From contig NZ_CP053941.1 in assembly GCF_013267195.1 (NCBI RefSeq), positions 1,364,001 through 1,428,000 of the forward strand: DNA of 64,000 nt. Direction: 5' to 3'. The notes beneath the pieces were generated by a model. It was not told where the DNA came from. It was given only the letters and a program-made list of their open reading frames with translations, and ran no database searches. Shown in pieces: positions 1 through 64,000 of the stretch. Every line of letters starts with the position of its first letter. The first letter of the stretch is position 1. The stretch comes from Halorubrum salinarum. Lineage in GTDB: Archaea > Halobacteriota > Halobacteria > Halobacteriales > Haloferacaceae. The position numbers and the translations under genes were made by a program.

Positions 1-1
1 C

Positions 2-592
2 GTCAAGCGCCGCGCGGAGGGGACGCCGGACGACTTCCTCGCGTTCCTGATCGCCGAGCGGCTGGTTCAGATCGGTCACGAGCCGGCGCCGGGCGCGGTC
101 CGCGGCGACGCCTCGAACGGCGGCGACTCGGCCGGCCTCCCCGAGTCGTTCCTGCCCTTCTTCGGCGAGCGCTACCGCGACCTCGACGCCGCGATCCGCC
201 GCCCGGACCCGGAGACCGGCGAGTCGACGACCGGGTTCGGTCCGACCGACGTCTTCCAGGTCGCGAACGCGCTGTTCGACGCGTGGGTCGGGCTCCACAC
301 CCGCGACGCGTTCGCCTCGTGGGCCGACGAGTATCCCCGGCTGTTCGGCGCGTGGGTCGACGCGGGCGACCGGCTCTCCGGGCGGCTCGGTGACCTCTCC
401 GGCGAGGTGGCGCGCGGCGACACCGACTTCCCGGCCGCGACGGAGTACGCCTGCTCGGCGGTCAAACACGACCTCGACCTGCCGGCGCCGTACGGCGCGC
501 TCGACACGACCGCCTACCGGGAACGGGGGGCGCCCTACGCGGTCGCGTGGGCGGAGAAGACGTTCGCCGCGCTCGTCGACGACGAGGAGTAA
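2..592 (+). CDS. Hypothetical protein, 5' end outside window
   Basis: The reading frame is open from base 2 to the TAA at 590-592, so the start codon lies upstream. About 196 residues are visible. The sequence is soluble and acidic with Trp and Tyr scattered through predicted helices (for example FDAWVGLHTRDAF) and no membrane segment, signal peptide or metal-binding motif that I can see. The Asp/Glu-rich composition and third-position GC match the neighbours, so it is a real gene. I do not recognise the family. It runs towards the KaiC-like gene on the other strand, with only 30 bases between the two stop codons. Confidence 0.75.
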   Translation, partial: VKRRAEGTPDDFLAFLIAERLVQIGHEPAPGAVRGDASNGGDSAGLPESFLPFFGERYRDLDAAIRRPDPETGESTTGFGPTDVFQVANALFDAWVGLHTRDAFASWADEYPRLFGAWVDAGDRLSGRLGDLSGEVARGDTDFPAATEYACSAVKHDLDLPAPYGALDTTAYRERGAPYAVAWAEKTFAALVDDEE

Positions 593-622
593 CGGGGCGC
601 GCGCTCGCGGCGAAACCGCCGT

Positions 623-1201
623 TCAGACGTCGACGACGACGTTGCCGTCGCCGTCGAGGTCGATGACGCCGTCGAACAGGTCGCGGAACCGGTCGAGGGT
701 CGCGACCTCGTGGACCTCCTCGGAGAGGTGGAAGATGCCGACCGCGTCGTGTTCGTCGAGCAGGTCGAGGATCTCTGCGGCCGCCTCGTACACGGCGTCG
801 TCGTCGGCGTAGTAGGCCATCTCGGTGAGCGAGTCGACGGAGACGCGCCGCTTCCCCTCGTTCTCCGTGAGGAACCGCTCGACGCGGTCGACGACGCCGT
901 CGAGGTCGTCCGGCGCGGAGACGTAGTAGACGTCGTCGGACGTGCGGCGCGAGTAGCCGCGCTCGACGGAGAGGGTGTCGAGGATGGTCGCCTTCGTCTC
1001 GTCGACGTCGTAGTACTCCAGCTTCTGTTCGACCTCGCGCGCCGTGGTCCGCGTCGAGACGACGAGGAACGCGTCGGTGTCGGTCTTCAGGAAGTCCGTG
1101 TCGATCCGGTCCGTCTCGCCGATGCTCGGGTGGACGAGGAGCAGTCCGGTCCCGCCCGGTATCGCCTCCGGCCCATTCTCGATGGCGAGGGAGTAGTCCA
1201 T
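623..1201 (-). CDS. KaiC/RadA-like fold protein lacking a Walker A lysine
   Basis: 192 residues. It looks like the small haloarchaeal group of proteins built on the RecA/KaiC fold: an N-terminal strand with a glycine turn (GGTGLLLVHPS, residues 17-27), then STRTTAREVEQKL where a KaiC-like ATPase would have its second strand, and a C-terminal half reading VSVDSLTEMAYYADDD and IFHLSEEVHE. The P-loop is degenerate: no GKS/GKT lysine follows the glycines, so ATP hydrolysis is unlikely. It is probably a regulatory or protein-binding relative. The start ATG at 1199-1201 heads the conserved MDYSLAIENG; the divergent gap to 1438 carries promoters. Family assignment is by eye; a second, zinc-finger-bearing relative sits at 27351. 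Confidence 0.55.
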   Translation of the reverse strand: MDYSLAIENGPEAIPGGTGLLLVHPSIGETDRIDTDFLKTDTDAFLVVSTRTTAREVEQKLEYYDVDETKATILDTLSVERGYSRRTSDDVYYVSAPDDLDGVVDRVERFLTENEGKRRVSVDSLTEMAYYADDDAVYEAAAEILDLLDEHDAVGIFHLSEEVHEVATLDRFRDLFDGVIDLDGDGNVVVDV

Positions 1202-1405
1202 GGGATCGGAACTCGCCGGACCGACTTAACGGTGCGGGCCGGGGCATCTCAGACCGTCCGACTCCGGCGGGTCGCTCGGTCCGCGTCCGACCGGCGTCGC
1301 GGTCGCTCACGTTCTCCCCTTCGTTTCGTTTGGAGGTTCTGATAGGAACGCGCCGACCGGTTACTCGCCCGCCCGCGAGCCGACGCCCTCGGTCTCGCCG
1401 GTCGG

Positions 1406-1412
1406 TTTTTTT
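1406..1412 (+). promoter_or_regulatory. T-rich TATA-like box of the MgtE pair
   Basis: A run of seven T in GC-rich DNA ends 26 nt before the ATG at 1438. This is the spacing expected for a leaderless haloarchaeal transcript, and it supports the start at 1438 over an in-frame codon at 1330. Confidence 0.5.
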
Positions 1413-1437
1413 GCCCCGCCCGCCGTCGGTGCGGTCG

Positions 1438-2010
1438 ATGCCCGGGCACGACTCCGCGCGCGACGTCTACCGGCAGGCGCTCCCGGTGATAGCCGTCAGC
1501 CTGATCGCCGGGCTGTTCGCGGGGACGATACTCGCCTCCGAGACCATGCGTGCGAACATCGCGGAGGTCCCCGGCCTCCTGCTGCTTTTGCCGGCGTTCC
1601 TCGCGACCCGCGGCGGGGTGTACGGCTCGCTCGGCGCCCGGCTCTCGACCGGCCTCCACCAGGGGATCATCGAGCCGCGGTTCCGCCCGGACCGCCGGCT
1701 CACGAACGCCGTCGTCGCCTCCTTCCTCAACGGGATGACCGTCTCCGTGTTCATCGCGGTCGTCACCTACGCGACGCTCGTCCTGTTCGGCGACGGCGGG
1801 AGCCTCTTCCAGCTGGTCGGCGTGATGGTCGTCGCCGGCTTCCTCTCCGCCGTCCTCATGATCACCGTGCTCATCGCGGTCATCTTCGTCGGCTACCGCC
1901 GCGGGCTCGACCCCGACAACGTCATCGGGCCGGTCGTCACGACGCTCGGCGACGTGTTCGGGGTGTTCTTCCTCCTCGTCGGGGTGGCCGTCGTGGGGGC
2001 CGTCTCGTGA
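1438..2010 (+). CDS. MgtE/SLC41-type divalent cation transporter, first half
   Basis: 190 residues, almost entirely membrane: about five hydrophobic segments (for example VIAVSLIAGLFAGTIL and VSVFIAVVTYATLVLF). Conserved features of the MgtE membrane domain are visible: LLLLPAFLATRGGVYGSLGARLSTGLHQG near residues 45-75, and a late GLDPDNVIGPVVTTLGD near 160-175. The MgtE N domain and CBS pair are absent, so this is a membrane-domain-only protein. It is followed by a second such protein with a GTGA overlap (2007-2010), so the two are translationally coupled and probably form one channel. Mg2+ is the likely ion; Co2+ or another divalent cation is possible. Confidence 0.85.
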   Translation: MPGHDSARDVYRQALPVIAVSLIAGLFAGTILASETMRANIAEVPGLLLLLPAFLATRGGVYGSLGARLSTGLHQGIIEPRFRPDRRLTNAVVASFLNGMTVSVFIAVVTYATLVLFGDGGSLFQLVGVMVVAGFLSAVLMITVLIAVIFVGYRRGLDPDNVIGPVVTTLGDVFGVFFLLVGVAVVGAVS

Positions 2011-2582
2011 CCGAGCCGCAGTCGACCGCCGTCGACGAGTGGTCGGTCCGGCGGATCGTCCGGACGATGATCCCGCTCTTGGCCGCGCTGTCGGTGCTCC
2101 AGCTCGTCTCCGGCACCGTGCTGGAGACCTACGAGGCGGTCCTCCTCCGGTACCCGGCCCTGCTCGTCCTCGTCCCGGTCCAGATCGGGACGGCCGGCAA
2201 CCTCGCGTCGATCACCTGCTCGCGGCTCACGACCCAGCTGTACCTCGGGACCTACGAGCTCAGCCCGTCGAACCCCGCGCTCCGAGCGAACGCGGGCGCG
2301 GTGTTCGCGCTCGCGGCGACCGTCTTCGGCGCCGTCGGCGTCGCCGCCTGGGCCATCGGGCTCGCGCTCGGGGGGTCGCTCGCGCTCGGCCGGGTGCTAC
2401 TGATCTCGCTGGTCTCCGGCATGGCGCTCGCCGCGCTCGTCGTCGCCGCCAGCGTCGCCGCCGTCGAGGCGTCCTACCGGATCGGGCTCAACCCCGACGA
2501 CACGACGATTCCGGTGGTGACGAACCTCTGTGACATCGCCGGCGTGTTGATCCTCTTCGCGGTCGTCTCGGTCGCGCTGTGA
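2007..2582 (+). CDS. MgtE/SLC41-type divalent cation transporter, second half
   Basis: 191 residues with a GTG start at 2007 overlapping the previous stop. About five membrane segments. It carries the same landmarks as its upstream partner: PALLVLVPVQIGTAGNLASI (residues 48-67, where the partner has LLLLPAFLATRGG) and GLNPDDTTIPVVTNLCD (residues 160-176). These two pseudo-equivalent sites suggest each gene encodes one half of a two-fold pore, as in MgtE homodimers. No regulatory N or CBS domain is present, so gating by intracellular Mg2+ must differ from bacterial MgtE. Downstream is a convergent membrane protein gene, 22 bp away. Confidence 0.85.
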   Translation: MTEPQSTAVDEWSVRRIVRTMIPLLAALSVLQLVSGTVLETYEAVLLRYPALLVLVPVQIGTAGNLASITCSRLTTQLYLGTYELSPSNPALRANAGAVFALAATVFGAVGVAAWAIGLALGGSLALGRVLLISLVSGMALAALVVAASVAAVEASYRIGLNPDDTTIPVVTNLCDIAGVLILFAVVSVAL

Positions 2583-2604
2583 GGACCGACCGGCTCGAAC
2601 CCGA

Positions 2605-3048
2605 TCAGAACACGCTGTCGGCCGTCGCGGCGCCGACGACGCTGAACACGGCGCCGACGGCGACGGCCTTCGCGGTCGTCGCGACCACCGCGCCGTCGCC
2701 GATCCCGCCCTCGACGAGGAAGGTGTGGGGCGCGTCGAAGATCAGCGCGAGCAGGAGGACGGAGCCGAACGCGACCGTCATCAGCGAGACGAACCGGGTC
2801 GGGATCCCGACGAGATCCGGCTCCTCGTCCACGTCGCGGCCGGTGTCGGCCCGGTACAGCGCGGCGTAGCCGATCAGCCCCACGAGCACGGCGGTCACGG
2901 TGGCCTGGATCCAGTTCATCCCCGCGGCGAGCTCCCACACCTCCGCGGTGACGACGAACGGCCCCGCGAGCAGGAAGCCGCCGACCGACTGCTGGGCCAT
3001 GTCGGCCACCCGGAAGTGCGGTCGGCGGAGCGCTCGCGGTCGCTTCAT
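2605..3048 (-). CDS. DUF2391-like integral membrane protein
   Basis: 147 residues with four likely membrane helices: residues 22-42, 48-66, 86-104 and 125-145. The short N-terminal region is basic (MKRPRALRRPHFR) and the rest neutral. It resembles the C-terminal part of the TIGR02587/DUF2391 family of putative integral membrane proteins, which have no assigned function. The start at 3046-3048 is the only Met that leaves a sensible cytoplasmic lead before the first helix; the frame stays open to 4176 but that extension is arginine-rich shadow coding. It is divergent from the methyltransferase at 3115, so the 66-bp gap must hold both promoters. Confidence 0.6.
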   Translation of the reverse strand: MKRPRALRRPHFRVADMAQQSVGGFLLAGPFVVTAEVWELAAGMNWIQATVTAVLVGLIGYAALYRADTGRDVDEEPDLVGIPTRFVSLMTVAFGSVLLLALIFDAPHTFLVEGGIGDGAVVATTAKAVAVGAVFSVVGAATADSVF

Positions 3049-3114
3049 ACCCACGACCGGGACCGGAGTCGGTAAAACACCGCTGTTTTTCACCGTTCTC
3101 CACGTCCGGCCGGT

Positions 3115-3792
3115 ATGAGCGTTCGCGAGGAGTTCGACGAGTGGGCGGCCGCGGGGAAGGACCGCGGCATGGAGGACCGGCACTGGCACACCGCGAAACA
3201 CGTCCTGGCGCGGATGCCGGTCGAGGACGGCGACGCGGTCCTCGATCTGGGCACCGGCTCCGGCTACGCGCTCCGCGCGCTCCGCGAGCGGGGCATCGGC
3301 CGCGGGTACGGCCTCGACGGCGCCCCCGAGATGGCGAACAACGCCCGCGGGTACACGGACGACGGCGCGGTCGGCTACCTCGTCGGCGACTTCGACGAGC
3401 TCCCCTTCGCCGACGACTCGCTGGACCACGTCTTCTCGATGGAGGCGTTCTACTACGCGAGCGACCCGGTCCACACCCTCGAAGAGGTCCGGCGCGTGCT
3501 CCGGCCGGGCGGCACCTTCTACTGCGCGGTCAACTACTTCGAAGAGAGCGAGACGACCCACGCGTGGCAGGAGAACATCTCCGTCGAGATGACGCTGTGG
3601 TCGCGCGACGAGTACCGCGAGGCGTTCCGCGAGGCCGGGCTGTACGTCGCCGAGCAGGACGCGATCCCCGACCGCGAGACCGAGATCCCCGACGCCTCCG
3701 AGTTCCCGACGGAGGGGTACGAGTCGCGCGAGGCGATGATCGATCGGTATCGGACGTGGGGGACGCTGTTGACGGTCGGCGTCGCTCCCTGA
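3115..3792 (+). CDS. Class I SAM-dependent methyltransferase
   Basis: 225 residues. The class I Rossmann motifs are in order: motif I VLDLGTGSGYALRAL near residues 42-56, an acidic end of strand 2 at GYGLDGAPEMA, motif III-like GDFDELPFADDSLDHVFSMEAFYYA near 92-117, and LRPGGTFYCAVNYF near 131-144. This matches the Methyltransf_11 (UbiE/COQ5-like) type acting on small molecules. The substrate cannot be read from sequence. The ATG at 3115 follows a T-rich box at 3086-3090, the usual leaderless spacing. It stands alone between a divergent membrane protein gene and a short membrane protein gene. Confidence 0.85.
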   Translation: MSVREEFDEWAAAGKDRGMEDRHWHTAKHVLARMPVEDGDAVLDLGTGSGYALRALRERGIGRGYGLDGAPEMANNARGYTDDGAVGYLVGDFDELPFADDSLDHVFSMEAFYYASDPVHTLEEVRRVLRPGGTFYCAVNYFEESETTHAWQENISVEMTLWSRDEYREAFREAGLYVAEQDAIPDRETEIPDASEFPTEGYESREAMIDRYRTWGTLLTVGVAP

Positions 3793-3908
3793 ATCGGACT
3801 TCGGAGGCGTCGATCCCCGGGAGACCGACGGGCGTCGTCCGCTGAGTACGGTGGCGGTGTCTCCGGGCGGCCAGTACAGTTTTTTGCTAGCGCACGTCAG
3901 CGACTCGT

Positions 3909-4319
3909 ATGTTAAGGCCCCGCTACCATCGGTTCGCAGCGTTCGGCCTCGGTGTCGGAACGGGGGGAGCGTTGCTCTGGCTCGGAATCGACGTCCTGCT
4001 TTCGAGCGCGGTCGCGGTCGCGCTCGCTGTGAGCGTCGCGTTCCAGTTTCGAACCAACCGCGAGTTTCCCGACAGGTGGACCGGAAGCGGATGGAGGAAC
4101 GACCGGTGGACTCTCCTTTCGTTGGCCGTGACCAACTTCGCCGCGCTCGTCGGCGTCCGATGGCTTCCGCTCCCAAACGGGTACGGCGCTGCGGTCTCGT
4201 TTCTGATCATCTTCGTCGGGGTCTCCGCTTACCTGGGCGGACTGCTCGCAGCGAAGGAGCGCGGCCCGTTCGACGATGAGCGTTCTGTCGGGAACACGGG
4301 CGTTCCCGAGGGCGACTAA
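3909..4319 (+). CDS. Small membrane protein of unknown function
   Basis: 136 residues. Four hydrophobic stretches are visible (about residues 9-25, 28-45, 68-83 and 88-113), ending in a charged tail. Its codon use is less extreme than its neighbours, with more A/T at third positions (for example GTTCGAACCAACCGCGAG), which may mean recent transfer or weak selection. A T6 run at 3884-3889 lies about 20 nt upstream of the ATG and fits a TATA-like box. I do not recognise the family. Confidence 0.6.
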
Positions 4320-4389
4320 CGGTCGTCGGGGTTCCGGTCTTCTCCCGACATACACGCTCTCGGCACACGGCATCGCACTCTTCCGACGG

Positions 4390-4396
4390 TTTAAAT
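4390..4396 (+). promoter_or_regulatory. TATA box of hel308
   Basis: TTTAAAT stands out in GC-rich DNA and ends 25 nt before the ATG at 4421, predicting a leaderless or near-leaderless hel308-cgi121 transcript. Confidence 0.6.
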
Positions 4397-4420
4397 CGCG
4401 TCGGAGACCAGAGTCCGATA

Positions 4421-6886
4421 ATGGAACCGAGTTCGCTCTCCGGGCTCCCCGCCGGCGTCGGCGAGGCGCTCGAAGCGGAGGGCGTCGCGGAGCTGTACCC
4501 GCCCCAGGAGGCGGCCGTCGACGCGGGCGTCACCGACGGCGAGAGCCTCGTCGCGGCGGTCCCGACCGCGTCCGGGAAGACCCTGATCGCCGAGCTCGCG
4601 ATGCTCTCCTCCATCGAGCGCGGCGGGAAGGCGCTGTACATCGTCCCGCTGCGCGCGCTCGCCAGCGAGAAGAAGGCGGAGTTCGAGCGCTGGGAGGACC
4701 ACGGCGTCACGGTCGGCGTCTCCACGGGCAACTACGACTCCGACGGCGAGTGGCTCGCGAGCCGGGACGTCATCGTCGCCACCTCGGAGAAGGTCGACTC
4801 GCTGATCCGCAACGGCGCGCCGTGGATCGACGACCTCACCTGCGTCGTCAGCGACGAGGTCCACCTCGTCGACGACTCCCACCGCGGCCCCACGCTCGAA
4901 GTCACCCTCGCGAAGCTCCGCAAGGTGAACCCGGGCCTCCAGACGGTCGCGCTCTCCGCGACCGTCGGCAACGCCGACGTCATCGCCGACTGGCTCGACG
5001 CCGAGCTGGTCGAGTCCGACTGGCGGCCCATCGAGCTCCGCACCGGCGTCCACTTCGGTAACGCGATCAACTTCGACGACGGGAGCCAGCGCGAGGTGCC
5101 CGTCGAGCGCGGCGAGGACCAGACCGCGAGGCTCGTCGCCGACGCCTTAGACACCGAGGAGGACGGGCAGGGCGGCTCCTCGCTCGTCTTCGTCAACTCC
5201 CGGCGCAACGCCGAGTCGGCGGCCCGGAAGCTCGGCGAGGTCACCGGCTCCAGACTCACCGGCGAGGAGCGCGACCGGCTTCGCGAACTCGCCGAGGAGA
5301 TCCGCGGGGTCTCCGACACGGACACCTCCGAGGACCTCGCCGACGCGGTCGAGCGGGGGTCCGCGTTCCACCACGCCGGCCTCGCGAGCGAGCACCGGAG
5401 CCTGGTCGAGGACGCGTTCCGCGACCGCCTGATCAAGTGCGTCTCCGCGACGCCGACGCTCGCCGCCGGCGTCAACACGCCCGCCCGCCGGGTGATCGTC
5501 CGCGACTGGCGCCGCTACGACGGCGAGTTCGGCGGCATGAAGCCGCTCGACGTGCTCGAGGTCCACCAGATGTGCGGGCGGGCGGGCCGCCCCGGCCTCG
5601 ACCCCTACGGCGAGGCGGTGCTGCTCGCGAACAGTGCCGACACCCGCGAGGAGCTGTTCGACCGCTACGTCTGGGCCGAGGCCGAGCCGGTCCGCTCGAA
5701 GCTCGCGGCCGAGCCCGCGCTCCGGACGCACGTCCTCGCGACGGTCGCGTCCGGCTTCGCCGCCACCCGAGACGGGCTGCTCTCCTTCCTCGATAACACC
5801 CTTTACGCGACCCAGACCGACGACGAGGGGCGCCTCGCCTCGGTCACCGACACCGTCCTCGACTACCTCGAAGTGAACGGCTTCGTCGAGCGCGACCGCG
5901 ACGGCGGGAGCGAGGGCCTCGCCGCGACCGGCATCGGCCACACCGTCTCGCGGCTCTACCTCGACCCGATGAGCGCGGCCGAGATACTCGACGGGCTCCG
6001 CACCGTCGCGGACGGCGACGACGAGGGGGCCGGGGCCGGCGACTTCGTCCCCGCCGACGGCGCCGCCCCCGGGCCCGACGCGGACGCCGACGATGCCGGG
6101 TTCACGACTTACACGCGGGCCGACGGAGATGCGGACGGCGACGCGGACGACCCCGCTGAGGCGGCGGCGTCGGACGGCGACGACGGCCCCGAGGTCACCC
6201 CGCTCGGTCTCTATCACCTCGTCAGCCGGACCCCCGACACCTACCAGCTGTACCTCAAGTCCGGCGACCGCGAGGAGTACACGGAGGTCTGCTACGAGCG
6301 CGAGGCGGAGCTGCTCGGCGACACGCCCTCGGAGTACGAGGACGTGCGGTTCGAGGACTGGCTCGCCGCACTGAAGACGGGCCGCCTCCTGGAGGACTGG
6401 GCGAACGAGGTCGACGAGGACCGGATCGCGGAGCGGTACGGCGTCGGGCCGGGCGACATCCGCGGGAAGGTCGACACCGCGGAGTGGCTCCTGCGCGCCG
6501 CCGAGACCCTGGCGCGCGACGTGGAGGGCATCGACGGCGACGTGGTCGTTCGGGTTCGCGAGGCCCGCAAGCGGCTGGAGTACGGCGTGCGCGAGGAGCT
6601 GCTCGACCTCGCGGGCGTCCGCAACGTCGGCCGCAAGCGCGCCCGCCGCCTCTACGAGGCCGGCATCGAGAGCCGCGCGGACCTCCGGGAGGCGGACAAG
6701 GCCGTCGTCCTCGGCGCGCTCCGCGGCCGCGAGCGCACCGCCGAGCGCATCCTGGAGAACGCCGGCCGCGAGGACCCCTCGCTCGACGGCGTCGACCCCG
6801 ACAGCTCGGCCTCGGCCGCGGCGACCGCGGGCGCGGACGCCGACGGCGACGGCGACGGGCAGGCGAGCCTAGGTGATTTCGGATGA
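4421..6886 (+). CDS. hel308: ATP-dependent DNA helicase Hel308 (Ski2-type, superfamily 2)
   Basis: 821 residues. Hel308 is an archaeal 3'-5' helicase that processes stalled replication forks. Motifs run in order: Q-like YPPQ (26-29), Walker A PTASGKT (48-54), DEVH box (D145), SAT (about 180, ALSATVG), motif IV region [10 protein letters not shown], and motif [12 protein letters not shown] (about 384-393). The C-terminal part has the ratchet domain and a helix-hairpin-helix-like [22 protein letters not shown] near 727-748, then an acidic tail ending in a PIP-like ASLGDFG. An Asp/Gly/Ala-rich insert of about 60 residues (roughly 530-588) interrupts the later domains and is probably disordered. 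Its TGA overlaps the ATG of cgi121, so the two are coupled. Confidence 0.95.
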
Positions 6887-7476
6887 CGGCGCCCGCGGTC
6901 GATGCCGACGGGGAACCGGCGCCGGCCCCCGCGGTCCGTCTCGTCGCCGGGACGTTCGCGGTCGCCGACCTCGACGCGTTCCTCGCCGACCTCGACGAGG
7001 TCGCCGCGGAGACCGGCGCGGTCGTCCAGGCGTTCGACGCCGACCTCGTCGTCTCCGGGACGCAGCTCCGCGAGGCGGCGCGGCTCGCCGCCCGGGCGAT
7101 CGCCCGCGGCGAGGCGGTCGCGCGCGACCCCGGCGTCGAGGTCCTGCTGTACGCGGCGGGGCGCCGACAGATCGACCGCGCCCTCGACCTCGGCGTCGCG
7201 GAGGGCGAACGTCCCGCCGTCGTCCTCGTCGCGGACTTCGGCGACGTGCCCGGCGCGGACCGTCCCCCGGCGGACCTCGACTGGGCGGCCGAGGCGGTCC
7301 GGGGACTCGCGCTCGACTCGGCCGAGCCCGCCGAGGGGGACGCGCTCGCGACCGGATTCGACGAGGACCGCGTCCGCGAGTTCTACGGCGTCACCGACCG
7401 CGAGCTCGCCGCGACGAACGGCGGCCTCGCCGACGCCGTCCGCGAGCGCGTCGCGCTGCTGGACGTCGAGAAGTGA
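6883..7476 (+). CDS. cgi121: KEOPS complex subunit Cgi121
   Basis: 197 residues. Cgi121 is the subunit of the KEOPS complex (with Kae1, Bud32, Pcc1) that binds tRNA during threonylcarbamoyl-adenosine synthesis at position 37. Recognisable parts are a central [22 protein letters not shown] (helix delivering the conserved region), [21 protein letters not shown], and the C-terminal helix after [20 protein letters not shown]. The ATG overlaps the hel308 stop codon (ATGA at 6883-6886), so it depends on hel308 translation. The N-terminal 18 residues are Ala/Pro-rich and likely disordered. The other KEOPS genes are not in this window. Confidence 0.85.
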
Positions 7477-7570
7477 CCGCGGACGCCCCGTTCGACACCC
7501 CTTCGTTTCAAGTGGAGACCGCGGGACTGCGGCGCCGCTCGGTTCTAGGCGAAGCGGGACGCGGGAGAAG

Positions 7571-7643
7571 TAGTCCATCCTGGATTCGAACCAGGGTCGT
7601 TGCCCCCAGAAGGCAACAGGATTGGCCACTACCCCAATGGACT
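7571..7643 (-). tRNA. tRNA-Gln (anticodon CTG)
   Basis: Read on the minus strand, AGTCCAT at the 5' end pairs with ATGGACT at the 3' end (7-bp acceptor), followed by discriminator A; no CCA is encoded. The anticodon stem TTGCC/GGCAA encloses the loop TTCTGGG, giving anticodon CTG (codon CAG). The T arm contains GGTTCGAATCC. The D arm is GGGTAGTGGCCAATCC. No intron is present. It lies in the 366-bp gap between cgi121 and purO; apart from the tRNA and promoters I see nothing in that gap. Confidence 0.95.
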
Positions 7644-7842
7644 CCGTACCAACCGATAGCCAGTACGTCTTTGTAAGCGTTGCGCGTTGCGGCCGCCGTG
7701 CGATCGGTTGACGGGACGGCTTCCCGGCGGGAGCGCGGTCGGGTGGGAAGCGAGAAGCCGCGTCGGGACCGAGCTCCTCCCGCCGGATCGCGTTCGTGGG
7801 CATATCGACGCGCTTTACAGGGCCGAATCCACACGACCCTGT

Positions 7843-8436
7843 ATGTACGTCGGACGATTCGTCGTCGTCGCGCCCGGCATCGGCGGCTACCGCGTCTCCT
7901 CCCGCTCGTTCCCGAACCGTCGCGTCCGCGACCGCGGCGGGACGCTCACCGTCGGGCCGACGCCCGACGCGCCCGAGACCGACAACCCGTACGTCTCGTA
8001 CAACTGCGCGCGGGCGGTCGAGACCCCGACCGGGGAGCCGCTCGCGGCCCTCGGCAACGGCTCGCACGTCGACCCGATCGCGGAGAAGCTGGCGCGCGGC
8101 TACCCCGCCCGCGACGCGCTCGCGTCGGCGCTGCTCGCGCTCGACTACGAGAAGGACGACTACGACACGCCCCGCGTCGCCGGCGTCGTCGGCGCCGACG
8201 CGGCGACTATCGGCACCGTCCGCCGCGACGCGCTGATCGTCGAGGCGGTCGAGGAGCCGACCGTCGTCGCCACCTACGAGACGGACTCGCCCGAGCCGTA
8301 CGACCTGACGGCGACCGACGCGGCGTCGGTCGCGACCGAACTCCTCGGCGCCGACCTCGAACACCCGGTCTGCGCCGCGGGCGCGACCGTCGACGGCGAC
8401 GGCGTCTCGCTCGCGTTCGACAACGGCGGCGACTGA
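7843..8436 (+). CDS. purO: Archaeal IMP cyclohydrolase PurO
   Basis: 197 residues, the normal length for PurO, which closes the purine ring by converting FAICAR to IMP, the last step of purine synthesis in many archaea. Family signatures visible are the start [10 protein letters not shown], the segment [11 protein letters not shown] (18-28), [11 protein letters not shown] (about 48-58), [41 protein letters not shown] (roughly 72-112) and AGVVG. The ATG at 7843 fits the family N terminus and lies about 26 nt after a CTTTAC box. The frame opens earlier (7687) but the added residues do not match the family. Confidence 0.93.
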
Positions 8437-8517
8437 TCGTCCCCGCCCGAGAATATCGACCGCCGACCGCCTTTCCGCCTCCCGACGCCTTTTGCCTCCC
8501 CCGTCCGAGTGACGGGC

Positions 8518-10626
8518 ATGGAGCCGATCACCGCCGCCGACTACCGCGACCTCGCGGTCCCGTCCGACCCCCGCGTCTCGCCGGACGGCGACCGCGTCGC
8601 CTTCGTGCGCCGACAGCCGAACGGCGACGACAGCTACGAGACCACGGTGTACCTCGTCGACGCCGCGGGCGAGGGCGAGCCCCGCCGCCTCACCATCTCG
8701 GAGGGATCGGACGCCGAGCCGCGCTGGAGCCCCTCCGGCGACCGGATCGCGTTCACCTCCACCCGCGGCGCCGACGACGACCGCCAGCAGCTGTGGGTCC
8801 TCCCGCTCGACGGGGGCGAGGCCCGCCGCGTCACCGACGCCGTCGGCGGCGTCTCGCAGATCGCGTGGTCGCCCGACGGCGAGCGGATCGCGTTCGTCCA
8901 GTCCGTGACCGCCGACGACCGCGAGGCCGACCGCGACCTCGCGGTGCCGGACGACTACGAGCCCGAGGAACACCCCGACCCGCGCGTCATCGACCGGACG
9001 GTGTACCGGGCCGCGGAGCGCTACTTCGACGGCCGACGCCCCGGCGTGTACGTCGTCGACGCCGACGCCTCGGTGGGCGGCGTCACCGACCCGGACCCGG
9101 CCGACTCGGGCGCCGTCGAGCGCGTCACCGACCGCGACGCCGACTTCGCGGCGCCGTCGTGGGGCGACGCCGACACGCTGTACTACACCGAGGCGGTCGG
9201 CGACGACCCCGACGACTCCGTCGAGATCGCGATCCGCGCCCACGACCTCGCGAGCGGCGAGTCCGAGGTAGTCCACACGACGACCGGCTGGGGCGCCGAC
9301 CTCGCGGCGACCGACGACGGCCGCGTCGCCTTCACGCACGCGGAGCCGGAGCAGGTCTCGATGCAGCCGACCGACCTCCGCGTCCTCGACGCCGAGTCGG
9401 GTGCCGTCACCGACCTCACCGGCGGCATCGACCGCGGGCTCGCCCGCGACGCGGCGCCGCAGTGGGGCCCGGACGACGAGACGCTGTACTTCGCTACGCC
9501 CGACGAGGGGAAGACGGCGCTGTGGCACGTCCCCGCCGACGGGAGCGCCGAGCCCGAGCGCCTGCTCCGGCCCGGCACCGTGTCGGGCGCGACGGTCGGC
9601 GGCGACGCGGGCGCCGGCTCCGAGTCGGTGACCGTCGCCTACGCCGCCAGCGAGTGGGACCACCCCGGCGACGCGTTCGCGTACGACGCCGCCGCGGACG
9701 AGACGACGCGGCTGACGGAGCTGAACGCCGACTGCCTCGCCGAGCGGGCGGTCGGCGAGCCGGAGGAGGTCCGCTTCGAGTCCGACGGTGTCGAGATCCA
9801 GGGGTGGCTGCTGACGCCGCCCGAGCCCGCCGACGCCGACGAGCCGTACCCGCTCGCGGTCGAGATCCACGGGGGGCCGCACGCGATGTGGTCGACCTCG
9901 GGGACGATGTGGCACGAGTTCCAGACGCTCGCCGCCCGCGGCTACGCCGTCTTCTGGTCGAACCCGCGCGGCTCGACCGGCTACGGCGAGGAATTCATGC
10001 AAGCGATCGAGCGCGACTGGGGCGCGGTCACCCTCGACGACGTGATGGCGGGCGTCGAGACGGTCGCCGATCGCCCCGAGATCGACGCCTCGAACGCCTT
10101 CGTCACCGGCGGCTCCTTCGGCGGGTTCATGGCCTCGTGGGCGGTCGGGCAGACCGACTACTTCAGCGCGGCCGTCGCCCAGCGCGGCGTCTACGACCTC
10201 ACCGGCTTCTACGGCTCGACCGACGCCGCCTACAAGCTCGTCGAGGGCGACTTCGACACGGTGCCCTCCGAGGAGCCGCAGTGGCTCTGGGAGCAGTCGC
10301 CGACCGGCCACGCCGACGCGGTCGACACGCCCACGCTCCTGATCCACTCCGAGGACGACACGCGGACCCCGATCTGTACGGCGGAGCTGTACCACCGGAT
10401 CCTCCGCAAGAACGGCGTCGACACGCGGTTCGTCAGGTACCCCCGCGAGGGCCACGAGCTCTCGCGGTCGGGCGAGCCGGCGCACGTCGTCGACCGCATC
10501 GAGCGGATCGCCCGCTGGTTCGACGGCTACTCCGAGCACCACGACGCCGAGCGCGCCCTCGACCGCCCCGAGGACGACGGGCTGAGCGCCGGCGGGGACG
10601 GCGAGGAGAACGGGGACGAATCGTAA
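8518..10626 (+). CDS. S9 family serine peptidase (acylaminoacyl-peptidase-like)
   Basis: About 702 residues. The N-terminal two thirds form a beta-propeller with repeated PD40/WD40-like motifs (for example EPRWSPSGDRIAFTSTR and QIAWSPDGERIAF). The C-terminal alpha/beta-hydrolase domain (about 450-680) has the oxyanion region VEIHGGPHAMW, a nucleophile in GGSFGGFMASW, the acid in HSEDDTRTP and the base in REGHELSRSG, so the Ser-Asp-His triad is complete. It should remove N-terminal residues or dipeptides from short peptides in the cytoplasm. I chose the ATG at 8518 because the GTG at 8509 adds only VTG and MEPITAADYRDL is the conserved start. A TTTT box lies at 8490-8493. Confidence 0.92.
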   Translation: MEPITAADYRDLAVPSDPRVSPDGDRVAFVRRQPNGDDSYETTVYLVDAAGEGEPRRLTISEGSDAEPRWSPSGDRIAFTSTRGADDDRQQLWVLPLDGGEARRVTDAVGGVSQIAWSPDGERIAFVQSVTADDREADRDLAVPDDYEPEEHPDPRVIDRTVYRAAERYFDGRRPGVYVVDADASVGGVTDPDPADSGAVERVTDRDADFAAPSWGDADTLYYTEAVGDDPDDSVEIAIRAHDLASGESEVVHTTTGWGADLAATDDGRVAFTHAEPEQVSMQPTDLRVLDAESGAVTDLTGGIDRGLARDAAPQWGPDDETLYFATPDEGKTALWHVPADGSAEPERLLRPGTVSGATVGGDAGAGSESVTVAYAASEWDHPGDAFAYDAAADETTRLTELNADCLAERAVGEPEEVRFESDGVEIQGWLLTPPEPADADEPYPLAVEIHGGPHAMWSTSGTMWHEFQTLAARGYAVFWSNPRGSTGYGEEFMQAIERDWGAVTLDDVMAGVETVADRPEIDASNAFVTGGSFGGFMASWAVGQTDYFSAAVAQRGVYDLTGFYGSTDAAYKLVEGDFDTVPSEEPQWLWEQSPTGHADAVDTPTLLIHSEDDTRTPICTAELYHRILRKNGVDTRFVRYPREGHELSRSGEPAHVVDRIERIARWFDGYSEHHDAERALDRPEDDGLSAGGDGEENGDES

Positions 10627-10650
10627 CCGGGGCGCGCCCGCGGCGCCCGG

Positions 10651-11025
10651 TCAGCGCTCGTCGGGGTCGAACGCGTCGATGGCGTCGTGAACGTCGGCGA
10701 CCCACTCGTCGAGCGCGTCGTGGAGGCGGCGCTTCGCCTCCGGGACCGGGATCGCGGTGTACTGGTAGACGTAGCCGCCGGAGTCGAGCAGCCGGCGGCG
10801 GCGCTCGACGAGCCCCTTCTCGCGTAAGGTCGACAGCGACCGGTTCACGTTCGACCGGTCGCGGTCGAGCGCGTCGGCGAGCTCCGAGACGGTGCTGCCC
10901 GGGTACTCCAACAGCGCGAGGTACGCGCGGCTCTCGTGGTCGCGCACGCCGAAGACGCAGGAGAGGACGTGTTCGAACGACGGAGAGGTGTCGCCGACGA
11001 GGTCCTCGATCTCGGGGTCGCTCAT
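10651..11025 (-). CDS. TrmB/MarR-like winged-helix transcriptional regulator
   Basis: 124 residues. A winged helix-turn-helix covers about residues 35-85: SRAYLALLEYPGSTVSELADALDRDRSNVNRSLSTLREKGLVERRRR, the standard helix, recognition helix and wing pattern of the TrmB/MarR group. The C-terminal helix (AKRRLHDALDEWVADVHDAIDAF) is likely to dimerise. The protein has one Cys in the N-terminal half and no ligand domain of the long TrmB type. It converges with the S9 peptidase gene, 24 bp apart. The target is unknown. Confidence 0.75.
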   Translation of the reverse strand: MSDPEIEDLVGDTSPSFEHVLSCVFGVRDHESRAYLALLEYPGSTVSELADALDRDRSNVNRSLSTLREKGLVERRRRLLDSGGYVYQYTAIPVPEAKRRLHDALDEWVADVHDAIDAFDPDER

Positions 11026-11080
11026 GTCCCTCGTTCCGCGCGGGGCGGTGTTAAAGCTCCGTCATCGCTGCGCGGCGCGG

Positions 11081-11320
11081 TCACTCCTCGGCCGCGTAGC
11101 CCATCTGATCGATACAGCCCCGCATCCCGGACTCGTCCGCGTGCCGGTGGAGGTTCGTCGGCGTGTCGCAGTGGTACGTCTCCCCGTCGTACCGCAGCGC
11201 GACCTCGTGGTTGGCGCCGGCGACCTCCACGTCGACGAGGATCCGCCGGCCGTCGTTGAGCGCGTCGATGAGTTCGTCGGCGGACAGCTCGCCCGCCTCG
11301 ACTCGGAGTACCTCGCTCAT
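11081..11320 (-). CDS. Conserved small haloarchaeal protein
   Basis: 79 residues, acidic. It reads as a small beta-rich domain: ILVDVEVAGANHEVALRYDGETYHCDTP, then a short Cys/His-containing segment LHRHADESGMRGCIDQMGY. Cys and His are too few for a classical zinc finger. It lies 55 bp upstream of the winged-helix regulator on the same strand and could share its transcript. I do not recognise a named family. Confidence 0.6.
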   Translation of the reverse strand: MSEVLRVEAGELSADELIDALNDGRRILVDVEVAGANHEVALRYDGETYHCDTPTNLHRHADESGMRGCIDQMGYAAEE

Positions 11321-11358
11321 GGGCGTGATTCGGCGGTCGGCGAGTTAAAGGCGACCGA

Positions 11359-12045
11359 TCACGTTGTCGTCGAGTCCGGGCCGCCCTCCTCGGCGGGCGG
11401 CTCGACGCCCTCGGCGGCCGCGACGTCCTCGGTCCGCTTCTCCGCCTCGACGTGCCAGCGGTCGATCTCGGCCTCGTACTCGTCGAGGACCCCGGACACC
11501 TCGTCTTTCAGCTCGTCGTCGTTGACGTTCACCTCGAAGACGAACGTCTCGCCGTCCTCGGCGCGGGCGACCTCCTGGATGTTGGCGCTGACGAGCTCGT
11601 TGTCGAAGTAGTACGGCGCCATCTGGGTCATCACGTTGCGGTAGACGGCGTCCTCGACCTTCCGGAGCGCCTTCCGGCTGGCGGAGTCGGCCGCGCGGGC
11701 GACGTGTTCGATCGACTCGCCCCAGCTCTCGCGGGCGCTCTCCGTGTCGTTCTCTTCGACCTTCTCGTAAGACTCCGTGAGCTTCTCGCCGGCCGTCTGG
11801 AGGTCGTCGCCCGGCGACTGCCCCGCGCGCTCGCCTTCCCCCTCGTCGACGGACGCCTGCGCCGCGGTCTTCTCCGAGACGTCTTCGTCGATCCGCTCGT
11901 GGGTCTTGGGACGCCACTCGTCGAACTCGTAGTAGGCGTCGCCGTCGACGCCGACCTCTCGGAGCGCGAGGGCGATCCGCTCGCCGTGTTCGACGACGTC
12001 GCCCCAGTCGCCGCGCACTTTGAAGCCGGAGATGCTCTCTTCCAT
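11359..12045 (-). CDS. Conserved haloarchaeal protein (possibly DUF5828)
   Basis: 228 residues, acidic and helical. The N terminus MEESISGFKVRGDWGDVVEHGERI is a conserved-looking strand-helix unit; a long helical or coiled-coil centre runs through LTESYEKVEENDTESARESWGESIEHVARAADSASRKALRKVEDAVY (about 105-150); a C-terminal alpha/beta part includes MAPYYFDNELVSANIQEV and FVFEVNVNDDELKDEV. The last 25 residues are Pro/Glu-rich and probably unstructured. I associate it with DUF5828 from memory only. No catalytic motif is evident. It precedes the 79-residue gene on the same strand by 38 bp. Confidence 0.6.
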   Translation of the reverse strand: MEESISGFKVRGDWGDVVEHGERIALALREVGVDGDAYYEFDEWRPKTHERIDEDVSEKTAAQASVDEGEGERAGQSPGDDLQTAGEKLTESYEKVEENDTESARESWGESIEHVARAADSASRKALRKVEDAVYRNVMTQMAPYYFDNELVSANIQEVARAEDGETFVFEVNVNDDELKDEVSGVLDEYEAEIDRWHVEAEKRTEDVAAAEGVEPPAEEGGPDSTTT

Positions 12046-12135
12046 CGGTTGCCACCGTTACGGAACGGACGCGTATAAGTCTCTCCGAACTGACGGGACC
12101 CACAGCTCCCGGCTCGGCGACCGGGCGCGGCGACG

Positions 12136-12393
12136 CTACTCGCCGTACGCGACCCGGCGCGCGAACGCGTCCAGCCGCTCCTTGAGGTCGCCGAGGTACC
12201 CCGCGGGCGAGACGCGTCGGATCGCCGACTCGTCGACCTCGATCCGGTCGCCCCGGAACGGGTCGCGGTCGGCCCGCTCCTCCGGCGACTGGTCCTTCGC
12301 GACCGCCCCCACGACGGTCGACATCGAGCAGCGCCCGCACGCCTCCGCCTCGATCGGCTCGTCGGCGTCCGTCCGGTCGGCCTCGTCTGTCAT
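12136..12393 (-). CDS. Small acidic protein with a CGRCSM motif
   Basis: 85 residues. It contains one CxxC-type pair, EACGRCSMSTVVGAVAKD (about residues 17-34), followed by a charged linker and a C-terminal helix GYLGDLKERLDAFARRVAYGE. A single CxxC may bind a metal in a dimer or act in redox chemistry. It is first in the leftward series 12393-10651. I do not recognise it. Confidence 0.55.
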   Translation of the reverse strand: MTDEADRTDADEPIEAEACGRCSMSTVVGAVAKDQSPEERADRDPFRGDRIEVDESAIRRVSPAGYLGDLKERLDAFARRVAYGE

Positions 12394-12607
12394 GGTCGTT
12401 CACCGTGCGATACGGTGTCGCGGGTCTTAAATCCGCGGCTCACCGCCGAACGACGCGGGTCCGCGCCCGCCGCCGATTCCCTGTAGACCGACCGCCGCCC
12501 CCGCTACCGTCGCGGACCGATCACCGCCCGCAACCCGCCGACCGAACCGCCCCTCGTCCGCTACCGCCGCCGACGCCCTTTTCATCCCCTCCGTGGAATG
12601 CGTTCGC

Positions 12608-12991
12608 ATGGGATATCGCGTCGTGGACGTCGACGCCGTCGAACCGGAGCCGGACCGCCCCTGCGAGTGCCGAAAGCTGTCCGACCCCGGAGAGCTCGAC
12701 GACGCGGCGATCAACCGGTTCCGGGCGGCGCCCGGCGAGCAGCTGCCGCTCGCGTACCACTACCACGAGACCCAACAGGAGGCGTTCTACGTCCTCGACG
12801 GGACGCTCGCGGTCGAGACGCCGGACGAGACCTACGAGGTCCCGGCCGACGACCTGTTCGTCGTCGACCCCGAGAGCCCGCAGCGCGCGTACAACCCGGC
12901 CGACGCCGACGACCCGGTGACGGTGCTGGCGATCGGCGCCCCGCCGGCCTCGGGCGACGCCGTCGCCTACGACCCCGACGACGATGAGTGA
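12608..12991 (+). CDS. Cupin-domain protein
   Basis: 127 residues. The cupin fold is clear: motif 1 around LPLAYHYHETQQEAFYVLDGTLAVET (His-x-His then Glu, about residues 48-73) and motif 2-like DDLFVVDPESPQRAYNPAD (about 84-102), where the usual His is replaced by Gln-Arg-Ala-Tyr, so metal binding through motif 2 may be altered. An upstream Cys pair (PCECRKL) is unusual. The ATG at 12608 follows a CCTTTTC box at about 12578. The next gene starts 8 bases before this one stops, so the two are coupled. Confidence 0.8.
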   Translation: MGYRVVDVDAVEPEPDRPCECRKLSDPGELDDAAINRFRAAPGEQLPLAYHYHETQQEAFYVLDGTLAVETPDETYEVPADDLFVVDPESPQRAYNPADADDPVTVLAIGAPPASGDAVAYDPDDDE

Positions 12992-13616
12992 GAACGCGGC
13001 GCCGGGCGAGGCCCCCCGTCGCGACCCCGAGGAGCTGCCGGCGGAGATCCGCGAGGCGGTCCCCGACTACGACGACGAGTACCTCGACCGCGTCTCCGAC
13101 CGGCTGATGTACAGCTACGACCTCGACCGCGACGTCGTCGTCGACGGCGAGCGGTTCGACATGACCGCGGAGATGCGGGTGCGCAACCAGAAGCAGTTCC
13201 TCCACCCCGCGCTGAGCTACGCGGACCACGACATGCGGGAGTTCGTCTTCGCCCGCCGGGTGGCGACGCCGAGCGTCGACGAGGCGGAGCGGCTCGTCGA
13301 GTTCGCTCACGGCGTCGCCGACGAGCGGGTGGACGCCCACGAGGAGCACTACGGCACCGACGTCACCGTCGTCCTCGTCGCCGACCGGATCCCCGACGAC
13401 GTCGCCGAGTTCGTCGACGGGTTCCGCGACCGCACCCTCCTGAAGTTCGGGTACTACGGCCACTACGAGGTGAACCTCGTCGTCGTCGCGCCCGACCGGG
13501 AGGCGCTCGTCGCCAGCGAGAACGCCGACACCGCCGCCGCGTTCCGCCTGTGGGAGCGGGTCGACTCGCCGGACGAGGGGTTCTTCTCGCGGTTCGCCAA
13601 GCGCTTCTGGCGCTGA
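12984..13616 (+). CDS. Conserved haloarchaeal protein, coupled to cupin gene
   Basis: 210 residues. The first half holds ELPAEIREAVPDYDDEYLDRVSDRLMYSYDLDRD and a strand VVVDGERFDMTAEMRVRNQKQF; the second half has an alpha/beta core DVTVVLVADRIPDDVAEFVDGFRDRTLLKFGYYGHYEVNLVVVAPDRE that looks like a Rossmann-type or nuclease-like fold, but no full active-site motif is recognisable. It overlaps the cupin gene by 8 bases, suggesting joint expression. It converges with cstA, 88 bp apart. I do not know its function. Confidence 0.65.
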   Translation: MSENAAPGEAPRRDPEELPAEIREAVPDYDDEYLDRVSDRLMYSYDLDRDVVVDGERFDMTAEMRVRNQKQFLHPALSYADHDMREFVFARRVATPSVDEAERLVEFAHGVADERVDAHEEHYGTDVTVVLVADRIPDDVAEFVDGFRDRTLLKFGYYGHYEVNLVVVAPDREALVASENADTAAAFRLWERVDSPDEGFFSRFAKRFWR

Positions 13617-13704
13617 GGCGCCGGCCGAGCGACGCCGCCGCTCCGCGTTCGGGTCGTCGTGCGGCAAAAAATCGGTTCTGCGCCGAAAGGGACCGCGCCG
13701 CTGG

Positions 13705-15591
13705 TCAGTCGTCGCTCGGTTCGGCCGCGGGTTCGCTCCCGCCCCGCACGCTCGTGATGTTGCCGTAGCCGATGCGCACGAGCGACAGCGCGAGGTAGAT
13801 GAGCACGAACGCGAGGCCCATCTGGACCACCGCCGATATCTGTCCGCTGAGCGCGGTGACGTTCCCGAGGATGAGCTTCTGGTAGAGGTTGTCCCACAGC
13901 GCCACCCACGACAGCCCGAGGACGGTGATCGTCACCATGATCGTCATCGGAACGCCGGTGGAGGCGAGCTGCTTGGACTCGTCCCAGTTGGCGAGCCAGA
14001 CGGTCGCCGCGAGCAGCGCCAGCGCGGCGAGCAGCTGGTTCGCGCCGCCGAACAGCGCCCACAGCGTCACCCACTCGCCGGAGATGACGAGCAGGTACGC
14101 GACGAGCGACTGGACGACGGGGTTGGTGTACCGCCCCTTCGCGAAGCTGCCGAGGTCGGTCGAGAAGCCCGTGGTCGTCCCGCTCCCACGGGTTCCGATG
14201 ATCTCCTCCATCATGTACCGACCGAGCCGCGCCGCGGTGTCGGTCGAGGTGAGGAGGAAGCTCACCAGCACGAGCGCCATGAACGGCGCGCCGAAGCTCT
14301 GCGGGATCCCGAGGCTGGTGAGGATGATCCCGCCGCCGGTCGCGAAGTTCGGCAGCGCGCCGCCGATGCCGCCGCCGGCGGCCGCCGAGGTGGCGCCGGC
14401 CACCGCGAGCGTCGAGATGGCGACGGAGGCGAGCAGCCCCTCACCGAGCATGCCGCCGTAGCCGATGAGGCGGGCGTCGCTCTCCTTGTTCAGCTGCTTG
14501 GCCGTCGTCCCCGACGACACCAGCGAGTGGAACCCGCTGATCGTCCCGCAGGCGATGGTCACGAACAGCAGGGGGAACAGCGGCGTGATCCCTCTGGTGT
14601 CGATCGCGAGTTCGCTGCCGAAGAAGCCCATGTACGCCCCGATCGAGGGGTCGATCGTCAGCGGCTGCGCGGAGGTGCCGAGCAGCGTGCCGACGATGAT
14701 CGCCAGGAGCGCCCCGCCGACGCCCGAGTACAGCAGGAACGACGACAGGTAGTCGCGCGGCTGGAGCAGCACCCACACCGGGAGCGCGCTCGCGAGCGAC
14801 GCGTAGATGAGGATGACCGGCACCCACGCGGCGACGTTCGGCTGGAGGATGGCGTCGGCGCTCACCACGGCGCCCGGCAGCCAGGCGCCGTTCCCGAGGA
14901 ACTCGAAGAGCACGATGGTCCCCGCGGGGTAGGCGCCGGTCTCGACCGCCGGGAACAGCGCGAGCGGGTACTGGATCCCGAGCCAGACGCCCGCGAACAC
15001 GCCGGCGACGAACACGACCGTCCCCGGCAGGAACGGGCCGTCGAGCTGGTAGAGGTAGACGCCGAACGCGAACGCGAGCCCGATGTACACGAGGCTCGCG
15101 GTCGCGGCCGACGGGAACGCGTTCAACACGATCCCGACGACCAGCGCGAACACCGCCACCACGAGGATGATGGTGAGGAACGCGAACCACAGCAGCATGT
15201 TCTTGCCGCGCTCCCCGACGTACTCCCCGATGATGTACCCGATCGACTTCCCCTCGTGTCGCATCGAGCCCGACAGCGAGATGAAGTCGTGGACCGCGCC
15301 CATCAGCGGGTTGCCGATGGCGACCCACAGAAGCGCCGGGACCCATCCCCAGATGGCCCCGGCGGTGATCGGGCCGACGATCGGCGCACCGCCCGCGATG
15401 CTTGAGAAGTGATGCCCCAGTAGCACCGGCTTCTTCGCCGGTACGTACTCCTGGCCGTCCTCGTACTTGTGTGCCGGCGTCTCCCGGTCGTCGTCGAGTT
15501 CGACGAACCGAGAGAGGTACCGCGAGTACCCCATGTATCCCACGGTGAACGTACTGAGCACGGCGACGACGATCCAAATTACACTTGTCAT
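13705..15591 (-). CDS. cstA: Carbon starvation protein A (CstA), peptide/pyruvate transporter
   Basis: 628 residues with many membrane helices, the normal CstA architecture. Signatures: KKPVLLGHHFSSIAGGAPIVGPITAG (about residues 53-78), the hallmark of the family; GNPLMGAVHDFISLSGSMRHEGKSIGY; and GTISGFHSLVSSGTTAKQL in the middle. CstA proteins import peptides or pyruvate when carbon is scarce. The 226-bp upstream gap is AT-rich for this genome; a GTTTAAG-like box about 30-40 nt before the start (near 15630) is a plausible TATA element. The ATG is at 15589-15591. It is monocistronic as far as I can see. Confidence 0.95.
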   Translation of the reverse strand: MTSVIWIVVAVLSTFTVGYMGYSRYLSRFVELDDDRETPAHKYEDGQEYVPAKKPVLLGHHFSSIAGGAPIVGPITAGAIWGWVPALLWVAIGNPLMGAVHDFISLSGSMRHEGKSIGYIIGEYVGERGKNMLLWFAFLTIILVVAVFALVVGIVLNAFPSAATASLVYIGLAFAFGVYLYQLDGPFLPGTVVFVAGVFAGVWLGIQYPLALFPAVETGAYPAGTIVLFEFLGNGAWLPGAVVSADAILQPNVAAWVPVILIYASLASALPVWVLLQPRDYLSSFLLYSGVGGALLAIIVGTLLGTSAQPLTIDPSIGAYMGFFGSELAIDTRGITPLFPLLFVTIACGTISGFHSLVSSGTTAKQLNKESDARLIGYGGMLGEGLLASVAISTLAVAGATSAAAGGGIGGALPNFATGGGIILTSLGIPQSFGAPFMALVLVSFLLTSTDTAARLGRYMMEEIIGTRGSGTTTGFSTDLGSFAKGRYTNPVVQSLVAYLLVISGEWVTLWALFGGANQLLAALALLAATVWLANWDESKQLASTGVPMTIMVTITVLGLSWVALWDNLYQKLILGNVTALSGQISAVVQMGLAFVLIYLALSLVRIGYGNITSVRGGSEPAAEPSDD

Positions 15592-15817
15592 AAGTTCCCT
15601 GCCTCGTGGTATCGGTTCACTATGTCAAACTTAAACGTTACTTTCGTTCATGATGGTCAGCGACAATATCTGCCGGTCGCGCTCGCCTCGCCGCGGGGAT
15701 TCGATTTATTTCTCCAGTTAATCGATAAAATCCGACCAGTCGTCGCCCCGATCGACCTCGCGCGCGGATCTCCGGGCGGCGGTGCGGTCCGGCGGAACTC
15801 GGCCGCCGCGCCGCGAG

Positions 15818-16771
15818 TCAGGGCTCCACGTCCAGCGACGCGGCCACGTCGGCGAGCACGTCGCCGCGGACCTCCGTCGTGCGCGACTCGATCTCGGCGA
15901 CGAGCGGCGGGTCGAACCCCTCGCGAACCTGCGCGAGGCGGTCGCGTTCGGTCTCGACCTTCTCGCGGAGGTAGCGTGCCCCCCGCCCCGTCTCGTCCTC
16001 CTCGGGCGACGGCGTGAGCTTGTTCGCTACGAGGCCCCGGACGCGCAGGTCGCGGTCGGTGAACCCCTCGATCGCCCGCGCCGTCTCGTTGACCGAGAGC
16101 TGGTCGGGGTTTAACACGAGGAAGAAGGCGGCCTCGTTACGCATCGTCTCGCCGGCGTACTCGAAGAACTCCTTGCGCTGTTGGAGCCGCTCGATCACGG
16201 GGTCGCCCTCCAGCAGGCGCCGCGGCTCCATGTCGCCGACCGCGGCCTTCTCGAACAGGTCGATCGACTGCTTGCGCTTGTACAGCAGCCGGTCGATCCA
16301 GTCGCCGAGGAAGTCGGGAAGTCCGAGCAGCCGAAGCGTCGACCCGGTCGGGGCGGTGTCGAAGATGACCCGGTCGTACGGCTCGCTCTCCGTGCGCATC
16401 ACGTCGACGAACGCGTCGAACAGCGCCGACTCGTACGCGCCGGGCGTCCCGTGGGACATCTCCAGCTGGCGGTTGATCTCCGAGACCATCGCCGCCGACA
16501 CCTGCTCCGAGAGCGACTCGCGGATCTCGTCTAAGTGCCGCTGCATCTCGTCTTCGGGGTCTATCTCCATCGCGTCGAGCCCGTCGACGCCCGCGACCGA
16601 CTCCGGCTCGTCGCCGAACCGCTGGTCGAACACGTCCGACACCGAGTGGGCCGGGTCGGTGGAGACGACGAGCGTCCGGAGGCCCTCGCGGGCGCAGCGG
16701 TGGGCGTACGCGCACGAGACGGTGGTCTTCCCGACCCCGCCTTTGCCGCCGAAGAAGACGAACTGCTCCAT
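15818..16771 (-). CDS. ArsA/Get3-type ATPase (single domain)
   Basis: 317 residues. Deviant Walker A GGKGGVGKTT at residues 8-17, then CAYAHRCAREGLRTLVVSTDPAHSVSDVF (A-loop and switch I, with the conserved DPAHS), a signal DTAPTGSTLRLLGLP near 140-155 (switch II region) and LVLNPDQLSVNETARAIEGF near 205-225. One ATPase domain, so it works as a dimer, as Get3/TRC40 do when chaperoning tail-anchored membrane proteins or as in arsenical pumps. No arsenite pump or arsR gene lies nearby, which favours a chaperone role. It follows the 98-residue gene by 28 bp and is probably in the same transcript. Confidence 0.88.
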   Translation of the reverse strand: MEQFVFFGGKGGVGKTTVSCAYAHRCAREGLRTLVVSTDPAHSVSDVFDQRFGDEPESVAGVDGLDAMEIDPEDEMQRHLDEIRESLSEQVSAAMVSEINRQLEMSHGTPGAYESALFDAFVDVMRTESEPYDRVIFDTAPTGSTLRLLGLPDFLGDWIDRLLYKRKQSIDLFEKAAVGDMEPRRLLEGDPVIERLQQRKEFFEYAGETMRNEAAFFLVLNPDQLSVNETARAIEGFTDRDLRVRGLVANKLTPSPEEDETGRGARYLREKVETERDRLAQVREGFDPPLVAEIESRTTEVRGDVLADVAASLDVEP

Positions 16772-16799
16772 CAGTCGCGGAGTGAGCGTCGGTCCGTCA

Positions 16800-17096
16800 T
16801 CAGAAGTGGTACTGCTGGCCCTTGCGCTCGATGAGGCTCTCGCGGTCCCACAGCCGCCGCTCCCACGCCTCGAACTCGTCTTCGAGGTACGGGAGCAGCT
16901 CGGCGGTGTAGTACGACACCGGCGACGGGATCCCGAAGGCGTCGGGGAAACACGCCAGCATGAACTCGTCTTCGGTGTCCTCGGCCTCCTTCTCGATCTT
17001 CTCGTAGGCCGGGTGCGTGATCATCCCGTGATACAGGCCTCGGGCCCACTCCTCGAGGACCGCCCGGAACCGTTCGATCCGATCGGCTACTGTCAT
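16800..17096 (-). CDS. Conserved small protein, upstream partner of the ArsA-type gene
   Basis: 98 residues, helical and acidic, rich in aromatic residues: RFRAVLEEWARGLYHGMITHPAYEKIEKEAEDTEDEFMLACFPDAFGIPSPVSYYTAELLPYLEDEFEAWERRLWDRES. There is no metal-binding motif or membrane segment. The tight spacing to the ArsA/Get3-type ATPase suggests a joint role, for example as a cargo or adaptor protein, but that is inference. I do not recognise a named family. Confidence 0.65.
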   Translation of the reverse strand: MTVADRIERFRAVLEEWARGLYHGMITHPAYEKIEKEAEDTEDEFMLACFPDAFGIPSPVSYYTAELLPYLEDEFEAWERRLWDRESLIERKGQQYHF

Positions 17097-17187
17097 CGTC
17101 TGTCATGACACCCCTCGCGTGCTAAAAGCTGTCGCGGTCGGGGCGGCGAGGCTCGGATCCGGAGCGGGGCCCCCGTCGCGTCGGGCG

Positions 17188-17397
17188 TCAGGCGGCGTTT
17201 CCGTCCGGGAGCTCGCTCGCCGCCTCGTCGGACTCGCCGTCCTCGGCGTCGTCCAGTTCCGGTCGGTCGTCGTCGCCGGGGCTCGGACTGTGGATGTCGC
17301 TGTCGAGCGCTCCCCAGACGAGGTACAGCATCGCGGCGACCATCAGCACCGTCATCGTGATGCTGACCAGCGAGACGGTAGCGGCGGACAGGACCAT
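17188..17397 (-). CDS. Single-pass membrane peptide
   Basis: 69 residues from the ATG at 17395-17397. Residues 1-32 form one hydrophobic helix (MVLSAATVSLVSITMTVLMV onward to YLVWGAL) and the rest is a highly acidic tail with Asp, Glu, Ser and Pro. The layout is that of a small anchored protein with an exposed acidic tail. It could belong to a respiratory or transport complex, but nothing in the sequence says which. A start ten codons upstream is possible. Confidence 0.55.
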   Translation of the reverse strand: MVLSAATVSLVSITMTVLMVAAMLYLVWGALDSDIHSPSPGDDDRPELDDAEDGESDEAASELPDGNAA

Positions 17398-17513
17398 GTC
17401 CCGAGTTCGACGACCACCGCCTATCAACGTATCGGCTCGGAACGCGCTCGGCTCGCCCCCGATCCGGCGGACGCCGCCGGGGGCTTGAAGAGCGTCGTGG
17501 CCGATCCGGTCGT

Positions 17514-18794
17514 ATGGACGACCGCATTCCGGTGACCGTGCTCTCGGGGGGACTCGGCGCGGGCAAGACGACGCTGTTGAACCACCTGCTCCGGAACGCC
17601 GGCGAGCGCGACGTCGCGGTCCTCGTCAACGACATGGGCGACGTGAACGTCGACGCGGACCTGATCGCCGAGGAGTCCGAGGTCGGCGTCGAGGGCGTCA
17701 CGGAGCTGTCGAACGGCTGTATCTGCTGCGAGCTCCAGGACGACCTCGAGAGCGCCGTGGTGCGGCTCGCCAACGAGCGCTCCTTCGACGCCCTCGTCGT
17801 GGAGTCGTCGGGCATCTCCGAGCCGGCGCCCGTCGCGCGGCTGTTCACGACCGAGTCGCGCGCGGCGGCCCGGTACCGCGTCGACGCGCTGGTGACCGTG
17901 ATCGACACCCGCCAGTTCCTCGACGCGTTTGCCGGCGACGAGGCGCCCGAGCGCCGCGTCGACCCGGACGCCGGCGGCGAGGACGCCGACCGGCCGCTCT
18001 CCGACCTCCTCGTCGAGCAGGTCGAGGTGTCGAACCTCGTGGTGTGTAACAAGGCGGACCTCTGTACCGAGGCGGAGCTCGACGAGGCGGTCGACCTCGT
18101 CGGGGCGCTCCAGCCGGACGCCGAGACGGTCGTCACGGAGTTCTCCGCGGTCGACCCGGACCGGATCCTCGACGTCGGGCTGTTCGACGAGCGCGCGCTC
18201 GGCGACCTCCCCGGCTGGAAGCGCGCGCTGGCAGAGGCCGACTCGGACGATGGCGGCCACGGCCACGGCGAGACCGACGAGCACGGTCACGACGACGACG
18301 GCCACGACCACCGCCACCCCGACGAGGTGTACGGCGTCACCTCCTTCACCTACCGCCGCCGGCGCCCGTTCCACCCCGACCGGATCGCCGCCGTCCTCCG
18401 GGACCTCCCGGCGGGCGTGGTCCGCTCGAAGGGGACGCTGTGGGTCGCGGGCACCGACCAGCGCCAGCAGGTCGGGCAGGCGGGGCGCTCGGTCCGCGTC
18501 ACCGCGCTCGGCCCGTGGATCGCCAGCGTCCCGGCGGTCGAGCGGGACATGCTCCGCGCGAACCGCCCCGACCTCGACTGGGACGACGAGCGCGGCGACC
18601 GCCGGACGGAGTACGTCGTCATCGGCACCGAGTTCGACGCGGACGCCCTCGTCTCGCGGTTCGACGACGCGCTGCTGACCGACGCCGAACTCGCGGAGCT
18701 CGGCGACCCAGGCGTCGGCGACGACCCGGCCGCGGTCGACCCCGCGCCCTTCCCCGCCGAACAGGGTGACGAGGTCGCGCTCCGGGAGCCGTAG
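17514..18794 (+). CDS. CobW/COG0523-type metallochaperone GTPase with His-rich loop
   Basis: 426 residues. P-loop GGLGAGKTTLL (12-22), the COG0523 metal site NGCICCEL (N67 onward, CxCC), then SSGISEPAPVARLF and the guanine motif VVCNKADLC (about 176-184). Between the GTPase and the C-terminal CobW_C domain there is a His/Asp/Gly-rich loop (about residues 247-268, 10 or so His) that should bind Zn2+ or another transition metal. The C-terminal domain starts with YGVTSFTYRRRRPFHPDRIAAVL. The protein probably delivers zinc to a client enzyme. No Zur-like regulator or client is adjacent. ATG start is fixed by the glycine-rich P-loop spacing. Confidence 0.9.
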   Translation: MDDRIPVTVLSGGLGAGKTTLLNHLLRNAGERDVAVLVNDMGDVNVDADLIAEESEVGVEGVTELSNGCICCELQDDLESAVVRLANERSFDALVVESSGISEPAPVARLFTTESRAAARYRVDALVTVIDTRQFLDAFAGDEAPERRVDPDAGGEDADRPLSDLLVEQVEVSNLVVCNKADLCTEAELDEAVDLVGALQPDAETVVTEFSAVDPDRILDVGLFDERALGDLPGWKRALAEADSDDGGHGHGETDEHGHDDDGHDHRHPDEVYGVTSFTYRRRRPFHPDRIAAVLRDLPAGVVRSKGTLWVAGTDQRQQVGQAGRSVRVTALGPWIASVPAVERDMLRANRPDLDWDDERGDRRTEYVVIGTEFDADALVSRFDDALLTDAELAELGDPGVGDDPAAVDPAPFPAEQGDEVALREP

Positions 18795-18824
18795 AATCGG
18801 TCGGAACCGAGGTCGGCCCGCCGC

Positions 18825-19064
18825 TCAGCAGGCGCAGCCGCTCCCGGTCGCGCGCTCGAAGCGCATCGCGTCGCCGCAGTCGGGACAGGTCGGCGTCCCC
18901 TCGGCGTCGCGGTCGAGCCCCTCGTCGTCCACGTCGACGTCGCGGACGCGGACGCCGCAGTCGTCGCACCAGTACGCCCCCTCGGAGCCGTCGTCGCCCG
19001 CGGTGCTGGGCGCCCGCTGCGTCGAGCCCGCGAGCGCGTCGGTCACCGTGTCGAAGATTCCCAT
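18825..19064 (-). CDS. Small zinc-ribbon protein
   Basis: 79 residues. Two Cys pairs, WCDDCGVRV and CPDCGDAMRFERATG, about 27 residues apart, form a typical zinc ribbon; the extreme C terminus GSGCAC adds two further Cys. The N terminus MGIFDTVTDALAGS is a short amphipathic helix, a pattern common in haloarchaeal zinc-ribbon proteins. It converges with the CobW-type gene, 30 bp away, so the two may be functionally tied through zinc, which is conjecture. Confidence 0.7.
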   Translation of the reverse strand: MGIFDTVTDALAGSTQRAPSTAGDDGSEGAYWCDDCGVRVRDVDVDDEGLDRDAEGTPTCPDCGDAMRFERATGSGCAC

Positions 19065-19168
19065 GCGCTAACTATCCGCATCGATCGTCTTAGTCTCCCG
19101 GTGTCGTGCGTTCGGGTCGCACAGCCGCCTCGCGGTCCCGAACCGCCCCGCTCGGCCCCGCCGCCCCG

Positions 19169-19495
19169 TCACAAAAGCGGCAGCGTGAGCGCGAGGAACG
19201 CGACGCCCAGCCCGACCCCGGCGTACAGCAGCCGCTCGAACCGCTGTCCGGAGGGGAGCGGTCCGGCGTCGACCGGCGGCGCCGACCGGACCAGCTGCCG
19301 GTGCGCGACCAGCGCGACCGCGGCGAACCCGACCGCCGAGGCCGCGAGCGCGAGGGGGAGCGACAGCCCGTAGGCGAGCCCGTACAGCGGCCCGAACGAG
19401 AAGACGAGCGTGAACGCGAGCCCGGTCGTCACGAGGAACGGGACCGGGTCTATCGGCTCGCCGCGGCGGTTGCGGGGGCGGGGCGCTACGACCAT
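19169..19495 (-). CDS. Small membrane protein
   Basis: 108 residues from the ATG at 19493-19495. Three helices: about 18-38, 44-64 and 88-107. The N terminus is basic (APRPRNRRGEP). The frame stays open far upstream, but that extension overlaps the divergent gene at 19554 and is Arg/Ser-rich shadow. I do not recognise a family. Confidence 0.55.
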   Translation of the reverse strand: MVVAPRPRNRRGEPIDPVPFLVTTGLAFTLVFSFGPLYGLAYGLSLPLALAASAVGFAAVALVAHRQLVRSAPPVDAGPLPSGQRFERLLYAGVGLGVAFLALTLPLL

Positions 19496-19553
19496 GGCCG
19501 CCGTACGTCCCGGACGGACAAGAGCTAAGTGGCGCACACCCGCCAGTCGGCGT

Positions 19554-19799
19554 ATGAGCGCCGAGGAGAGCGTCGACGGGGGAGACGACGAGGAGAGCCC
19601 CGGGATCCGCGAGGGGGTCGAGCGCTCCTCGGGGGACCCGAAGGTGTTGCTCGCGATGAACGCCGTGCTCTCGGCGTGGTTCGCGTGGATGGTCGTCTGG
19701 GGGCTCGACTTCCTCGGCGCGGCGACGCTGTCGGCGCGCAACGTCGCGACGCTGGCGCTGATCCTCTTCGCCGTGACGTACGTCGCCGTGCTCCGGTAG
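19554..19799 (+). CDS. Small two-helix membrane protein
   Basis: 81 residues. An acidic N terminus of about 30 residues precedes two hydrophobic helices (about 32-52 and 60-80). The start ATG at 19554 gives the acidic lead typical of cytosolic tails in haloarchaea. It lies just before upp but is separated by a 99-bp gap containing a TATA-like box, so it is likely its own unit. Function unknown. Confidence 0.55.
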   Translation: MSAEESVDGGDDEESPGIREGVERSSGDPKVLLAMNAVLSAWFAWMVVWGLDFLGAATLSARNVATLALILFAVTYVAVLR

Positions 19800-19866
19800 C
19801 GGTCGGCCGGTGCGGCCGGCGGCTCTCGGCGTCGACCGTCACCCGTCGAGCGGCCGACACGCCACG

Positions 19867-19872
19867 TTTTAA
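19867..19872 (+). promoter_or_regulatory. TATA-like box of upp
   Basis: TTTTAA ends 26 nt before the ATG of upp at 19899, predicting a leaderless transcript. Confidence 0.5.
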
Positions 19873-19898
19873 GACCGTTCCGGCCGCGGTTCCGACCA

Positions 19899-20573
19899 AT
19901 GACGATCGAAGACCGCGACGACGCGTACCTCATCACGCACGCGCTGGCGACGGACACCCTCTCGCGGCTGCGCGACGTGGAGACGGAGCAGGTCGCGTTC
20001 CGCAAGGGGCTGGTGAAGCTCGGCCGCATCTGCGGCTACGAGATCATCGACGGCGCGATGGAGACCGAGTACGTCCCCGTCGAGACCCCGCTGGAGGAGA
20101 CCACGGGCGAGCGCGTGAAGGGCCTCGACGACGTGGTGATCATCAACGTCCTCCGGGCCGCGACCCCGTTCGTCGAGGGGCTCCTGAAGGCGTTCCCCCG
20201 CGCGAAGCAGGGCGTCATCTCCGCCGGCCGCGACGAGGAGGCCGGGATGACCGACGGCGAGTTCCCGATCACCGTCGACTACGTGAAGCTCCCCGAGATC
20301 CGGCCGGACGACACCGTCATCGTCGCGGACCCGATGCTCGCGACGGGCTCGACGATGGTCGCCGTCCTCGACCACGTCCTCGACGAGGCGGACGACTTCG
20401 AGGACCTGTTCGTGCTGTCGGCGGTCTCCGCGCCCGCCGGCCTCGTCCGCGTGAGCGAGGCCGTCCCCGAGGCGGACCTCCTGACGGTCGCCATCGACGA
20501 CCGCCTCGACGACGACGGGTTCATCGTCCCCGGCCTCGGCGACGCCGGCGACCGGGCGTTCCGCACGGTGTGA
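19899..20573 (+). CDS. upp: Uracil phosphoribosyltransferase
   Basis: 224 residues, the family length. It salvages uracil with PRPP to make UMP. The PRPP-binding loop is [20 protein letters not shown] (about residues 142-161), the flexible-loop region lies around [33 protein letters not shown], and the uracil-binding C terminus is [25 protein letters not shown]. The N-terminal [20 protein letters not shown] also matches UPRT. Single gene, leaderless by promoter spacing. Confidence 0.95.
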
Positions 20574-20624
20574 GGCCCGCGGCGGGCGCGTCGCCGCCGC
20601 GAGCCCCCGCTCCCGTCGACGTAC

Positions 20625-20630
20625 TTTTAA
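20625..20630 (+). promoter_or_regulatory. TATA-like box of the small zinc-finger gene
   Basis: TTTTAA ends 25 nt before the ATG at 20656, consistent with leaderless transcription. Confidence 0.45.
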
Positions 20631-20655
20631 GAGCCGCCGCCGCGACCGGTACGAC

Positions 20656-20871
20656 ATGAGCGACGCGCCGACGACCGAGCCCTGCGACGCCTGCGGCGAC
20701 CCCACCACGGACGCGCTCGCGCGCACCGTCCGGCTGAGCGTCGACCGGGCGAACATCGACACCCAGCGGCTCTGCCCCGACTGCTTCGCCGACTGGATCC
20801 AGCGCTACCAGGACCGCCTCGGCTCCGGCGGCGACGAGGGCGACGACACCTCCGAGATCATCGTCGACTGA
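20656..20871 (+). CDS. Small zinc-finger protein
   Basis: 71 residues. CDACGDPTTDALARTVRLSVDRANIDTQRLCPDCFADWIQRYQ contains two CxxC pairs 27 residues apart around a short beta-hairpin, which is a treble-clef or ribbon-type zinc site, followed by an aromatic helix. The acidic tail ends at residue 71. Such proteins are common in haloarchaea and most have no known function. Confidence 0.7.
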   Translation: MSDAPTTEPCDACGDPTTDALARTVRLSVDRANIDTQRLCPDCFADWIQRYQDRLGSGGDEGDDTSEIIVD

Positions 20872-20978
20872 GCCCCGCGGCGGTCGCCCCGAGCCGGACG
20901 GCCGAACACCTTCGCTCCGGCCGGCAACGTCCGTTCCGACCGGCCGGCTTAAGCGTCGGCGGGACGGACCCCGTGGTA

Positions 20979-22262
20979 ATGGATCTCGCCATCGACGCCC
21001 CGGCCCCGGCGGCGCCCGACTGCGCCGCCGACGGGACGTGGCTCGCGTGTATCGACTGCGACGAGACGTTCGCCCCCTTCGAGGACGTCCGGTACACCTG
21101 CGACGAGTGCGACGGCCTGCTCGAAGTGCGGTACGACGACCCGCCGACGTTCGACGAGTTCGGGTCGGGCGCGTCGACCGACGGCCCCGAGCGCGGCGTC
21201 TGGCGCTACCGCGAGGCGCTCCCCTTCGACCTCGGCGTCACGCTCCCCGAGGGCGACACCCCCCTCCACCGCGTCCCGCGCATCGAGGAGGCGGTGGGCG
21301 TCGACGCGCTCCGGATCAAACACGAGGGGATGAACCCCACGGGCTCGTTCAAGGACCGCGGGATGACGGTCGGCGTCCGCGTCGCGAAGGAGCTGGGCGT
21401 CGGCGCGCTCGCCTGTGCGTCCACCGGCAACACCTCGGCCGCGCTCGCCGCGTACGGCGGTCGCGGCGACATGCAGACGCTCGTCCTCCTCCCCGCGGGG
21501 AAGGTCGCGGCCGGGAAGGTGGCGCAGGCGAGCCTCCACGGCGCGCGCATCCTGGAGGTCGACGGCAACTTCGACGCCTGCCTCGACATCGTCCAGGCGC
21601 TGGCCGCCCGCGGCGAGGCGTACCTGCTCAACTCGCTGAACCCGTTCCGCCTGGAGGGACAGAAGACGATCGGCTTCGAGATCTTAGAGGAGTTCTACGC
21701 CGACTACGGCGCCTTCCCGGACCGGATCGTCCTCCCCGTCGGCAACGCGGGCAACACCTCGGCGCTGTACAAGGGGTTCCGCGAGCTCGTCCAGGCGGGC
21801 GCGCTCGACGTCGACGAGGTCCCCAAGCTCACCGGCGTCCAGGCGGAGGGAGCTGCCCCGATGGTCGAGGCGATCGAGGAGGGGAACGACGAGATCCGGC
21901 GCTGGGAGGAGGTCGAGACGCGCGCGACCGCGATCCGCATCGGCAACCCGGTCAACGCGCCGAAGGCGATCCCGGGGATCCGCAACACCGGCGGCACCGC
22001 GGTCGCCGTCAGCGACCCGGAGATCACCGCCGCCCAGCGTCACCTCGCCGCCGAGGGGGTCGGCGTCGAACCGGCCTCCGCGGCGAGCCTCGCGGGCCTC
22101 AAGAAGCTCCGCCGCTCGGGCGTCGTCGGCGACGACGAGCGGGTCGTCTGCCTCACCACCGGGCACCTCCTGAAGGACCCCGACGCCGCCTACGAGGCCG
22201 GCGGCGAGCCCGAACCCGTCCCGAACGACGTCGACGCCGTCGTCGAGCACCTCGGCGACTGA
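20979..22262 (+). CDS. thrC: Threonine synthase
   Basis: 427 residues. It converts O-phosphohomoserine to threonine with PLP. The N-terminal zinc-ribbon-like start has CIDCDETFAPFEDVRYTCDECDG (about residues 23-45), followed by the PLP lysine in GSFKDRGM (about 119-126), the SxxNTSAALAAYGGRG region, and the phosphate loop VGNAGNTSALYKG (about 253-265). I chose the ATG at 20979; a GTG two codons earlier (20973) is possible. It stands alone; homoserine kinase and dehydrogenase genes are not here. A CTTAAG box lies about 28 nt upstream. Confidence 0.93.
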   Translation: MDLAIDAPAPAAPDCAADGTWLACIDCDETFAPFEDVRYTCDECDGLLEVRYDDPPTFDEFGSGASTDGPERGVWRYREALPFDLGVTLPEGDTPLHRVPRIEEAVGVDALRIKHEGMNPTGSFKDRGMTVGVRVAKELGVGALACASTGNTSAALAAYGGRGDMQTLVLLPAGKVAAGKVAQASLHGARILEVDGNFDACLDIVQALAARGEAYLLNSLNPFRLEGQKTIGFEILEEFYADYGAFPDRIVLPVGNAGNTSALYKGFRELVQAGALDVDEVPKLTGVQAEGAAPMVEAIEEGNDEIRRWEEVETRATAIRIGNPVNAPKAIPGIRNTGGTAVAVSDPEITAAQRHLAAEGVGVEPASAASLAGLKKLRRSGVVGDDERVVCLTTGHLLKDPDAAYEAGGEPEPVPNDVDAVVEHLGD

Positions 22263-22336
22263 GTCCCCCGCGACGACCCCCGCCCTCGCCGACCTCTCGG
22301 CGCCCCGCCGCTCGGACGTACGGCCGACACGGTTTG

Positions 22337-22347
22337 TATTAAATATT
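22337..22347 (+). promoter_or_regulatory. TATA box of the 7TM histidine kinase gene
   Basis: TATTAAATATT is the most AT-rich stretch of the gap. It includes the TTG at 22346 that could be mistaken for a start, which makes the ATG at 22385 (38 nt downstream) the better start. Confidence 0.6.
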
Positions 22348-22384
22348 GGGCAGCGGTACAACAAACGAATTGGTAGACGTTTCG

Positions 22385-24136
22385 ATGACGGCGCCGGTCG
22401 CCGCGCTCGCGGCGGCCGTGGCGGCCGGCGCCGCCGCGGTCGCGTTCGACCACCGCGACGAGCCCGGCGGCCTCGCCGCGACGGCGTTCATGTGCGCCAT
22501 CGCGTGGTGGTCCGCGGCGCTGTTCGGCGAGGCCGTCGCGTCGACGGAGGCGGGGAAGCTGTTCTGGCTCAACGTCCAGTACCCCGCGACCGCCGTCACG
22601 CCGGTCGCGGCCGTCGCGTTCGTCGCCTCCTACCTCGGGTACGACGCGTGGGTCTCGCGGCGCCGGATCCTCGCGCTGGCCGCCCCGCTCGCCGCGCTGA
22701 CGCTGCTGAGCTGGACGAACGACTACCACGGACTGGTCCGGACCGGGACCGACCTCGCCGCGTACGGCTCCGAGACGGTGCTGGTCCGGGAGCTCGGCCC
22801 GGCGTGGTGGGTGGGGTGGCTCTACTCGCAGGTGCTGCTCGTCGCGACGTTCGCCACGCTGGCGTACGGCGTGTACGACTCGGCGCCCGCGTTCCGCGTC
22901 TCCGCGGGGCTGCTGCTCGTCGGCGCCGGGGCGCCGTGGGCCGCGCAGTTCGTCGTCCTCGGCGGCGGCCCCGCGTTCCGGCCCGAGCTCCTCTTCGTGC
23001 TCACGGGCGTCGCGTTCACCGTCGCGGTCCGGCGGGGCCGGACGCTCGGCGTGACGCCGGTCGCCCGGCGGGTGACCCTGGAGGCCGTCCCGGACCCGAT
23101 CGTCGTCGTCGACCGGAGCGGCCGGATCGCGGACACGAACCCGGCGGCGCGCGCGTGGCTCGGCGACGATGTCGCGGTCGGCGCCGCGGTCGCGGACGCG
23201 CTGGCGAGCGCCCCCAAGGTCCGCGCCGCGTACCGCCGCGGAGAAGCCCCCGACGAGCCGCTCTCCGTCGAGGTCGACGGGGAGACGCGGTTCGTCTCGC
23301 TGTCGGCCGTCCCGCTCCCGACGCTCGGCAACCGGTCGCAGGGGACGGTGCTCCTGTTGCGCGACGTGACCGACTCGGAGCGAAACCGGCGTGACCTCGA
23401 AGTGGCGAACGACCGGCTCCAGACCCTGACGCACGCGCTGGCGCACGACCTGAAGAACCCGCTGTCGGTCGCGGACGGGTTCACCGACCTCGCGACCGCG
23501 GGCGACGAGGCGGCGATCGAGCGCGTCGAGGGCGCCCACGACCGGATGTTCGAGATCGTCGACGAGACGCTCGCCGCGGTCGACCACCCGGACCCCGACG
23601 CGGACGCCGAGCCGTTCTCGTTCGCGGCGCTGGCCGAGGACGCGTGGCGGACCGCGGAGACGGGGACCGCGACGCTGACGGTCGCGGGCGACGGGTCGTA
23701 CGCCGCGGACGAGGCCGCGGTCCGGAGCGTCTTGGAGAACCTCTTCCGGAACGCGGCGGTCCACGCCGGCACCGACCCGACCGTGACCGCCGTCGCGCTC
23801 GACGGAGGCTTCGCGGTCGTCGACGACGGCCCCGGGATCCCCCCGGCGGAGCGCGACCGCGTCTTCGAGCGCGGCTACACGACCGCGGACGACGGCACCG
23901 GGATCGGGCTCGCGTCCGTCGCGACGCTCGCGGCGTCGCACGGCTGGACCGTCGTCGCCGGGCGGGGCCGGGGCGAGGCGGACGCCGCGCTCGACGGGGA
24001 GACGGCGGCCGTCGGCGACGGCGCGGCGTTCGTCGTCCGGTTCGGCGCCCGGCCGGTCGAGGAGGTCGCGGCGCCGGTCGTCGCCGACCCGGACGACCTC
24101 GTCGCGCCGTCCGAGGCGCTCGCGGCGGAGGAGTGA
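22385..24136 (+). CDS. Sensor histidine kinase with N-terminal 7TM and PAS domains
   Basis: 583 residues. Six or seven membrane helices fill about residues 1-215 (the N-terminal 7TM histidine-kinase sensor type). A PAS domain follows (about 225-335: VPDPIVVVDRSGRIADTNPAARAWLG). The phosphoacceptor His lies in THALAHDLKNPLSVADGF. The ATPase domain has N-box LENLFRNAAVHAG, G1 DDGPGIPPAERDRVFERGYT and G2 DGTGIGLASVATLAASHGW. It should phosphorylate a partner receiver; none is adjacent. The stimulus is unknown. The start choice is explained by the TATA box at 22337. Confidence 0.92.
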   Translation: MTAPVAALAAAVAAGAAAVAFDHRDEPGGLAATAFMCAIAWWSAALFGEAVASTEAGKLFWLNVQYPATAVTPVAAVAFVASYLGYDAWVSRRRILALAAPLAALTLLSWTNDYHGLVRTGTDLAAYGSETVLVRELGPAWWVGWLYSQVLLVATFATLAYGVYDSAPAFRVSAGLLLVGAGAPWAAQFVVLGGGPAFRPELLFVLTGVAFTVAVRRGRTLGVTPVARRVTLEAVPDPIVVVDRSGRIADTNPAARAWLGDDVAVGAAVADALASAPKVRAAYRRGEAPDEPLSVEVDGETRFVSLSAVPLPTLGNRSQGTVLLLRDVTDSERNRRDLEVANDRLQTLTHALAHDLKNPLSVADGFTDLATAGDEAAIERVEGAHDRMFEIVDETLAAVDHPDPDADAEPFSFAALAEDAWRTAETGTATLTVAGDGSYAADEAAVRSVLENLFRNAAVHAGTDPTVTAVALDGGFAVVDDGPGIPPAERDRVFERGYTTADDGTGIGLASVATLAASHGWTVVAGRGRGEADAALDGETAAVGDGAAFVVRFGARPVEEVAAPVVADPDDLVAPSEALAAEE

Positions 24137-24187
24137 GCGGCTCGGCCGCGCCGGTTCCCGCTCGCCGGCGCGTCGGTCTGCTCGGTT

Positions 24188-25792
24188 CTACTCGTCGGCG
24201 CGCTCGTCGGCGCCGTCCAGCGTGATCTCGGTGATCTCCACGACGCGGTCGTCCGCCAGCAGCTCCTCGATCGCGGCGTCGGGGACCGCCGAGTCGAGGT
24301 TGTAGACGGTGAGCGCCTCGCCGCCCTGGGTCTCGCGGCCGTTGAACATCCCGGCGATGTTCACGCCGTGGTCGCCGAGGACGGTGCCGATGAGCCCGAT
24401 GACGCCGGGCTCGTCGGTGTTGCGCGCGACGAGCATGTGGCCGTACGGGACGGCGTCGACCCGGAACCCGTCGATCCGGACGATGCGGGCGTCCTCGCCC
24501 GCGAACAGCGTTCCCTCGACCGCGATCTCGTCGTCGCCGTTGCGCACGGTGACGCGGACGAGGCTCTGGAAGTCGTCCGTCTGTCGCGTCTTCGACTCCG
24601 TCACCTCGATACCGCGCTCCTCGGCGAGCCGCGGCGCGTTCACCGCGTTCACCTGCCACTCGAGCGGCTCGAAGACGCCCTTCAGCGCGCTCGCGGTGAC
24701 GAGGTCCACGTCCTCCGCGGCGATGTCGCCCTCGTAGGTGGCCTCGACCTCGGTGATCCGGCCGTCGAGCAGCTGGGCGGCGACCTTCCCGGCGGTCTCG
24801 GCCACGTCGATGTACGGCTCGATCCGGGGGAAGGCGCTCTCGTCGACGGAGGGCGCGTTGAGCGCGGTCAGCACGGGCTCGTCGTCGAACGCCGCCAGCA
24901 CCGCCTCCGCGGTGTCGACCGCGACGTTCTCCTGGGCGGCCTCCGTCGAGGCGCCGAGGTGGGGCGTCAAGACGATCTCCTCGACGTCGAGCAGCGGCGA
25001 GTCCTCGGGGAGCGGCTCCTCCGCGAAGGAGTCGAGCGCGGCGCCCGCGAGGACGCCGTCGTCGACCGCCGCGGCGAGCGCGTCCTCGTCGACGATGCCG
25101 CCGCGCGCGCAGTTGATGAGGTAGCCGCCCTCCAGCTGGGCCAGCTCGGCCTCCCCGATCATCCCTTCGGTCTCCGGGAGGAGGGGGGTGTGGATCGTCG
25201 CGAAGTCGCCCGCGGCGAGCGCGTCGTGGAGGTCCTCGACGAGTTCGGCGCCCATCCGGTCGGCGCGCTCCTCGGATATGTACGGGTCGTAGACGACCAG
25301 GTCCATCCCGAGCGAGTCGAGGCGCTTTGCGACCTCCTGACCGACCCGACCGAGGCCGACGATGGTGAGCGTCTTGTTGTTCACCTCGGTGCCGAGGAAC
25401 TCGCCTTTCGCCCACTCGCCGCCGACGAGGCGGCCGTGCGCCTGCGGGATCGAGCGCGCGACGGCGAACGTCATCGCGACGGTGTGCTCGGCGGCGGCGC
25501 GGACGTTGCCCTCGGGCGCGTTCGCGACGATGACGCCGTGGTCGGTGGCGGCCTCGATGTCGATGTTGTCGACCCCGATGCCGGCGCGGCCGACGATGAC
25601 GAGGTCGCTCGCGGCCTCGAAGACGGCCTCGCTCACGTCCGTCCCGGACCGGACGATCAGCGCGTTGGCGTCGGCGACGGCGTCGAGCAGCTCGTCGCCC
25701 TCGGCCTCGTAGTCGGTGACGACCTCGTGGCCGGCGTCTCTGAGTCGGTCCAACCCCGCGTCCGCGATGGGGTCGGTCACGAGTACCTTCAT
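24188..25792 (-). CDS. serA: D-3-phosphoglycerate dehydrogenase (long form)
   Basis: 534 residues. The first step of serine synthesis from 3-phosphoglycerate. NAD-binding GLGRVGQEVAKRLDSLGMDLVVYDPY (about 145-170), catalytic Arg in NCARGGIVDEDAL, catalytic Glu in DSFAEEPLPEDSP, catalytic His in VLTPHLGASTEAAQENVA. Then a long intervening domain (about 305-450) and a C-terminal ACT domain, MLVARNTDEPGVIGLIGTVLGDHGVNIAGM, likely to sense serine. The ATG at 25790-25792 begins the conserved MKVLVTDPIADAGLD; upstream codons in frame are not conserved-looking. A GTTAAC box near 25816 fits its promoter. Confidence 0.95.
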   Translation of the reverse strand: MKVLVTDPIADAGLDRLRDAGHEVVTDYEAEGDELLDAVADANALIVRSGTDVSEAVFEAASDLVIVGRAGIGVDNIDIEAATDHGVIVANAPEGNVRAAAEHTVAMTFAVARSIPQAHGRLVGGEWAKGEFLGTEVNNKTLTIVGLGRVGQEVAKRLDSLGMDLVVYDPYISEERADRMGAELVEDLHDALAAGDFATIHTPLLPETEGMIGEAELAQLEGGYLINCARGGIVDEDALAAAVDDGVLAGAALDSFAEEPLPEDSPLLDVEEIVLTPHLGASTEAAQENVAVDTAEAVLAAFDDEPVLTALNAPSVDESAFPRIEPYIDVAETAGKVAAQLLDGRITEVEATYEGDIAAEDVDLVTASALKGVFEPLEWQVNAVNAPRLAEERGIEVTESKTRQTDDFQSLVRVTVRNGDDEIAVEGTLFAGEDARIVRIDGFRVDAVPYGHMLVARNTDEPGVIGLIGTVLGDHGVNIAGMFNGRETQGGEALTVYNLDSAVPDAAIEELLADDRVVEITEITLDGADERADE

Positions 25793-25936
25793 GTCGAAAC
25801 GCACCCGCGGCGCGGGGTTAACGCTTTCCGAATCGCGCCGTTTTGCCGCCCGGTCGGATCCGCGTACGTGGACATCGACCCCTACGTTTCCGGTGGAGAA
25901 TACGCGTTCGTGGGTACCGATCGCGTCGGTACTCCC

Positions 25937-25943
25937 TTTTATA
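25937..25943 (+). promoter_or_regulatory. TATA box of the CNNM/HlyC-type gene
   Basis: TTTTATA ends 19 nt before the ATG at 25963. The divergent serA promoter lies in the same 170-bp gap. Confidence 0.5.
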
Positions 25944-25962
25944 CCCGCCCGCATGAGACCGT

Positions 25963-27261
25963 ATGGACCTCACGATCGCGTTCGTCGGCGTCGGCGCCAT
26001 CCTCGTGTTGACCGCCGTGAGCGCCTTCTTCTCCAGTTCCGAGCTCGCGGTGTTCTCCGTCCCCACCCACCGGATCGAATCGCTCGTCGCGACGGACGCC
26101 CCGGGCGCCCGGGCGCTGTCGGCGCTGCGCGACGACTCGCACCGCTTCCTCGTCACGGCGCTGGTGAGCAACAACGTCGCCAACATCGCGGCCGCGTCGG
26201 TCGCGACCGCGGTGTTCGTCCGGTTCGGCTTCTCCGGCGGCGAGGCCGCCACGGGGTCGACGCTCGTGACCTCGGTGTTCGTCATCGTCTTCGGCGAGAT
26301 CGCGCCGAAGTCGTACGCGGTCGCGAACGCAGAGAAGCACGCGCTCCGCGTCTCGCGGATCGTCGTCGCGATCCAGCGCGTGCTCCGACCGGTGCTGTAC
26401 GTGTTCGAGGCGCTGTCGGGCGTCGTCAACCGGGTCACGGGCGGCGAGTCGGACATCGAGTCGTACCTCACCCGCGAGGAGATCGCGACGCTCGTGCGCT
26501 CCGGCGAGGCCGCGGGCGCGCTCGACCCCGACGAGGGCGCGATGATCCGCGGCGTCCTCGATCTGGAGACCACGACCGTCGCCGCGGTGATGGTCCCCCG
26601 CACCGACGTGGTCTCGCTCCCGCGGACGGCGACCCCGTCGGACGCGCTCTCGACGGCCGCGAGCGAGGGCGTCACCCGGATGCCCGTCTACGGCGAGAAC
26701 CGCGACGACGTGGTCGGCGTCGTCGACGTGCGCGACGCGATCCGCGCCGACGCGGCGGGCGCCGACCTCGCGAGCGCGCTCAGCGAGCCGGCGTTCGTCC
26801 CCGAGACGAAGCCCCTCGACGAGCTGTTCGCGGAGATGCGCGCCAGCGAGGCGCGGATGGTGATCGTCGTCGACGAGCACGGCGCGGTCGTCGGGATCGC
26901 GACGCTGGAGGACCTCTTCGAGGAGGTCGTCGGCGAGCTGGTCGGGCGGTGGGAGACCGACGCCGTCGCCGTCGTCGCGCCCGACGCGGCGGTCGTCCGC
27001 GGCTGGACGACCGTCTCGCACCTCAACGAGACGCTCGGGCTCGCGCTCCCCGCGGACGCGGGCGCCGAGACCGTCGCGGGGCTCGTCACCCGACAGCTCG
27101 GGCGGCTGCCCCGGGAGGGCGACCGCGTCGCCGTCGGCGCCGTCACGCTCGCCGTCACCGGGGCGACCGCGACGCGGGTCACGCGCATCCGGGTGGAACA
27201 CGCGGACGAGAACGGGTTCGCGCAGGATGCGCCCGACGGCGGCGCGGCCGAGACGGCGTGA
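25963..27261 (+). CDS. CNNM/HlyC-type membrane protein with CBS pair
   Basis: 432 residues. An N-terminal DUF21 membrane domain (about 1-180) has four hydrophobic helices with FFSSSELAVFSVPTHRI, VSNNVANIAAASVAT and VFGEIAPKSYAVANAE, all family marks. A CBS pair follows (about 205-325: TVAAVMVPRTDVVSLPRTATPSDAL and ARMVIVVDEHGAVVGIATLEDLFEEVVGEL). The C terminus is a CorC_HlyC domain (about 345-420). Such proteins are implicated in Mg2+ export or homeostasis; the link to the MgtE pair at 1438 is only thematic. The start is the ATG after the TATA box. Confidence 0.92.
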   Translation: MDLTIAFVGVGAILVLTAVSAFFSSSELAVFSVPTHRIESLVATDAPGARALSALRDDSHRFLVTALVSNNVANIAAASVATAVFVRFGFSGGEAATGSTLVTSVFVIVFGEIAPKSYAVANAEKHALRVSRIVVAIQRVLRPVLYVFEALSGVVNRVTGGESDIESYLTREEIATLVRSGEAAGALDPDEGAMIRGVLDLETTTVAAVMVPRTDVVSLPRTATPSDALSTAASEGVTRMPVYGENRDDVVGVVDVRDAIRADAAGADLASALSEPAFVPETKPLDELFAEMRASEARMVIVVDEHGAVVGIATLEDLFEEVVGELVGRWETDAVAVVAPDAAVVRGWTTVSHLNETLGLALPADAGAETVAGLVTRQLGRLPREGDRVAVGAVTLAVTGATATRVTRIRVEHADENGFAQDAPDGGAAETA

Positions 27262-27350
27262 CCGTCGCCGCGTCAGCCCACGCGGCAACCGCGCACACGT
27301 AACCCAACATACATGAGTCTCCGACGGGTCTCGGGTGGTAGTTTCCGATC

Positions 27351-28181
27351 ATGGTGAGCCGCTGGGCGTGTGGCCGATGCGGGTTCGTCGCGTGGACGCG
27401 GGAGCGGTCGGCGATGGCCGAGGTGACGGGATCGCACCTGCTCGCGCACCACTCCGACGCGCTCTCGAAGTCCGACTTCCGCGTGAGCTGGAACTGCCCG
27501 TACTGCGCCACGGCCAAGACCGCTTACGACACCGACGAGGCCGTCGCCGAGTTCAAGTCGCACCTCCACGACCACGTGGTTGACCGGATCGAAGACGGGG
27601 TTCACGTGGCGGACCGGATCGGCTGGGACGGCGTCGTCCGGGTCGACGCGGCGGCGACCGACGACGAGGCCGACGCGCTCCGGGCGCACTTCCACGACGC
27701 GGCCGGGATCGCGGTGGCCGTGACTCCCACGCCGGAGCGGCTGGTCCGCGCGCTCGACGAGCGGCTCGACTCGTGGCCCCGCCGGACGGTGATCGTCTCG
27801 ACCGGCGAGTACGACTTCGAGGCGACGCCCGACGTCGACTTCGAGGGCGTCGACATCGAGATCGTCGAGCTCGACCCGCGGCTCTCGCCCGACGAGGTCG
27901 GCGAGACCGTCTCGCGCATCCTCGACGCCAACCACGAGCCCGGCGAGCGCGTGTCGCTCGAGGTGAGCGTCTTCCACCAGATCGTCGCCGCCTTCGACGT
28001 CGAGCGCGCGGTCGAGTTCGTCCGGATGCTCGCCGCGCGCCTCGCCGACGCCGGCGGGGTGTTACAGCTGTACGTCGACGCCGACGCGGACCGCAACGTC
28101 GCCACCGTCCTGAACCTCCTCGACGAGACGATCGACCTGACCGTCGCCGTCGACGACGGGCGGTTCGTCCGGCGGCCCTGA
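27351..28181 (+). CDS. Zinc-finger protein fused to a KaiC-like domain
   Basis: 276 residues. The N terminus carries CGRCGFVAWTRERSAMAEVTGSHLLAHHSD (Cys pair plus His) and WNCPYCATAKTAYDTDEAVAEFKSHLHDH (Cys pair plus His), so two C2H2- or C2C2-type metal sites over the first 75 residues. The rest is an alpha/beta domain with VIVSTGEYDFEATPDVDFEGVDIEIVELDPRLSPDEVGETVSRIL and SLEVSVFHQIVAAFDVERAVEFVRMLAARLADAGGVLQLYVDADADRN, which looks like a degenerate KaiC/RecA fold with no Walker A motif. It may bind nucleic acid and a partner. The ATG at 27351 gives the Cys motif straight away. Confidence 0.6.
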   Translation: MVSRWACGRCGFVAWTRERSAMAEVTGSHLLAHHSDALSKSDFRVSWNCPYCATAKTAYDTDEAVAEFKSHLHDHVVDRIEDGVHVADRIGWDGVVRVDAAATDDEADALRAHFHDAAGIAVAVTPTPERLVRALDERLDSWPRRTVIVSTGEYDFEATPDVDFEGVDIEIVELDPRLSPDEVGETVSRILDANHEPGERVSLEVSVFHQIVAAFDVERAVEFVRMLAARLADAGGVLQLYVDADADRNVATVLNLLDETIDLTVAVDDGRFVRRP

Positions 28182-28225
28182 CCGCCGGCGGCGGCCGCCG
28201 ACCGGCCGCCGTCTGCCGCGCGGTT

Positions 28226-29626
28226 CTACTCCTCGTAGCGCTCCGTGTAGTCCGCGGGCCAGCGGACGTACACGTACTCGACGTGGCGGTCCGCCGCCGT
28301 CTCGACGACCGACCGCTTGAACCGCCGCAGCACGGCGCGTGCGCGTTCCCTGGCGGCCTCGGAAGCGCTCCCGTCGCTCGCGAGCGCCCGGAGCTCGCGC
28401 TCCACGTCGAGGCCGAGCGGCGGTTCGGCGGGGCCCTCGGGACGCCCCGCGTCGGCCGCGTCCACCGAGACGACCCGGGGCAGGTACGCGGCGGCGAGGT
28501 CCGCCACCAGGCGGTCGCGGTGGTCGAGCGCGTCGATCAGCCACTCGACCGCGGCCGACCGGTCGGCAGCGGCCGGGTCCGCGGCCTCGAGGAGTTCGCA
28601 GTACAGCCACGCCGCGTGCCGGCGCGCGTCCGCCCCGACGCGGTCCGGCGGCCCTCCGCCCGTCCGCCCGCCTTCTCCCGCTCGGTCGGCCGCGGTCCGC
28701 TCCGCGGCGACCGCGCGAAACGACGCGAGCAGCCCGTCGGCCTCGAAGGGGCGCTCGCTCAGGAGCCGGTCGCGGATGTCGCCCGCGGGTACGGCGCCCG
28801 CCTCGGCGATCACGGCGGCGATCGACGCCGCGGCCGCCCGGCGCACCCGCTCCGAGGGGTCCCGCAGCGACCCGAGCAGCACGCCGGCGGCGTCGCGCCG
28901 GTCGAGGTCCGCAAACCCGTCGACGACGGCGAGCCGGAGCCGCTCGCTCCCGCGCCGCGCGGCGCGCGCCAGCAGCTCGACCGCGTCGTCGGTGTCCATC
29001 GCGACGAGGGCGTCCACCGCGGCGCCGCGCACGAGCTCGTTCGGTTCGGTCACCAGCGGCCGGACCGCCTCGACCGCCTCGCCGCCCGCCCGGGCGTACC
29101 CGCTCACGGCCCGGGCGCGGACCCGCGCGTCGTCGTCGTCGAACGCCTCGCGGAGCCGCGGCGCGGCGTCCTCGCCCCCCGCGGCGGCCAGCCCCGTCGC
29201 GGCGACCATGCGGTACGCGGCCCGGTCGCGGTCCAGCCAGCGGGAGAAGGCGGCGACCGCGCCCGCCTCGCGCCCCTCGCCGTCCGCGTCGCCCGCGGCC
29301 CCGCGCTCGGCGATCCGCCTCGCCACTCGGTCGACGTGGTCGTCGCCGTGGAAGTACAGCGACTCGATCGCCGCGGCGCGGACGGCGTCGTCGGGGTCGT
29401 CGAGGGCGGTCTCGAACAGGGCGTCGACGATCCGCCCCTCGTCCGCGCTCATCGACGCCGAGGGGTTCCCGAGCGCCTCGGCCGCCTCCCGCCGCGCGGC
29501 CGCGTCGAATCGCCGCGGATTGAGCCGCGTCACCGCGGCCGGCCCGCCGTCGTCGCGGCGGTCTCGCCCGGCGCCGCCGCTGTCCTCCGCCCCGGAGCGC
29601 TCCCCCGTTCGCGACGCGTCGTCCAT
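28226..29626 (-). CDS. HEAT-repeat protein
   Basis: 466 residues. Repeated helical hairpins of about 30 residues run from residue 45 to about 240, for example DDAVRAAAIESLYFHGDD, DDARVRARAVSGYARAGGEAVEAV, PNELVRGAAVDALVAMDTDDAVELLARA, and SERVRRAAAASIAAVI: PBS-lyase/HEAT type. The remaining C-terminal half is still helical, with ALDHRDRLVADLAAAYLPRVVS, and an Asp/Gly-poor linker in between. It should be a protein-protein interaction scaffold, soluble in the cytoplasm. No catalytic motif. It runs convergently into the zinc-finger gene, 44 bp apart. Confidence 0.8.
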   Translation of the reverse strand: MDDASRTGERSGAEDSGGAGRDRRDDGGPAAVTRLNPRRFDAAARREAAEALGNPSASMSADEGRIVDALFETALDDPDDAVRAAAIESLYFHGDDHVDRVARRIAERGAAGDADGEGREAGAVAAFSRWLDRDRAAYRMVAATGLAAAGGEDAAPRLREAFDDDDARVRARAVSGYARAGGEAVEAVRPLVTEPNELVRGAAVDALVAMDTDDAVELLARAARRGSERLRLAVVDGFADLDRRDAAGVLLGSLRDPSERVRRAAAASIAAVIAEAGAVPAGDIRDRLLSERPFEADGLLASFRAVAAERTAADRAGEGGRTGGGPPDRVGADARRHAAWLYCELLEAADPAAADRSAAVEWLIDALDHRDRLVADLAAAYLPRVVSVDAADAGRPEGPAEPPLGLDVERELRALASDGSASEAARERARAVLRRFKRSVVETAADRHVEYVYVRWPADYTERYEE

Positions 29627-29715
29627 CTACGAACAGTTCCCCGAACCGGTACGTTAAACGTACGCCCGCGGCTATCACCAGTGAGAATCCGCGGCCGGGC
29701 CGCGAGCAGTCCGCG

Positions 29716-30291
29716 TCAGCCGAGCTCGAACTCCCGGACGACGCGGTACTCCGGGCCGGACGCGGTCAGCCTCGACTCCACCAGCCGGATCTCGCCGACC
29801 GAGAACGACCCGATCGCAGGGCCGTCCGCGTCGAGCGCGTCGCGGACCGCGTCGGCGCCGGCCGCGCTTTCCACCCTCGCCAGCGTGACGTGCGGCGTGA
29901 AGTCGTGATCGGCCGGGTCGACCCCGAGCGCGGTCGCCTCCGCTTCGAGCGCCTCGTGGAGCGCGGCGAGGGCGCCGCCGCCGCGCTCGACCCCGGCCCA
30001 GGCGACGGAGACGTACTCCCGGTTCGGGAAGACGCCGGGGCCGGCGACCTCGACCTCGAACGGGGCGACGCCCGCGCGGTCGACGGCGCGCTCGCCGGCC
30101 GCGATCACGTCGTCGAGCGGGGGGTCGCCCCCGCCGTCGCGGCCGCCGATTTCGCCGAGGAACTTCAGCGTCACGTGCGCCTGCTCGGGGTCGACCGGGT
30201 TGACGCCGGGCGCGTCGGCGAACGGGGCCTGCGCGTCCGCGACGGCGGGCGCGAGGGCGTCCGGGAGGTCGACGGCGAAGAACGCGCGCAT
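29716..30291 (-). CDS. thpR: RNA 2',3'-cyclic phosphodiesterase (2H superfamily)
   Basis: 191 residues, the family length. It opens 2',3'-cyclic phosphates on RNA ends and was first described as 2'-5' RNA ligase. Both 2H motifs are intact: HVTLKFLGEI (about residues 42-51) and HVTLARVESA (about 129-138). The N terminus MRAFFAVDLPDALAPAV is diagnostic, which is why I take the ATG at 30289-30291 rather than a start 20 codons earlier. The neighbours do not indicate a pathway. A second, damaged 2H protein is at 37414. Confidence 0.92.
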   Translation of the reverse strand: MRAFFAVDLPDALAPAVADAQAPFADAPGVNPVDPEQAHVTLKFLGEIGGRDGGGDPPLDDVIAAGERAVDRAGVAPFEVEVAGPGVFPNREYVSVAWAGVERGGGALAALHEALEAEATALGVDPADHDFTPHVTLARVESAAGADAVRDALDADGPAIGSFSVGEIRLVESRLTASGPEYRVVREFELG

Positions 30292-30413
30292 CTCGGTCGA
30301 GGGATCGGCCGAGGGACGGATACGGCTTGGGGCCGGGCCGGCGAGCGACACGTAAATACTCCCGTATCAGTCCGGCACCAGTCCCACCAGCGGCGCGGTC
30401 GTAGCCGACACCG

Positions 30414-31310
30414 ATGGCCACCACCGGCTCCGCGCGGCTGGAATCGACCCCGGCGCCTGAGGTCTCGGAGCGTCGAGCACCGAGCGTCGCCCGGACCGAC
30501 GACGGCCGCCGGATCGCGTACGCGACGTACGGCCCGCCGACCGGCGACCCGCTCGTCTTCCTCCACGGGACGCCCGGGTCACGCCGACTGGGGGCGCTCC
30601 TCGAACCGTCGGCGCGGGCGAACGACGTCCGCGTCATCGCGCCCGACAGGCCCGGTTGCGGTCGGTCATCACCGAAGCCGGACCGGACGATCGCCGACGC
30701 CGCGGCGTCCGTGCGGCCCGTCCTGGACGACGCGGGCGTCGATTGCGCGCCGCTCGCCGCGTTCTCCGGCGGGGCTCCCTACGCCCTCTCGACGGCGGCG
30801 ACGCTGGGCGAGCGGGTCACCGGCGTCGACCTCGTCGCCGGGGCGACGCCGCCCTCCTTCACCGACGACGCGCCGGCGGTACAGCGGTTTTTGACCGGTC
30901 TCGCGTCCGCGACGCCCTCGGTCCTCGGGGCGCTGTTCCGCGGACAGGCGTGGCTCGCGGACCGGGCCGACCCGTCGTTCGTGGTCGGGCAGTACGCCGC
31001 GGACGCGGACGCCGTCCCCGCCGACGCCGCGGCGACGGTGAAAGCGGACTTCCTCGCGGCGTTCGAGCGCCACCGGAGCGGCGCGGTCACCGAGTTCCGC
31101 GCCGCGGGGGACGACTGGGGGATCGACCTCGGCGCGGTCGATATCCCGGTGCGCCTGTGGCACGGGACGGCCGACGCCAACGTCCCGATAGCCGGGGCCC
31201 GGCGACTGGCCGAGGCGCTCCCGACGGCCGACCTCCGCACCCTCGACGGCGCGGACCACCTCGGAACCCTCCTCCGGGCCGCCCCCGAGGTGCTGGCGCG
31301 TCCCCGCTGA
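30414..31310 (+). CDS. Alpha/beta-hydrolase fold enzyme
   Basis: 298 residues. The N-terminal strand and oxyanion segment VFLHGTPGSRRLGALL (about 44-59), nucleophile elbow AAFSGGAPYALSTAATL (Ser near residue 123, sequence Phe-Ser-Gly-Gly in place of Gly-x-Ser-x-Gly), acid in VRLWHGTADANVPIAGARRLAEALP, and base in GADHLGTLL. The triad looks complete, so it is likely an active esterase or epoxide-hydrolase-like enzyme; substrate unknown. The first 25 residues are a variable acidic leader. It is divergent from thpR. Confidence 0.85.
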   Translation: MATTGSARLESTPAPEVSERRAPSVARTDDGRRIAYATYGPPTGDPLVFLHGTPGSRRLGALLEPSARANDVRVIAPDRPGCGRSSPKPDRTIADAAASVRPVLDDAGVDCAPLAAFSGGAPYALSTAATLGERVTGVDLVAGATPPSFTDDAPAVQRFLTGLASATPSVLGALFRGQAWLADRADPSFVVGQYAADADAVPADAAATVKADFLAAFERHRSGAVTEFRAAGDDWGIDLGAVDIPVRLWHGTADANVPIAGARRLAEALPTADLRTLDGADHLGTLLRAAPEVLARPR

Positions 31311-31406
31311 CCGCTTCCACCCGCACCGCTTCTCGAACCTGTCCAGAACCCGTGCCGAACCATGCGGATTGATGTGTGGGAGCGCCAAACGGCGAGCGAT
31401 CGCCGA

Positions 31407-32051
31407 ATGAAACGGATCCGGTTCTCGGCCGCTTACCCGGAGCGGCTCCGTCACCCCCTCCACCGATCGATCGTCGGCGAGTCGCCGATCGCTCGCGCCG
31501 AGCTGCTGATGTGGAGTCCGACGGCGGACGCGACGACGCTGCTCTGGTTCGACGGCGACCGCGACGCGACGACCGCCGCCGTCGAGGCGCTCGACTCGCT
31601 GGTCGCGCGCAGCCTCGTGCGCGGGGCGGGCGGGACCTACGCCTTCCTCCGACAGGACGACTACGAGTTCCCGGCGGCGCTCCTCGACACCGTCGCGTCG
31701 TCGCGGGTGATCTTCCTCCCGCCGGTCGTCTTCCGCGAGGACGGCGACGTGCGGTTCGAGGCGGCGGGCGCGACGGCGGCGCTCAGCGGCTTCCACGACG
31801 ACCTCGCCGACCTCGCCGACCTCACCATCGAGCGGGTCCAGGAGTTCGAGCGCCGGGCGACCCCCTCCCGGCTGACCGACCGACAGCGCGCGGCGCTGGA
31901 GGCGGCGGTCTCGGCGGGCTACTACGAGGTGCCCCGCGAGGGCACCGTCGCGGACGTCGCGGCCGCGCTCGACTGCTCGACGAGCACGGCCGGGGAACTG
32001 CTCCGCAAGGCGGAGGCGGCGGTCGTCGAGCGCGCCGTCGAGTCAGAGTGA
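31407..32051 (+). CDS. Bat-type HTH-10 transcriptional regulator
   Basis: 214 residues. The C terminus has the bacterio-opsin-activator-type HTH-10 motif: LTDRQRAALEAAVSAGYYEVPREGTVADVAAALDCSTSTAGELLRKAEAAVV (about residues 158-208). The N-terminal domain is a small sensor-like alpha/beta region with AELLMWSPTADATTLLWFDGDRDATTAAVEAL. The regulator probably activates or represses one nearby or distant operon; its targets are not visible here. The ATG at 31407 matches the common haloarchaeal start MKRIRFSAAYPERLRHP; an earlier in-frame start at 31362 seems unlikely. It converges with uvrC (31 bp). Confidence 0.88.
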   Translation: MKRIRFSAAYPERLRHPLHRSIVGESPIARAELLMWSPTADATTLLWFDGDRDATTAAVEALDSLVARSLVRGAGGTYAFLRQDDYEFPAALLDTVASSRVIFLPPVVFREDGDVRFEAAGATAALSGFHDDLADLADLTIERVQEFERRATPSRLTDRQRAALEAAVSAGYYEVPREGTVADVAAALDCSTSTAGELLRKAEAAVVERAVESE

Positions 32052-32082
32052 TCGAGTCCGCCGCGAGGGAGAAAATCCGCGT

Positions 32083-33849
32083 TCACAGCCGCTCGCGGAG
32101 CGTGTCCGCGGTCGCGTCGCCGACGCCGTCCACGTCGATGAGGTCCTCGCGGGAGGCCTCGCGGACGTTCTCCACCGAGCCGAAGCGGCGGAGGAGCCGG
32201 CGACGCGTCTCGGGGCCGACGCCGGGCACGTCGTCGAGGACGGTCGCCACCTCGTCGCGGACGGTCTGGTGGTACGCGACCGCGAACCGGTGCGCCTCGT
32301 CGCGCACGCGCTGGAGGAGGTGGAGCTCGGGCGCGTCGTCGTCCCACCGGCGGGTCCCGGTCGGGGTGACGACCAGCTCCTCCGCCTTCGCGAGCGCGAC
32401 GACGGGCACGTCCCACCCCGTCTCCGCGAGCGCGTCGCGGGCGGCCCCCAGCTGTCCGTCGCCGCCGTCGATGAGGAGCAGGTCCGGGTCGGGGCGGTCG
32501 TCCGAGCCGTCGAGCGCGCGCTCGGCGCGCCACCGGACCAGCTCGCGCATGTTCGCGTAGTCGTCGTTGCGCTCGGTCAGCTTCTTCCGGCGGTAGTCGG
32601 CCGTCTCCGCGCTCCCGTCGACGAAGCACACGTCGGAGCCGACCACTGCGGTCCCCTGCGCGTGGCTCACGTCGAACCCCTCGATCCGCTCGGGGCGGGC
32701 GATCCCGAGCCGCTCGCCGAGCGCGCCGACGGGGTCGTCGCGCCCGCCGCGCTTCCGGGCGTTCTTCAGCGCGAGCTCGACCAGCTTCGCCTCGCGGCCG
32801 GCGCCCGGCACGCGGACCGCGACCCCCTCGCCCTCCAGCCAGTCGACCACGTCCGGGTCGGCGGGCCGCTCGGCGAGGAGGACCGCGTCCGGGAACTCCC
32901 GCTCGGCGTAGTACTGCGCGAGGAACGCCGCGAGGACGGCGGCCGGGGTGTTGGCGTCGGCGGACGAGGGGCCGCCGTCCGCGTCCTCGACCGCCGCGGC
33001 GTCCAGCCGGTGGCGGCTCCGGTCGACGAGCTGGCCCCGCTCGCTGTGGAGTCGGGCCACCCGGGCCGTGTCGCCCTCGACGGCGGCCGCGAGCACGTCG
33101 ACGGTGCGGTCGTCGCTCCGGTCGCTGACGGCCTCGCCGCCCTCGCCGTGGAACGCCTCGACGGCCTCCAGCCGGTCGCGGAGGTTCGCGGCGCGCTCGA
33201 ACTCGTTCGCCTCGGCGGCCGCCTCCATCCGGCGGCGGAGGGGGTCGGCGAGGACGCCGGTCTCGCCCTCGAAGAAGCGCCGCGCGGCGGCCACGTCCTC
33301 GGCGTACTCCGCCGGGGATATCTCCCCGGTACACGGGGCGGAGCAGATGCCCATCTCGTAGTCGAGGCAGGGCCGGTCGCGGCCCTCGTACTTGTGGTCC
33401 GAGCAGCCGCGCAGCCGATACTCGTCGCGGACCGCCTTCACGACGGTCTCGACGCGCCCCACGTCGGTGAAGGGGCCGTACGCGACCGCGCCCGCCTCGG
33501 GGTCGCGGGTCACCTCGATCCGGGGCACCTCGTGGTCGGAGAAGGCGACCAGCGGGTACGACTTGTCGTCCTTCAGCCGGACGTTGTAGCGCGGCCGGAG
33601 CCGCTTGATCAGGTTCGCCTCCAAGAGCAGCGCCTGCGTCTCGGTGTCGGTGACGGCGAACTCGATCCGGTCGGCGCGCTCGACCATCCCCCGGATCCGC
33701 CCCGAGCGCGGGTCCGCGTACGACCGCACCCGGTCGCGGAGGTCGAGCGCCTTCCCGACGTACAGCGTTGCCTCGCCCGCCCGGAACTGGTAGACCCCCG
33801 GCTCCGTCGGGAGGTCTCGGGCCCGCTCGCGCACCGCGTCGGCGTCCAT
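32083..33849 (-). CDS. uvrC: Excinuclease ABC subunit C
   Basis: 588 residues. UvrC makes both incisions in nucleotide excision repair with UvrA and UvrB. The GIY-YIG nuclease is at the N terminus ([24 protein letters not shown], about 18-41), a Cys cluster follows ([28 protein letters not shown]), then the UVR motif region [21 protein letters not shown], the RNase H-like domain ([25 protein letters not shown], then [14 protein letters not shown]) and tandem helix-hairpin-helix motifs [28 protein letters not shown] and [14 protein letters not shown] at 33847-33849; an alternative at 33880-33882 adds 11 residues. Genes uvrA and uvrB are not in the window. Confidence 0.95.
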
Positions 33850-33961
33850 CGGTCTCGGACCGACGTAGCCGCCCGACGCCATTGAACGCTGCGGGGCGCG
33901 GTCCTCGCCGCCGCGCCGCCGGCCGCCCGATGTTATCAGAATCGAATATCGGGACGGACGC

Positions 33962-33969
33962 TTTATAAT
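33962..33969 (+). promoter_or_regulatory. TATA box of the transducer gene
   Basis: TTTATAAT ends 26 nt before the ATG at 33996, supporting this start and a leaderless transcript. Confidence 0.6.
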
Positions 33970-33995
33970 GGCGCTTGGGAGACGGTGACGTAGAC

Positions 33996-35624
33996 ATGAG
34001 TAGACTTCGCGAGCGCCTGCGGGCCGCACTCGGGTGGAGGAGCGATTCCCGGTCGGTTCCCGACGGGGGCGTCGTCGTCGAGGGCGAGCCGGCCGGATCG
34101 ACCGACGAGACGGGGGCCGACGGGAGTCAGATCGGCGCCGACGACGGGGGCGACGCCGACCACTCGGTCACCGAAGAGGACGGCGTCGACCGCGCGGCGA
34201 CGCTCGCCGGCGCCGGCTTCGAGCAGGTGTTCAACGCCACCAGCATCCCGACGTTCATCCTCGACTGCGACGGGAACGTCGCCGAGTGGAACGAGTCGAT
34301 CGCGACGCTCACCGGCGTCGACCGCGACGAGGCGGTCGGGCACGGCCACGTCTCCGAGCTCTTCTACCCGGACGGCCGCCGGGCCGACACGCTCGCGGAC
34401 AAGGTCCTCGACGCCCCGTCGAACGCCGACGAGGTGTACGGGGTCGAGCCGTGCGACTCCGCGCGCGACCGCTACCGCGACGCCAGCACGATGGTCGACC
34501 GGCACGGCGAGGAGCGCCACATCGAGTTCACGGCGACCGCGCTGTACGACGACGGCGAGCTCGTCGGCGTGACCGAGGTCGTCATCGACCGGACGGAGAC
34601 GGTGAACGAGCGCGACGCGACGAGCGAGCTGGTCGCGGAGGTCCGCGAGACCGCCGAGGCGATCGGCGAGGGGAACCTCGACGCCCGCGCGGGCCACCGC
34701 GACTCCTTCGATCACCTCGACGGCGACCTGGTCCGCGTCGTCGACGTCGTCAACCGGATGGCCGACAACCTCGACCAGCTCTCGTCGAGCGTCCACGAGC
34801 AGGCCCGCGACCTCGACGCGACCGTCGAGGAGGCGAGCGCCGCGGCCGCCGACATCGCGGAGAACGTCGACGAGCAGAACGAGCTCTTAGAGGAGAGCGT
34901 CTCGGAGATGCAGTCCTTCTCCGCCGGGATGGAGGAGGTCGCCGCCACCGCCGACCAGGTCGACTCCGCGGCCGTCGCCGCGAGCGAGGCGGCCGACGAG
35001 GGGCTCGACGCCAGCGAGGACGCCCGCGAGGCGACCGAGGACGTCGTCGAGATCGGCGACGAGTTGGTCGAGAGCGTCGGCGCGCTCTCCGAGCGCATGG
35101 ACGACATCGAGGAGGTCATCGAGGTCATCTCCGACGTGGCCGAGCAGACGAACCTGCTCGCCCTGAACGCAAACATCGAAGCCGCCCGCGCCGGCGAGGG
35201 CGGCGACGGCTTCGCGGTCGTCGCCGAGGAGGTGAAGAAGCTCGCCGACGAGACCCGCGGCTACACCGAGGAGATCACGGAGAGCCTCGACAAGCTCCAG
35301 GCGCAGTCCGCGGAGACGACGACCGCCGTCGAGCGCTCCCACGAGCGCATCGAGGACGCGGGCACCGAGATCGAGACGGTGCTCGACTCCCTCGAAGAGA
35401 TCGCCGACGCCGTCGACGAGGCGGCCGCGGGCGTCGCGGAGGTCGCGCGGACCACCGACGACCAGGCCGCGACCGTCGAGGAGCTCACCTCCTCGCTGGA
35501 GGCGGTCCGCGAGCGCTCCGACCGCACCGAGGACGCGACCGAGCGCATCGTCGACGCCACCGACGAGCAGGAGGCGGCCGTCGACGAGCTGATCGCCCGC
35601 GTCGAGCGCCTCGACGCGCGGTAA
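33996..35624 (+). CDS. Soluble methyl-accepting taxis transducer with PAS domain
   Basis: 542 residues and no membrane segment, so it is cytoplasmic. After a charged N terminus, a PAS domain covers about 75-200 ([31 protein letters not shown]), followed by a HAMP-like helical region ending in MADNLDQL and a long coiled coil. The conserved signalling hairpin is [52 protein letters not shown]. Gln/Glu pairs before and after it are potential methylation sites. It should signal to CheA/CheW, but no che gene is in the window. The PAS domain may bind a cofactor such as heme or FAD, not determinable here. Confidence 0.92.
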
Positions 35625-35724
35625 CGACCCGTCGACGCCGCGCCCCGCCCGCTCTCTCCGCGTTTCATTCTCCGCGTCTCGTTCCCCGCGTCTTTCTTCC
35701 GCGTTCCCTCCCCGCCGCCGAACG

Positions 35725-35729
35725 TTTAA
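35725..35729 (+). promoter_or_regulatory. TATA-like box of the P450 gene
   Basis: TTTAA ends 24 nt before the ATG at 35754. Confidence 0.45.
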
Positions 35730-35753
35730 CCCCGCTCAACCCCCAGAAATCGT

Positions 35754-37145
35754 ATGTCCGTTACGCCGCCCGGACCGCTCGGCGACCCCCTCTTCGGGAA
35801 CGGTCGCCAGTTCGCTGACGACCCGTTCGGCTTCCTGCGCGCCTGCGCCGACAGCTACGGCGACGTGGTGCGGCTCGACCTCGGCCCGCGAGAGACGTAC
35901 CTGCTCACGAACCCCGCCGACGTCGAGCGCGTGCTCGTCGCGGACGCCGAGCGCTACCGCAAGCCGCAGTTCGACGACGCGATGGACACGCTCCTCGGCG
36001 ACGGCCTCCTGCTGAGCGAGGGCGACACGTGGAAGCGCCAGCGCCGGCTCGCGAACCCCGCCTTCCACAACCGCCGGATCGGCGCGCTCGCGGGCGTGAT
36101 GGCCGACCACGCCGCGTCGCACGTCGCCGACTGGGAGGACGGCGACGTCGTCGACATCCAGCTGGAGCTTGCGCGGCTCACCGTGAAGATCATCGTCACG
36201 GCGATGTTCGGCGCGGACATCTCCGACGAGGAGGTGAAGACGGTTCAGGAGAACCTCGAACCGCTCGGCGCCCGGTTCGAGCCGGACCCCCGCCGGTACC
36301 TGATCCCGGACTGGCTGCCGACCCGCGAGAACCGCGAGTTCGACGCCGCCATCGACACGCTCGAATCGGTGATCGACGACATCGTCGCCCGCCGCCGCGG
36401 CACGGAGCGCGACCCGAGCGTCGACCCCGCCGGCCCCGACGGCACCGGCGTCCGCGGGCCGCCGGGCGACCCCGACGCCGACCTCCCGATGGACCTGCTC
36501 TCCGTCCTGCTCCGCGCCCGCGACCGCGGCGAGCAGACCGACGAGAACCTCCGCGACGAGCTGGTGACGATGCTGCTCGCCGGCCACGACACCACCGCGC
36601 TCGCGTTGACGTACGCGTTCTACCTCCTCTCGGACCACCCCGAGGCCCGCGACCGCGTCGCGGCCGAGGCCCGGGAGGCGACGGCTGACGGCCCCCTGAC
36701 CGCGGCCGCCGTCCGCGACATGGACTACACCGAGCGCGCCCTCAACGAGTCGATGCGGCTCTACCCGCCGGTGTACACGCTGTTCCGCGAGCCGAAGCTC
36801 GACGTGAAGCTCGGGGGGTACCGCATCCCCGAGGGCTCCGCGCTGATGGTGTCGCAGTGGGCGATCCACCGGTCCGGGCGCTGGTACGACGACCCCGAGG
36901 CGTTCGACCCGGACCGCTGGACCCCGGAGCGCCGGAGCGAGCGCCCCCGGTTCGCGTTCTTCCCGTTCGGCGGCGGGCCCCGCCACTGTATCGGGAAGGC
37001 GTTCTCGCTGCTGGAGGCGAAGATCATCCTCGCGACGGTCTGCTCGCGGTTCGACCTCGACTACGAGGGGCCGGACCTCTCCTTGCGCGGGTCGCTGACG
37101 ATGCACCCGAACCACCCGGTGCCGATGCGGATCCGCGAGCGCTGA
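35754..37145 (+). CDS. Cytochrome P450 (CYP174-like)
   Basis: 463 residues, soluble, with no N-terminal membrane anchor. Signature motifs: I-helix oxygen-binding LLAGHDTTALALTYAFYLL (about 276-294), K-helix ExxR in LNESMRLYPPVYTLFREP, the PERF-like FDPDRWTPERRSERPRF, and the heme ligand Cys in FPFGGGPRHCIGKAFSLLEAK (about 403-423). It is a monooxygenase, substrate unknown; Halobacterium has a related CYP174 enzyme of unclear physiological role. Its redox partner, a ferredoxin or reductase, is not adjacent. The small zinc-ribbon-like gene starts 4 bp after its stop, so the two are probably co-transcribed. Confidence 0.93.
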   Translation: MSVTPPGPLGDPLFGNGRQFADDPFGFLRACADSYGDVVRLDLGPRETYLLTNPADVERVLVADAERYRKPQFDDAMDTLLGDGLLLSEGDTWKRQRRLANPAFHNRRIGALAGVMADHAASHVADWEDGDVVDIQLELARLTVKIIVTAMFGADISDEEVKTVQENLEPLGARFEPDPRRYLIPDWLPTRENREFDAAIDTLESVIDDIVARRRGTERDPSVDPAGPDGTGVRGPPGDPDADLPMDLLSVLLRARDRGEQTDENLRDELVTMLLAGHDTTALALTYAFYLLSDHPEARDRVAAEAREATADGPLTAAAVRDMDYTERALNESMRLYPPVYTLFREPKLDVKLGGYRIPEGSALMVSQWAIHRSGRWYDDPEAFDPDRWTPERRSERPRFAFFPFGGGPRHCIGKAFSLLEAKIILATVCSRFDLDYEGPDLSLRGSLTMHPNHPVPMRIRER

Positions 37146-37148
37146 GGG

Positions 37149-37403
37149 ATGGCCGGCGCCGACGAGGCGACCCCCGACGGCGAGGCGACCCCCGACGGCG
37201 AGGCCGACGCCTACTGCGCCCGCTGCGGCGAGCCCCTCTCGCGGGGCCTCGTCGCGAGCGGACGGCGCGCCTGCTGTCTCAACGCGACCCCCATCGCCGG
37301 CGTCTGCCCCACCCACGGTCCGGTGGGACCGCACCACGCGGTCGAGAAACCGGGCGACTGCGGGGCGGCCGACGCCGACGTAACGCCGACCGACCGCGCG
37401 TGA
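37149..37403 (+). CDS. Small Cys-rich protein downstream of P450
   Basis: 84 residues. An N-terminal seven-residue unit is duplicated (ATPDGE twice, from two 18-bp direct repeats), then YCARCGEPLSRGLVASGRRACCLNATPIAGVCPTHG gives CxxC, CC and C..H, a possible zinc site. The first ATG at 37149 is three bases after the P450 stop. Function not recognised; it may be a small zinc-binding partner. Confidence 0.5.
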   Translation: MAGADEATPDGEATPDGEADAYCARCGEPLSRGLVASGRRACCLNATPIAGVCPTHGPVGPHHAVEKPGDCGAADADVTPTDRA

Positions 37404-37413
37404 CTGCGCGACG

Positions 37414-37989
37414 CTACAGCTCCACGCTCGCCGCGACCTCTCGGAACTCCGGGTCCCACACGTCGAGCGCGTGGACCCGCCACCGGACCGGGTCGAACGC
37501 GGCGTCGACGAGGTCGGCGACGACGCCCGGCTCCGGGTTCCCGCCCCGCGCCAGCGTGACGTGCGGCACGTAGTCGTCGCCCTCGATTCCCTCCACCGGC
37601 CCGAACGCCGCGCAGAGCCGCCGGTGGAGCCGATCCAGTCCGTCGCTCTCGACGGTCAGGTAGACGACCGGCCGCGACCCCGACCGCGGCGCGTCGAAGA
37701 CGTCGATCCCGGTCACGGCGACCTCGAAGGGGTCGACGCCGGCGAGCGGCCGGCGAAGCCGCTCGCGCAGACGGTCGAGGGCCTCCTCGCGAGGCGGCGG
37801 CTCTCGATTCCTCTCCCGCCCGCCTCCTTCGCCCCCGTCGCGCTCTCCGTCCCGCACGTCCGCGACGCCGAACCGCTTACAGACGAGGGTGCGGCGCTCC
37901 CGGACGGTGTCGAAGCCCTTCAGTTTCGGGTGGAGATCGGCCGCGAGGCGGTCGACGCCGGGCGGCAGCGGGACGTTGAGGCTGAACAC
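37414..37989 (-). CDS. 2H phosphoesterase-like protein missing first His
   Basis: 191 residues. The second 2H motif is clear: YVPHVTLARGG (about 148-158). The position where the first motif should be reads RERRTLVCKRFGV (about residues 31-43), with Arg where the catalytic His of HxTx is expected, so the active site seems incomplete. An Asp/Glu/Arg/Gly-rich linker (about 44-75) separates the halves. It resembles 2'-5' RNA ligase family proteins found in haloarchaea. It may be a binding-only relative. Its start overlaps nothing; the next leftward gene starts 13 bp upstream at 38003-38191. Confidence 0.6.
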   Translation of the reverse strand: MFSLNVPLPPGVDRLAADLHPKLKGFDTVRERRTLVCKRFGVADVRDGERDGGEGGGRERNREPPPREEALDRLRERLRRPLAGVDPFEVAVTGIDVFDAPRSGSRPVVYLTVESDGLDRLHRRLCAAFGPVEGIEGDDYVPHVTLARGGNPEPGVVADLVDAAFDPVRWRVHALDVWDPEFREVAASVEL

Positions 37990-38002
37990 GTCGGCGGGCG
38001 CC

Positions 38003-38191
38003 TCAGATCCGATCGGTGAGGTGCAAGGCGATCACGACGACGAGCGCGATCCCGATCAGCGTCGGGAGCGCGTCGAGCAACCAGAAGGCGACCTCCAGGA
38101 CGGTCCCGACGATCTCCAGGAGAAGCCACACGACGATGAGCAGTAACACGACCTTCAGCAGGTCGTCGGTGTCGATCTCGGCGCGGTTCAT
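38003..38191 (-). CDS. Small two-helix membrane protein
   Basis: 62 residues. A charged N terminus (MNRAEIDTDDLLK) followed by two hydrophobic helices, about residues 14-38 and 41-58, ending HLTDRI. It lies 13 bp upstream of the 2H-like gene on the same strand and is likely in the same transcript. The sequence looks like a common haloarchaeal DUF7554-type protein, from memory only. Function unknown. Confidence 0.55.
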   Translation of the reverse strand: MNRAEIDTDDLLKVVLLLIVVWLLLEIVGTVLEVAFWLLDALPTLIGIALVVVIALHLTDRI

Positions 38192-38257
38192 GCTCCGAAG
38201 CGACGCGGCAGCGGTAAAAATCCGGTGGGTGTCGGCGGCCGATCGCCGCGAACGGCC

Positions 38258-39172
38258 CTACGCGATCTTCTCGTACTGCTCGGAGAGCTTCTCGGCGGCC
38301 TCGTCGAGCAGCTCGGCCTCGTACTCGTCGAGGTCCCACTCGACGACCTCCTCGACGCCGTTCGAGCCCAGCTTCGCGGGCACGCCGAGAGCGGTGTCGT
38401 CGTAGCCGTACTCGCCGTCGAGGACGACCGAGCACGGGAGCACCTCGCCGGTGTCGTTGAGGATGGCCTCGACCGTGTGGGCGACGCCGGTGGCGGGCCC
38501 CCACTGCGTGGCGCCCTTCCGGCTGATCACGTCCATCGCGGACTCCTGGAGGTCCGCGAGGATCTCCTCCTTCTCGTCGGCGTCGAACGACGGGTCGCGG
38601 CCGTCGACGCGCACCTTCGAGAAGACCGGGGCCTGCGCGTCGCCGTGCTCGCCGAGGATCGTCGCCTCGACGTTCTTGACGGGCGCGTCGAAGCGCTCGG
38701 AGAGGACGTAGCGGAAGCGCGCGGAGTCGAGCCGGCCGCCGAAGCCGACCACCTTGTGGCGGTCGCGGTCGCCCGCCTCGTAGAGGTGGCGGTTGAGCAG
38801 GTCGACGGGGTTCGAGGTGGTGACGGTGACGAAGTCGTCGTTGTGCTCGGCGATCGACGACCCGATGTCCTCCATGATCGGCGCGTTGTCGCCGGCCAGG
38901 TCGATGCGGGTCTGCCCCTCCTTCCGCGGGATGCCGGCCGTGATGACGACGACGTCCGAGCCGGCGGTGTCCTCGTACTCCCCCTGCCGGACGGTCGTGT
39001 TCGAGTCGTAGGCGACGCCGTGGTTCGCGTCGGCGGCCTGTCCGATCGTCGTCTCGCGCTGGTCCGGGATGTCGACGAAGACGAGCTCGTCGACCACGTC
39101 GCGTAACGCGAGGTTGTAGCCCGCCGCGGCTCCGACGGTCCCCGCCGCACCGATAACGCTGACCTTTGTCAT
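38258..39172 (-). CDS. mdh: Malate dehydrogenase
   Basis: 304 residues, the length of halophilic LDH-like malate dehydrogenases. It interconverts malate and oxaloacetate with NAD in the citric acid cycle. Dinucleotide site [18 protein letters not shown] (residues 5-22) with acidic FVDIP ending strand 2 (NAD-specific); substrate Arg and Asp in [18 protein letters not shown] and [12 protein letters not shown]; catalytic His in [13 protein letters not shown]. The Arg of the mobile loop that chooses malate over lactate is in [14 protein letters not shown] at 39170-39172, 17 codons after an upstream frame opening, fits the family start [11 protein letters not shown]. Confidence 0.96.
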
Positions 39173-39279
39173 ACCGTCTTGATCCGCGACCGGGCGGCGA
39201 GTAAACGTTTCGGAACCCCCCAACGTCCGCGAGCGCCGTCGCGAAACCCCTAACTCCCGCGGCGTCGAACCGTCGCCCC

Positions 39280-39873
39280 GTGCCGACGTTCCGCTACCCG
39301 TGTCCGGGCTGTCGGACGACGAACAGCCTCCACGACGCCGACTGCGAGTTCGAGGGCGTGAGCTGGCCGACCGTCGAGAAGGCCTACACGGACCTCCTCT
39401 CGGTGCTGTCCGCCGAGCCCGACGGCCTCTCGGAGGCGGCGCTGCGGGACGCGGTCCCCGCCGACTGGGGCGGGCTCCACAAGGCCGCGCTCGGCGCGCT
39501 CCGCCGCGACCAGCGCGTCGTCGAGGACGGCGACCGGCTCCGGCTGCTCACCGCCGCGGAGTTCAAGGAGCGCGTCTCCGAGCCGACCCGCGAGCCGATG
39601 CGCACCGTCTACGAGCACGGCTCCGTGCCGGGCTGCCACGACAACGCCGTCTTCGCGATGGTGGCGTGGTACGAGATGGTCGGCCTCTCGTGGCCCGAGA
39701 CCCGCGAGAACGTGATCGAGTGGCTCCGCGAGTCGGGCGCGTGGGACCGCGGCGGCTTCGAGGAGTCGACGCCGGGGGAGCTCGTCGACGCCAAGCGCCA
39801 CGTGTACGACGAGGGGTACGGCTGGAAGGAGAAGGGCCAGGCCGCGAAGCGCGTCATCGAGCGGCACCTGTAG
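39280..39873 (+). CDS. Conserved haloarchaeal zinc-ribbon and winged-helix protein
   Basis: 197 residues with a GTG start. The N terminus has [17 protein letters not shown] (CxxC...H/C), a probable zinc knuckle. A winged-helix-like segment follows (about 30-95: [59 protein letters not shown]). The C-terminal region [77 protein letters not shown] recalls C-terminal segments of some primase-like haloarchaeal and plasmid proteins, a memory-based impression. DNA binding is plausible. It sits alone between mdh and an exporter gene. Confidence 0.6.
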
Positions 39874-39908
39874 CGCCGATTTAAGTCGCCCCGCGACCTC
39901 TCGCCACC

Positions 39909-41321
39909 GTGACACACCCGGAAGCCGGCGCCGCGCCGACCGCGGACTCCGACGCAGCCGCCGTCAGTGACGCTGACGCCGCCGACCCGGGGGTCGACGA
40001 CGGTGCCGACCGCCCCCCGGCCGTCGCCAATCCCCGCCGCGCGCTCGCCGTCGTGATCGGCGTCGTGTTCATCGACCTCGTCGGCTTCGGGATCGTGATC
40101 CCCATCCTCCCCTTCTACGTCCGGTCGTTCGGCGTCAGCGACGCCTTCATCGGGCTGCTCGCGGCCTCCTACTCGCTCGCGCAGTTCGTCGCGGCGCCCA
40201 CGCTCGGCCGGCTCTCCGACCGGGTCGGGCGCCGCCCCGTCCTCCTCGCGTCGCTCGCGGCCGCCGCCGTCGCGTGGGTGACGTTCGGCTACGCCGGCTC
40301 GGCGGGCGCGCGCTTCGGCCCCGTCGCCGCGCTGGCGGTGCTGTTCGCCTCCCGCACGCTCGCCGGCGCGATGGGCGGCAACATCGCCGCCGCGCAGGCG
40401 TACGTCGCCGACATCACGCCCCGCGACCGGCGGGCGGGCGCGCTCGGCCTCGTCGGCGCGTCGTTCGCGCTCGGGTTCGTCTTCGGGCCGGCGATCGGCG
40501 GCCTGCTCGCCGCCGACGCCGTGGTGGCCCGCGCCGACGCGCTCTTCCCCGCGTTCGTCCCGGCGACGCCGTACTCCCTGCCGAGCTTCGCGGCGGCGGG
40601 GATGAGCCTCCTCGCGGTCGCCGTCGGGTTCCTCCTCCTCGAAGAGCCGGCGCGGACGCGACCCGCGGGTGACGCGGCGAGCGCCCGCACCACCGCGGTC
40701 GGCCAGTTCCGCGACGCACTCGCGTCCGCGTCGCTCCGGCCGCTGACGGTCGCGTACTTCGTCGTCGCCGTCGCGTTCGCGGGCGTTCAGGTGATGTTCA
40801 TCCCGTACGTCGCGGACGCGTTCGGCTACGACGCGACGGCCGCGGCGTTCCTGCTCACCTACGTCGGCGTCCTCGGCGCCGTGAACCAGGGCGTCGTCGT
40901 CGGCCGGCTCTCGCGGGTCGTCTCCTCGCGGACGCTCGTCGCCGTCGGAGCGGTCGTCCTCGCCGGCGCGCTCGCCGCGATCCCCGCGACCGGGCTCGTC
41001 GACCGGGCCGCGGGCGGGGTCGCTCTCGGCGGCCCGCGGTGGCTCACGCTCCCCCTGCTCGCGCTGCTCGCCGCGCTCGCGGCGCTCTCGCTCGGCAACG
41101 CCCTCGTGAACGTCTCGCTGGCGACGCTCGTCTCCGCGTCGGCCGACGACGCCGACCAGGGGGCCGCCTTCGGGGTGACGCAGGGCGCGTCGAGCCTCGG
41201 GCGGACCGTCGGCCCGCCGTTGATGGCGGTGCTGTACACGGTCGCCGTCGCGTCGCCGTTCCTGATCGGCGCGCTGCTCCTCGCGCCCGTGGCGGTCGCG
41301 TTCGGGCGACGGACCGGGTGA
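39909..41321 (+). CDS. MFS multidrug-type exporter
   Basis: 470 residues, GTG start. About 45 acidic residues precede the first of 12 likely helices. Motif A of MFS antiporters is intact: LGRLSDRVGRRPVLL (about residues 98-112). VVIGVVFIDLVGFGIVIPILPFY in helix 1 is typical of the tetracycline/multidrug DHA1 group, as is SRTLAGAMGGNIAAAQAYVADIT in helix 4. The substrate is unknown. It starts 36 bp after the previous gene and may be co-transcribed with it. Confidence 0.88.
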   Translation: MTHPEAGAAPTADSDAAAVSDADAADPGVDDGADRPPAVANPRRALAVVIGVVFIDLVGFGIVIPILPFYVRSFGVSDAFIGLLAASYSLAQFVAAPTLGRLSDRVGRRPVLLASLAAAAVAWVTFGYAGSAGARFGPVAALAVLFASRTLAGAMGGNIAAAQAYVADITPRDRRAGALGLVGASFALGFVFGPAIGGLLAADAVVARADALFPAFVPATPYSLPSFAAAGMSLLAVAVGFLLLEEPARTRPAGDAASARTTAVGQFRDALASASLRPLTVAYFVVAVAFAGVQVMFIPYVADAFGYDATAAAFLLTYVGVLGAVNQGVVVGRLSRVVSSRTLVAVGAVVLAGALAAIPATGLVDRAAGGVALGGPRWLTLPLLALLAALAALSLGNALVNVSLATLVSASADDADQGAAFGVTQGASSLGRTVGPPLMAVLYTVAVASPFLIGALLLAPVAVAFGRRTG

Positions 41322-41402
41322 GGGCCCGTCGAGGCGGCGGCGAGCGGCCGTCCCGCCTCCGCACGACAGTTTTACGCCCACCGTCGCCGTCGTACCTCGC
41401 AC

Positions 41403-43187
41403 ATGGCCCTCGACCTCGTCCCCGCCTGGCCCGCCGTCGGATCCCTCGCGGGCGGGGCGGGGGCAGTCGCGCTCGCGTGGGCGATCCGCGAACACCGCGG
41501 CCGCCCCGGCGTCGACTGGTTCCTCGGCGTCTTCGCCGCGCAGGCGACGTGGTGCGTCTCCTACGGCGTCGGCCTGCTGGTCGCTGACCCGGCCGTCCGC
41601 GCCGCGCTGGAGGCGACGATGTGGCTGGGCGTGATCTGGACCGGGATCGCCTTCCTCGGCTTCGCCCTGGAGTACACCGGCCGGAGCGACGTGGTCCGGA
41701 GCCGCCTGTTCGGCGCGATCGCCGGCTTCGGCCTCCTCTCGTCCGCGCTCGTCGCCACGAACCCCCTCCACGGCGCCTTCTGGACCGACCTCTCGCGCGC
41801 CCCCGTCCTCGGCGTCGAGACCGTCTCGTACGCCTTCGGTCCGTGGGCGTACCTCACCGTCGCCGTCGAGACCGTCCTCGTCGCCAGCGCGGTCTTCCTC
41901 CTCGTCGACACGCTGCTCAGCTACGGGCCGCTGTACCGCCGCGAAAGCGCGGCGGTCGCCCTGAGCTCGCTGCCGCCCGGGTTCGCGCTCGTCGCGTGGA
42001 CGCTCCAGCTCGGCCCGGTCCCGCAGCTCCAGCTCGCGCCGGTGATGTTCGTCCCGCACATGGTCCTCGACGCGTACGCGTTCGACCGCGCGGAGATGTT
42101 CGACCGGAACCCGACGACGAGCCGCGCCGCCGAGCGCACGGCGATCGACGACCTCCGGGACCCCATCGTCGCGCTCGCGCTCGACCGCCGCGTCGTCCGG
42201 CTCAACCCCGCCGCGGAGACGGTGCTGGGCGTCGACGCCGAGACCGCCCGCGACCGCCCCCTCGCCGACTTCCTCGACCCTCCCGTCGGGGTCGGCGACG
42301 GGGCGGACGGCGCCGAGGCGGACGACGGCTCCCGCGAGACCGTCGAGGTCGACCCGGACGGCGCCGCCGGCCGCCGCACGTACGCGGTGTCGGTCTCCCG
42401 GCTGACGGACCCGAACGGGACGCACGTCGGGTACACGGTCGTCCTCTCGGACGTGACCGAACGCGAGCGCCGGCGGCAGCAGCTGGAGGTGCTGAACCGG
42501 ATCCTCCGCCACAACCTCCGCAACGACGCCGGCGTCGTCCACGGCTACGGCGAGATCCTCCGCGACAGCCTCGACGACCCGGAGCTGGTCCGGATGGCGG
42601 ACGCCGTCGAGCGGCGCGCCGGCGCGCTGGCCGCCCTCGGCGAGAAGGCGGGCACCGTCGAGCGGCTCCTCGCCGACAGCGACCCCGCGGCGACCGACGT
42701 CCGCGACCTCGTCCGCGCGGTCGTCGCCGACGCCCGCGACCGCGACGACGCGGCGACGGTCGAACTGGCCGTCGCCGAGGGCGACGGCGACTGGCTCACG
42801 CATCTCAGGCCCGACGCGCTCCGCGCGGTCGTCGAGAACACCGTGGAGAACGCCGTCGACCACCACGACGGCGAGGGCACCGAGCGCGATGACGGCGGGG
42901 CATGGGTGCGCGTCTCGCTCCGCCGAGCGGGCGGCGCGACGGGCGAGTCCGAGGGCGACGACCCCCGCTTCGTCCTCACCGTCGCGGACGACGGGCCCGG
43001 GATCCCCGACCACGAGGTCGAGGCGGTCGAGTCCGGGCGGGAGACCGCCCTCGAACACGGGTCGGGGCTGGGGCTGTGGGTCGTCGCGTGGGGCGCCGCC
43101 GCGGTCGGCGCCGAGGTGGAGTACGCCGAGCGGGAACCGCGGGGGACGCGGGTGACGGTGTCGATCCCGGTGGTGGACGGCGAGTGA
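41403..43187 (+). CDS. Sensor histidine kinase with N-terminal 7TM and PAS
   Basis: 594 residues. Seven hydrophobic helices occupy about 5-230, of the same 7TM sensor type as the kinase at 22385. PAS-like region about 245-345 (LRDPIVALALDRRVVRLNPAAETVLG). Phosphoacceptor His in ILRHNLRNDAGVVHGYGEIL, with the HNLRND box typical of haloarchaeal kinases. The ATPase domain has ENTVENAVDHHDGEG, DDGPGIPDHEVEAVESG and GSGLGLWVVAWGAAAVGA. An acidic linker with repeated Asp/Ala lies near 300. No receiver gene is adjacent. The ATG follows a TTTTAC box (41369-41374). Confidence 0.92.
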   Translation: MALDLVPAWPAVGSLAGGAGAVALAWAIREHRGRPGVDWFLGVFAAQATWCVSYGVGLLVADPAVRAALEATMWLGVIWTGIAFLGFALEYTGRSDVVRSRLFGAIAGFGLLSSALVATNPLHGAFWTDLSRAPVLGVETVSYAFGPWAYLTVAVETVLVASAVFLLVDTLLSYGPLYRRESAAVALSSLPPGFALVAWTLQLGPVPQLQLAPVMFVPHMVLDAYAFDRAEMFDRNPTTSRAAERTAIDDLRDPIVALALDRRVVRLNPAAETVLGVDAETARDRPLADFLDPPVGVGDGADGAEADDGSRETVEVDPDGAAGRRTYAVSVSRLTDPNGTHVGYTVVLSDVTERERRRQQLEVLNRILRHNLRNDAGVVHGYGEILRDSLDDPELVRMADAVERRAGALAALGEKAGTVERLLADSDPAATDVRDLVRAVVADARDRDDAATVELAVAEGDGDWLTHLRPDALRAVVENTVENAVDHHDGEGTERDDGGAWVRVSLRRAGGATGESEGDDPRFVLTVADDGPGIPDHEVEAVESGRETALEHGSGLGLWVVAWGAAAVGAEVEYAEREPRGTRVTVSIPVVDGE

Positions 43188-43242
43188 GTCGGGTCGAAAA
43201 ACGAGATCGCTACTCCTGCCGAAGCGGCAGAATTCGGGCGCG

Positions 43243-43986
43243 CTAGTCGCTCTGAATGCGAGGGGCTAGCATATACGTTGCCTGTCCGAGCCCCTCGGCG
43301 AAGCCGTAGTGGAGCTTGACGGGGAACTCCTCGCCGAGCTCGACGGTGACCTCGGCGTCGGAGGGGATCGCCTTGTTCATGTCCTTGAGGTAGTCGAGGC
43401 TGAACAGCGAGTCGGCCGGGCCGGCGGTGAGCGCGATGAGGTCCTCGCGGTCGAGCTCGAGGTTCACGTCGTCGGTGTCGCCCTCGGCCTCGATGAAGAA
43501 CGCCTCGTCGGTCTCGTCGACGCGGAGGCGGATGTGGTCGGAGACCATGTCGGCGGCCTTAATCCCGCGGTCGAGCTGGGCGCCCTCGACGACGATCTCG
43601 GAGGCGAGATCGAGGTCCGGGATGTCCGGCTCCTGGCGGATCGAGTCGGGGTCGATGAGCGCGAGGGTGTAAGAGAGGCCGTCGATCTCGATGTGGAGCT
43701 TGCGGGTCTCCTCGTCGAGTTCGAGGTGGATCAGGTCGCCGGAGTTGGCCATGCCGGCGATGTCTTCTAAGCGCGCGAGGTTGACGCCGATGACGCCGCC
43801 GTCCGCGTCGTACGACTCGAACGCGGCCGCCTCCAGCGTGAGGTCGACCATGCCGACGTTGGCGGGGTCGACGGCCCGGATGGAGAGCTCCTCCTCGTTC
43901 AGGCGGATCTTACACTCGTCGACCAACACGCTCACCGAATCGAGCGCGTCCTGAAACGTCGACGCGCCCACGATGGCCTTGAACAT
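43243..43986 (-). CDS. pcn: DNA polymerase sliding clamp (PCNA)
   Basis: 247 residues, standard for archaeal PCNA. It forms a trimeric ring that tethers DNA polymerase and other PIP-box proteins. Features: N-terminal [24 protein letters not shown], the central loop before [21 protein letters not shown], the interdomain connector [27 protein letters not shown], and a C terminus LAPRIQSD. Basic residues are unusually sparse and Asp/Glu frequent, as expected in a halophile. hel308 at 4421 ends in a PIP-like motif, so the two may interact. Single gene in its own transcript. Confidence 0.96.
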
Positions 43987-44012
43987 ATACGTTCAGCTTG
44001 GGCGGTATCACC

Positions 44013-44018
44013 TAAAAA
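44013..44018 (-). promoter_or_regulatory. T-rich TATA-like box of pcn
   Basis: On the minus strand TTTTTA lies 26 nt before the ATG of pcn at 43984-43986, predicting a leaderless transcript. Confidence 0.5.
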
Positions 44019-44047
44019 GGCACCCGATCGGAGCGGCGACCGCCGGC

Positions 44048-44353
44048 TCAGAGCGACCTGATGAGGCGGGCGACGACGACCGCGAGCGTGACGACGGTCC
44101 GCCACAGTCGGAGTCGTTCGAGCCGGTATTCGCGCCGTTCGGCGTCGTCCGACTCGTCGCTCCCGCCGCCCGCTTCGCGGTCGCACTCGGGCCCGGCGTC
44201 CCCGCCGGGGTCGTCGGGCGGCGGATCGGTCGCTCGGTCCGGCTCGGCTCGGGCGCTCCGATCGGCCGAGTCGCGCTTCGGCGGCTCGCCGCGCTCGGTC
44301 GGGATCGGTTCGGCGTCGGTGCGTTCGGTCGCCGGCAGCGGCTCGTCGGGCAT
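44048..44353 (-). CDS. Acidic, Pro/Asp-rich small protein with C-terminal helix
   Basis: 101 residues. The first 70 are low-complexity with Asp, Glu, Pro, Arg and Gly, and the last 30 form a helix ERREYRLERLRLWRTVVTLAVVVARLIRSL, which could anchor it in a membrane. It is preceded by an AT-rich box (44398-44411). It may have no fixed structure for much of its length. The low complexity makes it hard to judge as a gene; the promoter and stop are reasonable. Confidence 0.45.
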   Translation of the reverse strand: MPDEPLPATERTDAEPIPTERGEPPKRDSADRSARAEPDRATDPPPDDPGGDAGPECDREAGGGSDESDDAERREYRLERLRLWRTVVTLAVVVARLIRSL

Positions 44354-44397
44354 GGTGTGTCTCGGCCGCGTCGGGCCGTACGCGACGATACGGAGTT

Positions 44398-44411
44398 AAT
44401 TTATAAATAAA
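44398..44411 (-). promoter_or_regulatory. AT-rich promoter region of the acidic small-protein gene
   Basis: AATTTATAAATAAA is an unusually AT-rich run upstream of the start at 44353, at about 45 nt. It may also serve the convergent-side gene only weakly. No other promoter is visible in this 126-bp gap. Confidence 0.4.
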
Positions 44412-44479
44412 CGAGCCGAACGCAAGGCGGAACTGAAACTCGTCCGGACGGGACGCATATCGGTCGGCCCGCCCCGTTC

Positions 44480-45883
44480 TCAGACCAGCGGCTCGACGAG
44501 GTCCCGCCCCTCGTCGAGGAGCTCGTCGACGGCGGCCTCGGAGTCCGCCTCGGCGTACACGCGCAGCTTCGGCTCCGTGCCCGAAGGGCGGACGAGCAGC
44601 CACGAGCCGCTCTCCAAGAGGAGCTTGAACCCGTCGAGGGTGACGACCTTCGCGACGGGCGAGCCGCAGACGGACTCCGGGATGTGGTCCTCCAGCTCGT
44701 CGAGGACGCCCTCCTTCCGGTCGTCGGGGCAGTCGAGGGACATCTTCCCGGCCGCGATGTGGCCGTGCTCGTCGAGCAGGCGGTCGACGCGCGCGTCGAA
44801 CGGCTCTGCGGCGTGGGTCGCGGCCGCGAGCAGCGCCATCAGCACGCCGTCCTTCTCGCGGACGTGGCCGCGGAGGGTGAACCCGCCCGACTCCTCGCCG
44901 CCGAACAGCGCGTCGTGCTCGCCCATCGCCTCGGCGACCCACTTGAAGCCGACCGGCGTCTCGTACACTTCCTCGCCGTGCGCCTCCGCGATGCGGTCGA
45001 CGAGGAACGTCGTCGAGACGGTGCGGACCGCGGGCCCGGAGTCGGCCTCCAGCAGGCGGTCGTAGCAGGCGGCGTAGAAGAGGTTCGCGTCGAGGACGCC
45101 GCGGTCGGGCGTGACGACCGCGATCCGGTCGGCGTCGCCGTCGTTGGCGACCCCCAGGTCCACGTCGCTGTCGGGGTCGGTGACGCGGTCGGCCAGTTCC
45201 CCGAGGTGCTCGGCCGAGGGCTCGGGGGAGTCGCCGCCGAACGTCACGTCGCGCTCGCAGCGCAGGCGCACGACCTCCGCGCCCGCGGATTCGAGCAGCG
45301 CGTCGGTGACGCCCCGCCCGCTCCCGTGCATCGCGTCGTACGCGACCGTGAGCCCGGTGAGGTCGACGCCGCCTCCCGCTCCGGCGAGGTTCCCAACCAC
45401 CTCGCGGGCCGCGTCGGCGTGGTCGCTCACGAGGTCGACGCGCTCGACGTCGCCCCGCTCGGCCTCGGGCAGCAGGACCGGCTCCGCGAGCCGGTCGACG
45501 ACGTCCTCGGTCACGTCGGGGAGCGCGGGCGCGCCGTCGTGCGGGATGAACTTCACGCCGTTGTACTCGGGCGGGTTGTGCGAGGCGGTGACCATACACG
45601 CGCCGGCGAGCCCGCGGGAGACGATGGCGTGGGCGATGACCGGCGTCGGCGCGTCGCGCTCGGGTAGGATTACGTCGAAGCCGTTGCCGGCGAGCACCTC
45701 GGCGAGGCTCTCGGCGAAGCCCTCCGAGGTCTCGCGGGCGTCGTACCCCACGGCGACCGGTTCGTCGCGACCGGCCGCCTCGAGGTGGTCGGCGACCGCC
45801 TGCCCGACGATCCGCACGCGCTCGTCGGTGAAGGTGTCGAGCGTCGCGCGCCAGCCGTCCGTGCCGAAGGCAATCTCGTCCAT
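44480..45883 (-). CDS. Phosphohexomutase (phosphoglucomutase/phosphomannomutase/GlmM family)
   Basis: 467 residues. The phosphoserine loop is TASHNPPEYNGVKF (Ser102 region), the metal loop DGDADRI, the sugar-binding loop GEESGG, and the phosphate loop RPSGTEPKLRVY near the C terminus, so all four alpha-D-phosphohexomutase features are present. The enzyme moves phosphate between C1 and C6 of glucose, mannose or glucosamine phosphate; which of these is not decided by these motifs. ATG at 45881-45883 begins MDEIAFGTDGWRA, the family start. It is divergent from the FMN reductase. Confidence 0.93.
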   Translation of the reverse strand: MDEIAFGTDGWRATLDTFTDERVRIVGQAVADHLEAAGRDEPVAVGYDARETSEGFAESLAEVLAGNGFDVILPERDAPTPVIAHAIVSRGLAGACMVTASHNPPEYNGVKFIPHDGAPALPDVTEDVVDRLAEPVLLPEAERGDVERVDLVSDHADAAREVVGNLAGAGGGVDLTGLTVAYDAMHGSGRGVTDALLESAGAEVVRLRCERDVTFGGDSPEPSAEHLGELADRVTDPDSDVDLGVANDGDADRIAVVTPDRGVLDANLFYAACYDRLLEADSGPAVRTVSTTFLVDRIAEAHGEEVYETPVGFKWVAEAMGEHDALFGGEESGGFTLRGHVREKDGVLMALLAAATHAAEPFDARVDRLLDEHGHIAAGKMSLDCPDDRKEGVLDELEDHIPESVCGSPVAKVVTLDGFKLLLESGSWLLVRPSGTEPKLRVYAEADSEAAVDELLDEGRDLVEPLV

Positions 45884-46027
45884 ACCGGCCACGTCGACGG
45901 CGAGGGCAATAATGCCCCGTGCCGGTCGCGAGGCTTGCGACGGGCCCGGCGATCGGCGGAGCGCGGTGAGGCCCCGGCGGCTCCGTCGATCGACCGCGTT
46001 TTTGTGGCCGGACCTCGAACCCGCTGT

Positions 46028-46582
46028 ATGACCCGAATCGTCGCCGTCTCCGGCAGCCGGAGCGCGGACAGCACCACCCGGGCCGCGCTCCGCGTCGCGC
46101 TCGACGCCGCGGCCGACGCCGGCGCGGAGACCGACCTGATCGACCTCGCGGCCGTCGACCTCCCGCTGTACCACCCCGACGAGGACGCGCAGGGCGACAG
46201 CGAGGCCCTGAAGCGCCGCGTCCGCGAGGCCGACGGCGTCCTCGCCGGCACGCCCGTCTACCGCGGCTCCTACTCGTCGACGTTCAAGAACTTCCACGAC
46301 TTCTGCGGCTCCGACGAGTACGCGGACACGGCCGTGGGGCTGCTCGCGACCGCCGGCGGCGGCTCCTACGGCGGGACCTTGGAACACCTCCGGTCGACGT
46401 TCCGGAACGTCCACGCGTGGACCGTCCCTCACGAGGTCGGGATCCAGGGCGCCTCCTCGAAGGTCGAGACGGCGGCGGCCGCCCCCGACCGCGGGCCGCG
46501 GATCACCGACGAAGACCTCCGCCGGCGCACCGAGCGGCTCGGACGGGTCGTCGTCGAACACGCCGAGCGCATGCGGGAGTGA
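46028..46582 (+). CDS. NADPH-dependent FMN reductase
   Basis: 184 residues, flavodoxin-like. N-terminal phosphate loop VSGSRSADSTTRAALRVAL (about 7-25); middle VLAGTPVYRGSYSSTFKNFHDFC (about 73-95) and LLATAGGGSYGGTLEHLRSTFRN (about 108-130) match the FMN and NADPH regions of the SsuE/ChrR group. It may reduce FMN, quinones or azo compounds. ATG at 46028; an earlier in-frame ATG is on shadow codons. Its TGA overlaps a GTG (46579-46581) at the start of the rhodanese region, suggesting coupling. A T-rich box at 45999-46003 lies about 25 nt before the ATG. Confidence 0.85.
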   Translation: MTRIVAVSGSRSADSTTRAALRVALDAAADAGAETDLIDLAAVDLPLYHPDEDAQGDSEALKRRVREADGVLAGTPVYRGSYSSTFKNFHDFCGSDEYADTAVGLLATAGGGSYGGTLEHLRSTFRNVHAWTVPHEVGIQGASSKVETAAAAPDRGPRITDEDLRRRTERLGRVVVEHAERMRE

Positions 46583-46934
46583 GAGTGGCGCCGAACGCCT
46601 CGGGACCGACGACGAGCCGTTCCTGCTGGACATTCGACCCGAGTCGGACTACGGGCGTCGCGCGATCGACGGGAGCCTGAACGTGCCCGTGTACGACGAC
46701 CTCCGGCGCGGCGACGACGACGCGCTCCGCGGCCGGCTCGACGGGATCCCCGACGACCGCGAGGTGGTCACCGTCTGTAAGATGGGGATCGTCGCCAAGC
46801 GCGCGACTCGCGTGCTCGACGAGGCGGGCTACGAGGCGTCGACGCTCGCCGGCGGCATGAGCGGCTGGAACGGGTACCAGCGCGGGTCGCTCGGCTACAG
46901 GCTCCGGTCGCTGTGGTGGCGGCTGCGAGGGTGA
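46579..46934 (+). pseudogene. Rhodanese-domain gene with broken or unclear start
   Basis: The readable frame begins upstream of 46584 as AERLGTDDEPFLLDIRPESDYGRRAIDG and continues through VVTVCKMGIVAKRATRVLDEAG and AGGMSGWNGYQRGSLGYRL to the TGA at 46932-46934. That is a full rhodanese domain, with active-site CKMGIVAK. However, no ATG, GTG or TTG exists in this frame between 46383 and the domain. A GTG at 46579-46581 overlaps the previous stop (GTGA) but is in a different frame. The likely explanation is a frameshift in the first dozen codons. If translation instead began at the in-frame GTG at 46683, about 30 residues, including the first strand, would be lost. Confidence 0.6.
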
Positions 46935-47017
46935 CGGCGCGCGGTCGCGGCACTCGGGCGCCGGAACCCGCCGCCCTTTTGCCCGCCTCGCGCCTACGGC
47001 GCCCATGACCGAACCGG

Positions 47018-47566
47018 GTGACGACGACCGTGTCCGCTAACCGGAAGGGGGACCGCCGCGAGCGCGAGCTGGTGAACGCCTTGGACGAGGCGGGGTTCGC
47101 CGTGATGCGCGCGCCGGCCAGCGGCTCCGCCACGGAGCGCGAGCTGCCCGACGTGCTCGCTGGCGACGGCGAGACGTTCTACGCCATCGAGGCGAAGTCG
47201 AGCGCGGGCGACCCCATCTACCTCACCGGCGAGGAAGTGGAGGCGCTCCTCTTCTTCGCGCGGAACTTCGGCGCGAAGGCCCGGATCGCGGTCCGGTTCG
47301 ACCGGGAGGACTGGTACTTCTTCCACCCGGGCGACCTCTACACCACCGACGCCGGGTCCTACCGGGTGAAGAAGGAGAAAGCCCTGGCCGACGGCACCGA
47401 CTTCCCCGAGTTCGTCGGCGAGACGGAGAAGGTGACGCTCGGCGAGGTCGGCGGGGGCGACGGCGACGCGGACGAGGTCGATCCCGAGACCGAGGAGCGG
47501 CGGGCGATCCTAGAGGCCGTCCGCGACGGCCACATGCCGGTCGAGGACGCGCTCGACGTGCTGTAG
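47018..47566 (+). CDS. hjc: Holliday junction resolvase Hjc
   Basis: About 182 residues. The nuclease core is intact: [21 protein letters not shown] (first catalytic Glu in ERELV), [19 protein letters not shown] (Asp) and [24 protein letters not shown] (Glu and Lys). A C-terminal extension (about residues 140-182) is acidic and not part of the resolvase fold. Hjc cuts four-way junctions. The start is uncertain: GTG at 47018 or at 47030. A TTTT box at 46977-46980 is 25 nt before the ATG at 47005, but that ATG is out of frame with hjc and stops after 11 codons. Confidence 0.9.
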
Positions 47567-47632
47567 CGCGGCGGACCTCCCCCGCCCCGCGACCCCCTCG
47601 CTTATCCCTCGCCGCGTCGAACTCCGGGACGA

Positions 47633-48619
47633 ATGAGCGAGGACTTCGGCCTGCTCGAACCGGCGGACCAGCCCGGCGACGAGTGGGAGCAGCTCGACGT
47701 CTCCGACACCGAGGCCGACCGGATCGCCCGGCGGCAGGACCGCGAGTTCGACGAGTTCCGCAAGCGGATCAAAGACACCGAGCAGTTCAAGCTCCAGGAG
47801 TCGGTCTTCGACGACGCCACGCTGGCGGCGGTGTACAAGCTGGTCCAGGACGGCTACGTCGACGCCTTCGGCGGGCCGGTGTCTACGGGGAAGGAGGCGA
47901 GCGTCTTCGAGGCGCTCGGTGGGCAGGCCGGCGAGCGGCCGGAGCCGGGGTCCGAGGCGGCCGGCGGCGGCCCCGAGGGCGTCACGCCCGAGCGCGAGGT
48001 CGCGGTGAAGGTGTACCGGATCAACTCCTCGAACTTCCGGCAGATGCGCGAGTACCTGGAGGGCGACCCGCGCTTCGAGGGGATCGCGAGCGACAAGAAG
48101 GCGGTCGTGCTCGCGTGGACCCGCAAGGAGTTCGCGAACCTCGAACGCGCGCGGCAGGCGGGCGTCCGGGTCCCCGAACCGATCGCGGTCCAGCGGAACG
48201 TCCTCGTGATGGAGCTGGTCGGCCACGCCGAGGACCGCGCCCGGCGGCTGAGCGAGGTCGACGTGGAGAACCCCGAGACCGCCTACGAGGTCGTCCGCGA
48301 GTACATGCGCCGCCTGTACGGCGCCGGGCTGATCCACGGCGACCTCTCGGAGTACAACATGATCATCCACGAGGGCGAGCTGGTGATCATCGACCTCGGG
48401 CAGGCGGTGACGGTCCACCACCCCAACGCCGGCGAGTTCCTGACGCGGGACTGCGAGAACGTGGCGACCTTTTTCACGCGACAGGGGATCGACGTCGACC
48501 CCGACGACCTGCGCGCGTACGTGACGGAGCCCGAGCCGGACCCGACGGGTGAGCCGGGAGCGGACGGCGAACCGGAGCCGGACGGCGAACCGGAGTCGGG
48601 CGAAGGGGCGACCGAGTAG
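47633..48619 (+). CDS. rio1: RIO1-family serine protein kinase
   Basis: 328 residues. The Rio kinase lacks the usual activation segment and acts in ribosome maturation. Nucleotide loop GPVSTGKEASVFEAL (about 84-98), catalytic loop LIHGDLSEYNMIIH (about 241-254, HGD then N), metal Asp in IIDLGQAV (about 261-268). A Gly/Pro/Glu-rich insert (about 99-121, GGQAGERPEPGSEAAGGGPEGVTPE) interrupts the N-terminal half, and the C terminus repeats a GEPEPDGEPE motif and is probably disordered. The KH-domain gene follows after 103 bp. This is the archaeal rio1-KH arrangement. Confidence 0.93.
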   Translation: MSEDFGLLEPADQPGDEWEQLDVSDTEADRIARRQDREFDEFRKRIKDTEQFKLQESVFDDATLAAVYKLVQDGYVDAFGGPVSTGKEASVFEALGGQAGERPEPGSEAAGGGPEGVTPEREVAVKVYRINSSNFRQMREYLEGDPRFEGIASDKKAVVLAWTRKEFANLERARQAGVRVPEPIAVQRNVLVMELVGHAEDRARRLSEVDVENPETAYEVVREYMRRLYGAGLIHGDLSEYNMIIHEGELVIIDLGQAVTVHHPNAGEFLTRDCENVATFFTRQGIDVDPDDLRAYVTEPEPDPTGEPGADGEPEPDGEPESGEGATE

Positions 48620-48692
48620 ACCGACGCCGGCTCCGCCGCAAGCGGCCGAAGACCACCGCCACGCGGCCACACACCGGCCGCGGCGGAACACG

Positions 48693-48700
48693 CTTAAAAG
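48693..48700 (+). promoter_or_regulatory. TATA-like box of the KH-domain gene
   Basis: CTTAAAAG ends 22 nt before the ATG at 48723, so the KH gene may have its own promoter besides any read-through from rio1. Confidence 0.45.
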
Positions 48701-48722
48701 GCTCCGCCGGGTATCCCGTGGC

Positions 48723-49265
48723 ATGCAACACGTGACGGTTCCGCAGGACCGTATCGGCGTCGTCATCGGCGCCGGCGGCGAGACGATGCGGGAGATCGAA
48801 GAGCGGGCGAACGTGCGGCTCGACATCGACTCGGAGTCGGGGAGCGTCGCCATCGAGGAGCGCGACGACCCGGTCGCGGCGATGGTGGCCCCCGACGTGA
48901 TCAAGGCGATCGGCCGCGGCTTCAAGCCGGAGACGGCGCTGTCGATCCTCGACCACGACCTCCGGACGCTCGATCTCATCGACCTCTCTGAGCATACCCG
49001 AAACGACAACGACCTCCAGCGCAAGAAGGGCCGGATCATCGGCGAGAACGGGCGCACGCGCGAACTGATCGAGGAGCTGTCGGGGGCGAACGTCGTCGTC
49101 TACGGCTCGACCGTGGGCGCCGTGGGCCAGCCCGAGGAGCTGGAAGTGGTCCGACGGGCGGTCGGGATGCTGCTCGACGGCGCTCCGCACGGCGCGGTGT
49201 ACTCGTACTTGGAGCGGATGTCGAACGAGCTCGACGACGACGTGAGCTTCAACGCGCCGCAGTAA
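48723..49265 (+). CDS. KH-domain RNA-binding protein (Krr1/Dim2-like)
   Basis: 180 residues. Two KH-type motifs are visible: VTVPQDRIGVVIGAGGETMREIEERANVRLDIDSE (residues 4-38, GxxG as GAGG) and KKGRIIGENGRTRELIEELSGANVVVYG (about 102-129, GENG). This matches the archaeal Dim2/Krr1 relative that works with Rio1 in small-subunit processing, consistent with its position after rio1. The ATG follows a TATA-like box. The C terminus LERMSNELDDDVSFNAPQ is conserved-looking. Confidence 0.88.
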   Translation: MQHVTVPQDRIGVVIGAGGETMREIEERANVRLDIDSESGSVAIEERDDPVAAMVAPDVIKAIGRGFKPETALSILDHDLRTLDLIDLSEHTRNDNDLQRKKGRIIGENGRTRELIEELSGANVVVYGSTVGAVGQPEELEVVRRAVGMLLDGAPHGAVYSYLERMSNELDDDVSFNAPQ

Positions 49266-49307
49266 GCGAACGGACTTCCCGGCGTTGCGGTCGGTTTCGC
49301 CGTCGCT

Positions 49308-49321
49308 GTTCGTTTATAAAT
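49308..49321 (+). repeat. 14-bp direct repeat, left copy
   Basis: GTTCGTTTATAAAT, repeated exactly at 49597-49610. The core TTTATAAA is also a good TATA box. See the right copy for the interval between them. Confidence 0.85.
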
Positions 49322-49356
49322 CGTCGTTGCCACTACGACGAACACCGCCAAAGCCC

Positions 49357-49444
49357 CAGTCGCGAGGCCGGAGTACGCTCGTTGCGCTCCTCGCTCGCTT
49401 CGCTCGCTGCGGTGCTTACGTCGCCTACTCCGGCCTCGCGACTG
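49357..49444. repeat. 19-bp perfect inverted repeat
   Basis: CAGTCGCGAGGCCGGAGTA at 49357-49375 is the exact reverse complement of 49426-49444. The 50-nt interior is rich in GCTCGC-type short repeats and can fold further. The right arm abuts the hairpin element that starts at 49442. This is part of the 491-bp gap between the KH gene and the thermosome, in which I see no gene. Confidence 0.85.
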
Positions 49445-49595
49445 CCCCTCTGAGTCCCATCCGACCGCCACCGCAACCTCACCTCACGCCTCCCCAGCCT
49501 CGTCGCTGGCACCCTCCGCTTCGCTCCGGGAGCCAGCGACTCCCTCGCGCGTGCGGTTCGCGGCCTGCCGGCCGCTCACCGGCACGCGCCACCGC
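49442..49595. repeat. Hairpin-rich dispersed element, copy A
   Basis: Left end CTGCCCCTCTGAGTCCC then CCGACCGC; right end GGCACGCGCCACCGC. Inside are stems GTCGCTGGC/GCCAGCGAC (49502-49510 with 49532-49540), GCGGCC/GGCCGC (49560-49565 with 49570-49575), and a closing pair GCGCGTGC/GCACGCGC (49547-49554 with 49582-49589). Copy B at 61400-61600 shares the ends and the closing pair while its inner hairpins differ. Both are in intergenic DNA. No protein gene is inside. Confidence 0.75.
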
Positions 49596-49596
49596 C

Positions 49597-49610
49597 GTTC
49601 GTTTATAAAT
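49597..49610 (+). repeat. 14-bp direct repeat, right copy
   Basis: GTTCGTTTATAAAT, identical to 49308-49321. The two copies flank 275 bp that holds the 19-bp inverted repeat and hairpin element A. This arrangement is what a target-site duplication would look like, though a duplicated promoter box would also fit. Confidence 0.85.
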
Positions 49611-49639
49611 GACCACCGGCCAGCAGTCGATCTGGAGTT

Positions 49640-49648
49640 CTATATAAA
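49640..49648 (+). promoter_or_regulatory. Distal TATA-like box before the thermosome gene
   Basis: CTATATAAA sits 110 nt upstream of the thermosome ATG. Transcription from here would start near 49670. AAAGGGG (49646-49652) and CCCCTTT (49684-49690) flank the region and can pair as DNA, though only part lies within the predicted transcript. Confidence 0.45.
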
Positions 49649-49723
49649 GGGGCGTGTGAACGCACCTCATACCGGCGGATAATCCCCTTTCGTGTTGCGG
49701 TTTCGCACGATACGAGCGAAGGG

Positions 49724-49731
49724 TTTATATA
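49724..49731 (+). promoter_or_regulatory. TATA box of the thermosome gene
   Basis: TTTATATA, preceded by CGAAGGG, ends 26 nt before the ATG at 49758, giving a leaderless or very short leader. Chaperonin genes in haloarchaea are heat-induced and promoter-proximal elements of this type are involved; the heat response here is inferred. Confidence 0.6.
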
Positions 49732-49742
49732 GAATCACAAAC

Positions 49743-49757
49743 AATCAAAGGTTGATT
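49743..49757. promoter_or_regulatory. Inverted repeat at the thermosome transcription start
   Basis: AATCAA-AGG-TTGATT is a perfect 6-bp palindrome with a 3-nt spacer. It ends exactly before the ATG, over the predicted start of transcription, so a repressor bound here would block initiation. Function is inferred. Confidence 0.5.
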
Positions 49758-51443
49758 ATGTCTCAGCGACAGCGGATGGGCAACCAGCCCATGATCGTAC
49801 TTTCCGAGGAGTCGCAGCGCACGTCCGGCAAGGACGCGCAGAACATGAACATCACGGCCGGGAAGGCTGTCGCGGAGTCCGTCCGCACGACGCTCGGCCC
49901 GAAAGGGATGGACAAGATGCTCGTCGACTCCGGCGGGTCCGTCGTCGTCACGAACGACGGCGTCACCATCCTGAAAGAGATGGACATCGACCACCCGGCG
50001 GCCAACATGATCGTCGAGGTCTCCGAGACGCAGGAGGAGGAGGTCGGCGACGGCACCACCTCCGCGGTCGTGGTCGCCGGTGAGCTCCTCGACCAGGCCG
50101 AGGAGCTCCTCGACCAGGACATCCACGCGACGACCCTCGCGCAGGGGTACCGTCAGGCCGCCGAGAAGGCCAAGGAGATCCTCGACGAGGAGGCCATCGA
50201 CGTCTCCGCCGACGACCGCGACACGCTCGTCCAGATCGCCGAGACGGCGATGACGGGCAAGGGCGCGGAGAACTCCAAGGACCTCCTCGCCGAGCTCGTC
50301 GTCGACGCCGTCCTCGCGGTCCAGGACGACGACGGCATCGACACGGAGAACGTCTCCGTCGAGAAGGTCGTCGGCAGCTCCATCGACGAGTCCGAGCTCG
50401 TCGAGGGCGTCATCGTCGACAAGGAGCGCGTCGACGAGAACATGCCCTTCGCGGTCGAGGACGCCGACGTCGCGCTGTTCGACGGCGCCATCGAAGTGAA
50501 GGAGACGGAGATCGACGCCGAGGTCAACGTCACGGACCCCGACCAGCTCCAGCAGTTCCTCGACCAGGAGGAGGAGCAGCTCCGCGAGATGGTCGACCAC
50601 CTGACCGAGATCGGCGCCGACGTCGTCTTCGTCGGTGACGGCATCGACGACATGGCACAGCACTACCTCGCGCAGGAGGGCATCCTCGCCGTCCGCCGCG
50701 CGAAGTCCGACGACCTCAAGCGCCTCGCCCGCGCGACCGGCGGCCGCGTCGTCTCCAACCTCGACGACATCGAGACGGACGACCTCGGCTTCGCCGGCTC
50801 CGTCGCCCAGAAGGACATCGGCGGCGACGAGCGCATCTTCGTCGAGGACGTCGAGGAGGCGAAGTCCGTCACCCTCATCCTCCGCGGCGGCACCGAGCAC
50901 GTCGTCGACGAGGTCGAGCGCGCCATCGACGACTCGCTCGGCGTCGTCCGCACGACGCTGCTCGACGGGAAGGTGCTGCCCGGCGGCGGCGCCCCCGAGG
51001 CCGAGCTGGCCCTCCAGCTCCGCGACTTCGCCGACTCCGTCGGCGGCCGCGAGCAGCTCGCCGTCGAGGCGTTCGCCGACGCCTTGGAAGTCGTCCCGCG
51101 CACCCTCGCCGAGAACGCGGGCCTCGACCCCATCGACTCGCTGGTCGACCTCCGCTCCCGCCACGACGGCGGCGAGTTCGGCGCCGGTCTCGACGCCTAC
51201 ACGGGCGACGTGATCGACATGGAGGCCGAGGGCGTCGTGGAGCCGCTCCGCGTCAAGACCCAGGCCATCGAGTCCGCCACCGAGGCGGCCGTCATGATCC
51301 TCCGCATCGACGACGTCATCGCCGCGGGCGACCTCAAGGGCGGCAGCACCGACGACGGCGGCGACGACGGCGGCCCCGGCGGCGCGCCCGGCGGCATGGG
51401 CGGCGGCATGGGCGGCATGGGCGGTATGGGCGGCGCGATGTGA
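49758..51443 (+). CDS. Thermosome subunit (group II chaperonin)
   Basis: 561 residues. Group II chaperonins fold proteins in double rings using ATP. Motifs: [12 protein letters not shown] (about residues 46-57), [29 protein letters not shown] (about 98-119), and [17 protein letters not shown] near 412-428. The C terminus ends with [17 protein letters not shown], the Gly-Met repeats of haloarchaeal thermosomes. The ATG at 49758 follows the TATA box at 49724 with leaderless spacing; an in-frame codon at 49692 lies upstream of the promoter and is not the start. Codon use is highly biased, consistent with high expression. Monocistronic. Confidence 0.96.
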
Positions 51444-51753
51444 AGTTCGGTTAACGCCTTCACACCCCCAGCCTGACCGTAGCCGCTTCGCCGAACCGTC
51501 CGCAGACCGACCGTCGCGCGCCCCTTCGGGCCCGACGACACGCGACTTTTATCGACGACCGGACCCGCGTAGCGACGCGCTCGTTCCCTGGTCTGGATCC
51601 CTACTTCTCCCAACCGAGTCCCGCGCTACCGACCCCCACATTCGGTTCGCGCGACACGAGGGTAACACCCGCGTAACCACCGGACGGCGGTGTCCGCGAG
51701 CGGTTAAGTGACTCCCGGCCCTCCGTTCGCCCGACGAGGTTTTCACGTTCACC
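51444..51753. other. 310-bp gap without a gene
   Basis: Between the thermosome and the LUD-domain gene. A GCGGTTAAGTGAC box near 51699-51711 is a possible TATA region of the downstream gene. A CTTTTATCG run lies near 51545. I see no tRNA, no strong hairpin terminator and no open frame with haloarchaeal composition on either strand. Confidence 0.4.
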
Positions 51754-52410
51754 ATGCCACAGCAGAAGGCCGATTACGCAGACGACGCCGAGATCGACGC
51801 GGAACTAGACGAGCTTCCCGACGACGAGACGGTCGAGGAGACGGTCGCGAACCTAGAGGAGCGCGGCTTCGACGTGGTCGTCGTCGACAACGCCGACGAG
51901 GCGCTGGAGACCGTGACGTCGCGGATCCCCGCCGGGGTCTCCGTGATGAACGGGCACTCGACGACGCTCGAAGAGATCGGGTTCGACGAGTTCCTGAGCG
52001 AGGGCGACCACGAGTGGGAGAGCCTCCCCGACCAGATCTGGGGCATCGACGACGACGCGGAGCGACAGGCCGCGCGGCGCGAGTCTCAGACCGCGGACTA
52101 CTTTCTCGGCGGCATCAACGCGGTCGCGCAGACGGGCGAGCTCGTCGCCGCCGACCTCTCCGGCAGCCGGATCGGCGCGTACCCGTTCGCGGCGGGCAAC
52201 GTCGTCATCGTCACCGGGATCAACAAGATCGTTCCGACGCTCGACGACGCCCTCGACCGGCTCGAGTCGGTCGCGTACCCGCTGGAGAACGAGCGCGCGC
52301 AGGAGGCGTACGGCGTCGAGTCCGCCATCGCGAAGCAGCTGATCTACCGCCGCGAGGCCGAGGAGGGCCGCACGACGGTCGTCCTCGTGCGCGAGCAGCT
52401 CGGGTACTGA
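51754..52410 (+). CDS. LUD-domain protein (LutC/YkgG-like)
   Basis: 218 residues. It has the DUF162 fold found in L-lactate utilisation protein C: VANLEERGFDVVVVDNADEALETVTSRIPAGVSVMNGHSTTLEEIGF (about 28-74), a central DYFLGGINAVAQTGELVAADLSGSRIGAYPFAAGNVVIVTGINKIVPTLDDALDRL (about 110-165) with the conserved Gly-Asn-Val run. A long acidic N terminus is added. LutA and LutB are not adjacent, so it may work alone or with partners elsewhere. Specific substrate unknown. Confidence 0.85.
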   Translation: MPQQKADYADDAEIDAELDELPDDETVEETVANLEERGFDVVVVDNADEALETVTSRIPAGVSVMNGHSTTLEEIGFDEFLSEGDHEWESLPDQIWGIDDDAERQAARRESQTADYFLGGINAVAQTGELVAADLSGSRIGAYPFAAGNVVIVTGINKIVPTLDDALDRLESVAYPLENERAQEAYGVESAIAKQLIYRREAEEGRTTVVLVREQLGY

Positions 52411-52486
52411 GCCCGCGCCGACGCTCCACGCGCTTTCTTCCCCCTTTCGACGGCCTCGCGGCGAGCAATGCTACGAGCCGCGAGGA

Positions 52487-52578
52487 TACGGGCCGGGAGG
52501 GATTCGAACCACGGTCGCTCCCGTTCGCTCGCTACGCTCGCTCACCTCCCGCTCCTTGATTCGAATCCCTCCCGACCG
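52487..52578. repeat. tRNA-Lys tail duplication with inverted arm
   Basis: A 24-bp sequence (52487-52510) is identical to 52616-52639, covering the last 20 or so nt of tRNA-Lys, its discriminator and flanking bases. It is not a tRNA, as nothing else of a tRNA follows. GGGAGGGATTCGAA at 52495-52508 is also matched by TTCGAATCCCTCCC at 52560-52573, so the T arm sequence occurs once more, inverted. The loop between has GCTCGCTACGCTCGC, a simple palindromic filler. No integrase is near. Confidence 0.8.
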
Positions 52579-52617
52579 GTTCGCTCGACGGGTCGCGCTG
52601 CTCACCGTCTCGCTGTA

Positions 52618-52691
52618 CGGGCCGGGAGGGATTCGAACCCCCGACCGTCCGGTTAAAAGCCGGACGCTCTCCCTAACTGAGCTACCGGCCC
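52618..52691 (-). tRNA. tRNA-Lys (anticodon TTT)
   Basis: On the minus strand, GGGCCGG pairs with CCGGCCC, with discriminator G at 52618. D arm TAGCTCAGTTAGGGAGAGC, anticodon stem TCCGG/CCGGA around loop CTTTTAA (anticodon TTT, codons AAA and AAG), T arm GGGGGTTCGAATCCCTCCC. No intron; CCA not encoded. Confidence 0.95.
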
Positions 52692-52796
52692 AGACGAACT
52701 GTCGTAGGGTCAGCCGACGGATAAACGTTTAGAACCGCGGTAGGGGTCGGCGTCGCCACCCGAAACGGTTTCCCGGCCCCCGCCGTCGCCGCGACC

Positions 52797-54134
52797 ATGG
52801 ACTTCGACATGCGCGCGTTCGCCGCCGACCTCTGTCGGCACCGCTCGACCGCCGGCGAGGAGGCGGCCGCGGCCGCGTTCGTCGCGGAGCGACTCGCCGA
52901 CCTCGGCTTCGAGACGTACGCCTGGGACGCCGACCCCGCCGTCCTCGCGGACCACCCCTCCTTCCCGGACGACCTCGACGCGGCTGCCGTCGAGGGGCGG
53001 CGCAGCGTCGCGGGCGTCCTCGAACTCGGCGGCGCGAGCGACGCGAGCGACGCGGGCGACGGGGACGACCCGGCCCCCACCCTCGTCTTGAACGGGCACC
53101 TCGACGTCGTCCCCGCCGAGCCCGCCGAGTGGTCGAGCGAACCGTTCGAGCCGGTCTGGGGCGACGCCGCGGCCCGGGACGCGCCGCCCGGTCGCGACGC
53201 CGACGGCGAGACGCTCACCGCCCGCGGCGCCGCCGACATGAAGTCGGGGCTGGCGGCCTGCGTCGGCGCCGCGGTGGACGTCCGCGAGGGGGTCGCGGAC
53301 GGCTCGGTCGACCTCCCGCCGTCCGGGCTCCGGCTCGTCGTCGAGGCCGTCGCGGGCGAGGAGGACGGCGGCTACGGCGCCGCGACCGCCGCGCTCGCGA
53401 GCCCGTACCCCTTCGAGCGCGACGCGGCGATCGTCGCGGAGCCGACCGAGTTGCGCCCCGTCGTCGCCTGCGAGGGGTCGCTCATGGCCCGGCTGGAGAT
53501 CGACGGCCGGAGCGCCCACGCGGCCACCCGGTGGCGCGGCGAGGACGTGCTCCCGCGGTTCGAGGCCGTGCGGGAGGCGTTCGCCGAACTGGAGGCCGAG
53601 CGCGCCGAGTCGGTCTCGCACCCGCTGTACGAGTCGTTCCCGGTCCCGTGGCCGGTCGTCTGCGGCCGGGTCGAGGCCGGCTCGTGGGCCTCGACGGTCC
53701 CGGCGACGCTCGACGCGGAGTTCCGGATCGGCGTTGCGCCCGGCGAGACCGTCGCCGAGGTGGAGGCGGCGTTCCGCGAGCGGCTGGACCGGGTCGCGGC
53801 CGACGACCCCTGGCTGCGCGAGCACCCGCCCCGGTTCGAGCGGTTCTCGGTCCAGTTCGAGCCGGCCGAGATCGCCGTCGACGAGCCGGTCGTGGAGGCG
53901 GTCCGCGCCGGCCTCGCCGCGACCGGCCACCCGGACGTCGAGCCGCGTGGCGCGACGTACGGCGCGGACTCGCGACACTTCGTCGCCGCCGGGATCCCGG
54001 CGGTGCTGTTCGGTCCCGGCACCATCGACGAGGCGCACTACCCGGACGAGACGATCGCGTGGGAGGAGGTCGTCGCGGCGCGGGACGCCGTCGCCGCCGC
54101 CGCCGAGCGGTTCGCGGCCGACTACGCCGCCTAG
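52797..54134 (+). CDS. M20-family metallopeptidase (ArgE/DapE-like deacylase)
   Basis: 445 residues. Zinc ligands and catalytic residues in order: His in LVLNGHLDVVPAE (about 99-111), Asp in ARGAADMKSGLAACVGAAV, Glu-Glu in VEAVAGEEDGGYGAATAAL, and a later His in TIDEAHYPDETIAWEE. A dimerisation (lid) domain lies between about 225 and 345 (CEGSLMARLEIDGRSAHAATR). It should remove an acyl group from an N-acyl amino acid or a peptide; which one is not decided. It starts 105 bp from tRNA-Lys. Confidence 0.9.
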   Translation: MDFDMRAFAADLCRHRSTAGEEAAAAAFVAERLADLGFETYAWDADPAVLADHPSFPDDLDAAAVEGRRSVAGVLELGGASDASDAGDGDDPAPTLVLNGHLDVVPAEPAEWSSEPFEPVWGDAAARDAPPGRDADGETLTARGAADMKSGLAACVGAAVDVREGVADGSVDLPPSGLRLVVEAVAGEEDGGYGAATAALASPYPFERDAAIVAEPTELRPVVACEGSLMARLEIDGRSAHAATRWRGEDVLPRFEAVREAFAELEAERAESVSHPLYESFPVPWPVVCGRVEAGSWASTVPATLDAEFRIGVAPGETVAEVEAAFRERLDRVAADDPWLREHPPRFERFSVQFEPAEIAVDEPVVEAVRAGLAATGHPDVEPRGATYGADSRHFVAAGIPAVLFGPGTIDEAHYPDETIAWEEVVAARDAVAAAAERFAADYAA

Positions 54135-54161
54135 TCGGCGACGCGCGGTCCCCTCGGTCGT

Positions 54162-54824
54162 CTACCGGTCGTTCCCGAGGTACTCGTCGAGCGCGTCCGC
54201 GACGATGGCGCCCGGCTCGACGTTCTCCATCGAGGCCCGGCGGCGCAGTTCGACGTAGGTGTCCGCCGGGAGCCGGAGCTGAAGCCGGCCGAGTTCGACG
54301 CCCGCGTCGCGGACCGCGGCCTCGACGTCGGCCCCGTCGTTGACCGCCGACGCGACGGCGCGAACCTCGCGGACCGTGAGGTCCCCGTCTATCGCCGCCC
54401 ACGCGAGCAGGTAGCGGTCCCGCCCGCCGAGCCGCGCGACGTGTTTCGCGGCGCTTGGCGCGATCCGCCCGTTGGCGACCTGCCGCCGGATCGCCTGCGG
54501 GAGGTCGTGGACCCGCGCCCACTTGCGGATGAACGCGACGGAGACGCCCTCGCCCGCGCGCTCGGCCGCCTCCTTGTACGACCCCACGCCGCGGACGAGC
54601 GCCGCGCAGGCGGCGGCGCCGCGCAGCATCAGGACGTTGTCGTCGTCGCTCACGTCGCCGGCCGCGAAGCGAGCCACCGTCTCCGCGGCCTCCGCGACGC
54701 TGTCGGGGTCGTTCGGGTCGAACCCCACCGCGTCCGCGGCCCGGTCGCCCGTCACCGCCGGGTCCGACCGGACCACCGGTTCGCCGACGGGGGACCGCCG
54801 GTCAGCGCGTGACTCCTCGGTCAT
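54162..54824 (-). CDS. ParB-like helix-turn-helix regulator with C-terminal RHH-like part
   Basis: 220 residues from the ATG at 54822-54824. The middle (about 75-160) has a KorB/ParB-type HTH: GVGSYKEAAERAGEGVSVAFIRKWARVHDLPQAIRRQVANGRIAPSAAKHVARLGGRDRYLLAWAAIDGDLTVREVRAVASAV. The C terminus LQLRLPADTYVELRRRASMENVEPGAIVADALDEYLG resembles a ribbon-helix-helix dimer. The N terminus is acidic and disordered. No ParA, plasmid or origin gene is nearby, so it looks like a chromosomal regulator; related haloarchaeal proteins are, I believe, a DUF7119 family. Confidence 0.7.
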   Translation of the reverse strand: MTEESRADRRSPVGEPVVRSDPAVTGDRAADAVGFDPNDPDSVAEAAETVARFAAGDVSDDDNVLMLRGAAACAALVRGVGSYKEAAERAGEGVSVAFIRKWARVHDLPQAIRRQVANGRIAPSAAKHVARLGGRDRYLLAWAAIDGDLTVREVRAVASAVNDGADVEAAVRDAGVELGRLQLRLPADTYVELRRRASMENVEPGAIVADALDEYLGNDR

Positions 54825-54908
54825 ACACGTCCCTTCGGGGCCGCAGGTATAAACGCCGGGCACCGGGGCGGAACTCGCCCGAACGCGGGACGCCCCTCGG
54901 CGCGGGCC

Positions 54909-55607
54909 CTACTTCGCCGTCCGGGCCGCGGCGTCGCCGTCGTCACCCTCGTTCGGCCCTCTCGCGTACAGGACGTACGAGTACGCGACGGTGACCGCGG
55001 CGGTCGCGAGCGCCGGCCCGACGAGGAAGTACACCGCGTACTCGCCGGCGAAGAGGCCGACGACCGCTATCGCGGCGGAGAGCTTGAACAGCCGCGCGCC
55101 GAGCGCGTGGGTCCGGTCCCACACCGCGTCGTCGCTGAGCGTCCACGGCGTCCGGATCCCGACGAACCAGTTCGGCTCGACGTGCGGGAGCAGCGTCCCG
55201 AGGTAGTAGAACAGGGCGGCCGCGCCGGCCACGGCGAGCGTCGTCACGTCGACCGCGTAGCCGAGGTTGACGGCGAGCACGGCGAGGTGGACGGCGACGA
55301 GGAACGCGGTGAGCACGACGACGAACCGGTCGTAGTGGACGCGGAACGCGGCGATGTTCTCCCCGAGGGGGTCGATCCGCGGGAGCAGCGCGAACAGGCC
55401 GATCAGCCCGGCCGCGAGCCCCGGCACGAACCACATCCCGAGCGTTCGCGGGAGGGTTCCGGTCGGCTCGCCGGCGCCGTTCCACTGCGTCACCATCCGC
55501 TCGGGCAGGTCCGGTGCGACCGCGAGGCTGACAGCGGCGCCGACGGCGACGAGGAGGGCCGCGACGCCGAACCGGAGCCGCGTGGAGAGTCGGGAGTCGG
55601 AGGGCAT
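54909..55607 (-). CDS. SdpI-like membrane protein with DUF1648 domain
   Basis: 232 residues, about six membrane helices. The N-terminal DUF1648 region is PDLPERMVTQWNGAGEPTGTLPRTLGMWFVPGLAAGLIGL (about 28-67). The SdpI motif region is LGTLLPHVEPNWFVGIRTPWTLSDDAVWDRTHALGARLFKLSAA (about 137-180), matching immunity or signalling proteins of the SdpI group. In archaea its function is unknown. The ATG at 55605-55607 leaves a basic lead MPSDSRLSTRLRF. It is divergent from the TPR gene, 108 bp apart. Confidence 0.85.
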   Translation of the reverse strand: MPSDSRLSTRLRFGVAALLVAVGAAVSLAVAPDLPERMVTQWNGAGEPTGTLPRTLGMWFVPGLAAGLIGLFALLPRIDPLGENIAAFRVHYDRFVVVLTAFLVAVHLAVLAVNLGYAVDVTTLAVAGAAALFYYLGTLLPHVEPNWFVGIRTPWTLSDDAVWDRTHALGARLFKLSAAIAVVGLFAGEYAVYFLVGPALATAAVTVAYSYVLYARGPNEGDDGDAAARTAK

Positions 55608-55715
55608 ACGCGCGGAGAGACGGGCCCCACCGACGAAAAGCTTCACCCGTGGGAGTCGCCCCCGCGGGCCCGGCACGACGCAACCCTTACGCGTCGCGAC
55701 CGCCAATCCGGGCGT

Positions 55716-56597
55716 ATGACCGACGAACGCGACGACGACGGCCACGAGTTCTCCTCGGGGCAGGGCGTCGACGCCGACTACGACGCGTTCACGCTGGACC
55801 CGCCCGAGCTGGGCGAGGACCCGAGCCGCGTCGACCCCGTCGACTCCCGGGTGTTGACCGAGGAGCTGGACCGCCGGAACATCGGCAGCGAGGACGTCGA
55901 CGTCGAGCAGCTGATCGACGTCGGCCTCTCGTACATGGGGATCAACCGCTTCGAGGAGGCGACGGAGACGTTCGAGCGCGCCGCCAACTTCGCCGAGGAG
56001 GGCTCGCTGGAGGCCCAGGAGGCGTGGGTGAACAAGGGCGCCGCCCACGCCCAGTTGGAGGAGTTCGACCAGGCGATCGGCGCCTACCAGGAGGCGCTCC
56101 GCATCGACGAGGAGTCCGAGCACGCCGCGACCGCCGAGACCAACCTCGCGTACGCCCTCTGGGAGTCCGGCCGGGGCGAGCAGGCGCTCGAACACGCCGA
56201 GCGCGCCGTCGAGACCGACCCCCGATTCGCCGAGGCGTGGTACAACCGGGGGTTCCTCCTGGTCGAGCGCGGCCTCGCCGAGGACGCCGTCAAGTGCTTC
56301 GACAACGCGATCCGCCTCGGCTACCGCGACGCGGGCGTCTTAGAGGAGAAGGCCCGCGCCCTCGAGGAGGCCGGCGACCACGAGCAGGCCGAGGAGGTCG
56401 CCGACCGCGCCGAGGAGCTCCGCCGCGAGGCGGAAGAGCAGATGGTCGAGGAACAGACCGGGCAGGCGCCCGGGCCGGGCGGCCAGCCTCCGCGGGGCGG
56501 TCGCGGTGGACCGGGCGGCGAGCCCGGTGCCGGCGGTCGCGGCGGCGACGAGGGCCCGGAGCGCGAGCTTCAGGGCGAGGGGCCCGAGGGCTTCTGA
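55716..56597 (+). CDS. TPR-repeat protein
   Basis: 293 residues. After a 60-residue acidic N terminus, TPR hairpins start at IDVGLSYMGINRFEEATETFERAANFAEEG and follow with AWVNKGAAHAQLEEFDQAIGAYQEALRIDEES, AETNLAYALWESGRGEQALEHAERAVETDPR and AWYNRGFLLVERGLAEDAVKCFDNAIRLGY, about 34 residues each. The C terminus (about 245-293) is Gly/Pro/Arg-rich and disordered. It is a protein-binding scaffold with no enzyme motif. The next gene starts directly at 56598 with no gap, which means tight coupling. Confidence 0.85.
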   Translation: MTDERDDDGHEFSSGQGVDADYDAFTLDPPELGEDPSRVDPVDSRVLTEELDRRNIGSEDVDVEQLIDVGLSYMGINRFEEATETFERAANFAEEGSLEAQEAWVNKGAAHAQLEEFDQAIGAYQEALRIDEESEHAATAETNLAYALWESGRGEQALEHAERAVETDPRFAEAWYNRGFLLVERGLAEDAVKCFDNAIRLGYRDAGVLEEKARALEEAGDHEQAEEVADRAEELRREAEEQMVEEQTGQAPGPGGQPPRGGRGGPGGEPGAGGRGGDEGPERELQGEGPEGF

Positions 56598-56897
56598 ATG
56601 CTGCTCCGCGAGCGCGAGACCGCCGAGGGACGGCTCGTCTCCGTCTGCGACCCGGACTGCCTCGGCGAGACGTACGACAACGGACGCGCGACGCTCACCG
56701 TGAGCGAGGAGTTCTACGGCGGCGACGACGCCGTCGAGGCGACCGCCGACGAGGTGGTCGAAGGCCTCCGGCGCGCGCAGGTCGCGAACATCGTCGGTAC
56801 CGAGGCGGTCGAGGTCGCGGTCGAGGCCGGCCTCGTCGACGAGGAGACCGTTCTGGAGTTCGACGGGACGCGGCACGCGCAGTTGCTCTGGCTGTAA
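56598..56897 (+). CDS. DUF424 family protein
   Basis: 99 residues, the expected size. DUF424 is an archaeal family of unknown function. Features: LVSVCDPDCLGETYDNGRATLTVSEEFYGG (about 13-42) and ANIVGTEAVEVAVEAGLVDEETVLEFDGTRHAQLL (about 63-97). It starts immediately after the TPR stop codon, so the two are expressed together and could be partners. Confidence 0.85.
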   Translation: MLLRERETAEGRLVSVCDPDCLGETYDNGRATLTVSEEFYGGDDAVEATADEVVEGLRRAQVANIVGTEAVEVAVEAGLVDEETVLEFDGTRHAQLLWL

Positions 56898-56964
56898 CGG
56901 CCGCCCCCGCGCCGTCTCGCCGGGATCCGAACCGGCTAAGGGCGCGCGCGACGAGGCGGATCCG

Positions 56965-57255
56965 ATGAGACGACTCACGCGGAGCGAACTGGCGTCGCGG
57001 GTGGGGCCGCGGCCGCCCTCGGACGCCTTCTGGCGACGCGCGATCGACCGGGGAGCGGCGGCGCTCGGCGTCGGCGCGGACGCCGTCGAGAGCGGGGCGG
57101 GGGAGGAAACGGACGACGAGCCGACGGAGCCGCTCGACACGGGCGACATCGTCGACGTCGGCGACCACGCCTTCGTCGTCGTCGGCACCGAGCGGACGGC
57201 GGCGGGCGGCCGGATCTACCGGATCGAGCTCGTCGCCGACCGCGACGGGGACTGA
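56965..57255 (+). CDS. Small conserved haloarchaeal protein
   Basis: 96 residues. N terminus RRLTRSELASRVGPRPPSDAFWRRAIDRG, an acidic linker, then a small beta-rich domain DTGDIVDVGDHAFVVVGTERTAAGGRIYRIELVAD. No motif I recognise. It follows the DUF424 gene by 67 bp and may belong to the same operon. Confidence 0.5.
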   Translation: MRRLTRSELASRVGPRPPSDAFWRRAIDRGAAALGVGADAVESGAGEETDDEPTEPLDTGDIVDVGDHAFVVVGTERTAAGGRIYRIELVADRDGD

Positions 57256-57288
57256 CGCGGCTCGACTTCGGTCGGTGCGGGCGCCGGA

Positions 57289-58407
57289 TTACAGGTCCGC
57301 CACGTCCTCGATGGCGTCGGTGAGCGATTTCACGCTCTCGACCGTGTGCTCGCCCATGTGCCCGATCCGGAACGTCTCCTCGCCGAGGTCGCCGTAGCCG
57401 TTCGAGAAGGCCATGTCGTACTCCGCGTTCACCTCCTCGATGGTCGCGGCCACGTCGATTCCGCGCGTGTTCTCGATACACGCGACCGTCTGCGACTCGT
57501 AGCCCGCTTCGGGGAACATCGCGAAGTGCTCGTCGGCCCAGTCGTGGACGTACTCCATCATCTCGCGGTGGCGCTCGTCGCGGGCGCGGTGCCCCTCGTC
57601 GAGCATGCGCTTCATCTGCGTGCGGTACGCCAACATGATCGGGATCGCGGGCGTCGAGTGCGTCTGTCCCTTGCGGTCGTAGTAGTCGATCGTGCGGCGG
57701 AAGCCGCCGTACCACGAGGAGTCGCCCTTCTCGACCTCGCGGTCGTAGGCGGCGTCGCTCACGACGCAGACGGCGAGCCCCGGGGGCATCGCGAACGCCT
57801 TCTGGGTGGACGCGAAGATCACGTCGATCCCGTGTTCGTCGATGTCGACGTAGTCGCCGCCGAGCGAGGAGACGGCGTCGACGGCGAAGTAGGTGTCCGG
57901 GTACTCCTTGAGGACCTCACCGATCTCCTCGATCGGGTTCCGGACGCCCGTGGAGGACTCGTTCATCACGCCCGCGACCATGTCGTAGTGAACGTCTGCG
58001 GACTCGATCGCGTCGCGCACGTCCTCGGGCTTGACCGCCTCGCCCCACTCGTACTCCAGGCGGTGGACGGTCTTCCCGAGGCGCTCGGCGACGTTGGCGT
58101 AGCGCTCGCTGAACGCGCCGCAGGTCGGCACGAGGACGTGCTCGTCGACGAGGTTGAGCGTCGTCGCCTCCCAGAACTCCGTGCCGGAGCCGGTGAGGAT
58201 TACGACCTCGTTGTCAGTGCCGAGGAACTCCTTCGTATCCTCGACGATGGTGGTGTAGAGGTCGGTCATCCGGTCCATCCGGTGGCCGAACATCGGCTCG
58301 GCCATCGCCTCGATGACGTCGTCGCGGACCTCCGTCGGGCCGGGGATGAACAGCGTCTTCTCGTCGTAATCGTCGCGGTATTCGCGTTTCTTCGTCACGG
58401 GATCCAC
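57289..58407 (-). CDS. Class V aminotransferase (alanine/serine-glyoxylate type)
   Basis: 372 residues. PLP-dependent. The N-terminal [26 protein letters not shown] matches the alanine-glyoxylate/serine-pyruvate group, and the Schiff-base Lys is in [16 protein letters not shown] (about residues 178-193), after [21 protein letters not shown]. The likely role is glycine or serine metabolism; substrate not settled from sequence. An atypical Cys pair is absent. It is divergent from the permease-USP gene. Confidence 0.88.
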
Positions 58408-58521
58408 CTGTTGGATCGTACGGGGACGCGTGAGGGTATGGTCCTTGTGTTCCGTTCAAAAGGCGCGACGCGCGGTCGCCGTCGCCTCACGGAAACGGCG
58501 CCGTCGCCCGGATCAACCGGG

Positions 58522-58527
58522 TTTATA
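58522..58527 (+). promoter_or_regulatory. TATA box of the permease-USP gene
   Basis: TTTATA predicts a transcription start near 58550, which lies after the in-frame ATG at 58544. This argues for the later GTG at 58595 as the start. Confidence 0.5.
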
Positions 58528-58580
58528 CGACCGGACGACAGAAATGCGGTATGATACACGCACCGAGAGTCGCAACCGCC

Positions 58581-58586
58581 GGAGGT
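58581..58586 (+). promoter_or_regulatory. Ribosome binding site deciding the permease start
   Basis: GGAGGT lies 8 nt before the GTG at 58595. Strong Shine-Dalgarno sites are uncommon here, so it is good support for that start over the ATG at 58544. Confidence 0.6.
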
Positions 58587-58594
58587 GGGCCGCC

Positions 58595-60973
58595 GTGAGC
58601 GGCGACGAGGAGCTCGCGAAGGACCTCGGCCCGCTCGCGGCGCTCACCATCGGGATCGGGACGATGATCGGCGCCGGGATCTTCGTGCTGCCCGGCACCG
58701 CGGTCGCGCGCGCCGGCCCGCTCGCGGCGTTCACCTTCGTCCTCGGCGGCGTGATCGCCTTGTTCACCGCGCTGTCCGCCTCCGAGCTCGGGACCGCGAT
58801 GCCGAAGTCCGGCGGGGCGTACTTCTACGTCAACCGCGCGCTCGGCCCCATGTTCGGCTCCGTCGCGGGCTGGGCGAACTGGCTCGGGCTCGCGTTCGCG
58901 TCGGCGTTCTACATGTACGGCTTCGGCGAGTACGTCAACGCCTTGGTCGGCCTCGGGCCGATCGGGCTCGGCCCGGTGACGCTGGAGGCGGCGCAGGTGA
59001 TCGGCCTCGCGGGCGCGCTGCTCTTCATCGCCGTCAACTACTTCGGCGCGAAGGAGACCGGCGGGCTCCAGATCGTCATCGTGATGTCGCTTCTGGGCAT
59101 CCTCGCCGTCTTCACCGTCGTCGGCCTGCTGAACGCCGAGATGTCGTCGCTGCGCCCGCTCGCCCCGCCGGGCACGACGAGCGAGGTGCTCCCGGTCACC
59201 GGGATCATCTTCGTCTCGTACCTGGGCTTCGTCCAGATCACCTCGGTCGCCGAGGAGATCAAAAACCCCGGGCGGAACCTCCCGCTCGCGGTCCTCGGCT
59301 CGGTGATCATCGTCACGGTCGTCTACGCGCTGTTCCTCCTCGTGCTGCTCGCCGCGGTGCCGAACGAATTGGTCGCGAACAACGAGACCGCGGTCGTCGA
59401 CGCCGCCCGATTGCTGTTCGGCGAGTACTCGGTGTTCGGCTTCTCGCTCGGCGCCGTCGGCGCAGCGATGCTCCTGATCGGCGGGCTGCTCGCGACCGCC
59501 TCCTCCGCGAACGCGTCGATCCTCTCGTCGTCCCGGATCAACTTCGCGATGGGCCGCGAGAAGATCGTCACCCCGAAGCTCAACCAGATCCACGAGCGGT
59601 TCGGGACCCCGTACAAGTCGATCGCGCTCACCGGCGCGCTCATCATCGTGTTCCTCGTCGCCGGGAGCGTCGAGTCGCTGTCGACGATGGGCTCCGTGCT
59701 CCACCTCGTGGTGTACGGCCTGCTCAACCTCGCGCTCATCGTGATGCGCGAGTCGGAGGTCGAGGGGTACGACCCCGACTTCGAGGTCCCCTTCTACCCC
59801 GTCGTCCCGATCATCGGGGCCGTGTCGTCGTTCGCGCTGATCTACTACATCGACCCGACGATCATCCTGCTGTCCGCCGGCCTCGTCGTCTTCGCGCTGC
59901 TCTGGTACCTGCTGTACGCCCGCGGGAAGGTGGAGTCGCGCGGCGTGCTCGGGACGTGGATCCTCGACCGCTCCGAGGACCTGCCCGAGCCGGCCGTCTC
60001 GGCGGCGACCGCCGTCCAGCCGAGCGGCGACGACTACCGCGTGATGGTCCCGCTCGCGAACCCCGCGACCGAGGAGCACCTGATCACGCTTGCCTCGGCC
60101 ATCGCCAAGCAGCGCAACGGCACCGTCGTCGCGGTCAACATCGCGAACGTCCCCGACCAGACCTCCCTGGAGGCGGCCCGCGAGCGCGGCGCCCACGAGG
60201 CGGCCCACGGCCTCCTCGACCAGGCCCGCGAGGACGCCGAGACGTTCGGCGTCGACGTGGAGACCCACGTCGTCTTATCGCACCGCGTGTTCGAGGAGGT
60301 GTTCGACGCCGCGCGCACCTACGGGGCCGACATGACCGTGATGGGCTGGGGGAAGGACTCCCACGGGGCGCCGGGTCGCGCCGAGTCCGCCGTCGACGAG
60401 CTGGCGTACTCGCTCCCCTCGGACTTCCTCGTGTTCCGCGACCGCGGGTTCGACGCCTCGCGCATCCTCGTGCCGACCGCGGGGGGCCCGGCCTCGGACC
60501 TCTCCGGCGCGGTCGCGAAGATGCTCCAGGCGGAGTTCGACGGCGAGGTCACCCTGCTCCACGTCGCCGAGGACGGCGAGGAGGAGGAGGGCCGCGCGTT
60601 CCTCGCCGAGTGGGCCGACGCGCACGACCTCTCGGACGCCACGCTGCGGATCGAGACCGGCGACGTGGAGGACAGCATCGAGCGCGCCGCTCGCGACGCG
60701 ACGATGCTCATCATCGGCGCGACGCAGAAGGGGCTGCTCTCGCGGCTGGTCCGCGGCTCGCTCGTGTTAGACGTGCTCAACGAGGTGGAGTGCTCCGTGC
60801 TGCTCGCGGAGAAGCGCAGCGACCGCGGCATCCTCGACCGGCTGTTCGGGAGCGGAACGGGGTCGCCGGACGTCGCGGACGTTCAGGAGCCGCCGGCGGA
60901 CACCGGCGTCGAACCGGAGCCCTCGACGCCCGAGATCGACGAGGGCGCGGGCGAGGAGTCGAACGCGGACTGA
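58595..60973 (+). CDS. Amino-acid permease fused to universal stress protein domains
   Basis: 792 residues from the GTG with a clear ribosome binding site. The N-terminal APC permease (about 1-450) begins [24 protein letters not shown], the substrate-binding GIGxxxGxGIF region, and has about 12 helices with [19 protein letters not shown] and [16 protein letters not shown]-like [15 protein letters not shown]. The cytoplasmic C terminus has two Usp-like domains (about 475-610 and 615-745): [22 protein letters not shown], then [22 protein letters not shown], and [26 protein letters not shown]. The second keeps a Gly-x2-Gly-like GATQKG...GS. An acidic tail ends the protein. Usp domains probably regulate transport by binding nucleotide. 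Confidence 0.9.
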
Positions 60974-61015
60974 CCGCGGTTCCTCTCTCGCTCGGCCGAA
61001 CGCCGGGCGCCGGCG

Positions 61016-61273
61016 TCACCCCCAGTGCCAGAAGTGGTTGTCGTCGTCCTCGACCGGCTCGGTGCGCTCCCGGAGGGCGGCCACGTCCTCGGCGGTCGGC
61101 TCGTGGTCGTCCGGCAGCCGCTCCATGCAGTCGAAACAGAGGAAGAACTCCGAGCCGTCGGTGAGTTCGAGCGTCAGTCCCTGCGTCGACTCGAACGCGA
61201 AGTTCCACAGGTCGCCGATCCCGCCGGCGATCCGGACGGACCGCTCGCAGACGTCGCACGCCTCGGAGGCCAT
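61016..61273 (-). CDS. Small zinc-finger protein
   Basis: 85 residues. EACDVCERSVRIAG and FFLCFDCMERLPD provide two CxxC pairs about 40 residues apart, with an intervening beta-rich segment. An acidic C-terminal helix ends DDNHFWHWG. Zinc binding is likely; function unknown. It converges with the permease gene, 42 bp apart. Confidence 0.65.
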   Translation of the reverse strand: MASEACDVCERSVRIAGGIGDLWNFAFESTQGLTLELTDGSEFFLCFDCMERLPDDHEPTAEDVAALRERTEPVEDDDNHFWHWG

Positions 61274-61399
61274 ATGTTCGCCTTATGCGGGCCGCCGGGT
61301 AAGGCGTGTCGCCTCGATACGTGTACTATGTGGCTGGTTTCGATATGACTGTTCGGTAGAGGGCCGTTAGCGAGTCGACGGACGACACCGCCTCGCCGG

Positions 61400-61600
61400 C
61401 TGCCCCTTTGATTCCCGCCCGACCGCAACCGCACAGCGCCTCACACCTCCCCAGCCTCGCGGTTCGCGCTCTCCGAGCGCTCACCGCGTCCAGCGAGAAT
61501 CGAAGATTCTCTGGCAGCCGGCGCATAGCGCCGGCGACCTCGCGCGTGCTCACTCGCGGCCTCCGCTTCGCTCCGGCCGCTCGCAGGCACGCGCCACCGC
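61400..61600. repeat. Hairpin-rich dispersed element, copy B
   Basis: Left end CTGCCCCTTTGATTCCC then CCGACCGC; right end GGCACGCGCCACCGC, matching copy A at 49442-49595. Inner stems: GAGAATC/GATTCTC (61495-61501 with 61505-61511), GCCGGCGC/GCGCCGGC (61517-61524 with 61528-61535), GCGGCC/GGCCGC (61556-61561 with 61575-61580) and closing GCGCGTGC/GCACGCGC (61542-61549 with 61587-61594). Sequences of the inner hairpins differ from A. It fills most of the 331-bp gap before the ABC ATPase stop codon; I see no gene in that gap. Confidence 0.75.
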
Positions 61601-61604
61601 GGGA

Positions 61605-62756
61605 TCAGCGTTGCTCCACGTCGATCACGTGCGCGTCTCCGGGGTCGAACCCGACCGCGACCGCGCCGTCGATGGGGTCCACGACGCGGACGACGAGTTC
61701 GCGGTCACCCCAGTCAAGCGTGACGCGCGTCGTCTCGCCGAGGAACTCCGCGCTGGCGACGGTCGCGCGCAGCGCGTTCTCGCCCGCGGAGGCCGCGTCG
61801 TCTCCGGAATCTCTGTCCGCGCCCGCGACGCGGAGGTTCTCCGGACGGACGCAGAAGGCGATCCGGTCGCCGACCGACGGGGCCGCGTCGGGGCCGGCGC
61901 CGGTCCGCACGCGGAGTGTCTCGTCGCCGCCGTCGACGTCGACCGCGAGTTCGCCTCCGGCGGACGCGTCGACCACCGTCCCGGCGAACACGTTGTTGTC
62001 GCCGACGAACTCGGCGACGAACCGCGTCGCGGGCTGACGGTAGACCGTGCGGGGCGCGGCCACCTGCTCGGGGGCGCCGTCGTTCATCACCGCCACGCGG
62101 TCGGAGATCGCCAGCGCCTCCTCCTGGTCGTGGGTGACGTATATCGTGGTGATCCCCAGCTCGGACTGGATGCGCTTGACTTGGGCGCGGAGCCGCTCGC
62201 GGAGGCGGGCGTCGAGCGCGCTCATCGGCTCGTCGAGCAGGAGCACGTCGGGGCCGGGCGCGAGCGCCCGCGCCATCGCGACGCGCTGCTGTTGCCCGCC
62301 CGAGAGGCTCTCGGGGTCGCGGTCGGCGGCGTCGGGCAGGTCGACCAGTTCGAGGAGCTCGGCGACGCGCTCGTCGCGCGTGACCCCCTCGGGCGGGTCG
62401 GCGAAGTTGAGCCCGTACGCGACGTTCTCGCCGACGGTCATGTGCGGGAACAGCGCGTAGCTCTGGAAGACGACGCCCACGTCGCGGTCCTCCGGCGGCA
62501 CGCCCGCGACCGACGCGCCAGCGAAGCGGACCGTCCCGCTCGTCGGCTCCTCGAACCCCGCGATCAGGCGGAGCGTGGTCGTCTTCCCGCAGCCGGAGGG
62601 CCCGACGAGCGTGAAGAACTCCCCCTCGCGCACCCGGAGCGTCACGTCGTCGACGGCGGTCGTTCCGCCGTAGCGCTTCGTCACGCCGTCGAGCTCGACC
62701 GCGACCTCGCCGTCGCTCTCGAACTCCGTGCCGCGCTCAGAGCCCACGGTGGTCAC
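61605..62756 (-). CDS. ABC transporter ATP-binding protein (thiamine/iron type)
   Basis: 383 residues, GTG start. Walker A GPSGCGKTTTLRLIAGFEEPTSG (about 53-75), Q-loop VVFQSYALFPHMTVGENVAYGL, signature LSGGQQQRVAMARALAPGPDVLLLDEPMSALDARLR (about 151-186), switch His in VTHDQEEAL. A C-terminal TOBE-type regulatory domain (about 255-383) is present, as in PotA, FbpC and MalK-like subunits. Its start overlaps the end of the permease gene by 20 bases, showing they form one transporter. The closest groups are thiamine and iron/phosphonate import. Confidence 0.9.
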   Translation of the reverse strand: MTTVGSERGTEFESDGEVAVELDGVTKRYGGTTAVDDVTLRVREGEFFTLVGPSGCGKTTTLRLIAGFEEPTSGTVRFAGASVAGVPPEDRDVGVVFQSYALFPHMTVGENVAYGLNFADPPEGVTRDERVAELLELVDLPDAADRDPESLSGGQQQRVAMARALAPGPDVLLLDEPMSALDARLRERLRAQVKRIQSELGITTIYVTHDQEEALAISDRVAVMNDGAPEQVAAPRTVYRQPATRFVAEFVGDNNVFAGTVVDASAGGELAVDVDGGDETLRVRTGAGPDAAPSVGDRIAFCVRPENLRVAGADRDSGDDAASAGENALRATVASAEFLGETTRVTLDWGDRELVVRVVDPIDGAVAVGFDPGDAHVIDVEQR

Positions 62757-64000
62757 CCCCGAGCCGCTCGATGACGACGAAGCTGAGGCCGGTGACGACC
62801 AGCAGGACGACGCCCATGGCGGTCGCCGGTCCGAGCCGCCGCCCGATGAACCGTTCGATCGCGACGGGCATCGTGTACGCGTCGGCGCCGGTCGAGAGTA
62901 CGACCGTCGAGGTGAACTCGCCGATCGAGATGGCGAACGCGAACGCCGCGCCCGCGACGACCGCCGGCCAGACTAGGGGGATCTCGACGTCGCGGATCAC
63001 CCGCGCCCGCGAGGCGCCGAGCGCCCGCGCGGACTCGACGAGCGAGCGGTCCAGCCCGGCGAGCCCGGGCGAGACGGTGCGCACGACGAACGGGTACCCC
63101 GAGACCGCGTGCGCGACCACGATGGCGACCGCGCCGCCGGCGGCGATCCGCCACCCGGCGACCTCGACGCCGAAGACGAGCCCCCGCAGGAGCCCGAGGC
63201 CGACGATAATCCCCGACACCGCGAGCGGTGCCATCGCGGCCGCGTCGACCAGCGTCCGCCCGCGGTAGCGTCGCGTCGTCAGCACCGCGACGACGACGCC
63301 CATCGGGAGCGCGAGCAGGGTCGCCGCCGTCGCGAACGCGAGCGAGTTGCGGATCGCGGGCAGCGGCCGCACCTGGAACGCCGCCCCCGTCCGCTGGCGC
63401 TCGACCAGGAACCGGTAGTGCTCCAGCGTGAGCGCGCCGTCGCCGCCCGTCAGCGACGCGAGGACCATCGACGCGATCGGCGCGACGAAGACGACCCCGG
63501 CGACGACGGCGTAGACGGCCAGCCCCGCCCGCGGCAGCAGTTCTCGGAGCGTGGGCGCGGGCGGCAACAGCGAGCGCCGGGGCAGCGGGCGCGCGCCGCG
63601 CGCGTTCGTCGCGTTCCGGGCCTCGTACCGGAGGTACGCCAGCAGGACGGCGAGCGACACCGCGAGCTCGACGATCGCGAGCACCGCGGCCTCGGCGTAG
63701 CTCAGGTCGCGCACCAGCCGGTAGACGAGGACCTCGACGGTCACGAGCTCGAACCCGCCGAGCGCCAAGACGATGGGGAAGGTGCCGAAGGTGAACACGA
63801 ACGTCAGCGCCGCGCCCGTGAGGACCGCGGGGTACACCTGCGGCGCGACCACGTCGTAGAACGCCCGGACCGGTCCCGCCCCGAGGCTGCGAGCGGTCTC
63901 GACCGCGCTTGCGTCGACCGACTCCCACGCCGCGGTCGTCACGCGCGCCACGAGCGGGGCGTTGTAGAAGGCGTGCGCGATCACCACCGCTTCGAGGGTG
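62737..64000 (-). CDS. ABC transporter permease with two fused halves, 5' end outside window
   Basis: About 420 residues are visible and the frame continues past base 64000. Two inner-membrane permease domains are fused in one chain, as in ThiP and FbpB types: the EAA-like loop of the first half reads SAVETARSLGAGPVRAFYDVVAPQVYPAV, and that of the second half SLVESARALGASRARVIRDVEIPLVWPAV. The segment FTFGTFPIVLALGGFELVTVEVLVYRLV is reminiscent of thiamine-type permeases. About 12 helices in total are expected. The substrate-binding protein gene is likely just outside the window. Confidence 0.85.
   Translation of the reverse strand, partial: TLEAVVIAHAFYNAPLVARVTTAAWESVDASAVETARSLGAGPVRAFYDVVAPQVYPAVLTGAALTFVFTFGTFPIVLALGGFELVTVEVLVYRLVRDLSYAEAAVLAIVELAVSLAVLLAYLRYEARNATNARGARPLPRRSLLPPAPTLRELLPRAGLAVYAVVAGVVFVAPIASMVLASLTGGDGALTLEHYRFLVERQRTGAAFQVRPLPAIRNSLAFATAATLLALPMGVVVAVLTTRRYRGRTLVDAAAMAPLAVSGIIVGLGLLRGLVFGVEVAGWRIAAGGAVAIVVAHAVSGYPFVVRTVSPGLAGLDRSLVESARALGASRARVIRDVEIPLVWPAVVAGAAFAFAISIGEFTSTVVLSTGADAYTMPVAIERFIGRRLGPATAMGVVLLVVTGLSFVVIERLGGDHRGL

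Follow-up and report, generated by a model that had tools for sequence, protein, structure and literature searches.

The closest described systems to the element analysed here are the REP sequences and REPINs with their RAYT genes (Bertels and Rainey 2011, PMC3116915). The likeness lies in short, extragenic, imperfect palindromes present in tens to hundreds of copies, in a single-strand fold with compensatory changes and, in some genera, in inverted doublets around a spacer. The haloarchaeal element is a high-copy, extragenic, palindromic repeat, and inverted doublets of it occur in several genera (loci L242, L255 and L259, and L231 in Halobaculum), with Halorubrum copies being mostly single. 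It differs from REPs and REPINs in that the unit is roughly 100-390 bp rather than a short REP and is mostly a three-hairpin singlet in Halorubrum, its consensus ends carry no GTAG/CGTC tag, no RAYT (Y1) gene lies beside its copies (the four Y1 genes in the genome were checked), and its sites are common to several species, with no movement seen. Among haloarchaea, the PATEs and SMRs of Haloquadratum walsbyi (PMC3119063) are likewise non-coding, palindrome-rich repeats with small inserts nested in their palindromes; the absence of SMRs from the large plasmid and the cases of a repeat that is flipped at a given position also have counterparts here. Judged by the descriptions of PATEs, the element, non-coding and 130-394 bp long, resembles them in being too short for a transposase and in lacking terminal inverted repeats. 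However, PATE palindromes resemble IS605-type ends, a likeness not found for the element in this genome, and PATEs show strain-specific insertions, of which there were none here among six genomes, one per species, compared over the window. Since a search beside the copies found no RAYT-like gene and no IS605-type end, we have not filed the element as a REPIN or a PATE.

Two further comparisons are informative. Structured RNA families in Rfam share covariation and conserved unpaired blocks with the element, and no relevant Rfam match was obtained at gathering score or at E values up to 5. Bacterial intergenic repeats of the BIME/ERIC type are chromosomal, intergenic, structured and present in both orientations, as is the haloarchaeal element, which differs from them in being class-wide in archaea, in its modular, exchangeable hairpins and in its G-tract internal loop. 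Our literature search, which took in open-access but not subscription literature, returned no published description of the element. It is apparently unnamed, and in kind it appears to be a dispersed extragenic palindromic element with an unusual strand-specific fold and a conserved G-tract loop.

The window, a 64,000-nucleotide stretch of Halorubrum salinarum (NZ_CP053941.1, positions 1,364,001 to 1,428,000), holds two copies, A and B, both outside genes. A sequence-only reading of the window had described them as hairpin elements with matching ends, and its details held up: CTGCCCCT is present in both copies (starting at 49441-49442 in A and 61400 in B), a 27-bp block is closely similar between them, with a few mismatches, CCTCCCCAGCCTCG and CCTCGCGCGTGC are internal to both, both end in the identical 15-mer GGCACGCGCCACCGC, and in both the GCGCGTGC/GCACGCGC stems are capped by GCGGCC/GGCCGC hairpins. 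The stop codon of an ABC-transporter gene (61605-62756, minus strand) is a few bases away from the end of copy B. The left edge proposed in that reading is not the end of the element, as a further 5' hairpin and a 57-bp unit lie upstream of it. The features are as follows.

49313-49357, plus strand: left unit of copy A (part of the 57-bp unit), TTTATAAAT at 49313-49321 and then GAACACCGCC; from the left-flank consensus of 64 copies and the 57-bp tandem repetition.
Within 49313-49357, plus strand: right part of the same unit, comprising the 5' strand of P0, CAAAG (49349-49353), and a C-tract.
49349-49452, plus strand: 5' hairpin module H1 of copy A, with P0 (CAAAG/CTCTG), a CCC/CCC internal loop, P1 and a loop; from covariation and the class-wide motif.
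49358-49375 pairing with 49426-49443, plus strand: long stem P1 of copy A.
49444-49462, plus strand: conserved 3' flank of H1 in copy A, family consensus GCCCCTTTSAGTCCCRCCC; a class-wide motif.
49489-49502, plus strand: conserved block CCTCCCCAGCCTCG of copy A.
49502-49540, plus strand: hairpin 2 of copy A (GTCGCTGGC...GCCAGCGAC), an exchangeable hairpin cassette.
49547-49589, plus strand: hairpin 3 of copy A, with outer stem GCGCGTGC/GCACGCGC, a bulge and a 3-bp stem.
Inner part of the same hairpin, plus strand: a 2x2 TC/TC internal loop (GA/GA on the minus strand) and the GCGGCC/GGCCGC stem.
49581-49610, plus strand: right end of copy A, GGCACGCGCCACCGC (49581-49595) and then TTTATAAAT at 49602-49610; from the family consensus.
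61382-61600, plus strand: copy B, whole element with its 5' hairpin deleted; from the same site in relatives.
61446-61459, plus strand: conserved block CCTCCCCAGCCTCG of copy B.
61459-61488, plus strand: hairpin 2 of copy B, a cassette unlike that of copy A.
61492-61538, plus strand: extra 47-bp cassette of copy B, with two hairpins (AGCGAGAATC..GATTCTCTGGCAGCCGGCGC..GCGCCGGCGAC).
61542-61594, plus strand: hairpin 3 of copy B.
61586-61600, plus strand: right end of copy B, GGCACGCGCCACCGC.

The family architecture was obtained by aligning all copies with their flanks, the left-flank consensus coming from 64 copies. The element is longer than first reported and comprises one or more 57-bp units, the 5' hairpin and then the hairpins already noted. 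The leftmost unit reads roughly TTTATAAATAGTYGACNGCGGATCGGCGGCGAACACCGCCAAAGCCCCAG and is single or repeated in 2-5 tandem copies (five in L210). Rightward of it lies module H1, made up of helix P0 (CAAAG/CTTTG), a symmetric CCC/CCC internal loop, the long stem P1 and a large loop, which is followed by TTTGAGTCCCRCCC and a C/A-rich linker, then by CCTCCCCAGCCTC and hairpin 2. The right part consists of TCCCTCGCGCGTGC, hairpin 3 and GGCACGCGCCACCGC, often with another TTTATAAAT after it. The consensus ends are CAAAGCCCC and GGCACGCGCCACCGC, and the proposal of a real element family with conserved ends is borne out. TTTATAAAT flanks many copies on both sides but is inherited together with the element, and the consensus of copies and flanks reveals no convincing inverted ends in Halorubrum copies. 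Copy A has all the family parts (49313-49610). Copy B has lost H1 by deletion, since relatives keep the full 5' hairpin at the same site (L202, L204-L208 and L210).

Several variations on this plan were seen. The 57-bp tandem units (49313-49357, and upstream units at L210 and L211) look locus-specific in sequence. The 47-bp cassette is a clean insert in copy B; its layout, built from different stems, recurs in further copies and species (coriense site A, G026 sites A and X2, and 1906892 in this genome), and it looks like a second, nested repeat. Copies at L137, L141 and L165 are enlarged by several extra paired hairpins, and among these hairpins are cassettes that recur, for example TCAGAACGC..GCGTTCTGA and after it CACGAGAGC..GCTCTCGTG.

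After merging, this genome holds about 66 copies. The main chromosome (2.94 Mb) carries 65 and the third replicon none; the sole copy off the main chromosome, on the second replicon (G000:C2 45243), has a degenerate core block and is without the 5' hairpin. BLAST with copy A as query found 40 further places in the genome (E 7e-52 to 6e-13), to which copy B as query added more, and the copies were mostly 73-89% identical. The 14-mer CCTCCCCAGCCTCG has 61 exact matches in the 3.34-Mb genome compared with one for its reversed control. It is found in 52 of 52 Halorubrum genomes, with 7-176 matches in each of the other 51 and controls near zero, the lowest count, 7, coming from one genome that is 82% complete. 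The sequence-only reading had proposed searching other Halorubrum genomes, and this search succeeded emphatically, with further copies in all 51.

Outside Halorubrum the 14-mer is patchy, and it is the 3' flank of H1 that reveals the wider range of the family. The 19-mer GCCCCTTTSAGTCCCRCCC matches exactly in 239 of 391 Halobacteria genomes, representing 61 of 86 genera, with no control matches; about 100 genomes from the phylum but outside Halobacteria gave no match. The minimal module in other genera is GAAAG-CCC-[P1]-CCCC-TTTC-AGTCCCRCCC, and at L242, L255 and L259 such modules form head-to-head doublets, that at L259 having matching outer ends (ACAGCCAGAAAG / CTTTCTGGCTGT). On a Halobaculum plasmid (L231), two elements stand head to head, each with a CCTCCCCAGCC block. 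A repeat family found in most Halobacteria genera apparently has no Rfam entry, and we offer GCCCCTTTSAGTCCCRCCC adjoining a hairpin as a signature for its annotation. Copies avoid plasmids: queries with copy A and the family consensus found none in phages and none in the Halorubrum plasmids searched (at least three, of 431, 301 and 607 kb), on which about 30 copies would be expected at this genome's chromosomal density, a density that varies between species. Plasmids of other haloarchaea gave only a few partial matches.

We propose, with confidence that is about even, that the element is an ancient, class-wide, non-coding chromosomal repeat family of Halobacteria whose selected form is a single-stranded fold of the minus strand, most likely as DNA, and which spread in the past as REPINs and PATEs do and is now maintained by vertical descent and ectopic gene conversion. 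The structure of the element appears to be under selection. As the sequence-only reading had suggested, structure is kept while stem sequence changes, with paired substitutions in the stems of H1. Among 119 Halorubrum copies, P1 position 5 is C-G in 66, G-C in 28 and T-A in 16 and is paired in 93%, compared with 42% in shuffled data (maximum 56%); P1 position 2 is paired in 86% (52% when shuffled), and P0 position 1, A-T in 91 and G-C in 21, is paired in 94% (67% when shuffled). Class-wide, P1 shows 95% pairing in 74 copies, counted only if at least 8 of 12 pairs formed, and as many as four kinds of pair at a position. The 5' side of the internal loop is CCCC in 119 of 119 copies, which the search partly imposed, and the 3' side is GCCCC in 115 of 119; a search blind to the loop arrived at this layout again for most of 110 copies. 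As the fourth C pairs with G, the internal loop is 3x3, CCC/CCC (GGG/GGG on the minus strand), and it is more conserved than the helices that flank it. In hairpin 3, the 2x2 TC/TC loop is present in 82 of 87 distinct variants; on the minus strand this is GA/GA, which in a CGAG context is a known stable tandem mismatch.

That the minus strand, relative to the orientation of the first reading, is the folded one is well supported. On the plus strand, 19 distinct variants of hairpin 3 carry A.C mismatches and none carries G.T, the corresponding numbers of distinct hairpin 2 variants are 15 and 5, and mismatches in P1 number 22 and 7 in Halorubrum (p = 0.008, a guide only, as related copies are not independent) and 17 and 6 class-wide; the asymmetry in P0, 7 and 4, is not significant. 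Read on the minus strand, a plus-strand A.C becomes a G.T or G.U wobble, and it is therefore the minus strand that appears to fold. Folding-energy predictions favour the minus strand in 85 of 85 copies, a comparison confounded by base composition. Part of the A.C excess could come from a strand-biased mutation process, as the unpaired tail also has G-to-A slightly above C-to-T. A bias driven by genes is an unlikely cause, because copies lie in all orientations relative to genes; a mutation bias specific to the element is possible. The plus strand favours GCTTCGC over GCGAAGC by 72:5 and GCTCGC over GCGAGC by 174:10, and d(GCGAAGC) forms a DNA mini-hairpin of exceptional stability (PMC4686876).

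It is on the question of DNA or RNA that the leading alternative arises, namely that minus-strand transcription yields a multi-copy structured RNA or a cis-acting 3' UTR element. We regard this as possible but rather unlikely. Both G.U pairs and tandem GA mismatches are features of RNA, and the strand-specific tolerance of wobbles, the GA/GA loops and the point covariation would all fit, as would the right-hand gene reading into the minus strand in 35 of 66 copies. In the other 31, however, that gene points away, so that no flanking gene would transcribe the minus strand from there. The right-end TTTATAAAT would appear to be too near hairpin 3 for a start that included the hairpin's 5' strand, and a promoter-like spacing, about 27 nt from TTATAAA to GAACACC in the left units, fits the plus strand. 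The strand-specific fold and paired substitutions favour the structured RNA suggested in the first reading, and the lack of an Rfam match counts against it. We favour DNA given the stable DNA mini-hairpin words, the mixed gene orientation, the want of a fitting minus-strand promoter and the restriction to the chromosome. Under our preferred reading, a protein or the recombination machinery may recognise the hairpin whenever the minus strand becomes single-stranded, and this is the function we would infer for it. The family bears on whether selection acts on a single-stranded fold of chromosomal DNA in a potassium-rich cytoplasm.

Comparison between species argues that sites are now inherited rather than newly colonized. 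Fifteen of the sampled Halorubrum genomes, this one among them, have a copy in one and the same orientation at site A, between the genes for a KH-domain protein and the thermosome; the rest have remnants or nothing. Across the 64-kb window, compared between this genome and five relatives at 86-89% identity (one genome per species), there are six occupied sites, each in at least three of the six genomes and two of them held here, with no private insertion. Three of the sites that are missing here are occupied in G016, the most distant genome, one of them in the opposite orientation, which indicates loss in this genome. Sites are thus common to species by descent, with losses. At 45884-46028, where this genome has no element, most relatives have a minus-oriented copy (L158 was compared), G016 has a plus-oriented one and tebenquichense a plus-oriented remnant.

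A non-autonomous mobile element of MITE type that is active at present is unlikely given these findings. Dispersal, a high and variable copy number, the doublets whose outer ends are inverted, found in other genera, and the flipped copy at one shared site in G016 are what such an element would produce. Against it stand the absence of private insertions in the window, the absence of copies from phages and Halorubrum plasmids, the divergence of the copies, which are not homogeneous, and the failure to find a resident IS of the IS200/IS605 types with matching ends. Element ends were found at none of 4 Y1-transposase (TnpA) and 13 TnpB loci, one proximity aside (L328), and no autonomous partner was identified among the IS200/IS605 and TnpB loci. 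The small non-autonomous element proposed in the first reading agrees with the way copies are dispersed and with the REPIN-like doublets of other genera, but neither current mobility nor a transposase partner was found. The doublets and extragenic dispersal lead us to infer a REPIN/PATE-like origin, in which the element may have spread by single-strand (HUH-type) transposition in trans. Because the comparisons yielded no case of an insertion opposite an intact empty site, the argument for past transposition is indirect.

Within this framework of inherited sites, hairpins are swapped whole between copies. Orthologous copies resemble each other no more than copies elsewhere do in P1 and the H1 loop, and barely more in hairpin 3. 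P1 similarity is 0.81 at the same site between species and 0.83-0.86 between different sites, and the corresponding values are 0.67 and 0.68-0.73 for the H1 loop, 0.70 and 0.68 for hairpin 3, and 0.66 and 0.58-0.61 for hairpin 2, the same-site values being inflated by some near-duplicate genomes. Identical cassettes, such as GTCGCTGGCACCCTCCGCTTCGCTCCGGGAGCCAGCGAC, occur at different sites in different species. The drift of hairpin sequence that had been suggested is therefore real in that stems change with pairing kept, but drift alone does not describe it. Conversion between copies is the simplest account of the exchange, and re-insertion at a given site might also replace the hairpins there. 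Haloarchaea are polyploid and have efficient gene conversion (PMC8223754), and it is plausible that ectopic conversion keeps the family uniform while upkeep is mainly by vertical inheritance. The family offers a natural experiment in how repeats persist without visible movement and how hairpins evolve by cassette exchange.

The same exchange, together with the conserved loop, could be accommodated by a chromosome-organising or pairing element, in which GGG/GGG loops on the minus strand would join distant copies through G-quartets in the potassium-rich cytoplasm. If true, distant regions would be brought together, driving hairpin exchange. The greater conservation of the loop than of the adjoining helices is in keeping with this, as are the restriction to the chromosome and the need for distant copies to meet if they are to exchange hairpins. 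Yet it would require strand extrusion, and the copy number falls to 7 in one genome, itself 82% complete; we consider it decidedly unlikely.

All of the approximately 66 copies lie between predicted genes, as called by a simple gene finder based on codon usage. In the orientation of the element, the flanking genes are +/+ in 22 cases, +/- (convergent) in 20, -/- in 15 and -/+ (divergent) in 9. The first reading had also raised a termination or attenuation module, which the stable hairpins between genes, often near stop codons, would suit. The mixture of orientations, divergent pairs included, speaks against it, as do the absence of a T-run after the hairpins in the window copies and family consensus, the conservation of the whole composite rather than of one hairpin, and the absence from plasmids, so that a terminator or attenuator is highly improbable. 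Chance resemblance of low-complexity DNA, conceivable at a GC content of 71% and with GCTTCGC-type words common, has virtually no probability and is ruled out by the 14-mer (61 exact matches against 1) and the 19-mer (239 genomes against 0).

Copies show no clustering of orientation along the chromosome (p = 0.87). Five close divergent pairs of copies each flank one short gene (G000:C1 286014/287030, 619502/620977, 990469/991228, 1333588/1334180 and 1430915/1432148), which by rough estimate is more than random placement gives. From their translations, read by eye, we take these genes to encode MsrA, thiazole synthase, a zinc-ribbon protein, a ferredoxin and HisA; they look like ordinary core genes, and a cargo role for genes between inverted copies was rejected. 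The pair at 1430915/1432148 is also present in five relatives.
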